IMG/VR virus record: IMGVR_UViG_3300026544_000008
Coordinates: 1 to 42,362 of that record
DNA length: 42,362 nucleotides
Reading direction: 5' to 3' (one strand)
Source: a virus
Position numbers and translations under genes: made by a program. The notes beneath the pieces were generated by a model. It saw nothing but the letters and a program-made list of their open reading frames with translations. It was not told the DNA's origin and searched no databases. Positions 1 to 42,362 of the stretch are shown piece after piece (the first letter of the stretch is position 1; each line of letters opens with the position of its first letter).

Positions 1-843
1 GAACGCTGTTCTTTCTATATCTGTTAACTTAAGTATGTAATCATACATCTCTTTCTCTTTAGAAATAGATTTAAAATATAACCTACTACTACGAAGAACC
101 ATACTCATGACATCATCTACAGTAGGTATTGTTATATTAAACTTACGTACTACATCTTCTATTAATTTTAGATCTACATGTGTTATAGTAGCTGTAATAG
201 AATTGATTACATTATATACATCTTTATAATATCTATTTCCAGATATAAGCATTTCACTAACAGCGTTACCTATTGATGCAACTGATCTAGTAGTACTTGT
301 TAATGAGTAATGTGCTGATGGATTATATAGAGGGGTAGATGTGATAGCGTACGCACCACTTAATGAGTTGTTAAATATCTTTAGTACTTTCTGTAGTACG
401 TTATAATAAATAAAGTTATCTGTATCACCAACTGCTTTAAAGTCAGCCATTTTCTTTTTGGCTACTTTTCTTTTATTTAGGTTTCCTAGGATAAATTTCT
501 TCTGGAAGGAATCTAGTTTGCTAGTATTTAGATAAGCTGTTAAGGAGGGTGCAATAATCTCTTTATTCTTATTTACTAAATTTAAGTATGTTAACAGTGA
601 TGTATTTATTTCTTCTTTATCTCCGTTTTCACCTCTTTCATATGCTTTTACTTTAGGGTCTTTTATATTAGACTCTTTTAAGGCTTTCCTAACTAACTTA
701 TCAGCTGTTAGTAAATCTACATCTAATTGTTTAGATATATACTTAGTAGCCTGCACTATGTAATCTTCTAATGGATTAATATGTCTATCATAGTCATGAT
801 AATCTCTTAGAAATGGGTTTTTAAATACTTCGTTATTAGACAC
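1..843 (-). CDS. Family-B DNA polymerase, C-terminal piece (fingers/motif B), truncated by window edge
   Basis: The 281 visible codons run off the left edge, so the C-terminus is missing. Residues 124-163 form the fingers/motif B block: RKVAKKKM, then the QKVLKIFNNSLSGAYAIT stretch, matching the family-B pattern KxxxNSxYG with Tyr replaced by Ser, followed by STTRSVASIGN where other family-B enzymes have AITxxGQ. Residues 238-281 (IPTVDDVM, LTDIERTAF) fit an insertion I associate with phiKZ-type phage polymerases; that is from memory. The start is a GTG at 843, placed seven bases after AAAGG; the upstream ATGs meet early stops. There is no exonuclease domain and no motif A (DxxSLYPS) before the motif B block, so this is one part of a split enzyme. 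Motif C (YxDTDS) should lie beyond the window. A separate gene at 24126-24404 carries a motif A. Confidence 0.8.
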   Translation of the reverse strand, partial: MSNNEVFKNPFLRDYHDYDRHINPLEDYIVQATKYISKQLDVDLLTADKLVRKALKESNIKDPKVKAYERGENGDKEEINTSLLTYLNLVNKNKEIIAPSLTAYLNTSKLDSFQKKFILGNLNKRKVAKKKMADFKAVGDTDNFIYYNVLQKVLKIFNNSLSGAYAITSTPLYNPSAHYSLTSTTRSVASIGNAVSEMLISGNRYYKDVYNVINSITATITHVDLKLIEDVVRKFNITIPTVDDVMSMVLRSSRLYFKSISKEKEMYDYILKLTDIERTAF

Positions 844-889
844 ATAACATCCTTTCGTATTTTAAATCTTTCATAGTATATCTACGTGG

Positions 890-932
890 AGAAAAAAAAA
901 ACACATACCAGACAGCAAATGCTGTCTGGTAT
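890..932 (-). terminator. Intrinsic terminator of the 594-residue protein gene
   Basis: A perfect 12-bp stem (905-916 with 921-932, loop AAAT) follows the stop codon at 937. On the minus strand it is followed by a run of ten T (892-901). This is the canonical rho-independent layout. It ends the unit just before the polymerase piece gene. Confidence 0.9.
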
Positions 933-936
933 TATG

Positions 937-2721
937 TTATGCACCGTAGTACGAGTTTCTATATGCTTGGTTATAATCGTAACCTGCTTGACTGTGACCA
1001 GCATGCCCAAATTGTGCAGTGTTCTGACCGAAGATAGCGTTGTTATGATATCCGGCTGTGAACTCAAGACCGTTTTGTGGAATGATAGTATTAGTATCAA
1101 ACACTGGACTAAGACCACATTTAGCAAATGCGTTAACAAGTGCGTTAATAAATTCAGCATTAAATGTAATTCTAACTTTCTTACCAGTTAGTTTAGCATC
1201 AATACCAGCTTTCTGTAGGAACGATACTCTCTCAAGTACAGGTGCTCCTGCATGACCTAGTTCTGAGAACATTAGGTTACTAAGAAGATCTTCATATCCA
1301 TTACCATAGTTCTTAACTACATATGGTGCATCAATATGGTCAATTGACTTTAGACCTTCTCTATCTGTAAACTCACCATTTGGTAAGATAACAGCTGGAC
1401 CATCTAACATACCAGGTATCATCTCTTTAGTAAATCCACCGTCTGTCATAACATTTAATGTATCCACAATATCTTTAGTAGCGGCTTGAACAGCAGACTG
1501 GTTCTCGTTAGTTCCAACCACAGCCAACGCGCCTAGAGTGGTGATTTTGTCATCTAGTAATGGAATATCAACAGAAATCATAACACCTCTATCAACGATT
1601 TTCTTAATGATAACAGCTTTCTCAACAGGCTTCATTTTCATGCCTTCCATATCGATAGCTTTACCTTGCTTATCATTATTGATATTAGCAATTTTATTAA
1701 GATGTCCAATACCAGCAACATTTGCTACCAATGGTTTAACCCAGTTATCACCTCTAGTCAATACAGACGCTGAAGCAATAGCCATTAGAGCATAACCAAG
1801 TGTTGGTGTTGGTTGGTCGATCATGTTGATAATGATATTAGCAACAAACCCAACTTTCTTAACCGGTGGCATGTTTGGAGCATATGGGATTTCATACTGT
1901 TTAGGTACGATGTTAATAAACCCTTTAGTAGATGTAACAACTTCTTCTTGCGTGAGAGTTGATCTAAACCCTTTAGAAGACGGAGCTGTTAACTCAATAC
2001 CCCATGAAGTTCTCGTTGGTCTACCGAACGTATCCGGACTATCCCCTGTAAGGTTATATAGTTTTAATCTCGTCATACCATTAGTTTGTGCTAGTGATTG
2101 TCTAATAGAGATATCTCTGATTTCTCCTGCGTCAATAGAAGCTTCGATAGTAATAGTGTTATAAGATTTAGCTGTAAGAGCGTTTACTAGATCTTGAGTA
2201 GTTGTATCTATGTTATTAGGAATAACTAGACCATCTAAAGATCTTGTAGTGAACTGTCCATTTGTATATGACTTCACTAGCTCTCCACTAATATATCTGT
2301 GCATCTCATTAGATACAATATCAACAGATAGTAGTGGTTCTTGTTTAGCCTCAATCATATCCATAAACTGAGATACGCTTAGTTCTGTACTAACAGTACC
2401 AGGAACAATTGTATAGTAGTAAATTTTCTTTCCATTTATCTTACTGATAACTAATAGGTTAGAGAAAATATTAATATCTGCTTTCGCTCCGTTATCAGCT
2501 AGTGTTTTACCGATTGCCTTACCTAGTTCCGCAACTTTATGATCCAAGTTACTTGGGTTGATAAGTCCTGTGCTTGATCCAAAGTTTAGTGCTCTTGGAC
2601 CAGTACCTGGTACTTGTTGTTTAGTTCCGTTTGTCTCCATAGTAACTCCTGTATTGATAGGTGTTGTTGGTGCTTGTAGATTAGGGTTAGTGTTTCCTGG
2701 TTCTCTTTCGTGTATACTCAT
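937..2721 (-). CDS. 594-residue putative abundant structural or shell protein (unidentified; phage-nucleus shell protein is one candidate)
   Basis: I cannot name this protein with certainty. It starts with about 60 polar, Pro/Thr/Gly-rich residues that look disordered (NTNPNLQAPTTP), then a folded core of about 490 residues with no catalytic motif I recognise, then a tail rich in Gly, His, Asn and Tyr that ends YNQAYRNSYYGA. It is a monocistronic unit with a strong ribosome binding site (AAAGGAG), its own promoter (2812-2823), a 20-bp palindromic leader and a strong terminator, which suggests high expression. Its promoter belongs to the class that also drives the HD-hydrolase operon, not the sheath. 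Length and the flexible ends fit chimallin, the nucleus shell protein of phiKZ-like phages (about 600-630 residues), but I see no sequence proof. A virion protein remains possible. The second of two adjacent ATGs is used for better spacing; the first is at 2724. Confidence 0.8.
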   Translation of the reverse strand: MSIHEREPGNTNPNLQAPTTPINTGVTMETNGTKQQVPGTGPRALNFGSSTGLINPSNLDHKVAELGKAIGKTLADNGAKADINIFSNLLVISKINGKKIYYYTIVPGTVSTELSVSQFMDMIEAKQEPLLSVDIVSNEMHRYISGELVKSYTNGQFTTRSLDGLVIPNNIDTTTQDLVNALTAKSYNTITIEASIDAGEIRDISIRQSLAQTNGMTRLKLYNLTGDSPDTFGRPTRTSWGIELTAPSSKGFRSTLTQEEVVTSTKGFINIVPKQYEIPYAPNMPPVKKVGFVANIIINMIDQPTPTLGYALMAIASASVLTRGDNWVKPLVANVAGIGHLNKIANINNDKQGKAIDMEGMKMKPVEKAVIIKKIVDRGVMISVDIPLLDDKITTLGALAVVGTNENQSAVQAATKDIVDTLNVMTDGGFTKEMIPGMLDGPAVILPNGEFTDREGLKSIDHIDAPYVVKNYGNGYEDLLSNLMFSELGHAGAPVLERVSFLQKAGIDAKLTGKKVRITFNAEFINALVNAFAKCGLSPVFDTNTIIPQNGLEFTAGYHNNAIFGQNTAQFGHAGHSQAGYDYNQAYRNSYYGA

Positions 2722-2753
2722 CATATACTCCTTTTCTTTAAAATATATTTTAA

Positions 2754-2773
2754 TTGGTTAATGCATTAACCAA
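2754..2773. promoter_or_regulatory. Perfect 20-bp palindrome in the leader of the 594-residue protein gene
   Basis: TTGGTTAATG and CATTAACCAA form a perfect palindrome between the promoter and the ribosome binding site of the gene at 937-2721. It could be a dimeric-repressor operator or an mRNA hairpin with a minimal loop. Its role is inference. Confidence 0.5.
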
Positions 2774-2784
2774 ATGTCTAGCTA

Positions 2785-2823
2785 GAACATTTTAATATCT
2801 ATGTTCAATAGTATAATATGTTA
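2785..2823 (-). promoter_or_regulatory. AT-rich promoter plus start-site hairpin
   Basis: On the minus strand the sequence reads TAACATATTATAC, the element shared with five other operons, followed five bases later by a hairpin (GAACAT 2785-2790 with ATGTTC 2801-2806). It precedes the 594-residue protein gene. Confidence 0.6.
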
Positions 2824-2962
2824 TTAAACTTTTTTTAAGAGTCACTTTACAACAAGGTTGTAAAAACAACATATACTCTGCTTGGTATCGTAGTAGACAT
2901 TACTGCCTACAAAACGTTAAAATTAATTAACTCATATAATAGTATGTTGTTAAATTAATTAT

Positions 2963-3208
2963 TTAAGTTCTTATATAACCAAGTATCGGTATGTTCTTTT
3001 TTATAAACTCATAAAGCTCTTTATTAGTCTTTGGTTTATCGATATCTGTAATAGCGATATGTATATCATATGTATTCTTCATACTATCCAGCATGTCTTC
3101 TAGATCTACCCTATCTACTTTATTAAGTTCTTTAGTAAGATCCATCTTTCTACAATTATCCAAATATGTAGTTGTTGTTAATTCGTCGAAGCAAAGTATG
3201 TAAGTCAT
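2963..3208 (-). CDS. Small protein of unknown function (81 aa)
   Basis: I do not recognise this protein. It begins MTYILCFDEL, is acidic in the middle (DRVDLEDMLDSM) and has an alpha/beta pattern, with no membrane segment or cysteine motif. The AAAAAAGGAG sequence lies about 12 bases before the ATG, longer than usual, but no nearer in-frame ATG or GTG exists. It is a single-gene unit with a promoter of the shared class at 3259-3269. Small single genes behind such promoters in jumbo phages are often early host-takeover proteins; that is inference. Confidence 0.7.
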   Translation of the reverse strand: MTYILCFDELTTTTYLDNCRKMDLTKELNKVDRVDLEDMLDSMKNTYDIHIAITDIDKPKTNKELYEFIKKNIPILGYIRT

Positions 3209-3238
3209 CAGTGTTATTAACTCCTTTTTTATTTATTT

Positions 3239-3269
3239 GTCTATACATAGACTAATATTATAATATGTA
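3239..3269 (-). promoter_or_regulatory. AT-rich promoter plus start-site hairpin
   Basis: On the minus strand the sequence reads TTTACATATTATAATA, followed six bases later by a perfect stem (GTCTAT 3239-3244, ATAGAC 3247-3252). It precedes the 81-residue gene. Confidence 0.6.
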
Positions 3270-3286
3270 AACGTAAATAAGTTGAT

Positions 3287-3311
3287 AACCACATCCAATA
3301 AAGGATGTAGT
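3287..3311 (-). terminator. 3'-end hairpin of the 3311-5542 operon
   Basis: ACATCC and GGATGT pair around AATAAA, extended by AAC/GTT past a C-A mismatch. The hairpin begins at the stop codon of the 267-residue gene. There is no long U-run after it, so it may be a 3'-stabilising or weak terminator hairpin. Confidence 0.55.
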
Positions 3312-4114
3312 TACAGATTATTTGGAAATAGCGATGTTACGTAGCTACTCATTTCTACGTTATCTGACATAAACATTACAGATGTCCATGTGTCTGTTAA
3401 GTATTCTAAATATAAATCATTCATATCTTCATACTTCTCTATAATAGTTTGAACTATACCCATGTTATGTCCTGTGTGTATATACCCTTGATCTAGTTTA
3501 ACTATTAGTTTATTATATATATCTGCTTTGATTGCTTTAGATACCAACATACTAAAGTTTATATAGGCTCTAGGTGGTATATTATTTAACAATCTTTGGT
3601 TCTCTACTACTAGACGTATACTAGTATCTCTAAGGTTGGATATTCTATCTCTAATATAAAGTATTCTCTCTCCGATTATTTCTATATTAGAAGTAACTTC
3701 TGTATAAGTACTGGATAAATTACCAGCTATCTTTTTACTTTCTAATAGAACAGCACCGTTATTAGTTTCGCAAGATGTACTAGTTGAATTTAAACTCTGT
3801 AGTGTTCCTGATAGACTATTACTTACTAAACTGTGTACTGACAAGATAGCTCTACTATCTAATAGTTGTTCTGGTATTTCTACCACTATTCCACCGTATT
3901 CATCAGTATCTAAAACAATAGCATCTTGCATAGGCACGTATGTAGTAACACCTTTAACTAAATTGGTATCTACCAATACTCTATTTCTAATAACCATTTC
4001 TAGTTTAGACTCTATGGATTCTACTGTACTATAATTATCATTATAAGCGATATCCAAAATCTCTTTAGGTATAGTCATCTTTATATCGTTAATTGCTTTA
4101 CTGATAGGATTCAT
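3311..4114 (-). CDS. Unknown protein, possible virion component (267 aa)
   Basis: I do not recognise this protein. It has a helical N-terminus (MNPISKAINDIKMTIPKEIL), a Ser/Thr/Asn-rich middle (about residues 95-140, TLQSLNSTSTSCETNNG) that looks like a coiled or extended linker, and a helical C-terminal third. There is no signal peptide or membrane segment. Its ATG overlaps the previous gene's stop (TAATG), so the two are probably translationally coupled. The three-gene operon lies tail-to-tail with nothing catalytic and next to the divergent fibre genes, which suggests, but does not prove, a baseplate or other particle role. Confidence 0.75.
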   Translation of the reverse strand: MNPISKAINDIKMTIPKEILDIAYNDNYSTVESIESKLEMVIRNRVLVDTNLVKGVTTYVPMQDAIVLDTDEYGGIVVEIPEQLLDSRAILSVHSLVSNSLSGTLQSLNSTSTSCETNNGAVLLESKKIAGNLSSTYTEVTSNIEIIGERILYIRDRISNLRDTSIRLVVENQRLLNNIPPRAYINFSMLVSKAIKADIYNKLIVKLDQGYIHTGHNMGIVQTIIEKYEDMNDLYLEYLTDTWTSVMFMSDNVEMSSYVTSLFPNNL

Positions 4115-5169
4115 TATAAACCTCTCTTTTCAGCGATTTCTAACGCTCTTTTATATTTAATGTTAACTGATGTTTCAGCACCTTTCCAGTCTACTGTTTC
4201 TAATATAACTCCGTATCTTAGTGCTCTCATAAACAACCTAAAGTTTATTATACTATCTTTATTTCTAATTACATTCTTTTTACCTAAGAATTCTATTATA
4301 TCTATTATATAACTTATTCTAGCAAAGAACATCATCCATCTATTTTGTCTATTTATGTTAAGAGTACCGTAATGTAAAAGTTCACCTGCGTCTTTATTAA
4401 AAGGCATAGGTATATTCTTTAGAAATTCAGAATATCTAAATTGTTTTTTAGCTAGCCTAGTAGACACTTTGTCAAGTTCTTTATTAATAGCTATATCATG
4501 ATTTCTTACATTAAATGGATGCTGAGGTTGACTATCTTCTGAGAATACCGTAGTAAAGAATCTATTAAATATAGATAACTCTAATATATCTTTTATCATA
4601 TTTGTATATAAAACTTGAAATACAAATACGTTAGGACTATTACCATAACCTTTGTCTATCCTATTAATAGACCACTTTCTATATTGCATCATTACAGCTA
4701 TCACGTCTACCTCTAAAACATAACTACCGTATTTTATTTTAGTAGGGTGATTCATAGATAAATCTGAGTTCGTACTATAGAGAACTTTAATAGCGGAATA
4801 TTTTTCATAATCTTCTGCATCGAAAGGGTTAAGAAAAGAGTTTTCGTATAATACACAACTAGTGCCGAGTATGTTCTCATGTATAATACCTCTATTAATA
4901 TCAGAAGTAAAATTTAATGATTTAGCTACATACTTATAATTTATATTTAATAAATTAAGATAGGTAAATTGATCTTTACTTATATTAACACTCATCTTCT
5001 TAACTAATCTAACTAATAAGTTGGTGTTAGTTGTTCTTGTTTCTCTATTTTTATAATATGCATTAACTATGTTTTGATCTAATTTAATGTACTTATATAT
5101 TAAATCTAACTTAGGAGATCTGGTTATAGGGTAGTTCGTTTTATCTTCATAACTGAATATATTAAACAT
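4114..5169 (-). CDS. Unknown protein, possible virion component (351 aa)
   Basis: I do not recognise this protein. It is a basic, Tyr/Asn/Phe-rich, mixed alpha/beta protein (MFNIFSYEDKTNYPITRSP at the start, ALEIAEKRGL at the end) with no enzyme motif that I can see. The start has a strong AAAGGAG five bases upstream. Its stop overlaps the ATG of the next gene by one base, so both products are probably made in a fixed ratio. Its place in an operon beside the tail-fibre module fits a structural or assembly role; this is inference only. Confidence 0.75.
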   Translation of the reverse strand: MFNIFSYEDKTNYPITRSPKLDLIYKYIKLDQNIVNAYYKNRETRTTNTNLLVRLVKKMSVNISKDQFTYLNLLNINYKYVAKSLNFTSDINRGIIHENILGTSCVLYENSFLNPFDAEDYEKYSAIKVLYSTNSDLSMNHPTKIKYGSYVLEVDVIAVMMQYRKWSINRIDKGYGNSPNVFVFQVLYTNMIKDILELSIFNRFFTTVFSEDSQPQHPFNVRNHDIAINKELDKVSTRLAKKQFRYSEFLKNIPMPFNKDAGELLHYGTLNINRQNRWMMFFARISYIIDIIEFLGKKNVIRNKDSIINFRLFMRALRYGVILETVDWKGAETSVNIKYKRALEIAEKRGL

Positions 5170-5191
5170 TTATTCTCCTTTCTGGATTAGA

Positions 5192-5542
5192 TTATTTTAT
5201 ATCTGGTACTTCTATATCTGATCTAACGGCGTTTATTATATTTTTATTTACTTTATACGTATATGCGTCCATAAACCCTTTTGTTTTACTAAATAGACTT
5301 TTACTATCTATTATTATAGAAAACACACCTTCTGAATATAACATCACTTCTACATTTCTTAAATCAGTAGCTTTAAAGAATCTATATAAAGATTTATTAA
5401 CTATATCTTTACTAAATAAATTATGTTTTGTGTGTTTAACATCTATACCTATATATTTATCTTTTTTATCTTTCTTAATATTTACTTCTAAAGTTTGATC
5501 TTTTATAAATAAAAATTTTCTTATAACCAATTTAACGTCCAT
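5192..5542 (-). CDS. Unknown small protein (116 aa)
   Basis: I do not recognise this protein. The ATG at 5542 (MDVKLVIRKFL) is chosen because GGAG lies six bases upstream; an in-frame TTG twelve bases earlier would sit inside that ribosome binding site. The product is Lys-rich with alternating strands (LFIKDQTLEV, VMLYSEGVFSIII), suggesting a beta-rich fold. It is the first gene of the operon that continues into the 351- and 267-residue genes and lies divergently from the fibre gene at 5625. Confidence 0.75.
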   Translation of the reverse strand: MDVKLVIRKFLFIKDQTLEVNIKKDKKDKYIGIDVKHTKHNLFSKDIVNKSLYRFFKATDLRNVEVMLYSEGVFSIIIDSKSLFSKTKGFMDAYTYKVNKNIINAVRSDIEVPDIK

Positions 5543-5565
5543 GATAGTCTCCAATATTTTGTTTC

Positions 5566-5598
5566 AATGAAAGTATCTATATACATATAGACTTCATT
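5566..5598. promoter_or_regulatory. Dyad in the divergent promoter region
   Basis: AATGAA (5566-5571) and TTCATT (5593-5598) flank an AT-rich imperfect inverted repeat between the divergent genes starting at 5542 (-) and 5625 (+). Both promoters must lie in this 80-base gap. An operator-like role is inference. Confidence 0.4.
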
Positions 5599-5624
5599 AA
5601 ATAAAAATATTTCAAAGGATTATT

Positions 5625-7091
5625 ATGGATAACGCAGTAATTGTAGGTGATATGATAGAATTATCACCTAGTACGACAGTAAAATTTACAGCAACAGAAG
5701 ATTGTTATTTATTTATAAATAGCACATTAATAGAACTAGGAACACCTGCCGGTTGGTTTAAATTTCCAACTAACACAAATGTACAAGTGAAAGAAGGTGC
5801 CTCTGTAAATGTTAGATCGTTAGACAGCATAAATACGTTTATGATTAATATTATAGATCAAACATATAACCCTGCGCCAGTTGGATCAGGTGCTGGTGGT
5901 GGTGGTATATTCGGTAAAACATCTGGTAATGGTTACGCTATTTTAGATTATGGATATAGTGAAAAAGAAACGACTGGTGATATGTCTATAGATATGTCAT
6001 ATATAGATAAAGACCGATTTCCTATGTCGAACGGTGATCATAGTATTATGATCTGTACTATGTCTGGTAGAGGTAGCGGTGTTGAAAGATACAATGGTGA
6101 CGTATTTATTACACAAATGGATGATGATAAATTTACATTTACTCAAGAATTTGTCACAGAAAGAACTAATTCCGGATCAGGATCTGGTAGTGGTTCAGAA
6201 GGAGACATGGCTAGTGTTTGTACATATTATAACGAAACATATAAACAAGGAACACGCGGAGAAAATAGTATAACATACGGTCGTAACGTTATCTGTGCGG
6301 AAAGCGACACTGTTGTAATTGGTAACGAAAACGTATCGACTGGAAAATCCAACACAATAACTGGTAACGGTAACTTCGTTTTATCTGGCGGTAACGTTGT
6401 ATTCGGTATTAATAACTATGTTGGGTCTTTTACTAAAAGAAAAGGATCATCTTTTAATACCGCTATCGGTAGTGTAAATATGATTTCATCAAGATCAGGT
6501 AACTGTACAGCTGTTGGTACAGGTAACCGTATATTTATAGGTAGTAATCTATACGCTATTGGTCAAGGTAATACCATAGGTAGAAGAACTTATAATTCAG
6601 GTAGTCTTTCTGAAACCTCTACTAATTCTATGCTAATAGGGTTTAATAATGAATCTTCTACACCTGATGGAACCAATTTAATTCTTGGTTTTGGTCAAAA
6701 TTTAGCATGTAATGTAACTGATTGTTTAGTTGTTGGTAAATGGAATCGTATTCGCGGTCATGAGAATGTAAACTATATGGACAAACCTGGTTTCATAGTA
6801 GGTATCGGTAGTTCTGATAGAAATCGAGCTGACGGAATGTATTTGTTAAATAATGGTTCACTATCACTCATGAATTCAAAGACTAGTGATGTCATGGCTA
6901 TAACTAACGACCACGGCGATAGATGCGGGGTTTTAACATATGGTCAAATAATGGAATATCTAAAAGATGGACAATTTGGTAATAGTTTACCTACGAGCGA
7001 TCCATCTATAGACGGTGTATTATGGAATAATAATGGTGCACTATATATATCTGAAGGCAATGACAGTGGTTCTGGTTCAGGTGGTGGTTGA
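5625..7091 (+). CDS. Tail fibre / receptor-binding protein with YadA-like beta-roll repeats
   Basis: Probably a trimeric fibre at the tail tip or baseplate. Residues 1-85 are an anchor domain almost repeated in the next gene (KFTATEDCYLFIN, NTNVQVK, YNP). A Gly-rich linker (87-97) follows. A middle domain leads to a second Gly-Ser linker (183-192). Residues about 210-375 are short repeats of the type IGNENVSTGKSNTITGNGN, typical of the left-handed beta-roll head of trimeric autotransporter adhesins and of many phage fibres. The C-terminal LPTSDPSIDGVLWNNNGALYIS (455-476) resembles a segment common at phage fibre ends, and the protein ends in GSGSGGG. AAAGGA precedes the ATG. The gene is followed by a palindromic hairpin, then the short fibre paralogue. 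Confidence 0.85.
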   Translation: MDNAVIVGDMIELSPSTTVKFTATEDCYLFINSTLIELGTPAGWFKFPTNTNVQVKEGASVNVRSLDSINTFMINIIDQTYNPAPVGSGAGGGGIFGKTSGNGYAILDYGYSEKETTGDMSIDMSYIDKDRFPMSNGDHSIMICTMSGRGSGVERYNGDVFITQMDDDKFTFTQEFVTERTNSGSGSGSGSEGDMASVCTYYNETYKQGTRGENSITYGRNVICAESDTVVIGNENVSTGKSNTITGNGNFVLSGGNVVFGINNYVGSFTKRKGSSFNTAIGSVNMISSRSGNCTAVGTGNRIFIGSNLYAIGQGNTIGRRTYNSGSLSETSTNSMLIGFNNESSTPDGTNLILGFGQNLACNVTDCLVVGKWNRIRGHENVNYMDKPGFIVGIGSSDRNRADGMYLLNNGSLSLMNSKTSDVMAITNDHGDRCGVLTYGQIMEYLKDGQFGNSLPTSDPSIDGVLWNNNGALYISEGNDSGSGSGGG

Positions 7092-7099
7092 TAATTAAA

Positions 7100-7131
7100 T
7101 ATCCTGACATAGCATATGCTATGTCAGGATA
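7100..7131 (+). terminator. 32-bp perfect palindrome between the two fibre genes
   Basis: TATCCTGACATAGCAT is followed immediately by its exact complement in reverse. It sits nine bases after the stop of the long fibre gene and is followed only by GTTTTA, so termination may be partial, giving less of the downstream fibre and hydrolase. A processing site is the alternative. Confidence 0.65.
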
Positions 7132-7168
7132 GACGTTTTAAGTGAAGTCTAAAACAAAAGGATACATT

Positions 7169-7801
7169 ATGAACAACGCTATAATAAATGGTGACACTAT
7201 AGAATTAGCAGCAGGAACTACTGTAAAATTTACAGCTACAGAAGACTGTTATTTATTTATAAACGATGAAAATATAGAGGTTAAATCTAATATAAGTTGG
7301 TTCAACTTAGTTAGTAATACAAACGTACAAGTAAAGAACGGTGATTCTATAATAATTAGATCTAAGAATACATTGAATCAAATAATAATACCTATAATTA
7401 ACTTTATCTATAACCCAAGAAACAATGGGTCTGTGGTGAGTAATAGTTTTTTAAAAAAGGTAACATATACAATAGGAGATATAGCTGTCGGTGAAACCGC
7501 TATGTATGAACTACCACAGATAGATACTGTATTTAGTCTAGAAGTAGTCGTAATAAGTTTAATAAAAATGTCTATTTCTAATAATACTCCATATAGAGTA
7601 GATATTATAGATGAAGACGGCGACAATAATGTAACTACCATGTACGCTACTGGTAAGTTAATAGGGACATTTATAGACTCTTCTGCGTTTAGTATTCCCG
7701 AGATGGCTGTTACTAGTATTAGAAAAATAAAAATTACTAACCTTAGTGACGACACAACATTATCAGGTTTATCATTTATGTTTATAGCTAACGGAGTTTA
7801 A
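7169..7801 (+). CDS. Short tail fibre-like protein sharing the N-terminal anchor (210 aa)
   Basis: Residues 1-82 are a paralogue of the N-terminus of the 488-residue fibre (identical KFTATEDCYLFIN, then SWF/GWF and NTNVQVK). The remaining about 125 residues are a different beta-rich domain without repeats. The family relation suggests both proteins dock on the same particle site through the shared domain and carry different tips. The ATG at 7169 has AAAAGGA at proper spacing; an in-frame GTG 27 bases upstream lacks one. One base separates its stop from the hydrolase ATG, and that gene's GGAG lies in the last codons here, so the two are coupled. Confidence 0.8.
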   Translation: MNNAIINGDTIELAAGTTVKFTATEDCYLFINDENIEVKSNISWFNLVSNTNVQVKNGDSIIIRSKNTLNQIIIPIINFIYNPRNNGSVVSNSFLKKVTYTIGDIAVGETAMYELPQIDTVFSLEVVVISLIKMSISNNTPYRVDIIDEDGDNNVTTMYATGKLIGTFIDSSAFSIPEMAVTSIRKIKITNLSDDTTLSGLSFMFIANGV

Positions 7802-7802
7802 T

Positions 7803-10685
7803 ATGGACCCGTTATTTAAAACATCTAATGATTTTGTACAAGTATCTAATAACTTGTATAGAAGTGGTGTTGATAAAGTAAACATAAGAGATACCGTTTA
7901 CGGAATCAATGATATGCATACTGAAGATACATATAGCAATAGTTCTGGTACTGTTTATGGAGAATGGTCTAAGGACGTAGGAGATTTAACGTTAACTCCC
8001 GATAAACAAGAACCTCGTTTATTATGTTTAAAGGGTAAACTATCTTTAAACTTTACAGGGAGCTCACTTATATTAAGAGTAGAGTTAAACACTAATTGGG
8101 GATCTTGTGAGATTTATATAGATGGTCAAAAACCTTCTACTATCACTGATATACTAAACCCTATAGATATTATAGATACAAACTCCGAAAATTACACAAA
8201 TATAAATTGGGCAGAATATAGAGATATACCTGTATGTGATAACTTACCAGATGAAGAACATTTGTTAGAAATATATTGTAATAACCCTGCTGAACAATTC
8301 TTTGTTATATCAGCTGTTAAAACAAGAACATATAATAATACATTTCCAATAAACCAGCTATGGAAAACTAATTTAGATACTAATTTAAATAATAGCTTTA
8401 TACTATTATATAATACATCTGAGAATATATTTAGAGACATACATCTATCGTTACCTAGTGATTTTGTAAAACCTGACGGAACTGTTTTTAATACTATAAT
8501 TGATATAGATGATCTAGCACCTACGGAGAGTTATCTGTTAGAGTATTCTATAAATGGTAATTTTAAACCAGATACAGTATCTTATAGTCCTAGTTTGGAT
8601 ATTACATATAAGGATCCAGATGGTGTGATAGATGTAGATACATTAAAGGTTTTAAATACAGATGATGAAAGATTTACTTATTCGACTGGTTGGACTAGCG
8701 ATAACAACGCACCTGAAGAAACTACTCGTAAGTATACTACCGACATAGATCAAACTTTAGATTTCATTATAGAATCTAAATCATTTACAATCACTGTTCA
8801 AAAAGATTATGGATGGGGTGAAGTAGACGTGATTGTTGTATATGATGAAGATACTGAAGACAGAGTGGGTTCACTATCGTCTCACGACGAAGATGGCGGT
8901 GGTTTCTTGGAAGATATATCAATAATAGATCTACCTGTAGGATTTAACCATATTAGATTTAGATCTAAGTCTGATAATCCGTTTGTGTTTACTAAGATAG
9001 AAACGATAGAACCCGTTGGACACACTAAAAGAACAGAAGTATTAACAATACCTACTGAATTTAAAAACACTCTACCGTCTACGGTGAATGGTGTTAGATT
9101 AGAAAATGGAACGCTTAAATACGATTATCCAGATAAACAATACGTTGACTATAACATACCATTAGATAATTCTGGTATAGATGCTATTGTGAAGGAAACT
9201 AGATTTCCTACTTATTGTGTCTATTACTCAGCCGGTAAGCAAGACGTTATGGAAACCTATGATTTAATTGTTTTAGAACCTTCTGCTATAACTAGAAAAG
9301 AGGTGGATCGTTATAAGTCACTAGGTATAAAAGTTATATGCTATATATCATTTGGCGAGGAGATGGGTTTCATTTCTGATATTTATGATCCTACATCTCA
9401 AGTATTACCTAACCGAGGAGATGGATCAGGTCCGTGTGGGTTTGCTCCTTACTTCTGTAAAGGTGGAGATAGATTCGGAGAATGGAATGAATGTCTACAT
9501 GACGATCAAAAAGAACACGGTATAAAAACATGTTCATTAGGAGATGGTCATTATTACGCTGAAGTAGGTAGATGCTCTAATAGATGTGGAAACGATTGGG
9601 TGGATGGTTATAGAGAATACATTAAAGGTGGGGTTTGTTCTAAAGGTTACACAAAAGAAAATAACTGGATTCGTAACTCTGCTGAAGCATGTGCGAATAC
9701 AAACTGTCAAGATTATGAACCTATACACGGTGGGTGTCCTCATTATGAAAAAGCAGACGCTTGGGCTCAAGATTTCTCTATAATGGATCAAGTATTACCT
9801 GACCAAAATGGTATATGGGATTCGTACTATGTAACAAATGTAAATGGTCATTGGGAAAAACGATTAAGAGATTATTATCTACCTACTATATTTAACGATC
9901 CTCTAAATATAAAAAATGAAGAACGTATATTAGAAGCACATGGTGATAAATTTGTATTTAGAACTAAAAGATATCCTATAGATAGTGGTGAAGTAATATC
10001 TATTAAGAAAGAGAACGGATACGTATATAAAAAGAATCTTGATTTTTCTTTTGATGCTGAATTAGGTTCTTTTATTTTACCAAATAACGCTGGTGAAACT
10101 GATGAGGAAGAGCCTCCTGCTGTCGGTGATAAAGTTTATATTACATATACTAAAAAAGGTTTAAATTGTGACGGTGTGTTTATGGATACTGTAGATACAG
10201 TGGATATATATCCATCACAAAATTATATGGAAACCTTTGGACAAATGATTAATGATTTAAAAAAAGATTTTCCAGATAAAGATTTCTGTTCTAATAGAGG
10301 ATTTAGTATTCTGAACGACATCATAGGTTCTTGTTCATATGTAATGTTTGAATCATTCTTGGTGGATTATAACTGGGAAACCGATGAATACGGAAAGATA
10401 GATGATCCTTGGGCTATAGATTGGAATCAGAGCATAATAGAACAGATGAATGAATTAAGAAAAACAAATACATTTGACGTATTAGCACTGAACTATTGTC
10501 ATAACGATTCTAGAGGTGATGAGTTAAGGACTTATATAGCAGAAGAGTGTGCTAAACTCGGTTATATATCATGGAGTTCTACCATATTATTAAACGATCC
10601 ATTACCTAATCTAGATGTACCTATGAGTCAAAAAGGACCTATTAGAAGTACACAATGGATTAAAGAAACAGAATATAAAGTTTAA
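7803..10685 (+). CDS. Tail-associated polysaccharide hydrolase, GH114-like, with Cys-rich insert
   Basis: Probably a virion depolymerase for host surface or biofilm polysaccharide. Residues 1-460 are beta-rich, with two jelly-roll-like, possibly sugar-binding parts (LRVELNTNWGSCEIYID; ITVQKDYGWGEVDVIVVY). From about 468 a TIM-barrel of the GH114 (endo-alpha-1,4-polygalactosaminidase) type begins: YDLIVLEPSAI and IKVICYISFGEE, then DGVFMDTVD (D795, D798) and MFESF (E850), the usual positions of the family's acidic residues. Residues about 540-655 are an unusual insert with about twelve Cys (GPCGFAPYFCKGG; CSNRCGNDW), perhaps zinc-binding or, if oxidised, disulfide-bonded. The known family cuts galactosamine polymers such as Pel; the substrate here is inferred. 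It follows two fibre genes in the same operon. Confidence 0.82.
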   Translation: MDPLFKTSNDFVQVSNNLYRSGVDKVNIRDTVYGINDMHTEDTYSNSSGTVYGEWSKDVGDLTLTPDKQEPRLLCLKGKLSLNFTGSSLILRVELNTNWGSCEIYIDGQKPSTITDILNPIDIIDTNSENYTNINWAEYRDIPVCDNLPDEEHLLEIYCNNPAEQFFVISAVKTRTYNNTFPINQLWKTNLDTNLNNSFILLYNTSENIFRDIHLSLPSDFVKPDGTVFNTIIDIDDLAPTESYLLEYSINGNFKPDTVSYSPSLDITYKDPDGVIDVDTLKVLNTDDERFTYSTGWTSDNNAPEETTRKYTTDIDQTLDFIIESKSFTITVQKDYGWGEVDVIVVYDEDTEDRVGSLSSHDEDGGGFLEDISIIDLPVGFNHIRFRSKSDNPFVFTKIETIEPVGHTKRTEVLTIPTEFKNTLPSTVNGVRLENGTLKYDYPDKQYVDYNIPLDNSGIDAIVKETRFPTYCVYYSAGKQDVMETYDLIVLEPSAITRKEVDRYKSLGIKVICYISFGEEMGFISDIYDPTSQVLPNRGDGSGPCGFAPYFCKGGDRFGEWNECLHDDQKEHGIKTCSLGDGHYYAEVGRCSNRCGNDWVDGYREYIKGGVCSKGYTKENNWIRNSAEACANTNCQDYEPIHGGCPHYEKADAWAQDFSIMDQVLPDQNGIWDSYYVTNVNGHWEKRLRDYYLPTIFNDPLNIKNEERILEAHGDKFVFRTKRYPIDSGEVISIKKENGYVYKKNLDFSFDAELGSFILPNNAGETDEEEPPAVGDKVYITYTKKGLNCDGVFMDTVDTVDIYPSQNYMETFGQMINDLKKDFPDKDFCSNRGFSILNDIIGSCSYVMFESFLVDYNWETDEYGKIDDPWAIDWNQSIIEQMNELRKTNTFDVLALNYCHNDSRGDELRTYIAEECAKLGYISWSSTILLNDPLPNLDVPMSQKGPIRSTQWIKETEYKV

Positions 10686-10694
10686 AGGATTACT

Positions 10695-10931
10695 ATGTCT
10701 CAAAAGATAAATCCATTCTTATTAGATATGCCTATGGTAACCATCTTTAAGAATGTAAAACATGTAAACGGTGAAAGAGTAGAAAGTAGCAATAATAATT
10801 CTAAACGAATATGGTATAGAATATGTAAAGCTAAACGATACGGTGATCATGATATAGATGCTGTTACTAGATTAGGTAATAAAAGACTAGTACCAGACCC
10901 TATGCAGAGAAATAAAAAAGAAGAATACTAA
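10695..10931 (+). CDS. Small basic protein at the end of the fibre operon (78 aa)
   Basis: I do not recognise this protein. It is short, basic and polar (KRIWYRICKAKRYGD; ends QRNKKEEY), with no membrane segment. AAAGGA lies five bases before the ATG, and it begins nine bases after the hydrolase stop, so it belongs to the fibre operon. A small virion protein or fibre assembly factor is a guess from position only. The operon ends in the hairpin right after it. Confidence 0.75.
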   Translation: MSQKINPFLLDMPMVTIFKNVKHVNGERVESSNNNSKRIWYRICKAKRYGDHDIDAVTRLGNKRLVPDPMQRNKKEEY

Positions 10932-10932
10932 T

Positions 10933-10960
10933 AGTATAGTCGACACATGTCGACTATACT
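10933..10960. terminator. Bidirectional hairpin between convergent operons
   Basis: AGTATAGTCGACA and TGTCGACTATACT form a 13-bp stem with a minimal CA loop between the converging + strand fibre operon and the minus-strand small-gene operon. The stop codon of the minus gene at 10959 overlaps the stem end. There is no long U-tract on either side. Confidence 0.7.
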
Positions 10961-11357
10961 ATGTTAGTTGTGTTGTTCTTTGTGTAATTACTTTATAACC
11001 CATACTGTCTAGTGTTTGAAGTATTACTGATTTATCTTCTAATCTAATATCTGATATGATAATATTAAAGTTTATTTTAGATCCTGTTGATACTGTATTA
11101 TGGTCTATCCAGTTGTCTGCTAATACCAACTCTTCGTTGTTTTCATTTAAAAATAAATGACATAACATTGTAGATACATCATCAGCTGGTACACCATTTA
11201 CGTTAGCAACTTGAATGTTCTTTGTTTGTATATCGACCATTATTCTATCGTCGAATCTATTTCCTAATCCAGAACTGACAAGTTTTACGTTGTCATATCT
11301 GTCTCCTAATACGATAGGAGCTATAGTGTTAAAGCTATGTAGTTTACCTATTTCCAT
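10959..11357 (-). CDS. Small unknown protein, last gene of the tandem small-gene operon (132 aa)
   Basis: I do not recognise this protein. It begins MEIGKLHSFNTIAPIVLGDRY and has alternating strands with a C-terminal alpha/beta unit (KINFNIIISDIRLEDKSVILQTLDSMGYKV). AAAGGA precedes the ATG. It is the last of five consecutive genes coding 126-158 residue proteins on one transcript; their similar sizes and end structure suggest related roles, possibly small virion parts, but I see no recognised domain. Confidence 0.75.
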   Translation of the reverse strand: MEIGKLHSFNTIAPIVLGDRYDNVKLVSSGLGNRFDDRIMVDIQTKNIQVANVNGVPADDVSTMLCHLFLNENNEELVLADNWIDHNTVSTGSKINFNIIISDIRLEDKSVILQTLDSMGYKVITQRTTQLT

Positions 11358-11367
11358 TTCAATCCTT

Positions 11368-11748
11368 TTATGTCATATATGTTACTGTTATAACTGCGTT
11401 GTTTACTTCTGAAACATATAAAGATTTAAATAATAAATCTCCATAGTTTATAGAATCTCTTAATGTTAAGACTGTGTCATACACAATACAGAACAATTTA
11501 AAATATTCATCATCACTTAGTAGAGTTTGTAATTCTTTATTAACAATCAATTTCATCGTATTATTAACTAAGAAATCCGTATCTACTATTTGTCTATTGC
11601 TTCTTTGTGCTGCGTCGATAAAAATATTAAACATATCTAATATTTTATCTTCAGTTAAATCTACATGTATTTCTTTAAATAATGCATTTATTAGATTTAA
11701 CTGTTTTACAGGTGCGGTTATTAATAGTCTAGCTAGGTTGCTGCCCAT
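11368..11748 (-). CDS. Small unknown protein of the tandem cluster (126 aa)
   Basis: I do not recognise this protein. It is mostly helical (LINALFKEIHVDLTEDKIL, FNIFIDAAQRSNRQI) with a beta-rich end (NNAVITVTYMT). AAGGAG precedes its ATG by eight bases, and the start overlaps the end of the upstream gene by 16 bases. The order helical core then beta C-terminus recurs in the neighbours at 11733 and 12176, hinting at distant paralogy. Confidence 0.75.
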   Translation of the reverse strand: MGSNLARLLITAPVKQLNLINALFKEIHVDLTEDKILDMFNIFIDAAQRSNRQIVDTDFLVNNTMKLIVNKELQTLLSDDEYFKLFCIVYDTVLTLRDSINYGDLLFKSLYVSEVNNAVITVTYMT

Positions 11749-12179
11749 ATGTAAAACTCCTTATACGTACTTGAATATCCGACAGGAACTATATAAGATA
11801 AGTTTATGTCAGATAAATACACTCTTAAAGAATCGGATATATTATTAATAGCTAGTATTAATTTATCATTAATCTTGAATCTATCTGCATAAGCTTCTAC
11901 TATTGCCTCGTTTACAAAATCTAAACATACCATTATTTCTAATAGAGATAGATTTTCCTCTTCGGATAAACCAGGAATTCTCCATTGATTAGTAGCTAAT
12001 ATAACTACAGAAGATATGGATAAAAAACTACCCGTTTGATTCCTCATACTAAATGTATCATCATATTCTATCATATCTTTAAAACTATAGAATGTTTCTA
12101 TAGCTACATCTGTAATAAGACTAGTGTACTTATTTTCTGACGCATATATAATATCTAATGTTTGATTTTCTTCACTCAT
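11733..12179 (-). CDS. Small unknown protein of the tandem cluster (148 aa)
   Basis: I do not recognise this protein. The ATG at 12179 (MSEENQTLDII) is chosen because GGAG lies six bases before it and it overlaps the upstream stop as ATGA; an in-frame ATG four codons earlier would contain the ribosome binding site. It has helical segments (EENLSLLEIMVCLDFVNEAI) and a beta-rich end (YSSTYKEFYIWAAT). It is translationally coupled to the 139-residue gene before it. Confidence 0.75.
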   Translation of the reverse strand: MSEENQTLDIIYASENKYTSLITDVAIETFYSFKDMIEYDDTFSMRNQTGSFLSISSVVILATNQWRIPGLSEEENLSLLEIMVCLDFVNEAIVEAYADRFKINDKLILAINNISDSLRVYLSDINLSYIVPVGYSSTYKEFYIWAAT

Positions 12180-12595
12180 TTGAAGCTCCATACGTGTGCC
12201 ATTTCTGTGTTTATTTCATACCCTAACATTATGACACCTTGGTTCATGTTATAGGTAACTTTAAAATCGTAGTACGAATTTAAAATAAAATTAACTATGT
12301 ATAGATTATCTCTAGTAGGTTCTAGTCTAGTTGTTTTTAATATCATATCTACAGTAACTACTGCCTTTCTATAATCCAACATGATAACATTTTCTAGTAT
12401 GTGTAATAGTAGTTCTGTATCATCTGTATTTATAGGAGGTAGCAGGGTCTTTAAGTTAATTATTAATACACTATCTGTAATCGGTCTATTTAGTGTCGTT
12501 GTATACGCGTCTAAATCGACTAACATCGTATTTGAATATCTAGTAACAGGTTTAATCAAGTTAGCTGTTACTTTCTTTATAGATATACCATACAT
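12176..12595 (-). CDS. Small unknown protein of the tandem cluster (139 aa)
   Basis: I do not recognise this protein. The centre is helical (DDTELLLHILENVIMLDYRK), aligning roughly by eye with the helical centre of the next protein, and it ends in strands (MLGYEINTEMAHVWSFK). The ribosome binding site is weak (GAGAG inside the last codons of the upstream gene). One base separates it from that gene's stop, so coupling is likely. Confidence 0.75.
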   Translation of the reverse strand: MYGISIKKVTANLIKPVTRYSNTMLVDLDAYTTTLNRPITDSVLIINLKTLLPPINTDDTELLLHILENVIMLDYRKAVVTVDMILKTTRLEPTRDNLYIVNFILNSYYDFKVTYNMNQGVIMLGYEINTEMAHVWSFK

Positions 12596-12596
12596 A

Positions 12597-12977
12597 TTAA
12601 ACTCTCATTGTTATAAGATGTGCCACCATCTTTTCATTGTAATTTAGACTCCAGCCTAATGTAGTCACATATACCTTCTCACTTATATAATTAGTTAATA
12701 GTAACATAACGTTATACACTACCTTGTTAAACTTGTCGTCAAAGTTAATAGGATATGGCATATTGTTATATACATACTTATAGATATCCACAGCCTTTCT
12801 TCCGTTTATAACTAGTTCTACTATTATCTTACTAGTTGGTTCGTCAAAATCGTAAAAGTATACACTATTGAAATTTATAACCGTAACACTATTAACACCT
12901 ATGTCTACAGCTAACGCTAACATATCATCAGCTTGTAGAGTGTTATTTATTAATATTGGTTTAGATAGATTTCTCAT
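12597..12977 (-). CDS. Small unknown protein of the tandem cluster (126 aa)
   Basis: I do not recognise this protein. It begins MRNLSKPILINNTLQADDML and ends in strands (LGWSLNYNEKMVAHLITMRV), like the C-terminus of the 139-residue neighbour. Its AAGGAGG is made by two adjacent Arg codons (AGG AGG) at the end of the upstream gene, and its ATG overlaps that gene's stop as TAATG, giving tight coupling. Confidence 0.75.
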   Translation of the reverse strand: MRNLSKPILINNTLQADDMLALAVDIGVNSVTVINFNSVYFYDFDEPTSKIIVELVINGRKAVDIYKYVYNNMPYPINFDDKFNKVVYNVMLLLTNYISEKVYVTTLGWSLNYNEKMVAHLITMRV

Positions 12978-13453
12978 TATATCCTCCTTAAGTTTGCTAT
13001 TGTGGCATAAAAACTACTTCTATCTATATTACAGTGTATTTTATCCAGGACTAAGACGTCATCTATATAAAATACTAAATCATCAGAACTACAGAATAAT
13101 ATAGTAGAAGTAGATTTATACATGGTTGAAATACTATATTCTAACTTTATCTCTATTAAAGATACCAAGTATATTATAAAACTCAACGAATCATCCATTT
13201 TAAATATACCTACTAAGTCATGTATAAGATTATTTCTTTCCATGGTATTGTATTGTGTGCTAGTAGCTATGAAAAACAAAGACTCTATTAAATCTAGTTT
13301 ATCTCCTTCTATTTTATATCTACTATAGAAAGCATCTATCTCTTTCTTTATCTCACCCATCCAGTCCATATTTATGATAGCTCTCTCATTTATACGATAC
13401 GAACCAGAACTTATTAATATATCTTTTGTCGTTACGAAGAAATCGTCGTCCAT
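12977..13453 (-). CDS. Small unknown protein of the tandem cluster (158 aa)
   Basis: I do not recognise this protein. The ATG at 13453 (MDDDFFVTTKDILI) has AAAGGAG five bases upstream; a TTG 24 bases earlier is in frame but lacks a site. A helical middle (IKKEIDAFYSRYKI, LDLIESLFFIATS) is followed by strands (STILFCSSDDLVFYIDDVLVL). It is coupled to the following gene by a TAATG overlap. Confidence 0.75.
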   Translation of the reverse strand: MDDDFFVTTKDILISSGSYRINERAIINMDWMGEIKKEIDAFYSRYKIEGDKLDLIESLFFIATSTQYNTMERNNLIHDLVGIFKMDDSLSFIIYLVSLIEIKLEYSISTMYKSTSTILFCSSDDLVFYIDDVLVLDKIHCNIDRSSFYATIANLRRI

Positions 13454-13473
13454 AAATACTCCTTTCTTTTTTA

Positions 13474-14421
13474 TCAATCAACTGTAGAGCTGTCAATTTT
13501 TACGTATGATCCTTTAGAAATTAACATATAGTTTATATACTCTATTAGTTTACGTGTGCCTTCATATTCCATAAACTTACCCAAGCTTATTTTATTGTAC
13601 GCTATATTCTCTTTAATAAAAAATCTATTATCTTTATACATTATAACAAATTTATTTACTTGTGACACATATACCACTGAAGACATACTACTAATACACT
13701 CTATAAAAGTATCTAGGTTTTCAGTATGTATAGCATCGTGTTTTTGTTTTGTTTCTCTCAACACTATAGTCTGGTGCGTTTCTTCTTCTGTTATTCTTTC
13801 AGTCTTTAATGTCTTGGTCATCAACCTGTACCTAGATTCATACAGATTAGTAGCAGATATAATTGTAAAGTACCCCGTAGTATCAACCACATATAATGCT
13901 GTATCATCTTTTTTAAAGAATGGTACCACATCTCTCTCCATTATATCTGTATACGCTGTATCTATATCTGTTAAAACATCTTCTGGGACATATGGCAACA
14001 TTAAACCTAACATCTCTAGAGGCGTTGTTGAAATGTCCACACTAATCAATTGAGTATTATCTAAAAATAACTCATCTCCGTAATAAAGATTCTTATCTCT
14101 TGACATATCTCTCTGGTATATATCCACATAATACGCCATAATTTTAGCAGGTAACACTGGATACATAGGAGTATTTCTTACATGTCCTCCTAGTATCTGA
14201 TCTTTGGTAACTATAAGTTGACCACTATCGTCTTTTATATCTTGTGGTAATAGATTATTAATATCTACTATATTATTGTTTTCATATAGTAGATATTTAC
14301 TAAACTCTAACTTATATCTTCTAGATACAGTATATAAACCTTGTTCGTATGTCGGCATATATCTAGATATAAGTGAATTTATGTGCATATAGAAATCGTT
14401 TATGTTAAGTTTTATTATCAT
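13474..14421 (-). CDS. Unknown protein (315 aa) leading the tandem small-gene cluster
   Basis: I do not recognise this protein. It is a mixed alpha/beta protein beginning MIIKLNINDFYMHINSLIS, with a repeated Tyr/Leu-rich N-terminal part, a central DTTGYFTII strand region and a helical end. The ATG at 14421 has AAAGGA five bases upstream; a GTG one codon earlier is also in frame. It overlaps the end of the membrane-protein gene by 17 bases. Size and place suggest a particle component, without proof. Confidence 0.75.
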   Translation of the reverse strand: MIIKLNINDFYMHINSLISRYMPTYEQGLYTVSRRYKLEFSKYLLYENNNIVDINNLLPQDIKDDSGQLIVTKDQILGGHVRNTPMYPVLPAKIMAYYVDIYQRDMSRDKNLYYGDELFLDNTQLISVDISTTPLEMLGLMLPYVPEDVLTDIDTAYTDIMERDVVPFFKKDDTALYVVDTTGYFTIISATNLYESRYRLMTKTLKTERITEEETHQTIVLRETKQKHDAIHTENLDTFIECISSMSSVVYVSQVNKFVIMYKDNRFFIKENIAYNKISLGKFMEYEGTRKLIEYINYMLISKGSYVKIDSSTVD

Positions 14422-14677
14422 CACTATCCTTTACTTCTGTTGTTAAATTAAAGGTGCCACACACTATATGACGCTCTTTATTAACTACGAAGTTTATACA
14501 ACTACCGTTATGTAAATATTCAAATTCTTTAGTTACGAATGTCTTATCGTCGTATCTAATTGTTATATTTACATCTTTCTTTACCTCTTTCCATTTAAGG
14601 TTTGTTATTGCGTCAGCTATGTAAAGGACTCCTACTACTAAGAAGACCATTACTAACTTATCTACCATCTCTTTCAA
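14405..14677 (-). CDS. Small membrane-anchored protein with a C-CG beta domain (90 aa, TTG start)
   Basis: Residues 8-23 (LVMVFLVVGVLYIADA) are a hydrophobic signal-anchor after a charged start, so the protein probably sits in the inner membrane with the rest outside. The outer part has a Cys pair in the pattern SCINFVVNKERHIVCGTF. The same pattern occurs in the exported protein at 17414 (PCVEFVYKKILTLTCGEF), so the two are probably paralogues sharing a small disulfide-linked beta domain. The TTG at 14677 is chosen because AAAGGAG lies five bases upstream; the first in-frame ATG is too far from any site. The role is unknown; envelope modification or superinfection exclusion is possible. Confidence 0.7.
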   Translation of the reverse strand: MKEMVDKLVMVFLVVGVLYIADAITNLKWKEVKKDVNITIRYDDKTFVTKEFEYLHNGSCINFVVNKERHIVCGTFNLTTEVKDSDDNKT

Positions 14678-14679
14678 AA

Positions 14680-15438
14680 CTACTCCTTTATATCCTTAGT
14701 CATAATCTTAATCTTAGCAATAGTTAAATCATCCAACTCATCGAAAAATCTGTCTAACTCTTTCTTATAGTATTTTCTATAGAAGTCACATTTAAAACCG
14801 TATCCAGTTCTAGAGAACTTATCACGCATATGATCTAAAACTTCTTTTTCTGGATGTTTACTCTTACCTATGTGATACTTAAACGATCTTCTAACTGTAT
14901 CTAACAATGAAGGTTCACCGGTATCAGCTATCTGTATCGCTAAACTTAAAAGATTACTATATTTACAGTCACCACTAGATCTATGTTCGTAGACCGCTTC
15001 TGAGATATCTTTTCTAACTCTGTTATTGAATATATCTAAAAATACATTTGATGTATTCATTACATATTCAGACGCTAACTCATGATGATTATCTCTAGAC
15101 GTTGTAAATATATCATGTATGTAAGCTGTAGCTACTATAGCAAACTTATCTAGGTTTAGTTTTAATCTCTCATCAACTTCAACCATTGTAGCATATACAT
15201 CGTCAGCATGAGTTATTCTATGTGCTTCATCATTAGCATAGTAATACTTTTCATCATAGAAAGTTCTAGCTAGTAATCTGTACTTATATAAAGAATCCGT
15301 TAGGTCTTGTTTATATATTTGCTTAGCTATAACTATACCTGTGCTATCACAATCATTGTCACCTAATCTACGACAGTTATCTATAGCTAACTTTTCTAGT
15401 TTATCAGGATTTACATGCTCTACTCTCTCTTTTTTCAT
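14680..15438 (-). CDS. HD-domain metal-dependent phosphohydrolase
   Basis: Predicted HD-superfamily phosphohydrolase. The motif residues are visible in order: H73 and H77 (HRITHADDV), H108-D109 (AYIHDIF), H118/H119 (NHHELASEYV) and D172 (AIQIADTGEP), the H...HD...D metal site. The N-terminal 60 residues and the basic C-terminus (KYYKKELDRFFDEL) are not recognisable. In phages such proteins commonly act on nucleotides; a role in nucleotide pools or signalling is inferred and no substrate can be read. It is the first gene of the operon running to 10959, behind the promoter at 15473-15485, with AAAGGAG upstream of the ATG. Confidence 0.8.
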   Translation of the reverse strand: MKKERVEHVNPDKLEKLAIDNCRRLGDNDCDSTGIVIAKQIYKQDLTDSLYKYRLLARTFYDEKYYYANDEAHRITHADDVYATMVEVDERLKLNLDKFAIVATAYIHDIFTTSRDNHHELASEYVMNTSNVFLDIFNNRVRKDISEAVYEHRSSGDCKYSNLLSLAIQIADTGEPSLLDTVRRSFKYHIGKSKHPEKEVLDHMRDKFSRTGYGFKCDFYRKYYKKELDRFFDELDDLTIAKIKIMTKDIKE

Positions 15439-15451
15439 CTTATCTCCTTTT

Positions 15452-15485
15452 TGATTTGTGTAAGATCAGTTGTATAATATGTTAA
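15452..15485 (-). promoter_or_regulatory. AT-rich promoter of the HD-hydrolase operon
   Basis: On the minus strand the sequence reads GTTAACATATTATACA, matching the shared element, followed four bases later by a weak 4-bp stem (TGAT 15452-15455 with ATCA 15465-15468). Confidence 0.55.
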
Positions 15486-15506
15486 CATATTAATTTATAA
15501 CTGTAA

Positions 15507-15535
15507 AGAAAAAACACACGAGGAACACTCGTGTG
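15507..15535 (-). terminator. Intrinsic terminator of the 537-residue gene
   Basis: CACACGAG (15515-15522) pairs with CTCGTGTG (15528-15535) around a 5-base loop. On the minus strand it is followed by TTTTTTCTTT. It lies just after the stop at 15542 and just before the next promoter. Confidence 0.85.
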
Positions 15536-15541
15536 GTGCAT

Positions 15542-17155
15542 CTAAAATACATCTGGTATATTTTTAAATATTAATTTACCTTTAGTATCATAGATGTATC
15601 CGTCGTATGTTTTAAATAATCTGCTATTTTTCACATCGTTAAAATAGTTCTCTGTCTCTACTATTAGAATAACCTCTGACGATACATAGAAAGTATCCTT
15701 CATCTTTATACTGGATATAAATTCTAAGTCGTCAGGTAACGCGAAACTTGAAATAGAATTATCTTCTAGTGCGTCCTTTATAGTAGATTTATCTATCCTA
15801 TTCGTAACAATGGCTACAAACTTCATATGTAGATAATCATCTCTAGAGATGATTTTATGTTCATCTGTACTCATCATTTTATATTTTCTTAGATTTTCTC
15901 TTTCGACTACTTTAAGTACTCTCAAAGAACTATCCACTAGAAAGTATATATCATTAACCGGTTCTACTATTTTATCATCACTCATGTCTTTTCTCCATTC
16001 ATCATTTGTTTCTACGGGTACTTGTGTCTCGTATCCGTATTTAGCTGTTACAAACGTCTTACCTTCTCCACCCGTGTTAATTCCAGCTGGTGGTTCTGGT
16101 GTTTGTCTATTATTTGTTGATTTCTCTAATTTACGTATACCTTTGGCTGTTATTTCCCTAACGTATTTTTGCACTTTATCTTTTATTTCATCGTTAAATG
16201 TATAAGATATTTTCTTCAATAGATTTTTATCATTATACAACTTAGCTGGTAATGTTTCCATTGGTGTTACATATGTCATATAGTCATTAAGTTCGTTGTC
16301 TAATTTACCGTTAGTATACATAATTGTTCCAGATAGATCAATCGATCTATTGTCGTAGTAAAACTCCCCGAACAAAGTGCGTAATAACATATTAGATACA
16401 TCATCATTTGTATCTACCACACTAGCTAAAACTTCACCAGTAGCTTCTATCAGTATAGCATACCTATGACTCTTAGTCGGTAACTTATATCTAATGTCAT
16501 TCGCTGCTAATTTACGAATTAATAGATTCCTAGTTACAACTTTATCGAATTCAGCACTAGATGTTTCTTCCGTGTAATCGAATATATTTAACGATCTAAT
16601 GTATGAGAATTTAGCATTGGCATACTTTCTAAGATCATTTATTATATCTGCTGTTTTTGTTATTTTAGCGATTGGGTGTCCTGTGTATCTATCGTAAACA
16701 TGGATTGTGTGTTGATTCACATATGCCATTTCTAATACAATGTCCACCATATCCATAACTTTATCTCCATTAGTAAGATTTAACATATTAGATCGCCTCA
16801 ATGTTAGACTATAATGTCTCGCAGCGGCAGAAATAGATATTGTATATTTATTTCTTCTTTCTATAAAACTATCGTGGTTTAGATAGATAATCTTTAACAT
16901 TTTCGCATCCTGTAACAAGTCTAGTTCTTCTTGTGTAGGTGCGTGTGTTGAGAGTATAGTTAAACGTTCTTTCCTTATCACTTGTTGTGTAATACATTTT
17001 AATGGATGCTTTGATAAGAAATCCTCAAATATCACTACTCCATCTTGATCAAACACCAATATACCTTTGATGTATCCTTGCGTCGACCCGGCGACTCTTA
17101 ACAAGTCATCGAGTTTATCTCCCTCAGGGGTTCTTCTTCTCAATAATTTAAACAT
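15542..17155 (-). CDS. Unknown protein (537 aa)
   Basis: I do not recognise this protein. It starts with a basic stretch (MFKLLRRRTPEGDK), has a long mixed alpha/beta N-terminal region, a Pro/Gly-rich linker at about 352-372 (RQTPEPPAGINTGGEG) and a C-terminal beta-rich domain of about 150 residues with strands such as DIYFLVDSSLRVLKVV and GYIYDTKGKLIF. No catalytic motif was found. The second ATG (17155) is used because GAGGAG lies seven bases before it; the first (17161) is too close. It is a monocistronic unit between its own promoter (17244-17256) and terminator, so it is independently regulated. Confidence 0.8.
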   Translation of the reverse strand: MFKLLRRRTPEGDKLDDLLRVAGSTQGYIKGILVFDQDGVVIFEDFLSKHPLKCITQQVIRKERLTILSTHAPTQEELDLLQDAKMLKIIYLNHDSFIERRNKYTISISAAARHYSLTLRRSNMLNLTNGDKVMDMVDIVLEMAYVNQHTIHVYDRYTGHPIAKITKTADIINDLRKYANAKFSYIRSLNIFDYTEETSSAEFDKVVTRNLLIRKLAANDIRYKLPTKSHRYAILIEATGEVLASVVDTNDDVSNMLLRTLFGEFYYDNRSIDLSGTIMYTNGKLDNELNDYMTYVTPMETLPAKLYNDKNLLKKISYTFNDEIKDKVQKYVREITAKGIRKLEKSTNNRQTPEPPAGINTGGEGKTFVTAKYGYETQVPVETNDEWRKDMSDDKIVEPVNDIYFLVDSSLRVLKVVERENLRKYKMMSTDEHKIISRDDYLHMKFVAIVTNRIDKSTIKDALEDNSISSFALPDDLEFISSIKMKDTFYVSSEVILIVETENYFNDVKNSRLFKTYDGYIYDTKGKLIFKNIPDVF

Positions 17156-17220
17156 AGTCATTCTCCTCTTATATTTTGTTTAATAGAGCTGTCGAATATA
17201 TTAATATCCTTTTATATAAC

Positions 17221-17256
17221 TTAGTCCATACAAAGACTAATGTTATAATATGTTAA
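17221..17256 (-). promoter_or_regulatory. AT-rich promoter plus start-site hairpin
   Basis: On the minus strand the sequence reads TTAACATATTATAACA, then three bases later a 6-bp stem (TTAGTC 17221-17226 with GACTAA 17235-17240). It precedes the 537-residue gene with a leader of about 65 bases. Confidence 0.6.
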
Positions 17257-17273
17257 TAAACTTATTTACAGAG

Positions 17274-17321
17274 TAAAAAAAAAAACACGGGTCAGTTCTA
17301 CCCGTTAGTAGAACTGATACC
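17274..17321 (-). terminator. Intrinsic terminator of the ligase operon
   Basis: CAGTTCTA (17293-17300) pairs with TAGAACTG (17309-17316), extended by GGT/ACC. On the minus strand a run of about eleven T follows. It closes the operon that starts with the DNA ligase. Confidence 0.85.
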
Positions 17322-17406
17322 AAGTGTGTTTATTTGTTGTGTATACATACCAAACGTTTTTCACTGTCCAGATATTGCTAGCTCTGCTAGCTTTATCATC
17401 TGACAT
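17305..17406 (-). CDS. Possible 33-residue aromatic-rich peptide
   Basis: An open frame starting MSDDKASRASNIWTVKNV and ending TWYQFY, with three Trp and five Tyr/Phe, fills the gap between the exported protein and the terminator; its stop lies inside the terminator loop. The AAGG upstream is only one base from the ATG, so translation is doubtful. It may be a real tiny gene or chance. Confidence 0.3.
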   Translation of the reverse strand: MSDDKASRASNIWTVKNVWYVYTTNKHTWYQFY

Positions 17407-17413
17407 GCCTTGG

Positions 17414-17728
17414 TCAATATACTTTTTCTTTCTGCTCTTGTATAAAGCGTTGTACAAGCTTTCTACGGTATGTTGTATCATATTTCACATTTCTCCTCTT
17501 ATGTTTTTCTATTGTAAATTCACCGCAAGTCAAAGTTAATATTTTTTTATATACAAACTCTACACATGGTCCTCTTAATCGATAGTCTTCTACGTCTACT
17601 ACTTCACCATCTTTAAAGTATATCTTATAGTATAAATCATTACCCTTAGTAGGAAACCCATATAGTGAGTTATCGGGGAAACTGAAAATAGTTGTAGTTA
17701 ATATTAATAATAGTAATATATATCTCAT
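17414..17728 (-). CDS. Small exported protein with a C-CG beta domain (104 aa)
   Basis: The N-terminus MRYILLLLILTTTIFS is a typical signal peptide or lipid-free export signal, followed by a short beta-rich domain with the Cys pair GPCVEFVYKKILTLTCGEF and a basic, charged tail (RRNVKYDTTYRRKLVQRFIQ). The Cys pattern matches the membrane-anchored protein at 14405, suggesting paralogy. Its ATG overlaps the upstream stop as ATGA and has no clear ribosome binding site, so it depends on coupling. It is likely periplasmic or extracytoplasmic; the role is unknown. Confidence 0.75.
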   Translation of the reverse strand: MRYILLLLILTTTIFSFPDNSLYGFPTKGNDLYYKIYFKDGEVVDVEDYRLRGPCVEFVYKKILTLTCGEFTIEKHKRRNVKYDTTYRRKLVQRFIQEQKEKVY

Positions 17729-18498
17729 GATCTAGAAAGAGTAAATCCGTATATGGTTAACTCTTCTCCGTTCGGTTTTACATATTTACCAACTAATAAT
17801 TCGTTAGGTCGTCCTGGTGTTATAGTAGATACTGTCATAATTCTCGTAACGGTTATCATTATATCTGTTGTCAACATTACTTGCTGGGAAGTCATTGCCA
17901 TGGATATTCCTCTGTCACCTGGGTCACCTATTCCAGAATCTTCCCAAGATAGATTTTCACTAAGTCTATTAGAAGGACCTATAAGAACTCCTCTGTTTCT
18001 AGGATCAATTGCCATTAGGCTATCTTTTATAGTATCTTCTATCAAAACTGTTGTTGAAAATATATCGTTTATCCCTCTGTTTGATTCTTGTCTTGGGTAC
18101 AGGACTTGTTGTAGATTAACATAATTACGTTGATCTACGTTATTAACAAATTGAGGCGGTTGCATTCCATATGGTGGTGGTCTAAACACTGGTGGTGGTG
18201 GAGGATAAACATTATTATACATATCCATAGCCGATACAGGACTGAAAAACCCACCTGACGATACTGTGTGTCCACGATTCCACTCTTCGTAATCATCATC
18301 GTCGTCATCTTCCGTGTCGCTAGTGATTTCATATGACCCACAACAACCTAATGTTATTTTGATAAAATTAGACTCACTCACGTTAGCGTATTCTATTTCT
18401 ATTTTATCATCGTCATTGATCTTAATGGTACACGCTTGCGTACCATTAGACTCCTTTAATGTTTCTATCATTTCATAAAAGTCTACACTTTCTGCCAT
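17725..18498 (-). CDS. Unknown protein with CC motif, acidic run and Pro-rich linker (257 aa)
   Basis: I do not recognise this protein. Residues 1-55 are a small alpha/beta domain ending in LGCCGSYE, then an acidic run (DTEDDDDDDYEEW, about 61-73), then a Pro-rich linker (YPPPPPVFRPPPYGMQPPQF, about 98-117), then a C-terminal beta domain of about 110 residues. The order domain, CC, Pro-rich linker, domain is repeated in the next protein upstream (18532-19602), so the pair may be distant paralogues. Cytosolic by appearance; the role is unknown. Confidence 0.75.
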   Translation of the reverse strand: MAESVDFYEMIETLKESNGTQACTIKINDDDKIEIEYANVSESNFIKITLGCCGSYEITSDTEDDDDDDYEEWNRGHTVSSGGFFSPVSAMDMYNNVYPPPPPVFRPPPYGMQPPQFVNNVDQRNYVNLQQVLYPRQESNRGINDIFSTTVLIEDTIKDSLMAIDPRNRGVLIGPSNRLSENLSWEDSGIGDPGDRGISMAMTSQQVMLTTDIMITVTRIMTVSTITPGRPNELLVGKYVKPNGEELTIYGFTLSRS

Positions 18499-18531
18499 AA
18501 TTTATCCTTTTTTAAATTTTATACTTATTTA

Positions 18532-19602
18532 TTAGAAACCTCTCTGTACAAAATGAGTATTGTTTATCTCTCCTGGTTGTCTAAAATTTACTGGTTTTTC
18601 TAAGTTTAATACAACTTTATCTGGATCATTCATCACGTGTCCAGAATATAAAGTTCTAGTTCTCTGGGTTTGTTGATCCATAACTGTTATTTTATTATTT
18701 ATCATAAGTCTAAAACCAGCTACACCCCATATCGATTCTACACGCTCCATGAACATTGGTTGTGTTCCCTTTGGTATATGATTCTCTATTATGCTATAAT
18801 GTTGACCTTTTCTTCTACTACCTACTATTACATCTTCACCGCAATGCAATAACAGTGTAGACTTTATAAATTGTATTAATTTATCAGTGGTTTCATCTAG
18901 ATTTTTCATTACAACATCCCCAAATTCCTCTAGAGTTTCAAATTCTGATGTTTTTAGTAATTCAGGAACTCCTCGTTGTGCAGATGTATCTGATGATTCT
19001 GGTGGTATAGAACCTGGTCCAAATAGTGATGCGGCTCTCGACAACGGAGGCATTTGTTGTGGTAGTACTGTATTTGGTAGTTGTGGTGCAAATACTGGTG
19101 GAGTATATGGTGGTAGCGGTGCGAATTCCGGTGGAGTATATGGTTCAGGTATTTGTTGTTGTGTATTATGTCTATACAGAGGCATCTCCTGCGTCGTGTG
19201 TATAGAACCTGGATGTATAAATTGTTCTCCAATACGATCAGGTCTCACATACCCATGGTTATAAAGAGGTTGCTTAGGTTCTTTTATAGCTGTATCATTT
19301 AGAAAGTCTCCATAAGTATATGGTGGTTCTATTGGTCTATTGAGTGCAAACTCATCTTCTCCTGGTTTATTACAACAGGTTGATATTTCCATTAGTCTAA
19401 CTTCATATTGATCTTTAAGTGGTTTCGTTCTACTATACTCGACCTCTTCATTTTCAGATATAACTATTTGATGTATCTCTTCTGAATTTCTTAGTAAGTA
19501 TCTAATCGCTAACGATCCATCTTCCTCTTTTGTTAGTAATGCTACCACATCTTCTTCTCTTCCGTCTATATCATCTACTATTGTTTTTACATCTACTCTC
19601 AT
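18532..19602 (-). CDS. Unknown protein with CC motif and Pro-rich repeats (356 aa)
   Basis: I do not recognise this protein. Residues 1-77 form a small charged domain ending in STCCNKPGE. The middle is Pro/Gln-rich with a near-repeat PYTPPEFAPLP / PYTPPVFAPQLP (about 153-178), likely extended and disordered. The last about 145 residues are a folded domain (ETTDKLIQFIKSTLLLHCGED; VAGFRLMINNKITVM). One base separates it from the ligase stop, and its AAAGGA is in the last ligase codons, so it is coupled to the ligase. A partner-binding adaptor is a guess from the Pro-rich region. Confidence 0.75.
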   Translation of the reverse strand: MRVDVKTIVDDIDGREEDVVALLTKEEDGSLAIRYLLRNSEEIHQIVISENEEVEYSRTKPLKDQYEVRLMEISTCCNKPGEDEFALNRPIEPPYTYGDFLNDTAIKEPKQPLYNHGYVRPDRIGEQFIHPGSIHTTQEMPLYRHNTQQQIPEPYTPPEFAPLPPYTPPVFAPQLPNTVLPQQMPPLSRAASLFGPGSIPPESSDTSAQRGVPELLKTSEFETLEEFGDVVMKNLDETTDKLIQFIKSTLLLHCGEDVIVGSRRKGQHYSIIENHIPKGTQPMFMERVESIWGVAGFRLMINNKITVMDQQTQRTRTLYSGHVMNDPDKVVLNLEKPVNFRQPGEINNTHFVQRGF

Positions 19603-19603
19603 C

Positions 19604-21532
19604 TCATATTCCTTTCATGTTTTTCATATACTCATCTATGTAAATAGTCGGTATATTCATTTTCTTAGCTTTATCGAATTTACTACCTGGTTTATCACCA
19701 TACACTAATGTAGTCACATTCTTATTCACAGACTTACTCACTCTTATCCCCTTTGACTCTAGTAAAGATTTTACTTTATCTCTACCACCACTCATTGCTC
19801 CAGTTAACACCACTACTTCTCCAGATTCTTTTACCTCCTCTTTTATTATAGGTTCTACTAATCTACATAACTCTTGTATATAGTCCATATTGTTGTTTAT
19901 GTAATCCATATAGTAATATATAGTTTTCTCTCCTATATCTGACATACCCAATAAGTCTTCTTCTTTTATATCGAATACTCCCTTACCGAATTTCTCTACT
20001 AACTTCTTACCTACACTACCGCCTACGTTATTTATACCTAGACCTTTTATAAACTTATATAACTCTACACCTTTACTATTGTTAATGCTAGTTAGTATGT
20101 TATGTATCTTTCTACTCTTAAACCCCGTTAACCCATTAAAACTATTTTCATCCAGTTTATATAGATCCGCCACATTCTTAATCACACCATTACTCACTAA
20201 CACTTCTATTATGCTTTTACCACATCCTCTGATATCCACACACTCTCTTTTAGTAAAGTGGTAAATAGTACCTATCACCTTACTAATACAATTTTCATTA
20301 CCACATCTTAGTATACCGTTTTCATTTACTATACCTCCTCCACATACTGGACAACTCTCAGGTCTCTCTATTTTCACCTCTCCTCTCACTGCTGACATAT
20401 GTACTCTCAATATCTTAGGTATTACATCTCCTGATCTAATCACTATTATACTGTCACCAATCTTTAACCCTAACCTATCAATCTCCATAAAGTTATGCAA
20501 TGTCACTCTACTTACCGTCACTCCATCTATATTCACCGGTTCTATCAAAGCCACTGGTGTAATTGTACCGAATCTACCTACTGATAACTCAATACCTTTT
20601 AAGATAGTCACTCTCTCCACTGCTTTAAACTTATATGCACACATCCATTTAGGTATTTTATTAGTATATCCCATCTCTATTTGAGAACTTACTTCATTCA
20701 CCTTCACCACCATACCATCTAATCCCACACCAAAGTCACATCTCTCTAATTCAAATTTATTAAACATAGACAGTATTCCATCTAATGATGTTTCTACTCC
20801 TACTAACTTATGTTTCTCAAATCCCATACTATACAGATACTCTAACTTTTCCCATTGAGTATTAAATACTATATCACTCTTACCTATATCCCACACCCTA
20901 AACGACAATCTTCTCTCTTTTGTCTTTTTAGGATCTAATTGTCTTAATCCACCACTAGCAGCATTTCTAGGATTACTCAATAACTTATCTCCATTTTTAC
21001 TTAACTCTTCATTAAGTATTATAAAGTCACTATCTTTGATTACTACTTCACCTCTTATCTCTATAAAACCTTTATGTTCTATTTCAGCAGGTAAGTCTTT
21101 CACCATTAAAGCATTTTCAGTTACAATCTCTCCTACACTACCATCTCCTCTGGTTATAGCTTCTATCATCATACCTTTATCGTATTTAACGTTTAAACTA
21201 ACCCCATCATATTTAGGTTCTAATAAAAAGCTTTTTACTTCTCTCCTCTTATCAAACCATTCTTTCATTTCATCTTTATCGAATATATCTAACATACTCC
21301 ACATCTTACTAGAATGAAATCCTTTTCTAAAAATCTTTCCGACTTCTACTCCTACTCTTTTAGAAATACTATTCTTTAATATTTCATTAGGATTGTTAGA
21401 TTCATATTCTAGTAATTCTCTATTAAGTTTATCATATTCTAAATCACTAATTAAAGATTCATTCTTTAAGTAATAGTGTTTACTATATTTAAGTAATAGA
21501 TTATTAGTTTCAATGTATTGTTCTTTATTCAT
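19604..21532 (-). CDS. ligA: NAD-dependent DNA ligase (LigA)
   Basis: Seals nicks in duplex DNA with NAD, in phage replication and repair. The full domain order of bacterial LigA is present at near-normal length (642 versus about 670): N-terminal Ia region, adenylation domain with EPKYDGVSLN (active Lys at 107), RGDGSVGE and NPRNAASGGLRQLDP, OB-fold (IGDSIIVIRSGDVIP), four-Cys zinc finger (C394, C397, C410, C415), helix-hairpin-helix region (FIKGLGINNVGG) and a C-terminal BRCT domain (about 566-642, VVLTGAMSGGRDKVK). The usual HxxPMLSL motif is altered to HSSKMWSML. First gene of its operon, with AGGAG before the ATG. Confidence 0.96.
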   Translation of the reverse strand: MNKEQYIETNNLLLKYSKHYYLKNESLISDLEYDKLNRELLEYESNNPNEILKNSISKRVGVEVGKIFRKGFHSSKMWSMLDIFDKDEMKEWFDKRREVKSFLLEPKYDGVSLNVKYDKGMMIEAITRGDGSVGEIVTENALMVKDLPAEIEHKGFIEIRGEVVIKDSDFIILNEELSKNGDKLLSNPRNAASGGLRQLDPKKTKERRLSFRVWDIGKSDIVFNTQWEKLEYLYSMGFEKHKLVGVETSLDGILSMFNKFELERCDFGVGLDGMVVKVNEVSSQIEMGYTNKIPKWMCAYKFKAVERVTILKGIELSVGRFGTITPVALIEPVNIDGVTVSRVTLHNFMEIDRLGLKIGDSIIVIRSGDVIPKILRVHMSAVRGEVKIERPESCPVCGGGIVNENGILRCGNENCISKVIGTIYHFTKRECVDIRGCGKSIIEVLVSNGVIKNVADLYKLDENSFNGLTGFKSRKIHNILTSINNSKGVELYKFIKGLGINNVGGSVGKKLVEKFGKGVFDIKEEDLLGMSDIGEKTIYYYMDYINNNMDYIQELCRLVEPIIKEEVKESGEVVVLTGAMSGGRDKVKSLLESKGIRVSKSVNKNVTTLVYGDKPGSKFDKAKKMNIPTIYIDEYMKNMKGI

Positions 21533-21559
21533 TACTTACTCCTATGTATTTATTAGTAT

Positions 21560-21605
21560 TATCTTTCTTAATAGATATATTATAATATATAATTAAAAAT
21601 ATATC
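21560..21605 (-). promoter_or_regulatory. AT-rich promoter region of the ligase operon
   Basis: The minus strand carries ATATATTATAATATATC about 50 bases before the ligase start, an A/T variant of the element seen in front of six other operons but without the start-site stem. Nothing else promoter-like lies between here and the RNA-like island. Confidence 0.4.
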
Positions 21606-21610
21606 AAAGC

Positions 21611-21790
21611 TAATAACAATAGATGGCGCCGACGCCCGCTGGCGTGGCAGTGCATCCGTTGACCCACGGACTCTCCCATCTAGTGCCGTCCCCGCACTAG
21701 AGTTATTGTCAAAACATATGGGAAAGATTTAGTACGAGTGCACTAAGCTCTAAAATAGGGATCGCAGTCTCTTGTAAACAAGAAAACATT
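21611..21790. ncRNA. Candidate structured non-coding RNA (GC-rich island)
   Basis: A GC-rich block in a very AT-rich genome, without a supported reading frame. Stems seen in the + strand: AATAAC/GTTATT (21612-21617, 21702-21707) closing a multi-branch; GATGG/CCATC (21622-21626, 21676-21680); ACGCC/GGCGT (21632-21636, 21641-21645); TCCGT/ACGGA (21655-21659, 21666-21670); TAGTGC/GCACTA (21681-21686, 21694-21699). Further on are TTAGT/ACTAA (21729-21733, 21742-21746) and TCTTGT/ACAAGA. The pairs exist on both strands, so orientation is open. It is not a tRNA and matches no ribozyme or riboswitch I can recall. Confidence 0.6.
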
Positions 21791-21830
21791 TAGATGTATT
21801 TTCACTAAAAGAAACATTTCTTAAAAAATA

Positions 21831-22082
21831 CTATAATTTAACATTTTTAATAGTTCTATAATATTCTTTAAATCTCTTAACTACATTAATATTATCGTTT
21901 AATAAGTAATCATAAACAACAACATTAAATGCCATTTGATATTTAATAGTTATATCTCTTCTCTCACTAGTTTCTTCTAAACCAATGATACCAGCCTCAA
22001 ACTCTTTAAAGAAACATTTAGCTTTATTCCCTTTTGGACCACTAAATAACTTTAATCTACTATCATATGTAACAAATAACAT
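21831..22082 (-). CDS. Small unknown protein (83 aa)
   Basis: I do not recognise this protein. It is Lys/Arg-rich and begins MLFVTYDSRLKLFSGPKG, with a central ETSERRDITIKYQMAFNVVVYDYLL and a basic helical end. There is no membrane segment. AAAGGAG lies six bases before the ATG. It is a single-gene unit behind a promoter of the shared class, with the RNA-like island directly downstream, which could be part of its transcript. An early regulatory role is a guess. Confidence 0.7.
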   Translation of the reverse strand: MLFVTYDSRLKLFSGPKGNKAKCFFKEFEAGIIGLEETSERRDITIKYQMAFNVVVYDYLLNDNINVVKRFKEYYRTIKNVKL

Positions 22083-22104
22083 ATAAACTCCTTTAACTTT
22101 ATTT

Positions 22105-22136
22105 GTCTATACAAGACTAGTGTTATAATATGTTAA
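22105..22136 (-). promoter_or_regulatory. AT-rich promoter plus start-site hairpin
   Basis: On the minus strand the sequence reads TTAACATATTATAACA, followed six bases later by GTCT/AGAC (22105-22108, 22114-22117) in GTCTTGTATAGAC, nearly identical to the copies at 3239, 17221 and 41880. It precedes the 83-residue gene. Confidence 0.6.
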
Positions 22137-22156
22137 TAAAAAAGATTACAGATACT

Positions 22157-22175
22157 GCTTATATTGAAATTAAGC
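22157..22175 (+). promoter_or_regulatory. Leader hairpin before thyX
   Basis: GCTTA and TAAGC pair around a 9-base loop, thirteen bases before the thyX ATG and just ahead of its AAAAGGA ribosome binding site. It could shape translation of the first gene of the operon. Confidence 0.35.
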
Positions 22176-22188
22176 AAAAGGATAACAA

Positions 22189-23100
22189 ATGACAGAAGAA
22201 AAATATGGTATTGCATATAACCTACCAAATGTAACTCTACTAAAGCAATCTGGACTAGAAGTATCAGAGTTAGCTGCTAGAACATGTTATGATAGTTTTA
22301 GAATGTCGGAGAATGACTGTATTAAGAATTATCAACCAGGAGATAAGTTAGACTCTGTTAGAGAATCAGAATTATTAGATAGTTTAGCATGGGTTCATCA
22401 ACACCACTCTGTATTAGAACACACTACTATATCATATTTAGTAAGAGGAACTAGTAGAGGATGTTTACAAGAACATGCTAGACATAGAATACAAGCTATC
22501 TCTGTAAGAAGTACTAGATACACTATGAATAAGGTTATATTTGCTTTTCTAGCTGTATATGGACAATTTATGGATAATGATTATGTTATCATAGGTGATT
22601 TAAAAACAGCTAAGAGATTGTTTCATAAACTTATAGTAAATCTAGATATGTTTGTTATTGCAGATCCTGAGATGTTAGTTGTAGAAACAAATAGTATGTT
22701 TGATAGATTAGTACAACAATATAGTAACTATAGAAGAAAATATGAAAGTAAAGCATTAACAGAATTTGTATCTATATGTTTATCTAAAGATAATATAAAT
22801 ACATTTAAGACTCTTATTAAAGCTAAAGAACTTTCTGATGTTATATTTGAAAAATTGTGTGATGGTAAAGCAAAGAGAAATGCAGGCGATCCATTCAAAC
22901 ACATAGTAACGGATAACTGGAAGGTAGATATGGTCATAACGTTCAACCTCAGAAGTTTAAAGAACTATTTCTCACTAAGAGATAGTGGAGCAGCATACTT
23001 CCAAATAAGATGGCTAGCTAAAGCAATGAAAGAAGCAACTCCTAATTTCTATCTTAAGTTAATAGATAAAAAGATATTACCGAATGGTGCAAAGGAATAG
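22189..23100 (+). CDS. thyX: Flavin-dependent thymidylate synthase (ThyX)
   Basis: Makes dTMP from dUMP using methylenetetrahydrofolate, NADPH and FAD. The signature is at 98-111, RHRIQAISVRSTRY. The classical RHRxxSxxxxSxR is kept except that the first Ser is Ala. Other family blocks: LAARTCYDSF (28-37), HHSVLEH (72-78) and QIRWLAKAMKEATP near the C-terminus. At 303 residues it is longer than the usual 220-260 because of a mid-protein helical insertion (about 140-210). It is the first gene of a + strand operon with kinases and a nuclease, so it supplies dTTP for phage replication. AAAAGGA precedes the ATG. Confidence 0.95.
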   Translation: MTEEKYGIAYNLPNVTLLKQSGLEVSELAARTCYDSFRMSENDCIKNYQPGDKLDSVRESELLDSLAWVHQHHSVLEHTTISYLVRGTSRGCLQEHARHRIQAISVRSTRYTMNKVIFAFLAVYGQFMDNDYVIIGDLKTAKRLFHKLIVNLDMFVIADPEMLVVETNSMFDRLVQQYSNYRRKYESKALTEFVSICLSKDNINTFKTLIKAKELSDVIFEKLCDGKAKRNAGDPFKHIVTDNWKVDMVITFNLRSLKNYFSLRDSGAAYFQIRWLAKAMKEATPNFYLKLIDKKILPNGAKE

Positions 23101-23101
23101 T

Positions 23102-23626
23102 ATGATATTTTTATTAGTAGGTCCTAGTGCAGTAGGAAAGACCAGTATAGAAAACGAACTAGACATGGATAGAGTAACTATCTATACTAGTAGAGAGAAA
23201 CGAGAGATAGATGATGGATATATTCATTGTACGGTTGATGAAATAACAGATAATGAAGATTTAATAGTATATGCTAAGTTATCTGATGAATGGATATACG
23301 CAGTGTCTACTAAGGAATTACAGTCTGGTAAGAATATGAGTATAGCTATAATAACTAATAAAGCAGCTATTGTTATACAAAACTTACTTAAAGAATTATC
23401 TGTAGATTATAAGACAGTGATGTTATTAGTTCCTAGAGACATAAGAGTTAAACGTATGGTAGATAGAAACGATAGTGAAGAGAGTATATCTGCTAGGTTA
23501 GCTTTTGAAGACGACGATGTTAATAACGAAACTCTTAATGTAGATTATATTAATAGAATATACAACTATAAATATAAAAAAGATTTTGATGAAGTTATAG
23601 AATTTATAAACACAAACAAAGGATAA
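23102..23626 (+). CDS. Guanylate kinase-like nucleotide kinase
   Basis: Predicted P-loop kinase of the guanylate kinase type, which would phosphorylate (d)GMP. Residues 7-14 are GPSAVGKT. TSREKREIDDGYIHCTVDEI has the spacing of the family's TTRxxRxxExxGxxYhF GMP-binding segment, here shortened. An Arg-rich lid follows (VKRMVDRN). At 174 residues it is slightly below the usual 190-210. The ATG at 23102 has AAAGGA five bases upstream, inside the thyX stop region; an upstream in-frame ATG at 23084 lacks it. Substrate preference cannot be read. Confidence 0.82.
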   Translation: MIFLLVGPSAVGKTSIENELDMDRVTIYTSREKREIDDGYIHCTVDEITDNEDLIVYAKLSDEWIYAVSTKELQSGKNMSIAIITNKAAIVIQNLLKELSVDYKTVMLLVPRDIRVKRMVDRNDSEESISARLAFEDDDVNNETLNVDYINRIYNYKYKKDFDEVIEFINTNKG

Positions 23627-23629
23627 GTA

Positions 23630-24121
23630 ATGATGGAAGCGTATGAAATAATTAAGAATAGTAGATTGTATTTAGATTATCTAGAAGAGCATATAAAAAA
23701 TGTAGAGAAAGCTTTTAATAAACTAATAGGAACTAAGAATAATGTAGAATGCTTAAACGATAGTGAATTCTTAGTAATGTTAAAAGAAAGTGTTAGCCAA
23801 CACGACCTATCTAAGTTTACTAAAGAAGAGTTTGTACAATATAGAGAGAAGTTTTATGGTGGTATCGACGAACCAGCTTTTGATTTTGATGCAGCTTGGA
23901 TAAATCACTATACAAATAACCACCATCATATAGAGACTTATAAGACTATATATGATACTACTACTAAATTAAACATTATCCATATGGTAATAGATTGGAC
24001 AGCTATGGGATATAAGTTTGGTGATACAGCTAGAGCGTTCTATGAGAGTGATAAGATGGATAAGAAAGTACACGATGAGGATATAGATTTTTTATATAAG
24101 ATTTTTGAAGTAATAGAGTAG
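23630..24121 (+). CDS. DUF5662-family protein (163 aa)
   Basis: Belongs, by pattern, to the phage and bacterial family DUF5662, whose function is unknown. Visible landmarks are HDLSKFTKEEF (58-68) and AWINHYTNNHHHIETY (89-104), a His/Asp-rich core that suggests metal binding, followed by a helical end. It lies in the nucleotide-metabolism operon, three bases after the guanylate kinase stop, with AAAGGA upstream. A metal-dependent hydrolase-like role linked to nucleotides is inference. The second of two adjacent ATGs may be the real start. Confidence 0.8.
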   Translation: MMEAYEIIKNSRLYLDYLEEHIKNVEKAFNKLIGTKNNVECLNDSEFLVMLKESVSQHDLSKFTKEEFVQYREKFYGGIDEPAFDFDAAWINHYTNNHHHIETYKTIYDTTTKLNIIHMVIDWTAMGYKFGDTARAFYESDKMDKKVHDEDIDFLYKIFEVIE

Positions 24122-24125
24122 TGTT

Positions 24126-24404
24126 ATGGTAGATATAAACACTAACATAAGATTCCATGTATACGATATAGATGCCGTATCTTCGTATCCTTCAGATAGT
24201 GTTGCGTTAAATTTATCAAAGATAACCACAAAGAGAGAATTGATAGACGTAGAGGGTGTGGAAAAGGAAACATTCAAGATGAATAATATAAATCTAGTAA
24301 TGGGTCCTATTAATACAGTAAGATACGCTAATGAGATGCTTAATGCTCCGCAACTATCGGATCTATTGAGTACAATAAAAGAAACATATAATCCAGACGC
24401 TTGA
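24126..24404 (+). CDS. Mini-protein carrying family-B DNA polymerase motif A
   Basis: Residues 13-36 (YDIDAVSSYPS, NLSKITTKREL) match family-B motif A, DxxSLYPS followed by the conserved N-x-S-x-x-T, with catalytic Asp at 16. The rest (to residue 92) continues like the part after motif A and then stops. No exonuclease or fingers domain is present. It is not a frameshift: the gene has its own start four bases after the previous stop, sits in an operon, and ends cleanly with its stop inside a hairpin. The piece at 1-843 carries motif B, so an active palm would need both proteins together. An alternative is a dead remnant. Confidence 0.7.
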   Translation: MVDINTNIRFHVYDIDAVSSYPSDSVALNLSKITTKRELIDVEGVEKETFKMNNINLVMGPINTVRYANEMLNAPQLSDLLSTIKETYNPDA

Positions 24405-24420
24405 ATGCGTCTGGATTATA
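24387..24420 (+). terminator. Hairpin at the end of the motif A gene
   Basis: TATAATCCAGACGC and GCGTCTGGATTATA form a 14-bp stem with a 6-base loop holding the stop codon. No U-run follows, and downstream genes of the same strand begin 51 bases later with no clear promoter, so partial termination or processing is likely. Confidence 0.65.
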
Positions 24421-24471
24421 TATTAAAAATCCTCCATACTGTTATGTATTGAAAAGTAAGAAAGGACAGAG

Positions 24472-24801
24472 ATGAAGATTACGATACATCATGATAAGAC
24501 ATTACCACATATTAACTATGTGTCATATGTAGAAGGATTAAAGCATATAGAATCTAATATATCTTTTTATACACATTGTATACAGTTTTTAAATATGTAT
24601 GTAGAAGAAGATAATATAAAAGATATAATTGTAGAAACAGACGGTGATAAGATAATTTCTATAAAAGAGTTATTCATGAACACTGGAATTTATACAGCTA
24701 AAGAAATTAGAAAAGGTCATAATATCGTTAAGTTATTCTTAGCTAATGGATTTATACCTAAAGAAAGGTTTGGTAATGAGAAAGAAAATAGAAACAAATA
24801 G
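24472..24801 (+). CDS. Unknown protein (109 aa)
   Basis: I do not recognise this protein. It begins MKITIHHDKTLPHINYVSYV, has a helical centre and a Lys/Asn-rich end, and shows no motif of note. GGACAGAG precedes the ATG. Its last 26 bases overlap the start of the RecJ gene, so the two are coupled, suggesting a DNA-metabolism link. Confidence 0.75.
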   Translation: MKITIHHDKTLPHINYVSYVEGLKHIESNISFYTHCIQFLNMYVEEDNIKDIIVETDGDKIISIKELFMNTGIYTAKEIRKGHNIVKLFLANGFIPKERFGNEKENRNK

Positions 24802-26515
24802 AGAAGTCTATGATGAAGTAAAGAAATTAGGTTATTCTAACCTAGTAGCTAGTATTGTAGGAAATAGGATAAAGGACCCTTTATTAGTTAAAGGCGTACT
24901 AACTCCTACCATAGATGTAGTTCCGTCGTTAGATCGTCTCCTAGACGCACACAAAGCAGCTAATATAATATATACACATCTTATAGCCGGTGGAAACATT
25001 GTAGCCATCACTGATTCAGATTCTGATGGCGTTTCTTCAGCCGCTATTATATATAGATCTATTATAGATTACTTCAATCATGATGTGGAGTCACTACACG
25101 TTTTAGTAAACGAAAGACTTTATGGTAACGGTGTAAATGATGAAATGATTAAAAGAACCTTAGCTATTCATAAAGAAAGAAAAGTAGATTTAGTTATAAC
25201 TGCTGATCATGGTTCTGCTGATGATGTTAGATTTGGTATTCTTAAGAAAGAAGGAGTTGGAGATATAGTTGTAACAGATCACCACTTACTCCCTAAAGAA
25301 GGAGAACTAGAATATAGTGACGCTTTCGTTAATCCTCAAAGAGATAACGATACATTCAGTGTTAATATATCTGGTTGTCATGTTATATATTTAGTTATGA
25401 CACTAGTGTATGACCTATTTAAGAACAATGGACATAGAATTTTAATAGAAGACAATATGAGAACTATATTACCTATTATGACAAATACCATACTATCCGA
25501 CCAAATGGATATGAGAGATCCTATAAATAGATACTATCTAAAAGAAGGTCTACATGAATTATCTAACTCTTTAGATATCATATGGGTAGCGGCTAGAGAA
25601 TTACTAGATTTACCTAAGGTAGTAACCGAAGAGACTATATCGTTTATGATAGCTCCATTGCTTAATGCTGCTAATAGAACCGGTAAAGCTTACCTAGCAT
25701 ATGAATTCTTAGTGTCTAGAGATATACATGATGCAATAGCTAACTTAAAAGTATTAATTAAGTTAAATAATGAACGTAAGAAAACAGAATCCACTATGTT
25801 AGCTATAGCGAACGCAGGGGTTAAACTAAATCCTTATTCTAACTCTATAGTAACACTACTACCAGAAGGTTTAGGTGTAGCTGGTCTTATATCTAATACT
25901 CTAGGAGATAGATTACAAGTACCTGCATTTACATTTGTAGAAGGAAGAGAAGGTAATCTAGTAGGTAGTGGTAGAGGAATAGTAGAAGGTATTGATTTAA
26001 AAGGAATACTAGATACTATAACCAAAGAAGATCCTACTATCATTATTAAAAGTGGTGGTCATAAAGGTGCTGCTGGTTGTACTATAAGATCTGAGAAGAT
26101 AAGAGAGTTCATGGCTATGTTTGATAAGCTAGCAGAAGCTACTAAATCAGAAGATGGTGTCGTTAATAAATATGACATAGAAGTACCGTTTGAGTATATA
26201 GGCGATAACCTATACGATGAGATACAGAAAGCTGGTCCTTACGGTAGAGGTTATGATAGACCTACTATAAAAACAGATATCATATTAGAAATGTTTAGAT
26301 ATATAGGTAAACCACCTATGCATGCTATACTTAAGATATACAATAAAGAAAGAACTATGATGCACGAAGCATTCTTTCCAAAGTCAGCCATGATAAGATT
26401 AATGAAATATAAACAAAACATATCTACAATCTTATTTACATTAGGTAAGAAAAGATATCTAGGAAAAACAACAGTATCACCAACAATTTCAAGTATAGGA
26501 GAAAGGGATGAGTAA
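24776..26515 (+). CDS. recJ: RecJ-like single-strand DNA exonuclease (DHH/DHHA1)
   Basis: Predicted 5'-to-3' single-strand exonuclease for recombination and repair. DHH-domain motifs in order: AITDSDSDGVSS (about 77-88), ITADHGSAD (141-149), VVTDHHLLPKE (166-176, the DHH), and SDQMDMRDP. The DHHA1 domain has SGGHKGAAGC (about 426-435). The OB-fold end is present, and 579 residues is close to bacterial RecJ. The ATG at 24776 (MRKKIETN) has AAAGG seven bases upstream; an in-frame ATG at 24746 lies earlier without a site. Neighbours are polymerase motif A and dNMP kinase. Confidence 0.93.
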   Translation: MRKKIETNREVYDEVKKLGYSNLVASIVGNRIKDPLLVKGVLTPTIDVVPSLDRLLDAHKAANIIYTHLIAGGNIVAITDSDSDGVSSAAIIYRSIIDYFNHDVESLHVLVNERLYGNGVNDEMIKRTLAIHKERKVDLVITADHGSADDVRFGILKKEGVGDIVVTDHHLLPKEGELEYSDAFVNPQRDNDTFSVNISGCHVIYLVMTLVYDLFKNNGHRILIEDNMRTILPIMTNTILSDQMDMRDPINRYYLKEGLHELSNSLDIIWVAARELLDLPKVVTEETISFMIAPLLNAANRTGKAYLAYEFLVSRDIHDAIANLKVLIKLNNERKKTESTMLAIANAGVKLNPYSNSIVTLLPEGLGVAGLISNTLGDRLQVPAFTFVEGREGNLVGSGRGIVEGIDLKGILDTITKEDPTIIIKSGGHKGAAGCTIRSEKIREFMAMFDKLAEATKSEDGVVNKYDIEVPFEYIGDNLYDEIQKAGPYGRGYDRPTIKTDIILEMFRYIGKPPMHAILKIYNKERTMMHEAFFPKSAMIRLMKYKQNISTILFTLGKKRYLGKTTVSPTISSIGERDE

Positions 26516-27110
26516 AACAGTATTAGTAATGATAGGACACAGAAAGAGATCCGGTAAAGATGTATTTGCCGGGTTATTAAAAGATAAGTTAGCGGAGTAT
26601 AAACTAAAAACAGAAATAATTAGTTTTGGAGAACCTATAAAGATAGCTGTCTCTAAAGCTAGAGGTATCTCATTAGAGGAACTAAACGAATTAAAAGATA
26701 CTACTGATAGTGAAGTTAGAAATGATATTGATAACTTCTCTATGTATATGAAAGAATCTAATCCAGACATCTGGATAAATATAGTTAAAGAAAATATTAA
26801 TAAACTTATATCTGATAATGTAGACGTAATTGTTATTACTGATTTTAGACTATTAGAAGAATTTAAAAAGTTGAGCGAGTTTGAACCAGTTACTATTAAA
26901 ATAGCTAGAGAGTTCCCAGAATCAGATTTAACCACTGAAACACAACTGGATGAGTATCCTTATGATATTACTATAGATAATGGATTAGACAGGACGCTAG
27001 ATGACTTAAAAGAAGCATCTGAAGAAGTAGCAGGACTTGTAGAAACTTTATTAGTTAATAAGCATATACAAGCTGACGATAAAGATTGGTTAGTATCAAG
27101 ATACAAATAA
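26508..27110 (+). CDS. Deoxynucleoside monophosphate kinase
   Basis: Predicted dNMP kinase of the T4 gp1-like type, turning dNMPs into dNDPs. The P-loop is GHRKRSGKD (10-18). ITDFRLLEEF (about 111-120) resembles the family's D-x-R segment that binds nucleotide, and TIKIAREFP follows. The C-terminal DDKDWLVSRYK is unassigned. The ATG overlaps the RecJ stop by eight bases, with AAAGGG upstream. Last gene of the nucleotide operon; together with ThyX and the guanylate kinase-like enzyme it supplies precursors. Confidence 0.85.
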   Translation: MSKTVLVMIGHRKRSGKDVFAGLLKDKLAEYKLKTEIISFGEPIKIAVSKARGISLEELNELKDTTDSEVRNDIDNFSMYMKESNPDIWINIVKENINKLISDNVDVIVITDFRLLEEFKKLSEFEPVTIKIAREFPESDLTTETQLDEYPYDITIDNGLDRTLDDLKEASEEVAGLVETLLVNKHIQADDKDWLVSRYK

Positions 27111-27111
27111 G

Positions 27112-27143
27112 ATATATACGATAGCATGTGCTATCGTATATAT
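27112..27143. terminator. Bidirectional hairpin between convergent operons
   Basis: ATATATACGATAGCA and its complement form a 15-bp stem with a 2-base loop between the dNMP kinase (+) and tube (-) genes. It can serve either direction. Confidence 0.75.
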
Positions 27144-27149
27144 TATTGT

Positions 27150-28028
27150 TTATGCTTTCGCTCTATCTTTGTCAATACTATAATTGAATTTACTGTCAGT
27201 TACGGCAGCAGTCATATTAGTAGTATCTACAGCAGGAACAACATTATCAGGGTTAATATAAGTAGCAGTTAGTTTATCTAACATAACTTGTCCTAACTCT
27301 CTAATAGATTGTCCGTACATCATAATACCACCAGTTTCAATATCATACACTACCATTTCACCAGCAGCAGAAAGATCTCTTTTAGAAGTTACCGCACCAG
27401 CTGTGTTAGGAGATTGATTAATGACAAGGTATGCTTCAACCACTCTACAGTGTGTAATATCCGGTTCTACGAATATAGTAGAGAATGTATAGTAATCAGG
27501 AGTATATAGAATTCCTTTTTTGAATCCAGGTAGTAAAGTTACTAGTGGTTTCTTAACATTAGGATCTTGTATACCATATCTAATATATAGATCCAAGAAT
27601 CTATTAATAGGTTTACCATCTTTCTCTCTAAGTGTATACTTAACAGCAGATTCAGGTCTTTTAACATTAGTGATTTCATGTTGGACTTGTCCACCACCAC
27701 CAACGTTATGTTGATCTTTCTCTACAGTAAGTGTAGCGTCTAATCCATCAATAGTTTCAGGATGTACTTCGAAGATAGAAATAAATGTTTCTACCCAGTC
27801 TTTAGGGTTTGGAAAGAACTCAAAGAATTTAGGAGTTTCTAAAACAAATGGAATTACTTGTCTACTAATGTGAGCAGCGTTGTTAATCCATTCCCCATAC
27901 GTTTTCCCGTCAGGCATTTTAGCACCTAGTACGGGAAGAGCTCCTTGTTGTGATCCATATTTTAGATCCAGAGCTGTGTGTTTAACACCATGTAAGTCAG
28001 TGTCTCTTACGGCTGTATTTAATCTCAT
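27150..28028 (-). CDS. Tail tube protein
   Basis: Proposed inner tail tube protein. At 292 residues, directly after the sheath gene, it has the size and place of the phiKZ tube protein (gp30 after sheath gp29). The sequence is mixed beta-rich with KFFEFFPNPKDWVETFIS, TLLPGFKKGILYTPDYY and FSTIFVEPDITHCRVVEAYL; the order of strands fits a phage tube fold. No enzymatic motif. AAAGGA precedes the ATG. Assignment rests on synteny and general character, not on a motif. Only 17 bases separate it from the sheath gene. Confidence 0.75.
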   Translation of the reverse strand: MRLNTAVRDTDLHGVKHTALDLKYGSQQGALPVLGAKMPDGKTYGEWINNAAHISRQVIPFVLETPKFFEFFPNPKDWVETFISIFEVHPETIDGLDATLTVEKDQHNVGGGGQVQHEITNVKRPESAVKYTLREKDGKPINRFLDLYIRYGIQDPNVKKPLVTLLPGFKKGILYTPDYYTFSTIFVEPDITHCRVVEAYLVINQSPNTAGAVTSKRDLSAAGEMVVYDIETGGIMMYGQSIRELGQVMLDKLTATYINPDNVVPAVDTTNMTAAVTDSKFNYSIDKDRAKA

Positions 28029-28045
28029 TTATAATCCTTTACCGT

Positions 28046-30220
28046 TTAGTTATTTCTATCTGATGCTCTCATAGCCACGATGTGAGATTCAGATACTGTT
28101 TTCATATTGTTAGCATATAGATATGTAATAAGCTTCCAACTATAACCTCTAATTTCATCAGCTTCAGTAATCACACAACGTGGTTCTACTTCAACGATTC
28201 CATCAAATTTATTTTTAAGTCTGTAGTTCATGTAGTTTTCTACTTTCTCTACTAACTCAGCGTTAGATAGGTCTGTAGCTCCTGAGAATTCTTCCCAACA
28301 ATCTTCATGAAGTTTAACAATAGTCGTAATAGCTATAATACTAGTAAACGAGTTAAGTACAGATGTGTCGTTTTCATATACAGTTTGCATAGATGGATAG
28401 AACCAAGTTCTCTTATCTTTATTTTGCGACCAGATTAATCCAGCTTTCCATAAGATACTCTTAGCAGACTCAGGTATGAACGTAGGTTCAAGATCATTAA
28501 CAACATCAACAACGTTAAGCGGTGATCTACTAAAGTTAAATCCAGGTTTCCATTGACCGTTACCAGCACCCATTTGTCTCGCAGCTTTAGTCACGAAGTC
28601 TAATAGTTGAGGAACTCTAAATCTATAAGAACCATCTGATTTAAATCCAGATCCCATTACTACAATACCTCTAGCTACTGATGTACCAAAATAAGTAGAT
28701 TCAGGGAATAACTTAAGTTTGTTTTTCAATAGTGTAGCGATTGCTAAATGTTCACCAATTGTTTTTGTTCTGTTTTCAGTATTCCACTCATGAGTAGAAA
28801 GTAATACAGACAAGTCTCTTCTGTTAGCCAATACGTTAGCCATTTTGAGTTTAGTATCTACGGTAAATCCAGAATCTATAAATGTTGATTCAGGGTTAAG
28901 TGCTAGAGAGATCTCTTTAGCATCAATGTTAAGATAGTTATCCCATTGTGCAGTAACAAGTTGTTCGAACTTAGTTAACGTATGTTCAGCACCATCAGTA
29001 CCACCATTAAGGTAGATTGTATTATGACTAGAAATGGATACTTCACTAGTAGTTCCTGTTAACGCAACAGTACTAGGAGCTTTCTGTAATGTAAAGTAAT
29101 TTACATCTTTACTAGAAACACCTGTCAATAGGTTAGTTAGCATCTCTTGATCTGGATCTGCACCCAAGTCGGTAGCATCATAATCAAACCAATCAGCAGT
29201 AGCTGCATCAAGACCGTCTTCCCAAGTTTGTACAGTTGTTGTAACTTCAGGAGCTTCTTTAGCAAATACTAGTTCGTTAATAGTTTTAACGTGGTTATAG
29301 TAAATGTGTGGTTCGGCAATGTCAGAGAATCTAACAGGGTTTTCTGGATCATCAACATTCTGCCAAAGTTTAGGCATCATCTCTTCAAGTTGTAGAGGTT
29401 GTTGTGTTGTAGGATCTAGTACGCCTTCACCAAGTACAAATTTAACAAACGGATCACCAAGTTTAGTGTCTACATTTTTCTTAACTCCGCTAAGTGAACT
29501 ATATCTAGAGAATATATATGGGAAGATATCAGCTTTTTTCATTACTTTATCATCAGCATCATCACCAGTTAATGGAGATATAGATATTCCTTCGAAGTTA
29601 TAAGCTTCACCATATGAATCAGCAACGAATGTAGCGATAGGATACATAGTAGAAGCAATTCCACCTTTACCTGTCATAAATCCTTGTTGAATAGCTTGTC
29701 TATAAACTTCATCTTCATTAGCTCCACCCGCCAATGCCAACTCTACAGCTGCATTATCCATGTAAGAGTGATAAATTTTAAATTTATAACCTTCTTTAGT
29801 GTCTCCTGAGTCAACAGGGTTACCGTTTCCATCTAGTACATAAGAACCGTCACTTCTTCTTTCGTATACTGGTAGGTCTTCTAGAACTACATCGTACCAT
29901 ACAGTTACGTTAGATTTAACTTTGATATCGTTATCGAATACTCTTTGAACCACACATGTCGCTGGTGCTCCCAACATTTCTCTTAAGAATAGAGTAGCGT
30001 GATTGAAATATTTAGATGTTTTCTTAATGGTCTCTTCGCCATACATCGCTAGTAGTGTTCCTCCGTCTACCTCTTCAGGAGTCAGACGACCTTTTTGTGC
30101 GTAAATATAAAATTTAGGTTTGAATTGTGCTTCATTTGGTTGTACCGGTGGTGGTACTCTCGTTGACGCGTCTCTTGTTCCTAAAGAAATATTTTTCGGT
30201 GTTGCTGAAAAAATCGGCAT
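28046..30220 (-). CDS. Tail sheath protein
   Basis: Contractile tail sheath subunit, which shortens on injection. At 724 residues it matches the phiKZ sheath (gp29, about 695). N-terminus MPIFSATPKNISLGTRDAST is typical of sheath starts. The centre carries NTIYLNGGTDGAEHTLTKFEQ and VVMGSGFKS. The C-terminal domain follows the sheath pattern: VENYMNYRLKNKFDGIVEVEP, then IRGYSWKLITYLYANNMK and a final strand. GAAGGA lies before the ATG. The promoter should lie in 30221-30300, after the upstream terminator, so sheath and tube form their own unit. Confidence 0.88.
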   Translation of the reverse strand: MPIFSATPKNISLGTRDASTRVPPPVQPNEAQFKPKFYIYAQKGRLTPEEVDGGTLLAMYGEETIKKTSKYFNHATLFLREMLGAPATCVVQRVFDNDIKVKSNVTVWYDVVLEDLPVYERRSDGSYVLDGNGNPVDSGDTKEGYKFKIYHSYMDNAAVELALAGGANEDEVYRQAIQQGFMTGKGGIASTMYPIATFVADSYGEAYNFEGISISPLTGDDADDKVMKKADIFPYIFSRYSSLSGVKKNVDTKLGDPFVKFVLGEGVLDPTTQQPLQLEEMMPKLWQNVDDPENPVRFSDIAEPHIYYNHVKTINELVFAKEAPEVTTTVQTWEDGLDAATADWFDYDATDLGADPDQEMLTNLLTGVSSKDVNYFTLQKAPSTVALTGTTSEVSISSHNTIYLNGGTDGAEHTLTKFEQLVTAQWDNYLNIDAKEISLALNPESTFIDSGFTVDTKLKMANVLANRRDLSVLLSTHEWNTENRTKTIGEHLAIATLLKNKLKLFPESTYFGTSVARGIVVMGSGFKSDGSYRFRVPQLLDFVTKAARQMGAGNGQWKPGFNFSRSPLNVVDVVNDLEPTFIPESAKSILWKAGLIWSQNKDKRTWFYPSMQTVYENDTSVLNSFTSIIAITTIVKLHEDCWEEFSGATDLSNAELVEKVENYMNYRLKNKFDGIVEVEPRCVITEADEIRGYSWKLITYLYANNMKTVSESHIVAMRASDRNN

Positions 30221-30302
30221 TGTATATCCTTCTAATTTGGAATTTATTTTATTATAATAAAATGAATAGTTTAAACTAATTCAATTAATAGAGAAAAAAT
30301 AA
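30221..30302 (-). promoter_or_regulatory. Probable late promoter region of sheath-tube unit
   Basis: A short gap after the terminator at 30303-30328 must hold the sheath promoter. On the minus strand it has TTTAAACTATTCATTTTATTATAATAAAATAAATTCC, including a palindromic TTTTATTATAATAAAA. It lacks the ACATATTATA plus hairpin pattern of the other class, so a different promoter class is likely. Only the location is supported. Confidence 0.4.
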
Positions 30303-30328
30303 TTACAGACGACCATTGTCATCTGTAA
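30291..30328 (-). terminator. Intrinsic terminator of the FN3-module operon
   Basis: TTACAGA-GAC (30303-30313) pairs with GTC-TCTGTAA (30318-30328) with one mismatch and a CATT loop; on the minus strand TTATTTTTTCTC follows. It lies between the 596-residue gene and the sheath gene. Confidence 0.8.
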
Positions 30329-30353
30329 CTATATGGTTGTTTAACGTGTTCTA

Positions 30354-32144
30354 TTATTGCTGTCTTAAGTAATTTACTTTATCAGCCTCATCATCTATAT
30401 CTATAAACATAGTACCATTTAGATTAGTTAGAGCAACATTACCTATTTTATAACTATCTGTATCTACTACATCTAAAGTTAAACCCTCTATATCGAATAA
30501 TCCATATTTGGTGTTCTGTCCACCCGGCGTAGAGTTTAACAACATTATGTTACCGTCTCTTAATTTAACAGTAAGTAAATTATCATCTTTTAACTCCGTA
30601 GGAACACTTTGTATGTTATCAAATACATTCGTTCTTATGTTATATACCCACACAGTAGCTTCGTCGCCGTTATATAACCCAGCTGCTGTTATCAGTAATC
30701 TATCATTGTCAACTTGTGATAACGTATAATGATGATATTCTTGTTCTAATAACTCTGGACCAATAGAATATGTAGAGGTCTCTAAATCGTATATTAACAT
30801 ATAAACTTTGTTGTTACCAGTATTTTCAGCTAGTAGATAGAGTTTTCTTCTCAGACCATTAAAGACAGAAGCATTTATACCTATCTTGTCAGTAAGACTA
30901 AAGTCAGTATTATATACACCTGTGTCTGATACTGCACTATAATGTAGTATGTTATAACTAACCTGGTGTATAGTTATATTACCATCTGTGTCATTAGCTA
31001 TGACAACAATTCTATCATTATGTATTCTGAGTATGTTTATTTTATCTTTTGCAATCTCTCTTTCTAGTTCTTTATAAGAATATATAATACCAGGAGCATC
31101 TCTAGTTATTTTAGATATAACAAACCATTTCTTATCCGGGTCGTAAAATATAGCGAAGTTATCATCAACTCCCTCTATATAGTATTCTTTAGATTTATCG
31201 ACGGTTTCTGTATCGAATGGAAATACCCACGGTATTGTGTCGAATTTTATTTCATTAACGTTATTTATTAAGTTATACGAATCTTTCGAATTCTTAGTTG
31301 TGAATTCTTCTTGACAGTACACCATATCGGTAGCTGAATCTATTATTTTTAATAAATACGTTTTATTATAAGATAGGGTATATTTAGGTATTCTTATATT
31401 TAAAGCAGTTGTTTTAAATACAGCGAACTTATCTTCTTTACTTTCATTATCGTAAATATATAAATCATATTCCACATTATCTTGATTCACTAGAGCTAGA
31501 TCGTAAGATAACGCCGGTGTTATGTATTCCGGTTTGTATGTAGGATATACTTTAACTTCTACTGGATCTATAGTGAATTCAGCAAATTCACTTCTCACCC
31601 CATTTTCATTTTTATAACATACATACAATTTTAATGTTTCATATATTGACATATCATAATTTTCTGTATCTAGATATAGATATGTTTTGTTAGTTCTGTC
31701 GTTTAATTTCTTAAATACTATATCACCGTTCAATTTAGATATTATAAAATCAGTTGATAAGTGCTGAAGACCATTCGATCGCATAGGTGCTAGATGAAAT
31801 TCTATTAAATCCTCTGTTCGTTCGATACTAACAGCACCCATAAGCATAGGTGACGATACTTCAGATTCGTTCATTACAAAATTTATATCAGACACACCCG
31901 ACATAACCTCAGAGAACATAACCCAGTCACTTACGCTATCATCATCAAAGATTCTTCTTGCTCTTATGTATAACGTGGTTCCAGCTAACAGAGACACATC
32001 GACGAACCAAGTGTTTCTATAGAGTGTGCTGTTAGATACACTATCTATAATATTATCAAATGTAACCGAATCGGATAACTGCCAAGTAGTTCTTTCATGA
32101 GTTACTAAATCTGTCTGTAATTCTTTTAAAATAAATTGTTTCAT
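30354..32144 (-). CDS. Virion protein with FN3-like module and beta-propeller-like repeats (596 aa)
   Basis: Probable tail or baseplate decoration. Residues 12-75 have the module HERTTWQLSDS..FDNIIDS....TLYIRARRIFDDDSVSDWV, an FN3-like pattern shared with the next two genes upstream. Residues about 390-580 have repeating strands such as RKLYLLAENTGNNKVYMLIYDLETSTYSIG and TVWVYNIRTNVFDNI, suggesting a propeller or Kelch-like domain. The function of each domain is inferred. AGGAG precedes the ATG. It is followed by the terminator before the sheath gene. Confidence 0.75.
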   Translation of the reverse strand: MKQFILKELQTDLVTHERTTWQLSDSVTFDNIIDSVSNSTLYRNTWFVDVSLLAGTTLYIRARRIFDDDSVSDWVMFSEVMSGVSDINFVMNESEVSSPMLMGAVSIERTEDLIEFHLAPMRSNGLQHLSTDFIISKLNGDIVFKKLNDRTNKTYLYLDTENYDMSIYETLKLYVCYKNENGVRSEFAEFTIDPVEVKVYPTYKPEYITPALSYDLALVNQDNVEYDLYIYDNESKEDKFAVFKTTALNIRIPKYTLSYNKTYLLKIIDSATDMVYCQEEFTTKNSKDSYNLINNVNEIKFDTIPWVFPFDTETVDKSKEYYIEGVDDNFAIFYDPDKKWFVISKITRDAPGIIYSYKELEREIAKDKINILRIHNDRIVVIANDTDGNITIHQVSYNILHYSAVSDTGVYNTDFSLTDKIGINASVFNGLRRKLYLLAENTGNNKVYMLIYDLETSTYSIGPELLEQEYHHYTLSQVDNDRLLITAAGLYNGDEATVWVYNIRTNVFDNIQSVPTELKDDNLLTVKLRDGNIMLLNSTPGGQNTKYGLFDIEGLTLDVVDTDSYKIGNVALTNLNGTMFIDIDDEADKVNYLRQQ

Positions 32145-32152
32145 ATTTTCTC

Positions 32153-34003
32153 CTATGTTAATACGCTTATTTTATGTCCAAGTTTGTACGGTTCCAACAT
32201 ACGCAGTTTATGATCTAGCGATCTAATAAATGTAAGTGAGTCAAAAATTAAATCACTATGGAATTCTCTTAATGTAATCATAGTTTCAGCATTAAAGTAT
32301 TTAAATATAGCTTTATCATTAGTACCTTCACTAATCATTATTATAACTCCGTCTATAGTTTCAAACAGGTAGCATCTATTAGAAGCGACTACTAGGTCAT
32401 TTGTATCTAACGGCATTACTGTTTTATCTAGTTTATTTAATCTAACACATATATTATTCTTTTCTACTATTACATATGGTTTATGTCTCATGTTCAAGGT
32501 ATTTAAAAACAATCTATCTAGAGCGTCGTTTTCTGTATAATAAGATTCTATATTAGATAGATCATCGAGTCCACTTATGACGGTGTAATCGTCATTTATA
32601 TCTAACACATATAAACCAAAGTTACCACCGTTAGTTAGTCTAGCTAAAACACCAGGTCTTAAACCGTTAGGATTTTCTAAACAGCTAACCGTACCGAAGT
32701 AATCGTTCTCATCGTCGCCGGCTACGTCGTTATATTTGTTATTACGAACGATAGATAGCCTGTCGAGACCCTCATCCGCCGTTATATCTGTTGTGTATGC
32801 CGTATAATCGAATCTAACATTATCCTCACTAACATTTTCTCTTGTCAAGTACGCCACATGAATAATGTTATTCGCAGCCATAACTTGATAGGATCTTTTT
32901 TCTATGTTAGGTATTTCTATACCGTATTCATTAGTTACTATATGTTTTTCTAATTCGTAGAATGTGATTTTGTTATCAGTGACTAAAGGAACATATCCGT
33001 TTTCTAATTGTAGACTAACACCTGCTTTAAAGTATAAGGGGACATCAACGTGGTCTTCAGCAACGAACGCGTATGCAGCAGCATCTATCATGTATCTATC
33101 TTGAGGAACAATATATCCATATGTATGTAATAGTATTTCTCTTTTAACTATGTCGCCCATTAATGTCTGGGTTTCTAATTCTAAATAATAATCATCTTGA
33201 CCGTTTAGTTTTCTCCCATCTATATGTATATCTATTATATTAAATGTACTATCTATTATGGAAGATATGCGTTTATAAACGTATTCGTGTTTAGATGTGC
33301 GGAGTGACCAAGTTATGGCAGATCTAGTTATAGCTCCTAAACGAACTTTTATTACATTATCTGTATTTAAATATAATATACGTTTAGATACAACTGCTAT
33401 TCCGGAGCCAGATAATTCATTAGCAACTAGTAGTCTACCAACATATGATTCATCATTAAGTGTTCTTTGTCTAGCTTCTATAACGTATACATGTCTACCG
33501 ATAAAGATATTTTTAGGTATTATCATAGACGTTAGATTATCTTCGTCGAATAATCTCTCCCATAAAACCTCACCAGAAGTATTCTTAACATACCAATCAG
33601 TGCTTGAATGTTGATCTGTTCCAAAAACCATACTTAATTCAGAAAGTTTTACTACCATATGTATATGACCTACATCAAGAGTAGATGTGTTTATTGATAT
33701 CTTAGGTGTGTAAATACTACTAACATGCACCTTTGTAACTCTATTATAAGATAGCGATTCTATATCAGATTCCATGAAATTACCATCGTTAAACGTTAAT
33801 CTCTCTTTATGGTAAAATATCTCATCTCTAGCTATCGACATATCGTTATTGTAATGTAACAACTCTGCTGCCTCTGTTGTTGTGTAATCTATAACAACAT
33901 CAGTCATATCTGGATTTCTTGCCACTTGATACCTTGTTTCGGTATGTTCTAAACCAGAACCAGCTGGTATGTATGGTTGTGATATACTAATTTCTATAGC
34001 CAT
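32153..34003 (-). CDS. Virion protein with FN3-like module (616 aa)
   Basis: Residues 17-60 read LEHTETRYQVARNPDMTDVVID, the same module as in the flanking genes. The middle has beta-rich stretches (IYTPKISINTSTLDVGHIHMVV; YVIEARQRTLNDESYVG), and the C-terminal half carries propeller-like repeats (VLARLTNGGNFGLYVLDIND; NRCYLFETIDGVIIMISEG). So it is a larger paralogue of the 596-residue protein. AAAGGA precedes the ATG. Virion location is inferred from clustering with sheath and terminase. Confidence 0.75.
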   Translation of the reverse strand: MAIEISISQPYIPAGSGLEHTETRYQVARNPDMTDVVIDYTTTEAAELLHYNNDMSIARDEIFYHKERLTFNDGNFMESDIESLSYNRVTKVHVSSIYTPKISINTSTLDVGHIHMVVKLSELSMVFGTDQHSSTDWYVKNTSGEVLWERLFDEDNLTSMIIPKNIFIGRHVYVIEARQRTLNDESYVGRLLVANELSGSGIAVVSKRILYLNTDNVIKVRLGAITRSAITWSLRTSKHEYVYKRISSIIDSTFNIIDIHIDGRKLNGQDDYYLELETQTLMGDIVKREILLHTYGYIVPQDRYMIDAAAYAFVAEDHVDVPLYFKAGVSLQLENGYVPLVTDNKITFYELEKHIVTNEYGIEIPNIEKRSYQVMAANNIIHVAYLTRENVSEDNVRFDYTAYTTDITADEGLDRLSIVRNNKYNDVAGDDENDYFGTVSCLENPNGLRPGVLARLTNGGNFGLYVLDINDDYTVISGLDDLSNIESYYTENDALDRLFLNTLNMRHKPYVIVEKNNICVRLNKLDKTVMPLDTNDLVVASNRCYLFETIDGVIIMISEGTNDKAIFKYFNAETMITLREFHSDLIFDSLTFIRSLDHKLRMLEPYKLGHKISVLT

Positions 34004-34015
34004 TATTTTTCCTTT

Positions 34016-34357
34016 TTAATATATATTTGTAACTTCTATTTGACTCAATAAGTCTTGTCTACCGTCGTGATCTAGCGATAATAAATAATCAGGATCACAA
34101 TATGGTAGATAATACCAAGGCATGTACTCGTCCTCTATCCAAATTTTACATCTAGCGTATAATCTATCTGGAGATACTCTAATTGTGCCATCGTGGTTTC
34201 TTATAGGTGTTCTAAAATGATATAACATATCTTCTTCCATAGGTACATCTACTAGTATGTCGGTGAAGTCTTCATCCGTAGCTACCTGCCACCAAGTGGC
34301 GTTATGTTCAAGAGACATACCTAATGATAGAATCTCCGTCAGTACTAATCTAGCCAT
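34016..34357 (-). CDS. Short virion protein consisting of the FN3-like module (113 aa)
   Basis: Nearly the whole protein is one module: LEHNATWWQVATDEDFTDILVD (16-37) and PDRLYARCKIWIEDEYMPW (about 63-81), the pattern found at the N-terminus of the 616- and 596-residue proteins. It may be the ancestral or stripped-down form. AAAGG precedes the ATG, and it starts the operon 34357-30354. Confidence 0.75.
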   Translation of the reverse strand: MARLVLTEILSLGMSLEHNATWWQVATDEDFTDILVDVPMEEDMLYHFRTPIRNHDGTIRVSPDRLYARCKIWIEDEYMPWYYLPYCDPDYLLSLDHDGRQDLLSQIEVTNIY

Positions 34358-34438
34358 TATAAACCTTTTTATTTTATTTTATGTGAAAACATTACTAATT
34401 CACTTAACTTGTTTTTAAAGAAATTTATTGGAGATATA

Positions 34439-35368
34439 ATGAAAATCAATACCATACACACCACGCCATATGCGACACTACAAGATAGTGTGAATACAAC
34501 AGAAAGTAGATTATTAGATTACTATAGAAATAGCGTAAACGAGTTAAACTATGAATATAAAAACGGTAGTACATATGCTTTGATTTTTATAACTGGTAAA
34601 AACGAGGAAGAAAAAGCTATGGGTAGATTCTACATGCCTATATATTTTACAACATCAACAAATAAATTATTAATATTTGTAGATTTAAGATCTTGTGTTA
34701 ACGCAGAGAAAGATAAGAACTTTACTACTATAGATAGTATAGTAAAAGATAAATCATTACTAGAGATTAAAATAAACCATGTAGGTTTAATATGTCACTA
34801 TTTAAAAGAGAGTACGTTTGACGAAGAGTTTACTATTAATACTATAAAGATATTCGCTTCTGTAATTACAAATACAATAGCTAGTAATTTAAGACTAGAT
34901 GTATTAGATGCTAATGAACTTAAATACGTATTAGCGTATTACTATGCTTCAATAGTGTTTCCTGATAAAGAACACGATAGTAAAATAATTATAACAGCAA
35001 AAGCTGTAGGTAGTATAGCCAAAATAGATGAAGTAGATAATCTAATAAAACAACCTGAAAAAGAAATAGTAGATATAAATGATCTAGTAACATTATTCAG
35101 TACTTGTTTAACTAGTAGAGTTAATCGCTTAAACAGAACTCTTATATTAACTATAATAAGTAGTATCTTATTCGGTAATGAAGTTAAGCATTATGTAGCG
35201 GTAGCTATGGAGAATGCATTTATCTTTATGTCACTAGTATACAGTGGATATAATAATAGACTATTTAAGAAAACTCCTATGGCGATGGTGTTAAATACTC
35301 AAGGTAGATTCTTAGATGTAAAAGAATATGCTAAGAGAATAGAATTATTTGTAAAAGACATTAAGTAA
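34439..35368 (+). CDS. Unknown protein, lone + strand gene inside the late cluster (309 aa)
   Basis: I do not recognise this protein. It begins MKINTIHTTPYATLQDSVNT, is mixed alpha/beta, and has a helical C-terminal half (VNRLNRTLILTIISSILFGNE; ENAFIFMSLVYSGYNN). The ATG at 34439 has TTGGAG six bases upstream; a TTG 30 bases earlier lacks support. It runs opposite to the terminase and tail genes on either side, so it has its own promoter in the 80-base gap from 34358, and ends in a bidirectional hairpin. Confidence 0.78.
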   Translation: MKINTIHTTPYATLQDSVNTTESRLLDYYRNSVNELNYEYKNGSTYALIFITGKNEEEKAMGRFYMPIYFTTSTNKLLIFVDLRSCVNAEKDKNFTTIDSIVKDKSLLEIKINHVGLICHYLKESTFDEEFTINTIKIFASVITNTIASNLRLDVLDANELKYVLAYYYASIVFPDKEHDSKIIITAKAVGSIAKIDEVDNLIKQPEKEIVDINDLVTLFSTCLTSRVNRLNRTLILTIISSILFGNEVKHYVAVAMENAFIFMSLVYSGYNNRLFKKTPMAMVLNTQGRFLDVKEYAKRIELFVKDIK

Positions 35369-35398
35369 TTATACAGTAGCATTTGCTACTGTATAATT
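35367..35398. terminator. Bidirectional hairpin between convergent genes
   Basis: AATTATACAGTAGCA and TGCTACTGTATAATT form a 15-bp stem with a TT loop between the 309-residue + gene and the terminase gene. It overlaps both stop codons. Confidence 0.75.
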
Positions 35399-37529
35399 AA
35401 TATGTTCTGTTTGCTCGTAACTCTTTTTCTTTAATGGTTTTAATCTCTGATAACATAGATTCTATATTAAGAGAATTAGATATTTCTATGTCTAACTTAG
35501 AGTTTAGATACTTTACTCTATTAGTAGTATATATCAACTCTACTAAGTTATTAGTATCTTTCAGTTTTCTTATTAGGTTATCTATCTCTAACTTAATAGC
35601 TTTCTGTTGTTCCATATAATATTTCTGATCAAGATCTTCAGCTATACCTGTATCGTTTAATACCACATCAGACAGTATCTCATTTATAGATAAACCATAA
35701 AAAGAACCATTCTTAACGTTAGTCAAGAACCAGTAACCTAACAACCAAGCGATAGCGACATCATCATGTTCGTTATAATCGTGATCTATTCTACCGTTCT
35801 TAGTCTTTAATCCAGATATCTGACCTATTAATACTTTATCTCTAGCCACTGCACCAGTGTACTTAAGACTGTTTATTAGATTATCTCCATAAATCTTATC
35901 TCTAGAAGCTCTACCGGATCCACTAGTAGCATATCCGAATTCTTTTCTAAACTTAGTATAAACATTAGGATCTCTCCTACTAGTATTTATCTCAGCAAAT
36001 CTCCTACTTTTTATATCACTCTCTTGAACAACCCAATTAAACATTCTTTTAAAAGGATCTTCCCCAGCTTCTAATAGTAGTAATATTAAACTATCCATTA
36101 TAGATGTACCAGTAGATCTTCTTTCGATCATCACCACAGATTTCTTAAACTTCATTAGTAAAGAAAATATAAACTTGGAGAATGTTATTGTATTAGTTTC
36201 GTTAAACTGTCCTACACCTAACGTCTCACCTGTTCTAACGTCTCTTATAGATAACGCTATATCATCGGTACCAATAGCATCAGATGTATCTAGTGTTAGT
36301 ATAAGACTCTTATCTAACAAAGCACCTTCTACATATGTATCTGGTACAAACCATCTAATGATATAACCTAAAGATGATATATCTGTATATGAAGGATCCA
36401 TTCTACTTTCAGTTAGTTTCTTAATAAGGTTTTTATCAAGAGGTGATGAACCAGAACCAAGAGGCCATTGATTTAAGTAATCGGCTTCAGCACTATCTCC
36501 TTCTGACATAGCGTCCGACATCTTCTTATTTAACCACTCATCTGTCTTACCTAATTGTCTATGGTTGAATTCTAAAACTAATACCACAGATTTACTATGT
36601 GAATTCTTAACTAAGATGTCATTAAGTTCTTCTATTGTATCTACATCATAAAACTCTTCTGTCCAAGGAACTCCGTTCTTAAATATATTATAAGCAAATT
36701 CACCTTCTTTACTGTTTCTAAAAGCGGCAGTAGTCGTGAATATGGTTCCATATGGGTTACCGGATGCTTTAGCTTCATCGTTGGCTGCACCACCAGCTGC
36801 TAGCATGGCGGGTAAAGTTATATCTATATTAGCCACATATCCAAATTCGTCAATGTGTCTTCTTGGCGTTGTTAAACCCCTAGCGATTTTAAATGCAGCT
36901 TTAGGAGAAGCTTGACCAACAGCTGTTAAGTATTTATTACCTAATAACTCCACAGTTATTTCCATAGAGTTGTTCTTATCTTTCTTAGTCTTTAACTTTA
37001 AGTAATCAGGCCATTCATTCATTATCTCTTTAATGGACTCAACAGCAATAGTTCTTAGTGTATCGTCTTTAGTTAAAAGAGTTAAGTCAGAGTTGTGACC
37101 CCAGAAACCTAATATAGCACTATCCAATGCATACGTAGATACAGACTTTCCAGTTTGTCTAGGTTGTATAAGTAAAGATGTTATATGGTTAAAGAAAGCC
37201 CAGTATAATGATATATTACCTCTATTAGCTTCAAACTTATTAGGATTAACACCAGCTTTAGCAGGTACTCTCATAACCTCTCTAAAGAAATACCAAGGAT
37301 TTATCTTCACTTCTTCAATGATCATACTCTTTTGCTCATTCGATAAAGAAGCTTCATCATACGGGTCTAGATCTTTTATTAATGGGTTTATTAACGCTAA
37401 CGGAAATGCGTGGTTTTTAATTCCCATCTTTTTCAGTTTAGCAGCGTATGTAACAAATGAAGTATTTGTAGTGCTTAAGTGCAATATAGCGGTAGGATAT
37501 CTACCCCAATCTTTAGCAAATAAAATCAT
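35397..37529 (-). CDS. terL: Terminase large subunit (ATPase-nuclease)
   Basis: Packages DNA into the prohead and cuts it. ATPase: Walker A PRQTGKS (123-129) and Walker B RRHIDEFG (D227, E228), then the coupling TTTAAF (265-270). RNase H-like nuclease: LILTLDTSDAIGTDD (D414), VVMIERRSTG (E469) and HDYNEHDDVAIAW (D590), the three acidic positions expected for metal binding. The C-terminal 100 residues are helical and charged. At 710 residues it resembles phiKZ-type terminases. The ribosome binding site is weak (AAGAAG), two bases separate it from the upstream stop, so it is coupled to the 406-residue gene. Confidence 0.93.
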   Translation of the reverse strand: MILFAKDWGRYPTAILHLSTTNTSFVTYAAKLKKMGIKNHAFPLALINPLIKDLDPYDEASLSNEQKSMIIEEVKINPWYFFREVMRVPAKAGVNPNKFEANRGNISLYWAFFNHITSLLIQPRQTGKSVSTYALDSAILGFWGHNSDLTLLTKDDTLRTIAVESIKEIMNEWPDYLKLKTKKDKNNSMEITVELLGNKYLTAVGQASPKAAFKIARGLTTPRRHIDEFGYVANIDITLPAMLAAGGAANDEAKASGNPYGTIFTTTAAFRNSKEGEFAYNIFKNGVPWTEEFYDVDTIEELNDILVKNSHSKSVVLVLEFNHRQLGKTDEWLNKKMSDAMSEGDSAEADYLNQWPLGSGSSPLDKNLIKKLTESRMDPSYTDISSLGYIIRWFVPDTYVEGALLDKSLILTLDTSDAIGTDDIALSIRDVRTGETLGVGQFNETNTITFSKFIFSLLMKFKKSVVMIERRSTGTSIMDSLILLLLEAGEDPFKRMFNWVVQESDIKSRRFAEINTSRRDPNVYTKFRKEFGYATSGSGRASRDKIYGDNLINSLKYTGAVARDKVLIGQISGLKTKNGRIDHDYNEHDDVAIAWLLGYWFLTNVKNGSFYGLSINEILSDVVLNDTGIAEDLDQKYYMEQQKAIKLEIDNLIRKLKDTNNLVELIYTTNRVKYLNSKLDIEISNSLNIESMLSEIKTIKEKELRANRTY

Positions 37530-37531
37530 AA

Positions 37532-38752
37532 TTACTTCTTCGTACTTTTTATAGCTAATAACATTATGTATATAGCCAATGCTATTACAACTGTGACAAC
37601 TATACGGTTAGTTTTCTTACCAGTAGCTTTAACAGTAAACTTATACGCTAATGCTTTAAACTTCTTATTATCAGCATCTTTAACTTTACTATTTATCCAA
37701 AACCCTCTAAGATATTTTACTATAGCTATAATAGACTTATCATATGGTGGATATAGTTTAGATAAATATAGATATCTAATATTTGCGTTTATAGATGTAT
37801 TCACTAATTCATCTATCTCTTTTTTATTATCTACGTAGTTATCAGATATATAATCCAGTACTTTCTTTAACTCTTTTTCATGTAGATTTCTATAGAGTTC
37901 TTTCATTATCTTTATATAATCTTCATTTACGAATTCATTCTTTCTATAGATAATGTCTAATATAGATGTATGATATATATTATTAGAATGGATTACATCT
38001 AGTAACTTCTCATCACCTTCTTCATCTGTAGCTAGTAAGGATCTAGTATCTCTAGATTCAGCAGTTTCTTTAACTTCATAAACTACCTTAGTCATCTCTT
38101 TCACAATACTTCTTAACTTACCTTGTAGGTCAGCTATTACATATGTAGCATCAACGGTTTTAAAGGTCTTCAATCTTTTTACATGTACACCTTTAGGTTC
38201 GTATATATCTTCAGCTTTATTCTCAAATAGTTTCTGCCAAGAACCCACTCTCTTAAGTATAAACTTATTAGATAGTTTTTCAAATACAGCAGATGCTACA
38301 TCTTTATCTAGACTGAACTTATAGAAGTTGGTCATTAGACTAGAGAATATCTCTATCGCTAAAATAAAATAAATCTCTAATAATAGTTTATTCTTATTTC
38401 TTTCAGATTGTTTACTTATTATAGTTAAGTGTGCTATGTATAAAAGTAAAAGATATCTAGGGTTACTTGACACATGTCTTTCTTTATAGATATCCGGTAG
38501 ATCATGTAGATCATCTCTTAGTGATCTAAAGTCAAGATTAAATATAGCATATATCTCTTCTTCATCGCTCTTTGTAAAACGGATAGGATAAACACCTATA
38601 AGGTTACTGGACATAAAGTTTATATGTGATTCATTTTTATAAATCCAATTGGTTCTAAACGCTCTTAAAGAATCGTATAATTTCTTATCTATTTTTATGT
38701 TTCCTACATGATATAGGAACACTTCAGATATTTCTTTAAATCTAGATTTCAT
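37532..38752 (-). CDS. Tail-anchored protein of unknown function upstream of terL (406 aa)
   Basis: I do not recognise this protein. It is helical and charged for most of its length (ISEVFLYHVGNIKIDKKLYD; LLLLYIAHLTIISKQSERN) and ends with one hydrophobic segment, about 384-401 (IVVTVVIALAIYIMLLAI), followed by KSTKK, so it may be C-terminally membrane-anchored. First gene of the late unit that includes the terminase. AGGAG lies before the ATG. The role, perhaps in packaging at a membrane or in the virion, is inference. Confidence 0.75.
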   Translation of the reverse strand: MKSRFKEISEVFLYHVGNIKIDKKLYDSLRAFRTNWIYKNESHINFMSSNLIGVYPIRFTKSDEEEIYAIFNLDFRSLRDDLHDLPDIYKERHVSSNPRYLLLLYIAHLTIISKQSERNKNKLLLEIYFILAIEIFSSLMTNFYKFSLDKDVASAVFEKLSNKFILKRVGSWQKLFENKAEDIYEPKGVHVKRLKTFKTVDATYVIADLQGKLRSIVKEMTKVVYEVKETAESRDTRSLLATDEEGDEKLLDVIHSNNIYHTSILDIIYRKNEFVNEDYIKIMKELYRNLHEKELKKVLDYISDNYVDNKKEIDELVNTSINANIRYLYLSKLYPPYDKSIIAIVKYLRGFWINSKVKDADNKKFKALAYKFTVKATGKKTNRIVVTVVIALAIYIMLLAIKSTKK

Positions 38753-38940
38753 TTTTATTCTCCTATTTATGATTTCATTTAAACTTATTTATATGAGGTC
38801 GTTTATTTATTTGCCATATTTTTTATGAATTATCAATATATTTTTTATTAATACCTATTTTCGCACCCTCTTTTGTAGGTATACATTTTTTGCAAACGCA
38901 TTTTTATGATTTTTTGTTAACGACCTCGGTTAACCACTAT
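38753..38940. promoter_or_regulatory. Intergenic region with nested inverted repeats before the terminase operon
   Basis: About 190 bases without a supported reading frame. An outer 9-base pair of sites, GAGGTCGTT (38795-38803) and AACGACCTC (38919-38927), encloses an inner pair, ATACCTA (38851-38857) and TAGGTAT (38876-38882), with several TATTTTTTAT-like blocks between them. It must contain the promoter of the 406-residue/terminase operon. A protein-binding array or structured RNA are alternatives. Confidence 0.5.
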
Positions 38941-38970
38941 CCAATAGACTAGAGTGATCTAGTCTATTGG
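38941..38970 (-). terminator. 3'-end hairpin with embedded stop codon
   Basis: CCAATAGACTAGA and TCTAGTCTATTGG form a perfect 13-bp stem with a GTGA loop. The stop of the gene at 38964 lies in the stem. No U-run follows on the minus strand. Confidence 0.65.
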
Positions 38971-39548
38971 TGGGTTATATCTGTCGACATCACTTTGTTG
39001 TTGATGTATGATATAGTTTGTGTAACTATATTGTTGTCTTTATCAAAGCCTTTCCACTTTAATACCATCCCATCTTTTATTAAAACTATAGGACACGGAG
39101 AAGAATATGTTACTCCGTTTATTGTTTGTCCGTTATAGCCTACAGATATTAACTTAGCACCACCCTCTATTTCAAATGTGATATTTCTATAGAATACATT
39201 AGGTATTTCTATAAACGCTAACACATCATTCTTTTCAGCTTCTGTTGGATTTTTAATAAAACTTATGAAATACATAGGGTTACCTCTAGCATCTAATCTT
39301 TGTTTACCGTCGTCTTTTGACAATAAAGGTATTAAAGAGTAGTTATCTTTATTTAACCATACGGGAAGAGGATCATTATCTACATTAATCATTTTATTAT
39401 CTACACCTAGAGAAACTCGCCATAGTCCTCTGTCCCTACTACCAAACTTAATGTTATGATGTTTTTTACCGTTAGATCTTTCTACTATCTCTGTACAAAT
39501 ATCATAAAGATCATATCTACCTATTCCCGTTAACTTAACTAATTTCAT
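38964..39548 (-). CDS. Unknown protein (194 aa)
   Basis: I do not recognise this protein. It is beta-rich, beginning MKLVKLTGIGRYDLYDICTE and ending IVTQTISYINNKVMSTDIT, with short strands throughout (ITFEIEGGAKLISVGYNG). No membrane segment. AGGA lies before the ATG, a few bases after the upstream stop. It sits in the operon segment between the 41.9 kb promoter and the late genes; a virion or early role cannot be decided. Confidence 0.72.
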   Translation of the reverse strand: MKLVKLTGIGRYDLYDICTEIVERSNGKKHHNIKFGSRDRGLWRVSLGVDNKMINVDNDPLPVWLNKDNYSLIPLLSKDDGKQRLDARGNPMYFISFIKNPTEAEKNDVLAFIEIPNVFYRNITFEIEGGAKLISVGYNGQTINGVTYSSPCPIVLIKDGMVLKWKGFDKDNNIVTQTISYINNKVMSTDITHQ

Positions 39549-39557
39549 CTTCTATTC

Positions 39558-39866
39558 CTATGTATCTAAGTTATATAGTAATTCACCATTATAGTAGCCA
39601 ACAGTGATTGTGAATATTCTGCCATCTAAGTTAATAGTTATAGAAATAGGTACGTTATCTTTTAATACAGATCTGTGTAGACTTATAAAATCATTTACAA
39701 CTAATTCCATCATAGACAATCTGAACATCAAAGATAGACCTATATTTACTCTATCGAAATCTTTGGTCTCCACAAAGTCATGTATGAACGTCTTTAATTC
39801 TTTATATTTTTCATCTAGAGGATCCTCTAATTTAAATATATTTTCACCCAGTTTAGTATACTTCAT
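39558..39866 (-). CDS. Unknown small protein (102 aa)
   Basis: I do not recognise this protein. It has a helical first half (PLDEKYKELKTFIHDFVE; LSMMELVVNDFISLHRS) and a beta hairpin at the end (ISITINLDGRIFTITVGYYNGELLY). AGGAG precedes the ATG, which starts only 15 bases after the T-run of the upstream terminator, so it probably depends on readthrough or a very compact promoter. Confidence 0.72.
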   Translation of the reverse strand: MKYTKLGENIFKLEDPLDEKYKELKTFIHDFVETKDFDRVNIGLSLMFRLSMMELVVNDFISLHRSVLKDNVPISITINLDGRIFTITVGYYNGELLYNLDT

Positions 39867-39880
39867 TTCATCTCCTAAAA

Positions 39881-39915
39881 TTAAAAAAAAATGTGAGAGA
39901 GAATACTCTCACATT
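39881..39915 (-). terminator. Intrinsic terminator or attenuator
   Basis: AATGTGAGAG (39890-39899) pairs with CTCTCACATT (39906-39915); on the minus strand a run of eight T follows. The next gene starts 15 bases on without room for a full promoter, so it may attenuate rather than stop transcription. Confidence 0.8.
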
Positions 39916-39921
39916 ATATTG

Positions 39922-40350
39922 CTATATGGATTTTTTTATTTTACCTTCTAGTCGTTTAAAACTTTCTTGTAGTTTATTTTCCATATTAATAGAACTAATG
40001 ACATGAGGTTCTTCTAGTTGAACACCATCACTATTGGTTGTCTCATAATTCTTTAACACGTTAAATGTTGTCGAACTATCTGACAAGTAAGGAGCATGTG
40101 CCATAGCCTCAGTAAAATTATCATCTTCTAAGAATTTCTCTATAGCCACATCTGTAGTTTTGTTAGCTACTTCTTCCAGATATTCAAAGTTAAAGTCTTC
40201 TAACTTTTTTACTACACTCATGTCTACAGGACAATTTTCTGAATAAGAGTTTTTGTCAAACTCTAAGTTAACTATTCCACCGATCGTTGTTACGGTCGGT
40301 TCCAGTAGTGCAATTGTATTTTTAATACTCTCTCTTTTTATTTCGCTCAT
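39922..40350 (-). CDS. Unknown acidic protein (142 aa)
   Basis: I do not recognise this protein. It is acidic, beginning MSEIKRESIKNTIALLEPTV, with a central VANKTTDVAIEKFLEDDNFTEAM and a helical, basic C-terminus (NKLQESFKRLEGKIKKSI) that could be a coiled coil. AAAGGA lies before the ATG. Same operon as the 368-residue gene; a strong terminator follows. Confidence 0.72.
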   Translation of the reverse strand: MSEIKRESIKNTIALLEPTVTTIGGIVNLEFDKNSYSENCPVDMSVVKKLEDFNFEYLEEVANKTTDVAIEKFLEDDNFTEAMAHAPYLSDSSTTFNVLKNYETTNSDGVQLEEPHVISSINMENKLQESFKRLEGKIKKSI

Positions 40351-40372
40351 TATTTTCCTTTAAGTTTATTTG

Positions 40373-41479
40373 TTAACCGTGTACAATTCCGTTACATAAC
40401 GCATCTAACACCAACAAGTTCTTTGTTTGGGTAGTTAGTCCGTTAAGAGCTTCGAATTTTTCTAACTTATATAGTGATAGATTACCTTTCTTAAGCTGTC
40501 GCCTGTCAGCAAGTTTCTTTCTATCGTTATAAGTTAGATTAAAACCTTTAAACCATCCGTTGTATACGTTAATCATTCTAACATATCTGTTAGGTTTTTT
40601 GTCTATACCTACCACACCAGGAATATCTGTATAGGCATCATCTATATGTGGTATGTATCTAATATTATCTGTAGACATAATGAATACAGGATTAGTACCA
40701 CCAAACCAATTAGTATCGTTATAGATATTATCATCTAGTTTCATAGTAGTTTTTGTTAACTTAACAAAGTAACCGTTTATGAATAACTGTCTACCAGATA
40801 GAAGAGCTGATCTAAGTAAACGTAACTTATGTTCGCAAAAGTTAGAGTTTAAGACATCATTGTCTATGTGTGTCGTTAGAGATATTATATTATCTTTATC
40901 AAATACCAACGATATAGATTCTGATTGATTAAATATATACTCATCCATAGACTCCTCTGTACGTTCTTGGTTTCTGATTAAAGATAACACATCTTCATTT
41001 CCGTAAACATTCTTTTGTGTTAACGCCATGGCGTCTATGATCGTAAACATTTCGCTATTTACCTTTTTGTACTCAAACACAGGTAAACCGTTTTTGAGCG
41101 ATATCTTCTTTCCGTTATGTGTGATATTTACGATATCTTTAATCGTGTCCATAAATCTATCTCTTATCGTTTCGTAAGGTATCTCCGTAAAGATGCTAAC
41201 CGCTCTTACGCTGTAGAATGAGTATCTTTTACCACCTTTTAAAATGCTAACTACGTCACTACCGTGTATAGCTAACGTAGCATCTAAGTTTAAGTAGACT
41301 TGCTTATCCATAATAATAAAGCTACTTTTTTCTAGATATTCTTTTAAGTCCGTAACTTGATGGACATTTTTATCTATATTTTCTTTAACATAGTTAACAA
41401 AGTTTTTTATGTCGCTACAACCCATATTCACAACTGCGTCTTTGTCTTTTTTCTGTTCTAAATAATTTACATATCTCAT
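40373..41479 (-). CDS. Unknown protein (368 aa)
   Basis: I do not recognise this protein. It is mixed alpha/beta with MRYVNYLEQKKDKDAV at the start, a middle segment GKRYSFYSVRAVSIF and a basic C-terminus (YNDRKKLADRRQLKKGNLSLYKLEKF). The ATG at 41479 has AGGAG eight bases upstream and overlaps the upstream stop as ATGA; an in-frame TTG 33 bases earlier is less likely. It is the largest gene of the operon behind the promoter at 41902-41914, a class shared with the HD-hydrolase operon, so an early or middle function is plausible. Confidence 0.75.
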   Translation of the reverse strand: MRYVNYLEQKKDKDAVVNMGCSDIKNFVNYVKENIDKNVHQVTDLKEYLEKSSFIIMDKQVYLNLDATLAIHGSDVVSILKGGKRYSFYSVRAVSIFTEIPYETIRDRFMDTIKDIVNITHNGKKISLKNGLPVFEYKKVNSEMFTIIDAMALTQKNVYGNEDVLSLIRNQERTEESMDEYIFNQSESISLVFDKDNIISLTTHIDNDVLNSNFCEHKLRLLRSALLSGRQLFINGYFVKLTKTTMKLDDNIYNDTNWFGGTNPVFIMSTDNIRYIPHIDDAYTDIPGVVGIDKKPNRYVRMINVYNGWFKGFNLTYNDRKKLADRRQLKKGNLSLYKLEKFEALNGLTTQTKNLLVLDALCNGIVHG

Positions 41480-41859
41480 TTTTCTAACTCCTCTACTAAA
41501 TATTCTAACCAAAGTATTTCACGATTAACATGAAATATCTCACTCAACGATCTGGTCTTTGTTATGGTGTATAACGTATTTGATAAATAATTATCAGTTA
41601 TTTTACCACCGTCTTTAAGCAATGCTACGGCGTCATCCCAATAAATGTCTTTATGGTTTTTTACTTTACCATGTTTCATTTTGTATAATGTTTCTATCTC
41701 TGTGCTGCAATTAGAATCATTACGTTCTATTAGACAGTAACGACGCATAAGACTCACCATAGTTTTATGTTGTATCTTTCTATGCTCACTCCCGGTTGTG
41801 TTAACAGCTTTGTGTATATATGATCTAAAGTTAGATCTAGTTCTAAATAACTTAAACAC
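41476..41859 (-). CDS. Unknown small basic protein (127 aa, GTG start)
   Basis: I do not recognise this protein. It begins MFKLFRTRSNFRSYIHKA, is very basic in the first 70 residues, has three Cys, and ends acidic (EYLVEELEK). The start is a GTG at 41859 because AAGGGAG lies five bases upstream; an ATG two bases earlier is in another frame. First gene of the operon behind the promoter at 41902-41914. Basic small early proteins can bind nucleic acid; this is a guess. Confidence 0.72.
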   Translation of the reverse strand: MFKLFRTRSNFRSYIHKAVNTTGSEHRKIQHKTMVSLMRRYCLIERNDSNCSTEIETLYKMKHGKVKNHKDIYWDDAVALLKDGGKITDNYLSNTLYTITKTRSLSEIFHVNREILWLEYLVEELEK

Positions 41860-41879
41860 ATGTACTCCCTTTTAGTTTA

Positions 41880-41914
41880 TTAGTCTATACAAGACTAACT
41901 ATATAATATGTGTA
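41880..41914 (-). promoter_or_regulatory. AT-rich promoter plus start-site hairpin
   Basis: On the minus strand the sequence reads TACACATATTATATAG, followed three bases later by a 7-bp stem (TTAGTCT 41880-41886 with AGACTAA 41892-41898), the clearest copy of the shared signature. It precedes the GTG-start gene. Confidence 0.6.
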
Positions 41915-41943
41915 TGATTTATTTTTGATAGCAATAAAGAAGC

Positions 41944-41971
41944 AGATTACGTGTCATGTGACACGTAATCT
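41944..41971 (-). terminator. 3'-end hairpin of the helicase gene
   Basis: AGATTACGTGTCA and TGACACGTAATCT form a 13-bp stem with a TG loop, overlapping the stop codon at 41970-41972. No U-run follows on the minus strand. Confidence 0.65.
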
Positions 41972-42362
41972 AAAATATATTCTTTAAGAACTTCTTTTTA
42001 TCGTTTAGCGTAAGGATGTCGATAAAGTTATCTTTTATACGAACTACTTTATTTATAAGTAATTTATCCTCTATAGTTAAATCTATAGTATTTTCTTCAG
42101 AGTCTTCTAAATACTCTTGATTTTTATAACCAGTTATTTCAGCTACTGCTTCATTATTGAGTTTATTAATATCTATATTTCTACTATTTATATTAAGTTC
42201 TTCCCCAGTATCTAATACTAAGTAATAGAAGTAACAGGATTTAGTTTGTCCTATTCTAGCAATTCTAGCGATAGTTTGTTCTAATTCGTATGCTCTGTAT
42301 GGTAAGTCACAACTAATCATAACGTTAGCCATTATTAATGGTACTCCAGTACTCAGTGATTT
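41970..42362 (-). CDS. SNF2-like SF2 helicase, C-terminal end (truncated by window edge)
   Basis: The open frame runs past the right edge, so only the last 130 residues are visible. KSLSTGVPLIMANVMISCDLPY is motif V-like, and QTIARIARIGQTKSCYFYYLV is the motif VI arginine-finger block of SNF2-type SF2 ATPases (usual QAxDRxxRIGQ). After this comes a charged C-terminal tail (DSEENTIDLTIEDKLL) without recognised domain. The apparent ATG at 42332 is an internal Met. Such helicases remodel or translocate on DNA in replication and recombination; the exact role cannot be read. Confidence 0.85.
   Translation of the reverse strand, partial: KSLSTGVPLIMANVMISCDLPYRAYELEQTIARIARIGQTKSCYFYYLVLDTGEELNINSRNIDINKLNNEAVAEITGYKNQEYLEDSEENTIDLTIEDKLLINKVVRIKDNFIDILTLNDKKKFLKNIF

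What the first reader, a model, noticed from the sequence alone, without database searches (positions are those of the whole stretch)
24126..24404. DNA polymerase motif A encoded as a separate 92-residue protein
The protein carries a family-B motif A (DAVSSYPS with N-x-S-x-x-T after it) and little else, while motif B lies in a different gene at 1-843 on the other strand, about 23 kb away. A working palm needs motif A and motif C Asp together, so either the enzyme is assembled from at least three proteins (exonuclease part, motif A part, fingers/thumb part) or this is a remnant. The clean operon position, own start and clean end argue for function. If real, it is an unusually fine division of a replicative polymerase.
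Basis: partly seen in the sequence, partly recalled or inferred. Interest (0 to 1): 0.88.

Follow-up and report, generated by a model that had tools for sequence, protein, structure and literature searches.

The report
Phage DNA polymerase in three genes
A nucleus-forming giant phage, and two relatives in the databases, encode the first catalytic motif of their DNA-copying enzyme as a tiny free-standing protein of about 100 residues, so the enzyme's active site must be put together from separate proteins, one step beyond the two-part version already known in this phage family.

Summary
The 92-residue ORF is real and is a piece of DNA polymerase. It matches phrog_3011 'DNA polymerase' over positions 482-567 of 576 (E=1.3e-19) and keeps the motif A Asp (Asp16). 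The window is a 42-kb fragment of a chimallin-bearing, phiKZ-like phage. In most relatives the divergent family-B polymerase is two genes: PolN (exonuclease plus a C-terminal motif A tail) and PolC (motifs B and C). That two-part enzyme is published. Here the motif A tail is its own gene. Two other viral contigs show the same: G002 (156 kb) has PolC, exonuclease and motif A as three genes over 30 kb apart; G001 (106 kb) has exonuclease and motif A 39 kb apart, PolC lying outside the contig. Each record holds one motif A, and no PolA- or PolIII-type polymerase was found. Trees join window with G002 (PolC) and G001 with G002 (exonuclease), 100/99. AlphaFold folds PolN 1-433 and PolC well but leaves the tail unfolded, so the split falls in a flexible linker. 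Group I introns interrupt PolN near the same place in many relatives; none was found here. The window's own exonuclease gene lies outside the fragment, so its three-part state is inferred.

The parts
24126..24404 (+). stand-alone motif A gene: 92-aa protein equal to the C-terminal tail of PolN (phrog_3011 positions 482-567)
24165..24194 (+). motif A DIDAVSSYPS, residues 14-23; catalytic Asp16 at 24171-24173, aligned with the Asp of RB69 gp43 DLTSLYPS
24210..24230 (+). N-L-S-K-I-T-T block after motif A (N-[IV]-S-x-x-T of family B)
24383..24424 (.). 18-bp inverted repeat with the motif A gene's stop codon at its loop; likely end of a transcription unit (scored as terminator-like on the - strand only)
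1..843 (-). PolC, first 281 aa, runs off the contig: divergent family B polymerase (PF20286 3-272/705, phrog_2927) with motif B
355..381 (-). motif B KIFNNSLSG (PolC residues 155-163)

Best explanation
The 92-aa protein is the catalytic motif A subunit of a family-B replicative DNA polymerase made of three proteins. In related nucleus-forming phages the enzyme is PolN (N-terminal domain + 3'-5' exonuclease + motif A tail) plus PolC (motif B, motif C, thumb-like part). In the lineage of this window the tail was cut off PolN in the flexible linker before the first palm strand and now sits in its own gene elsewhere. Mechanism (inferred): the tail folds onto PolC, completing the palm, so that motif A Asp16 and the motif C Asp residues of PolC bind the two metal ions; the separate exonuclease protein docks on the same complex for proofreading. 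Shown: the ORF, its homology and conserved Asp; separate genes in two relatives; only one motif A per record; PolC without a motif A. Inferred: assembly, activity, and the presence of the exonuclease gene in this phage.
For: Homology E=1.3e-19 and 1.6e-38 with a window-free profile. Motif A D-x-D invariant in 34 fused PolN and kept in all three stand-alone proteins. PolN is colinear with RB69 gp43 exonuclease plus motif A and its model is nearest RB69 gp43 in the PDB. PolC has motif B in 38 of 38, a literal xSDTDS motif C in 17 of 38 with the aligned DTDST columns at 90% or more, and no motif A-like match in any. G002: PolC 23411-25468, exonuclease 59921-61288, motif A 91242-91487 on the opposite strand; G001: motif A 10277-10522, exonuclease 49652-51019; one motif A each. 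Exonuclease proteins end just before the tail. Stand-alone genes have their own ribosome site in G001 (GAGGAG) and probably in G002. They sit in three different neighbourhoods yet stay intact. Trees: window + G002 PolC 100/99; G001 + G002 exonuclease 100/99. AlphaFold: PolN 1-433 confident, tail mostly below 50; PolC confident, mean 89.5. No PolA or PolIII alpha in the three records and no PF00136 match except PolC itself.
Against: No experiment or joint structure shows assembly. The window's exonuclease gene and the C-terminal part of its PolC, with motif C, lie outside the fragment. G001 lacks PolC in its fragment. The motif A tree does not show the three stand-alone genes as one clade (a long-branched fused sequence, L008, falls beside the window), although one clade is not rejected (AU p=0.43). 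PolC's fold match to family B is weak (E about 2e-5, TM about 0.28).
Confidence: 0.82

Rival explanations
1. Trans-spliced group I intron: the exonuclease gene and the motif A gene are exons of one protein joined at the RNA level.
For: PolN is a hotspot for group I introns in relatives, at W-I before the tail and inside motif A; a trans-split intron would leave two distant exons.
Against: No group I intron signal in the window or around the pieces in G001/G002; the upstream gene ends 4 nt (window) or about 20 nt (G001) before the ORF, leaving no room for a 3' half intron outside it; stand-alone genes have own starts and, in G001, a strong Shine-Dalgarno; exonuclease genes end in unrelated C-termini.
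Confidence: 0.05
2. Non-functional remnant: the motif A piece is left over after the phage's polymerase was replaced or regained a new motif A elsewhere.
For: The records are incomplete, so a replacement outside them cannot be excluded.
Against: Catalytic and neighbouring conserved residues kept in three lineages at about 50% identity; conserved as a gene in three different neighbourhoods; PolC and exonuclease retained in G002; only one motif A in 156 kb; no PolA/PolIII/other PF00136.
Confidence: 0.06
3. Assembly artefact: the contig wrongly joins the 3' end of PolN to another gene.
For: Metagenome contig; exonuclease part absent from the window.
Against: Two independent contigs show the same stand-alone gene with other flanks and with an exonuclease gene that ends cleanly without motif A; the window junction has a clean start and stop codon.
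Confidence: 0.03
4. Regulatory copy: the free motif A protein competes with or controls a full polymerase rather than being its subunit.
For: Not tested directly; single small protein outside the exonuclease and PolC transcription units.
Against: No other motif A exists in the records searched, so no full polymerase to regulate was found.
Confidence: 0.04

Closest known systems
Two-subunit ('split subunit') DNA polymerase of phiKZ-related phages (PolN = phrog_3011; PolC = PF20286/phrog_2927); also AR9 exonuclease + 'partial catalytic domain' protein and catalytic subunit
   Same: Same two homologous proteins, same motif A tail, same division between motif A and motif B
   Different: There motif A is fused to the exonuclease; here it is a third, unlinked gene
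Split gene 43 (43A/43B) of Aeromonas T4-like phages 25 and 44RR
   Same: Family B polymerase in two polypeptides; for phage 25 they co-purify and have polymerase activity (PMC2988022)
   Different: Two parts, not three; a T4-type enzyme; the split is tied to a homing endonuclease gene or an intercistronic untranslated sequence
Group I intron-interrupted PolN (PhiPA3 gp085 and its 3' exon, Goslar, L058, L073 and others)
   Same: The same gene is interrupted just before or inside motif A
   Different: Exons lie side by side and are presumably rejoined by RNA splicing; here the genes are tens of kb apart and no intron was found
Split PolIII alpha of group 2.2 jumbo phages (Iyer et al. 2021, PMC7824862)
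   Same: Catalytic domain of a polymerase divided between distant genes
   Different: Unrelated polymerase fold and division

Membership tests
phiKZ-type divergent family B DNA polymerase (PolN + PolC) | PolC with PF20286 and motif B | tested here: met
   window 1-843, E=6.1e-72, KIFNNSLSG
phiKZ-type divergent family B DNA polymerase (PolN + PolC) | motif A D-x-D-x4-Y-P and N-x-S-x-x-T tail of phrog_3011 | tested here: met
phiKZ-type divergent family B DNA polymerase (PolN + PolC) | motif C (SDTDS) in PolC | tested here: inconclusive
   off the contig in the window; present in all eight relatives of the window's own branch of the PolC tree
phiKZ-type divergent family B DNA polymerase (PolN + PolC) | 3'-5' exonuclease part | tested here: inconclusive
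   absent from the 42-kb fragment; present as a separate gene in G001 and G002
two-subunit polymerase with motif A fused to the exonuclease | motif A in the same ORF as the exonuclease | tested here: not met
   window, G001, G002
group I intron-split PolN | RF00028 intron between the exons | tested here: not met
   no hit in the window or in the G001 and G002 regions
nucleus-forming (chimallin-encoding) phage | chimallin shell gene | tested here: met
   window 937-2724, phrog_4795 E=3.5e-23

The most novel reading that the evidence does not exclude
The catalytic palm of a replicative polymerase is assembled in trans from a free ~100-residue motif A protein and a separate motif B/C protein, with proofreading on a third; because the motif A gene sits in its own transcription unit, its supply (and import into the phage nucleus) could switch the polymerase on and off.
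Probability: 0.2. Interest if true: 0.85.

Novelty: new variant of a known kind. Interest (0 to 1): 0.7.

Why it matters
It would be, as far as I found, the finest natural division of a replicative family-B polymerase: the metal-binding motif A Asp on a ~100-residue protein of its own. It shows that the palm can be completed in trans, suggests that the motif A tail of the known two-part enzyme is an unfolded segment that folds on PolC, and makes a direct reconstitution test possible (exonuclease, motif A and PolC proteins mixed in vitro). It also places the break near a group I intron hotspot, a testable route from intron to gene fission.

Tried and rejected
RecJ of the window as a bait found no relatives in viral contigs. 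PDB search with the PolC profile gave nothing useful and the short motif A profile alone gave only weak hits. Pfam alone finds nothing on the 92-aa protein. PF00136 scores PolC below its cut-off, so absence of PF00136 is not evidence of absence. Several apparent splits (L029, L041, L048, L049, L056, L058, L070, L073, L092, L102, PhiPA3, Goslar) were rejected as genuine gene fission: the pieces are adjacent, with a group I intron signal (most) or an intron-type endonuclease ORF (L102, Goslar) between them. L113 and phage vB_PQ1 look like divergence or frameshifts and were not pursued. No isolate among 60 records spread over the 279 phage records with PolN looked like a true far split, but the rest were not inspected one by one.

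Full report
What is there. The window is a 42,362-base virus record, AT-rich, with a tail sheath, a large terminase, an NAD-dependent ligase and a chimallin-type nuclear shell gene, so it is a fragment of a nucleus-forming, phiKZ-like phage. The ORF at 24126-24404 (+) runs ATG to TGA, 92 aa, four bases after the DUF5662 gene, in the series ThyX - guanylate-kinase-like - DUF5662 - motif A, followed by a 109-aa gene, RecJ and a dNMP kinase. Its stop codon lies at the loop of an 18-bp inverted repeat at 24383-24424.

What it is. Pfam gives nothing, but PHROGs matches it to phrog_3011 'DNA polymerase' at 482-567 of 576, E=1.3e-19. A profile built without the window finds only this ORF in the window, E=1.6e-38. 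tblastn finds the same segment in 273 phage records, mostly phiKZ-type phages. There it is the C-terminal end of a ~550-620-aa protein, here called PolN, whose front is a family B exonuclease: 14 of 34 PolN hit PF03104, the profile is colinear with RB69/T4 gp43 through the exonuclease (283-380) and into motif A (404-430), and the AlphaFold model of PolN from L002 is closest to RB69 gp43 (E=1.3e-13). Asp16 of the window protein aligns with the motif A Asp of gp43 and is invariant in 34 PolN; in the wider set motif A is out of view only where an intron cuts through it, and altered in one divergent sequence, L112.

The partner. The gene at 1-843 (-) is PolC (PF20286, E=6e-72) and runs off the contig. 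Complete relatives carry motif B and an SDTDS-type motif C but no motif A. So in this whole phage group the palm is divided between PolN and PolC. [quoted passage not shown]), and Iyer et al. (PMC7824862) note that the exonuclease is encoded elsewhere.

What is new. In the window there is no exonuclease part at all. A survey of viral contigs shows three states: fused PolN (most); PolN interrupted by group I introns, often at W-I before the tail or inside motif A (RF00028 hits); and true separation. True separation was found in two contigs besides the window. G002 (IMG/VR 3300028534_000015, 156 kb): PolC 23411-25468, exonuclease 59921-61288 (481 aa), motif A 91242-91487 on the other strand (106 aa). 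G001 (3300037333_000017, 106 kb): motif A 10277-10522 (104 aa), exonuclease 49652-51019 (469 aa), PolC not in the fragment. Each holds a single motif A. The exonuclease proteins stop after the conserved W-I-I-T-L-E-x-S-R-I strand and then lose similarity; the stand-alone proteins begin shortly before motif A. The G002 exonuclease gene still sits at the usual PolN place, divergent from an HExGH protease-like gene as in Moabite, FLC9, PhiPA3, Goslar and L008, so it is the tail that moved. The three motif A genes lie in three different neighbourhoods; G001 has a GAGGAG ribosome site in front, and G002 a terminator-like hairpin and AGGG.

One lineage or more. PolC joins window and G002 with 100/99 support, next to G008-G012 and G016, whose PolN is fused or intron-interrupted. 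The exonuclease joins G001 and G002 with 100/99. The gene at 37532-38752 is 48% identical to G001 and at most 29% to the others held. The short motif A tree does not show one clade but does not reject it. A single fission in one lineage is the simplest reading; it is not proven.

How it probably works. AlphaFold models PolN 1-433 with high confidence and leaves the tail mostly below pLDDT 50, while PolC is well folded alone (mean 89.5). I infer that the tail folds only on PolC, adding the first palm strand with motif A, and that the linker to the exonuclease is dispensable. Cutting there would leave the active site able to form from two proteins, with the exonuclease as a third. Precedent: the split 43A/43B polymerase of Aeromonas phage 25 co-purifies and is active (PMC2988022). 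Assembly here is not shown.

Alternatives. Trans-splicing: no intron signal near the pieces, no room for a half intron, own ribosome sites. Remnant: catalytic residues kept in three lineages, no second motif A and no other polymerase type found, though all records are incomplete. Assembly error: two independent contigs agree. Origin: the nearby intron hotspot makes intron-driven breakage plausible, but no direct trace was found.

Limits. The exonuclease gene and motif C of the window's own phage are outside the fragment, so its three-part state rests on G002 and G001. Published work in subscription journals was mostly not searchable, and 'not found in the literature' means not found in the held library.

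Noticed in passing
L029, L041, L048, L049, L056, L058, L070, L073, L092; PhiPA3 L173:6285-6590: PolN of phiKZ-type phages is a hotspot for group I introns, at least three sites clustered just before and inside motif A; some loci carry two or more introns. In PhiPA3 the exon with the motif A tail lies in a frame (L173:6618-6872) that the record leaves unannotated.
   Followed up: partly
Goslar L174:6060-7250; L048:4318-5712; L102:7735-8814: Intron-type ORFs between the PolN exons (NUMOD1/HNH in Goslar by its annotation; similar-looking ORFs in L048 and L102).
   Followed up: no
L091, L102, L112: In-frame insertions of about 60-75 residues inside the exonuclease part of PolN.
   Followed up: no
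window 7803-10685: 960-aa protein matching phrog_37372 (unknown function, E=1e-257) over its whole length, far closer than most proteins of this phage match their families; possible recent acquisition.
   Followed up: no
window 5625-7801: Two adjacent proteins begin with a similar stretch (IELSPSTTVKFTATEDCYLFIN / IELAAGTTVKFTATEDCYLFIN), a repeated N-terminal module.
   Followed up: no
window 27111-27144: Near-perfect palindromic terminator-like hairpin between the convergent dNMP kinase and virion structural (27150-28028) genes.
   Followed up: no
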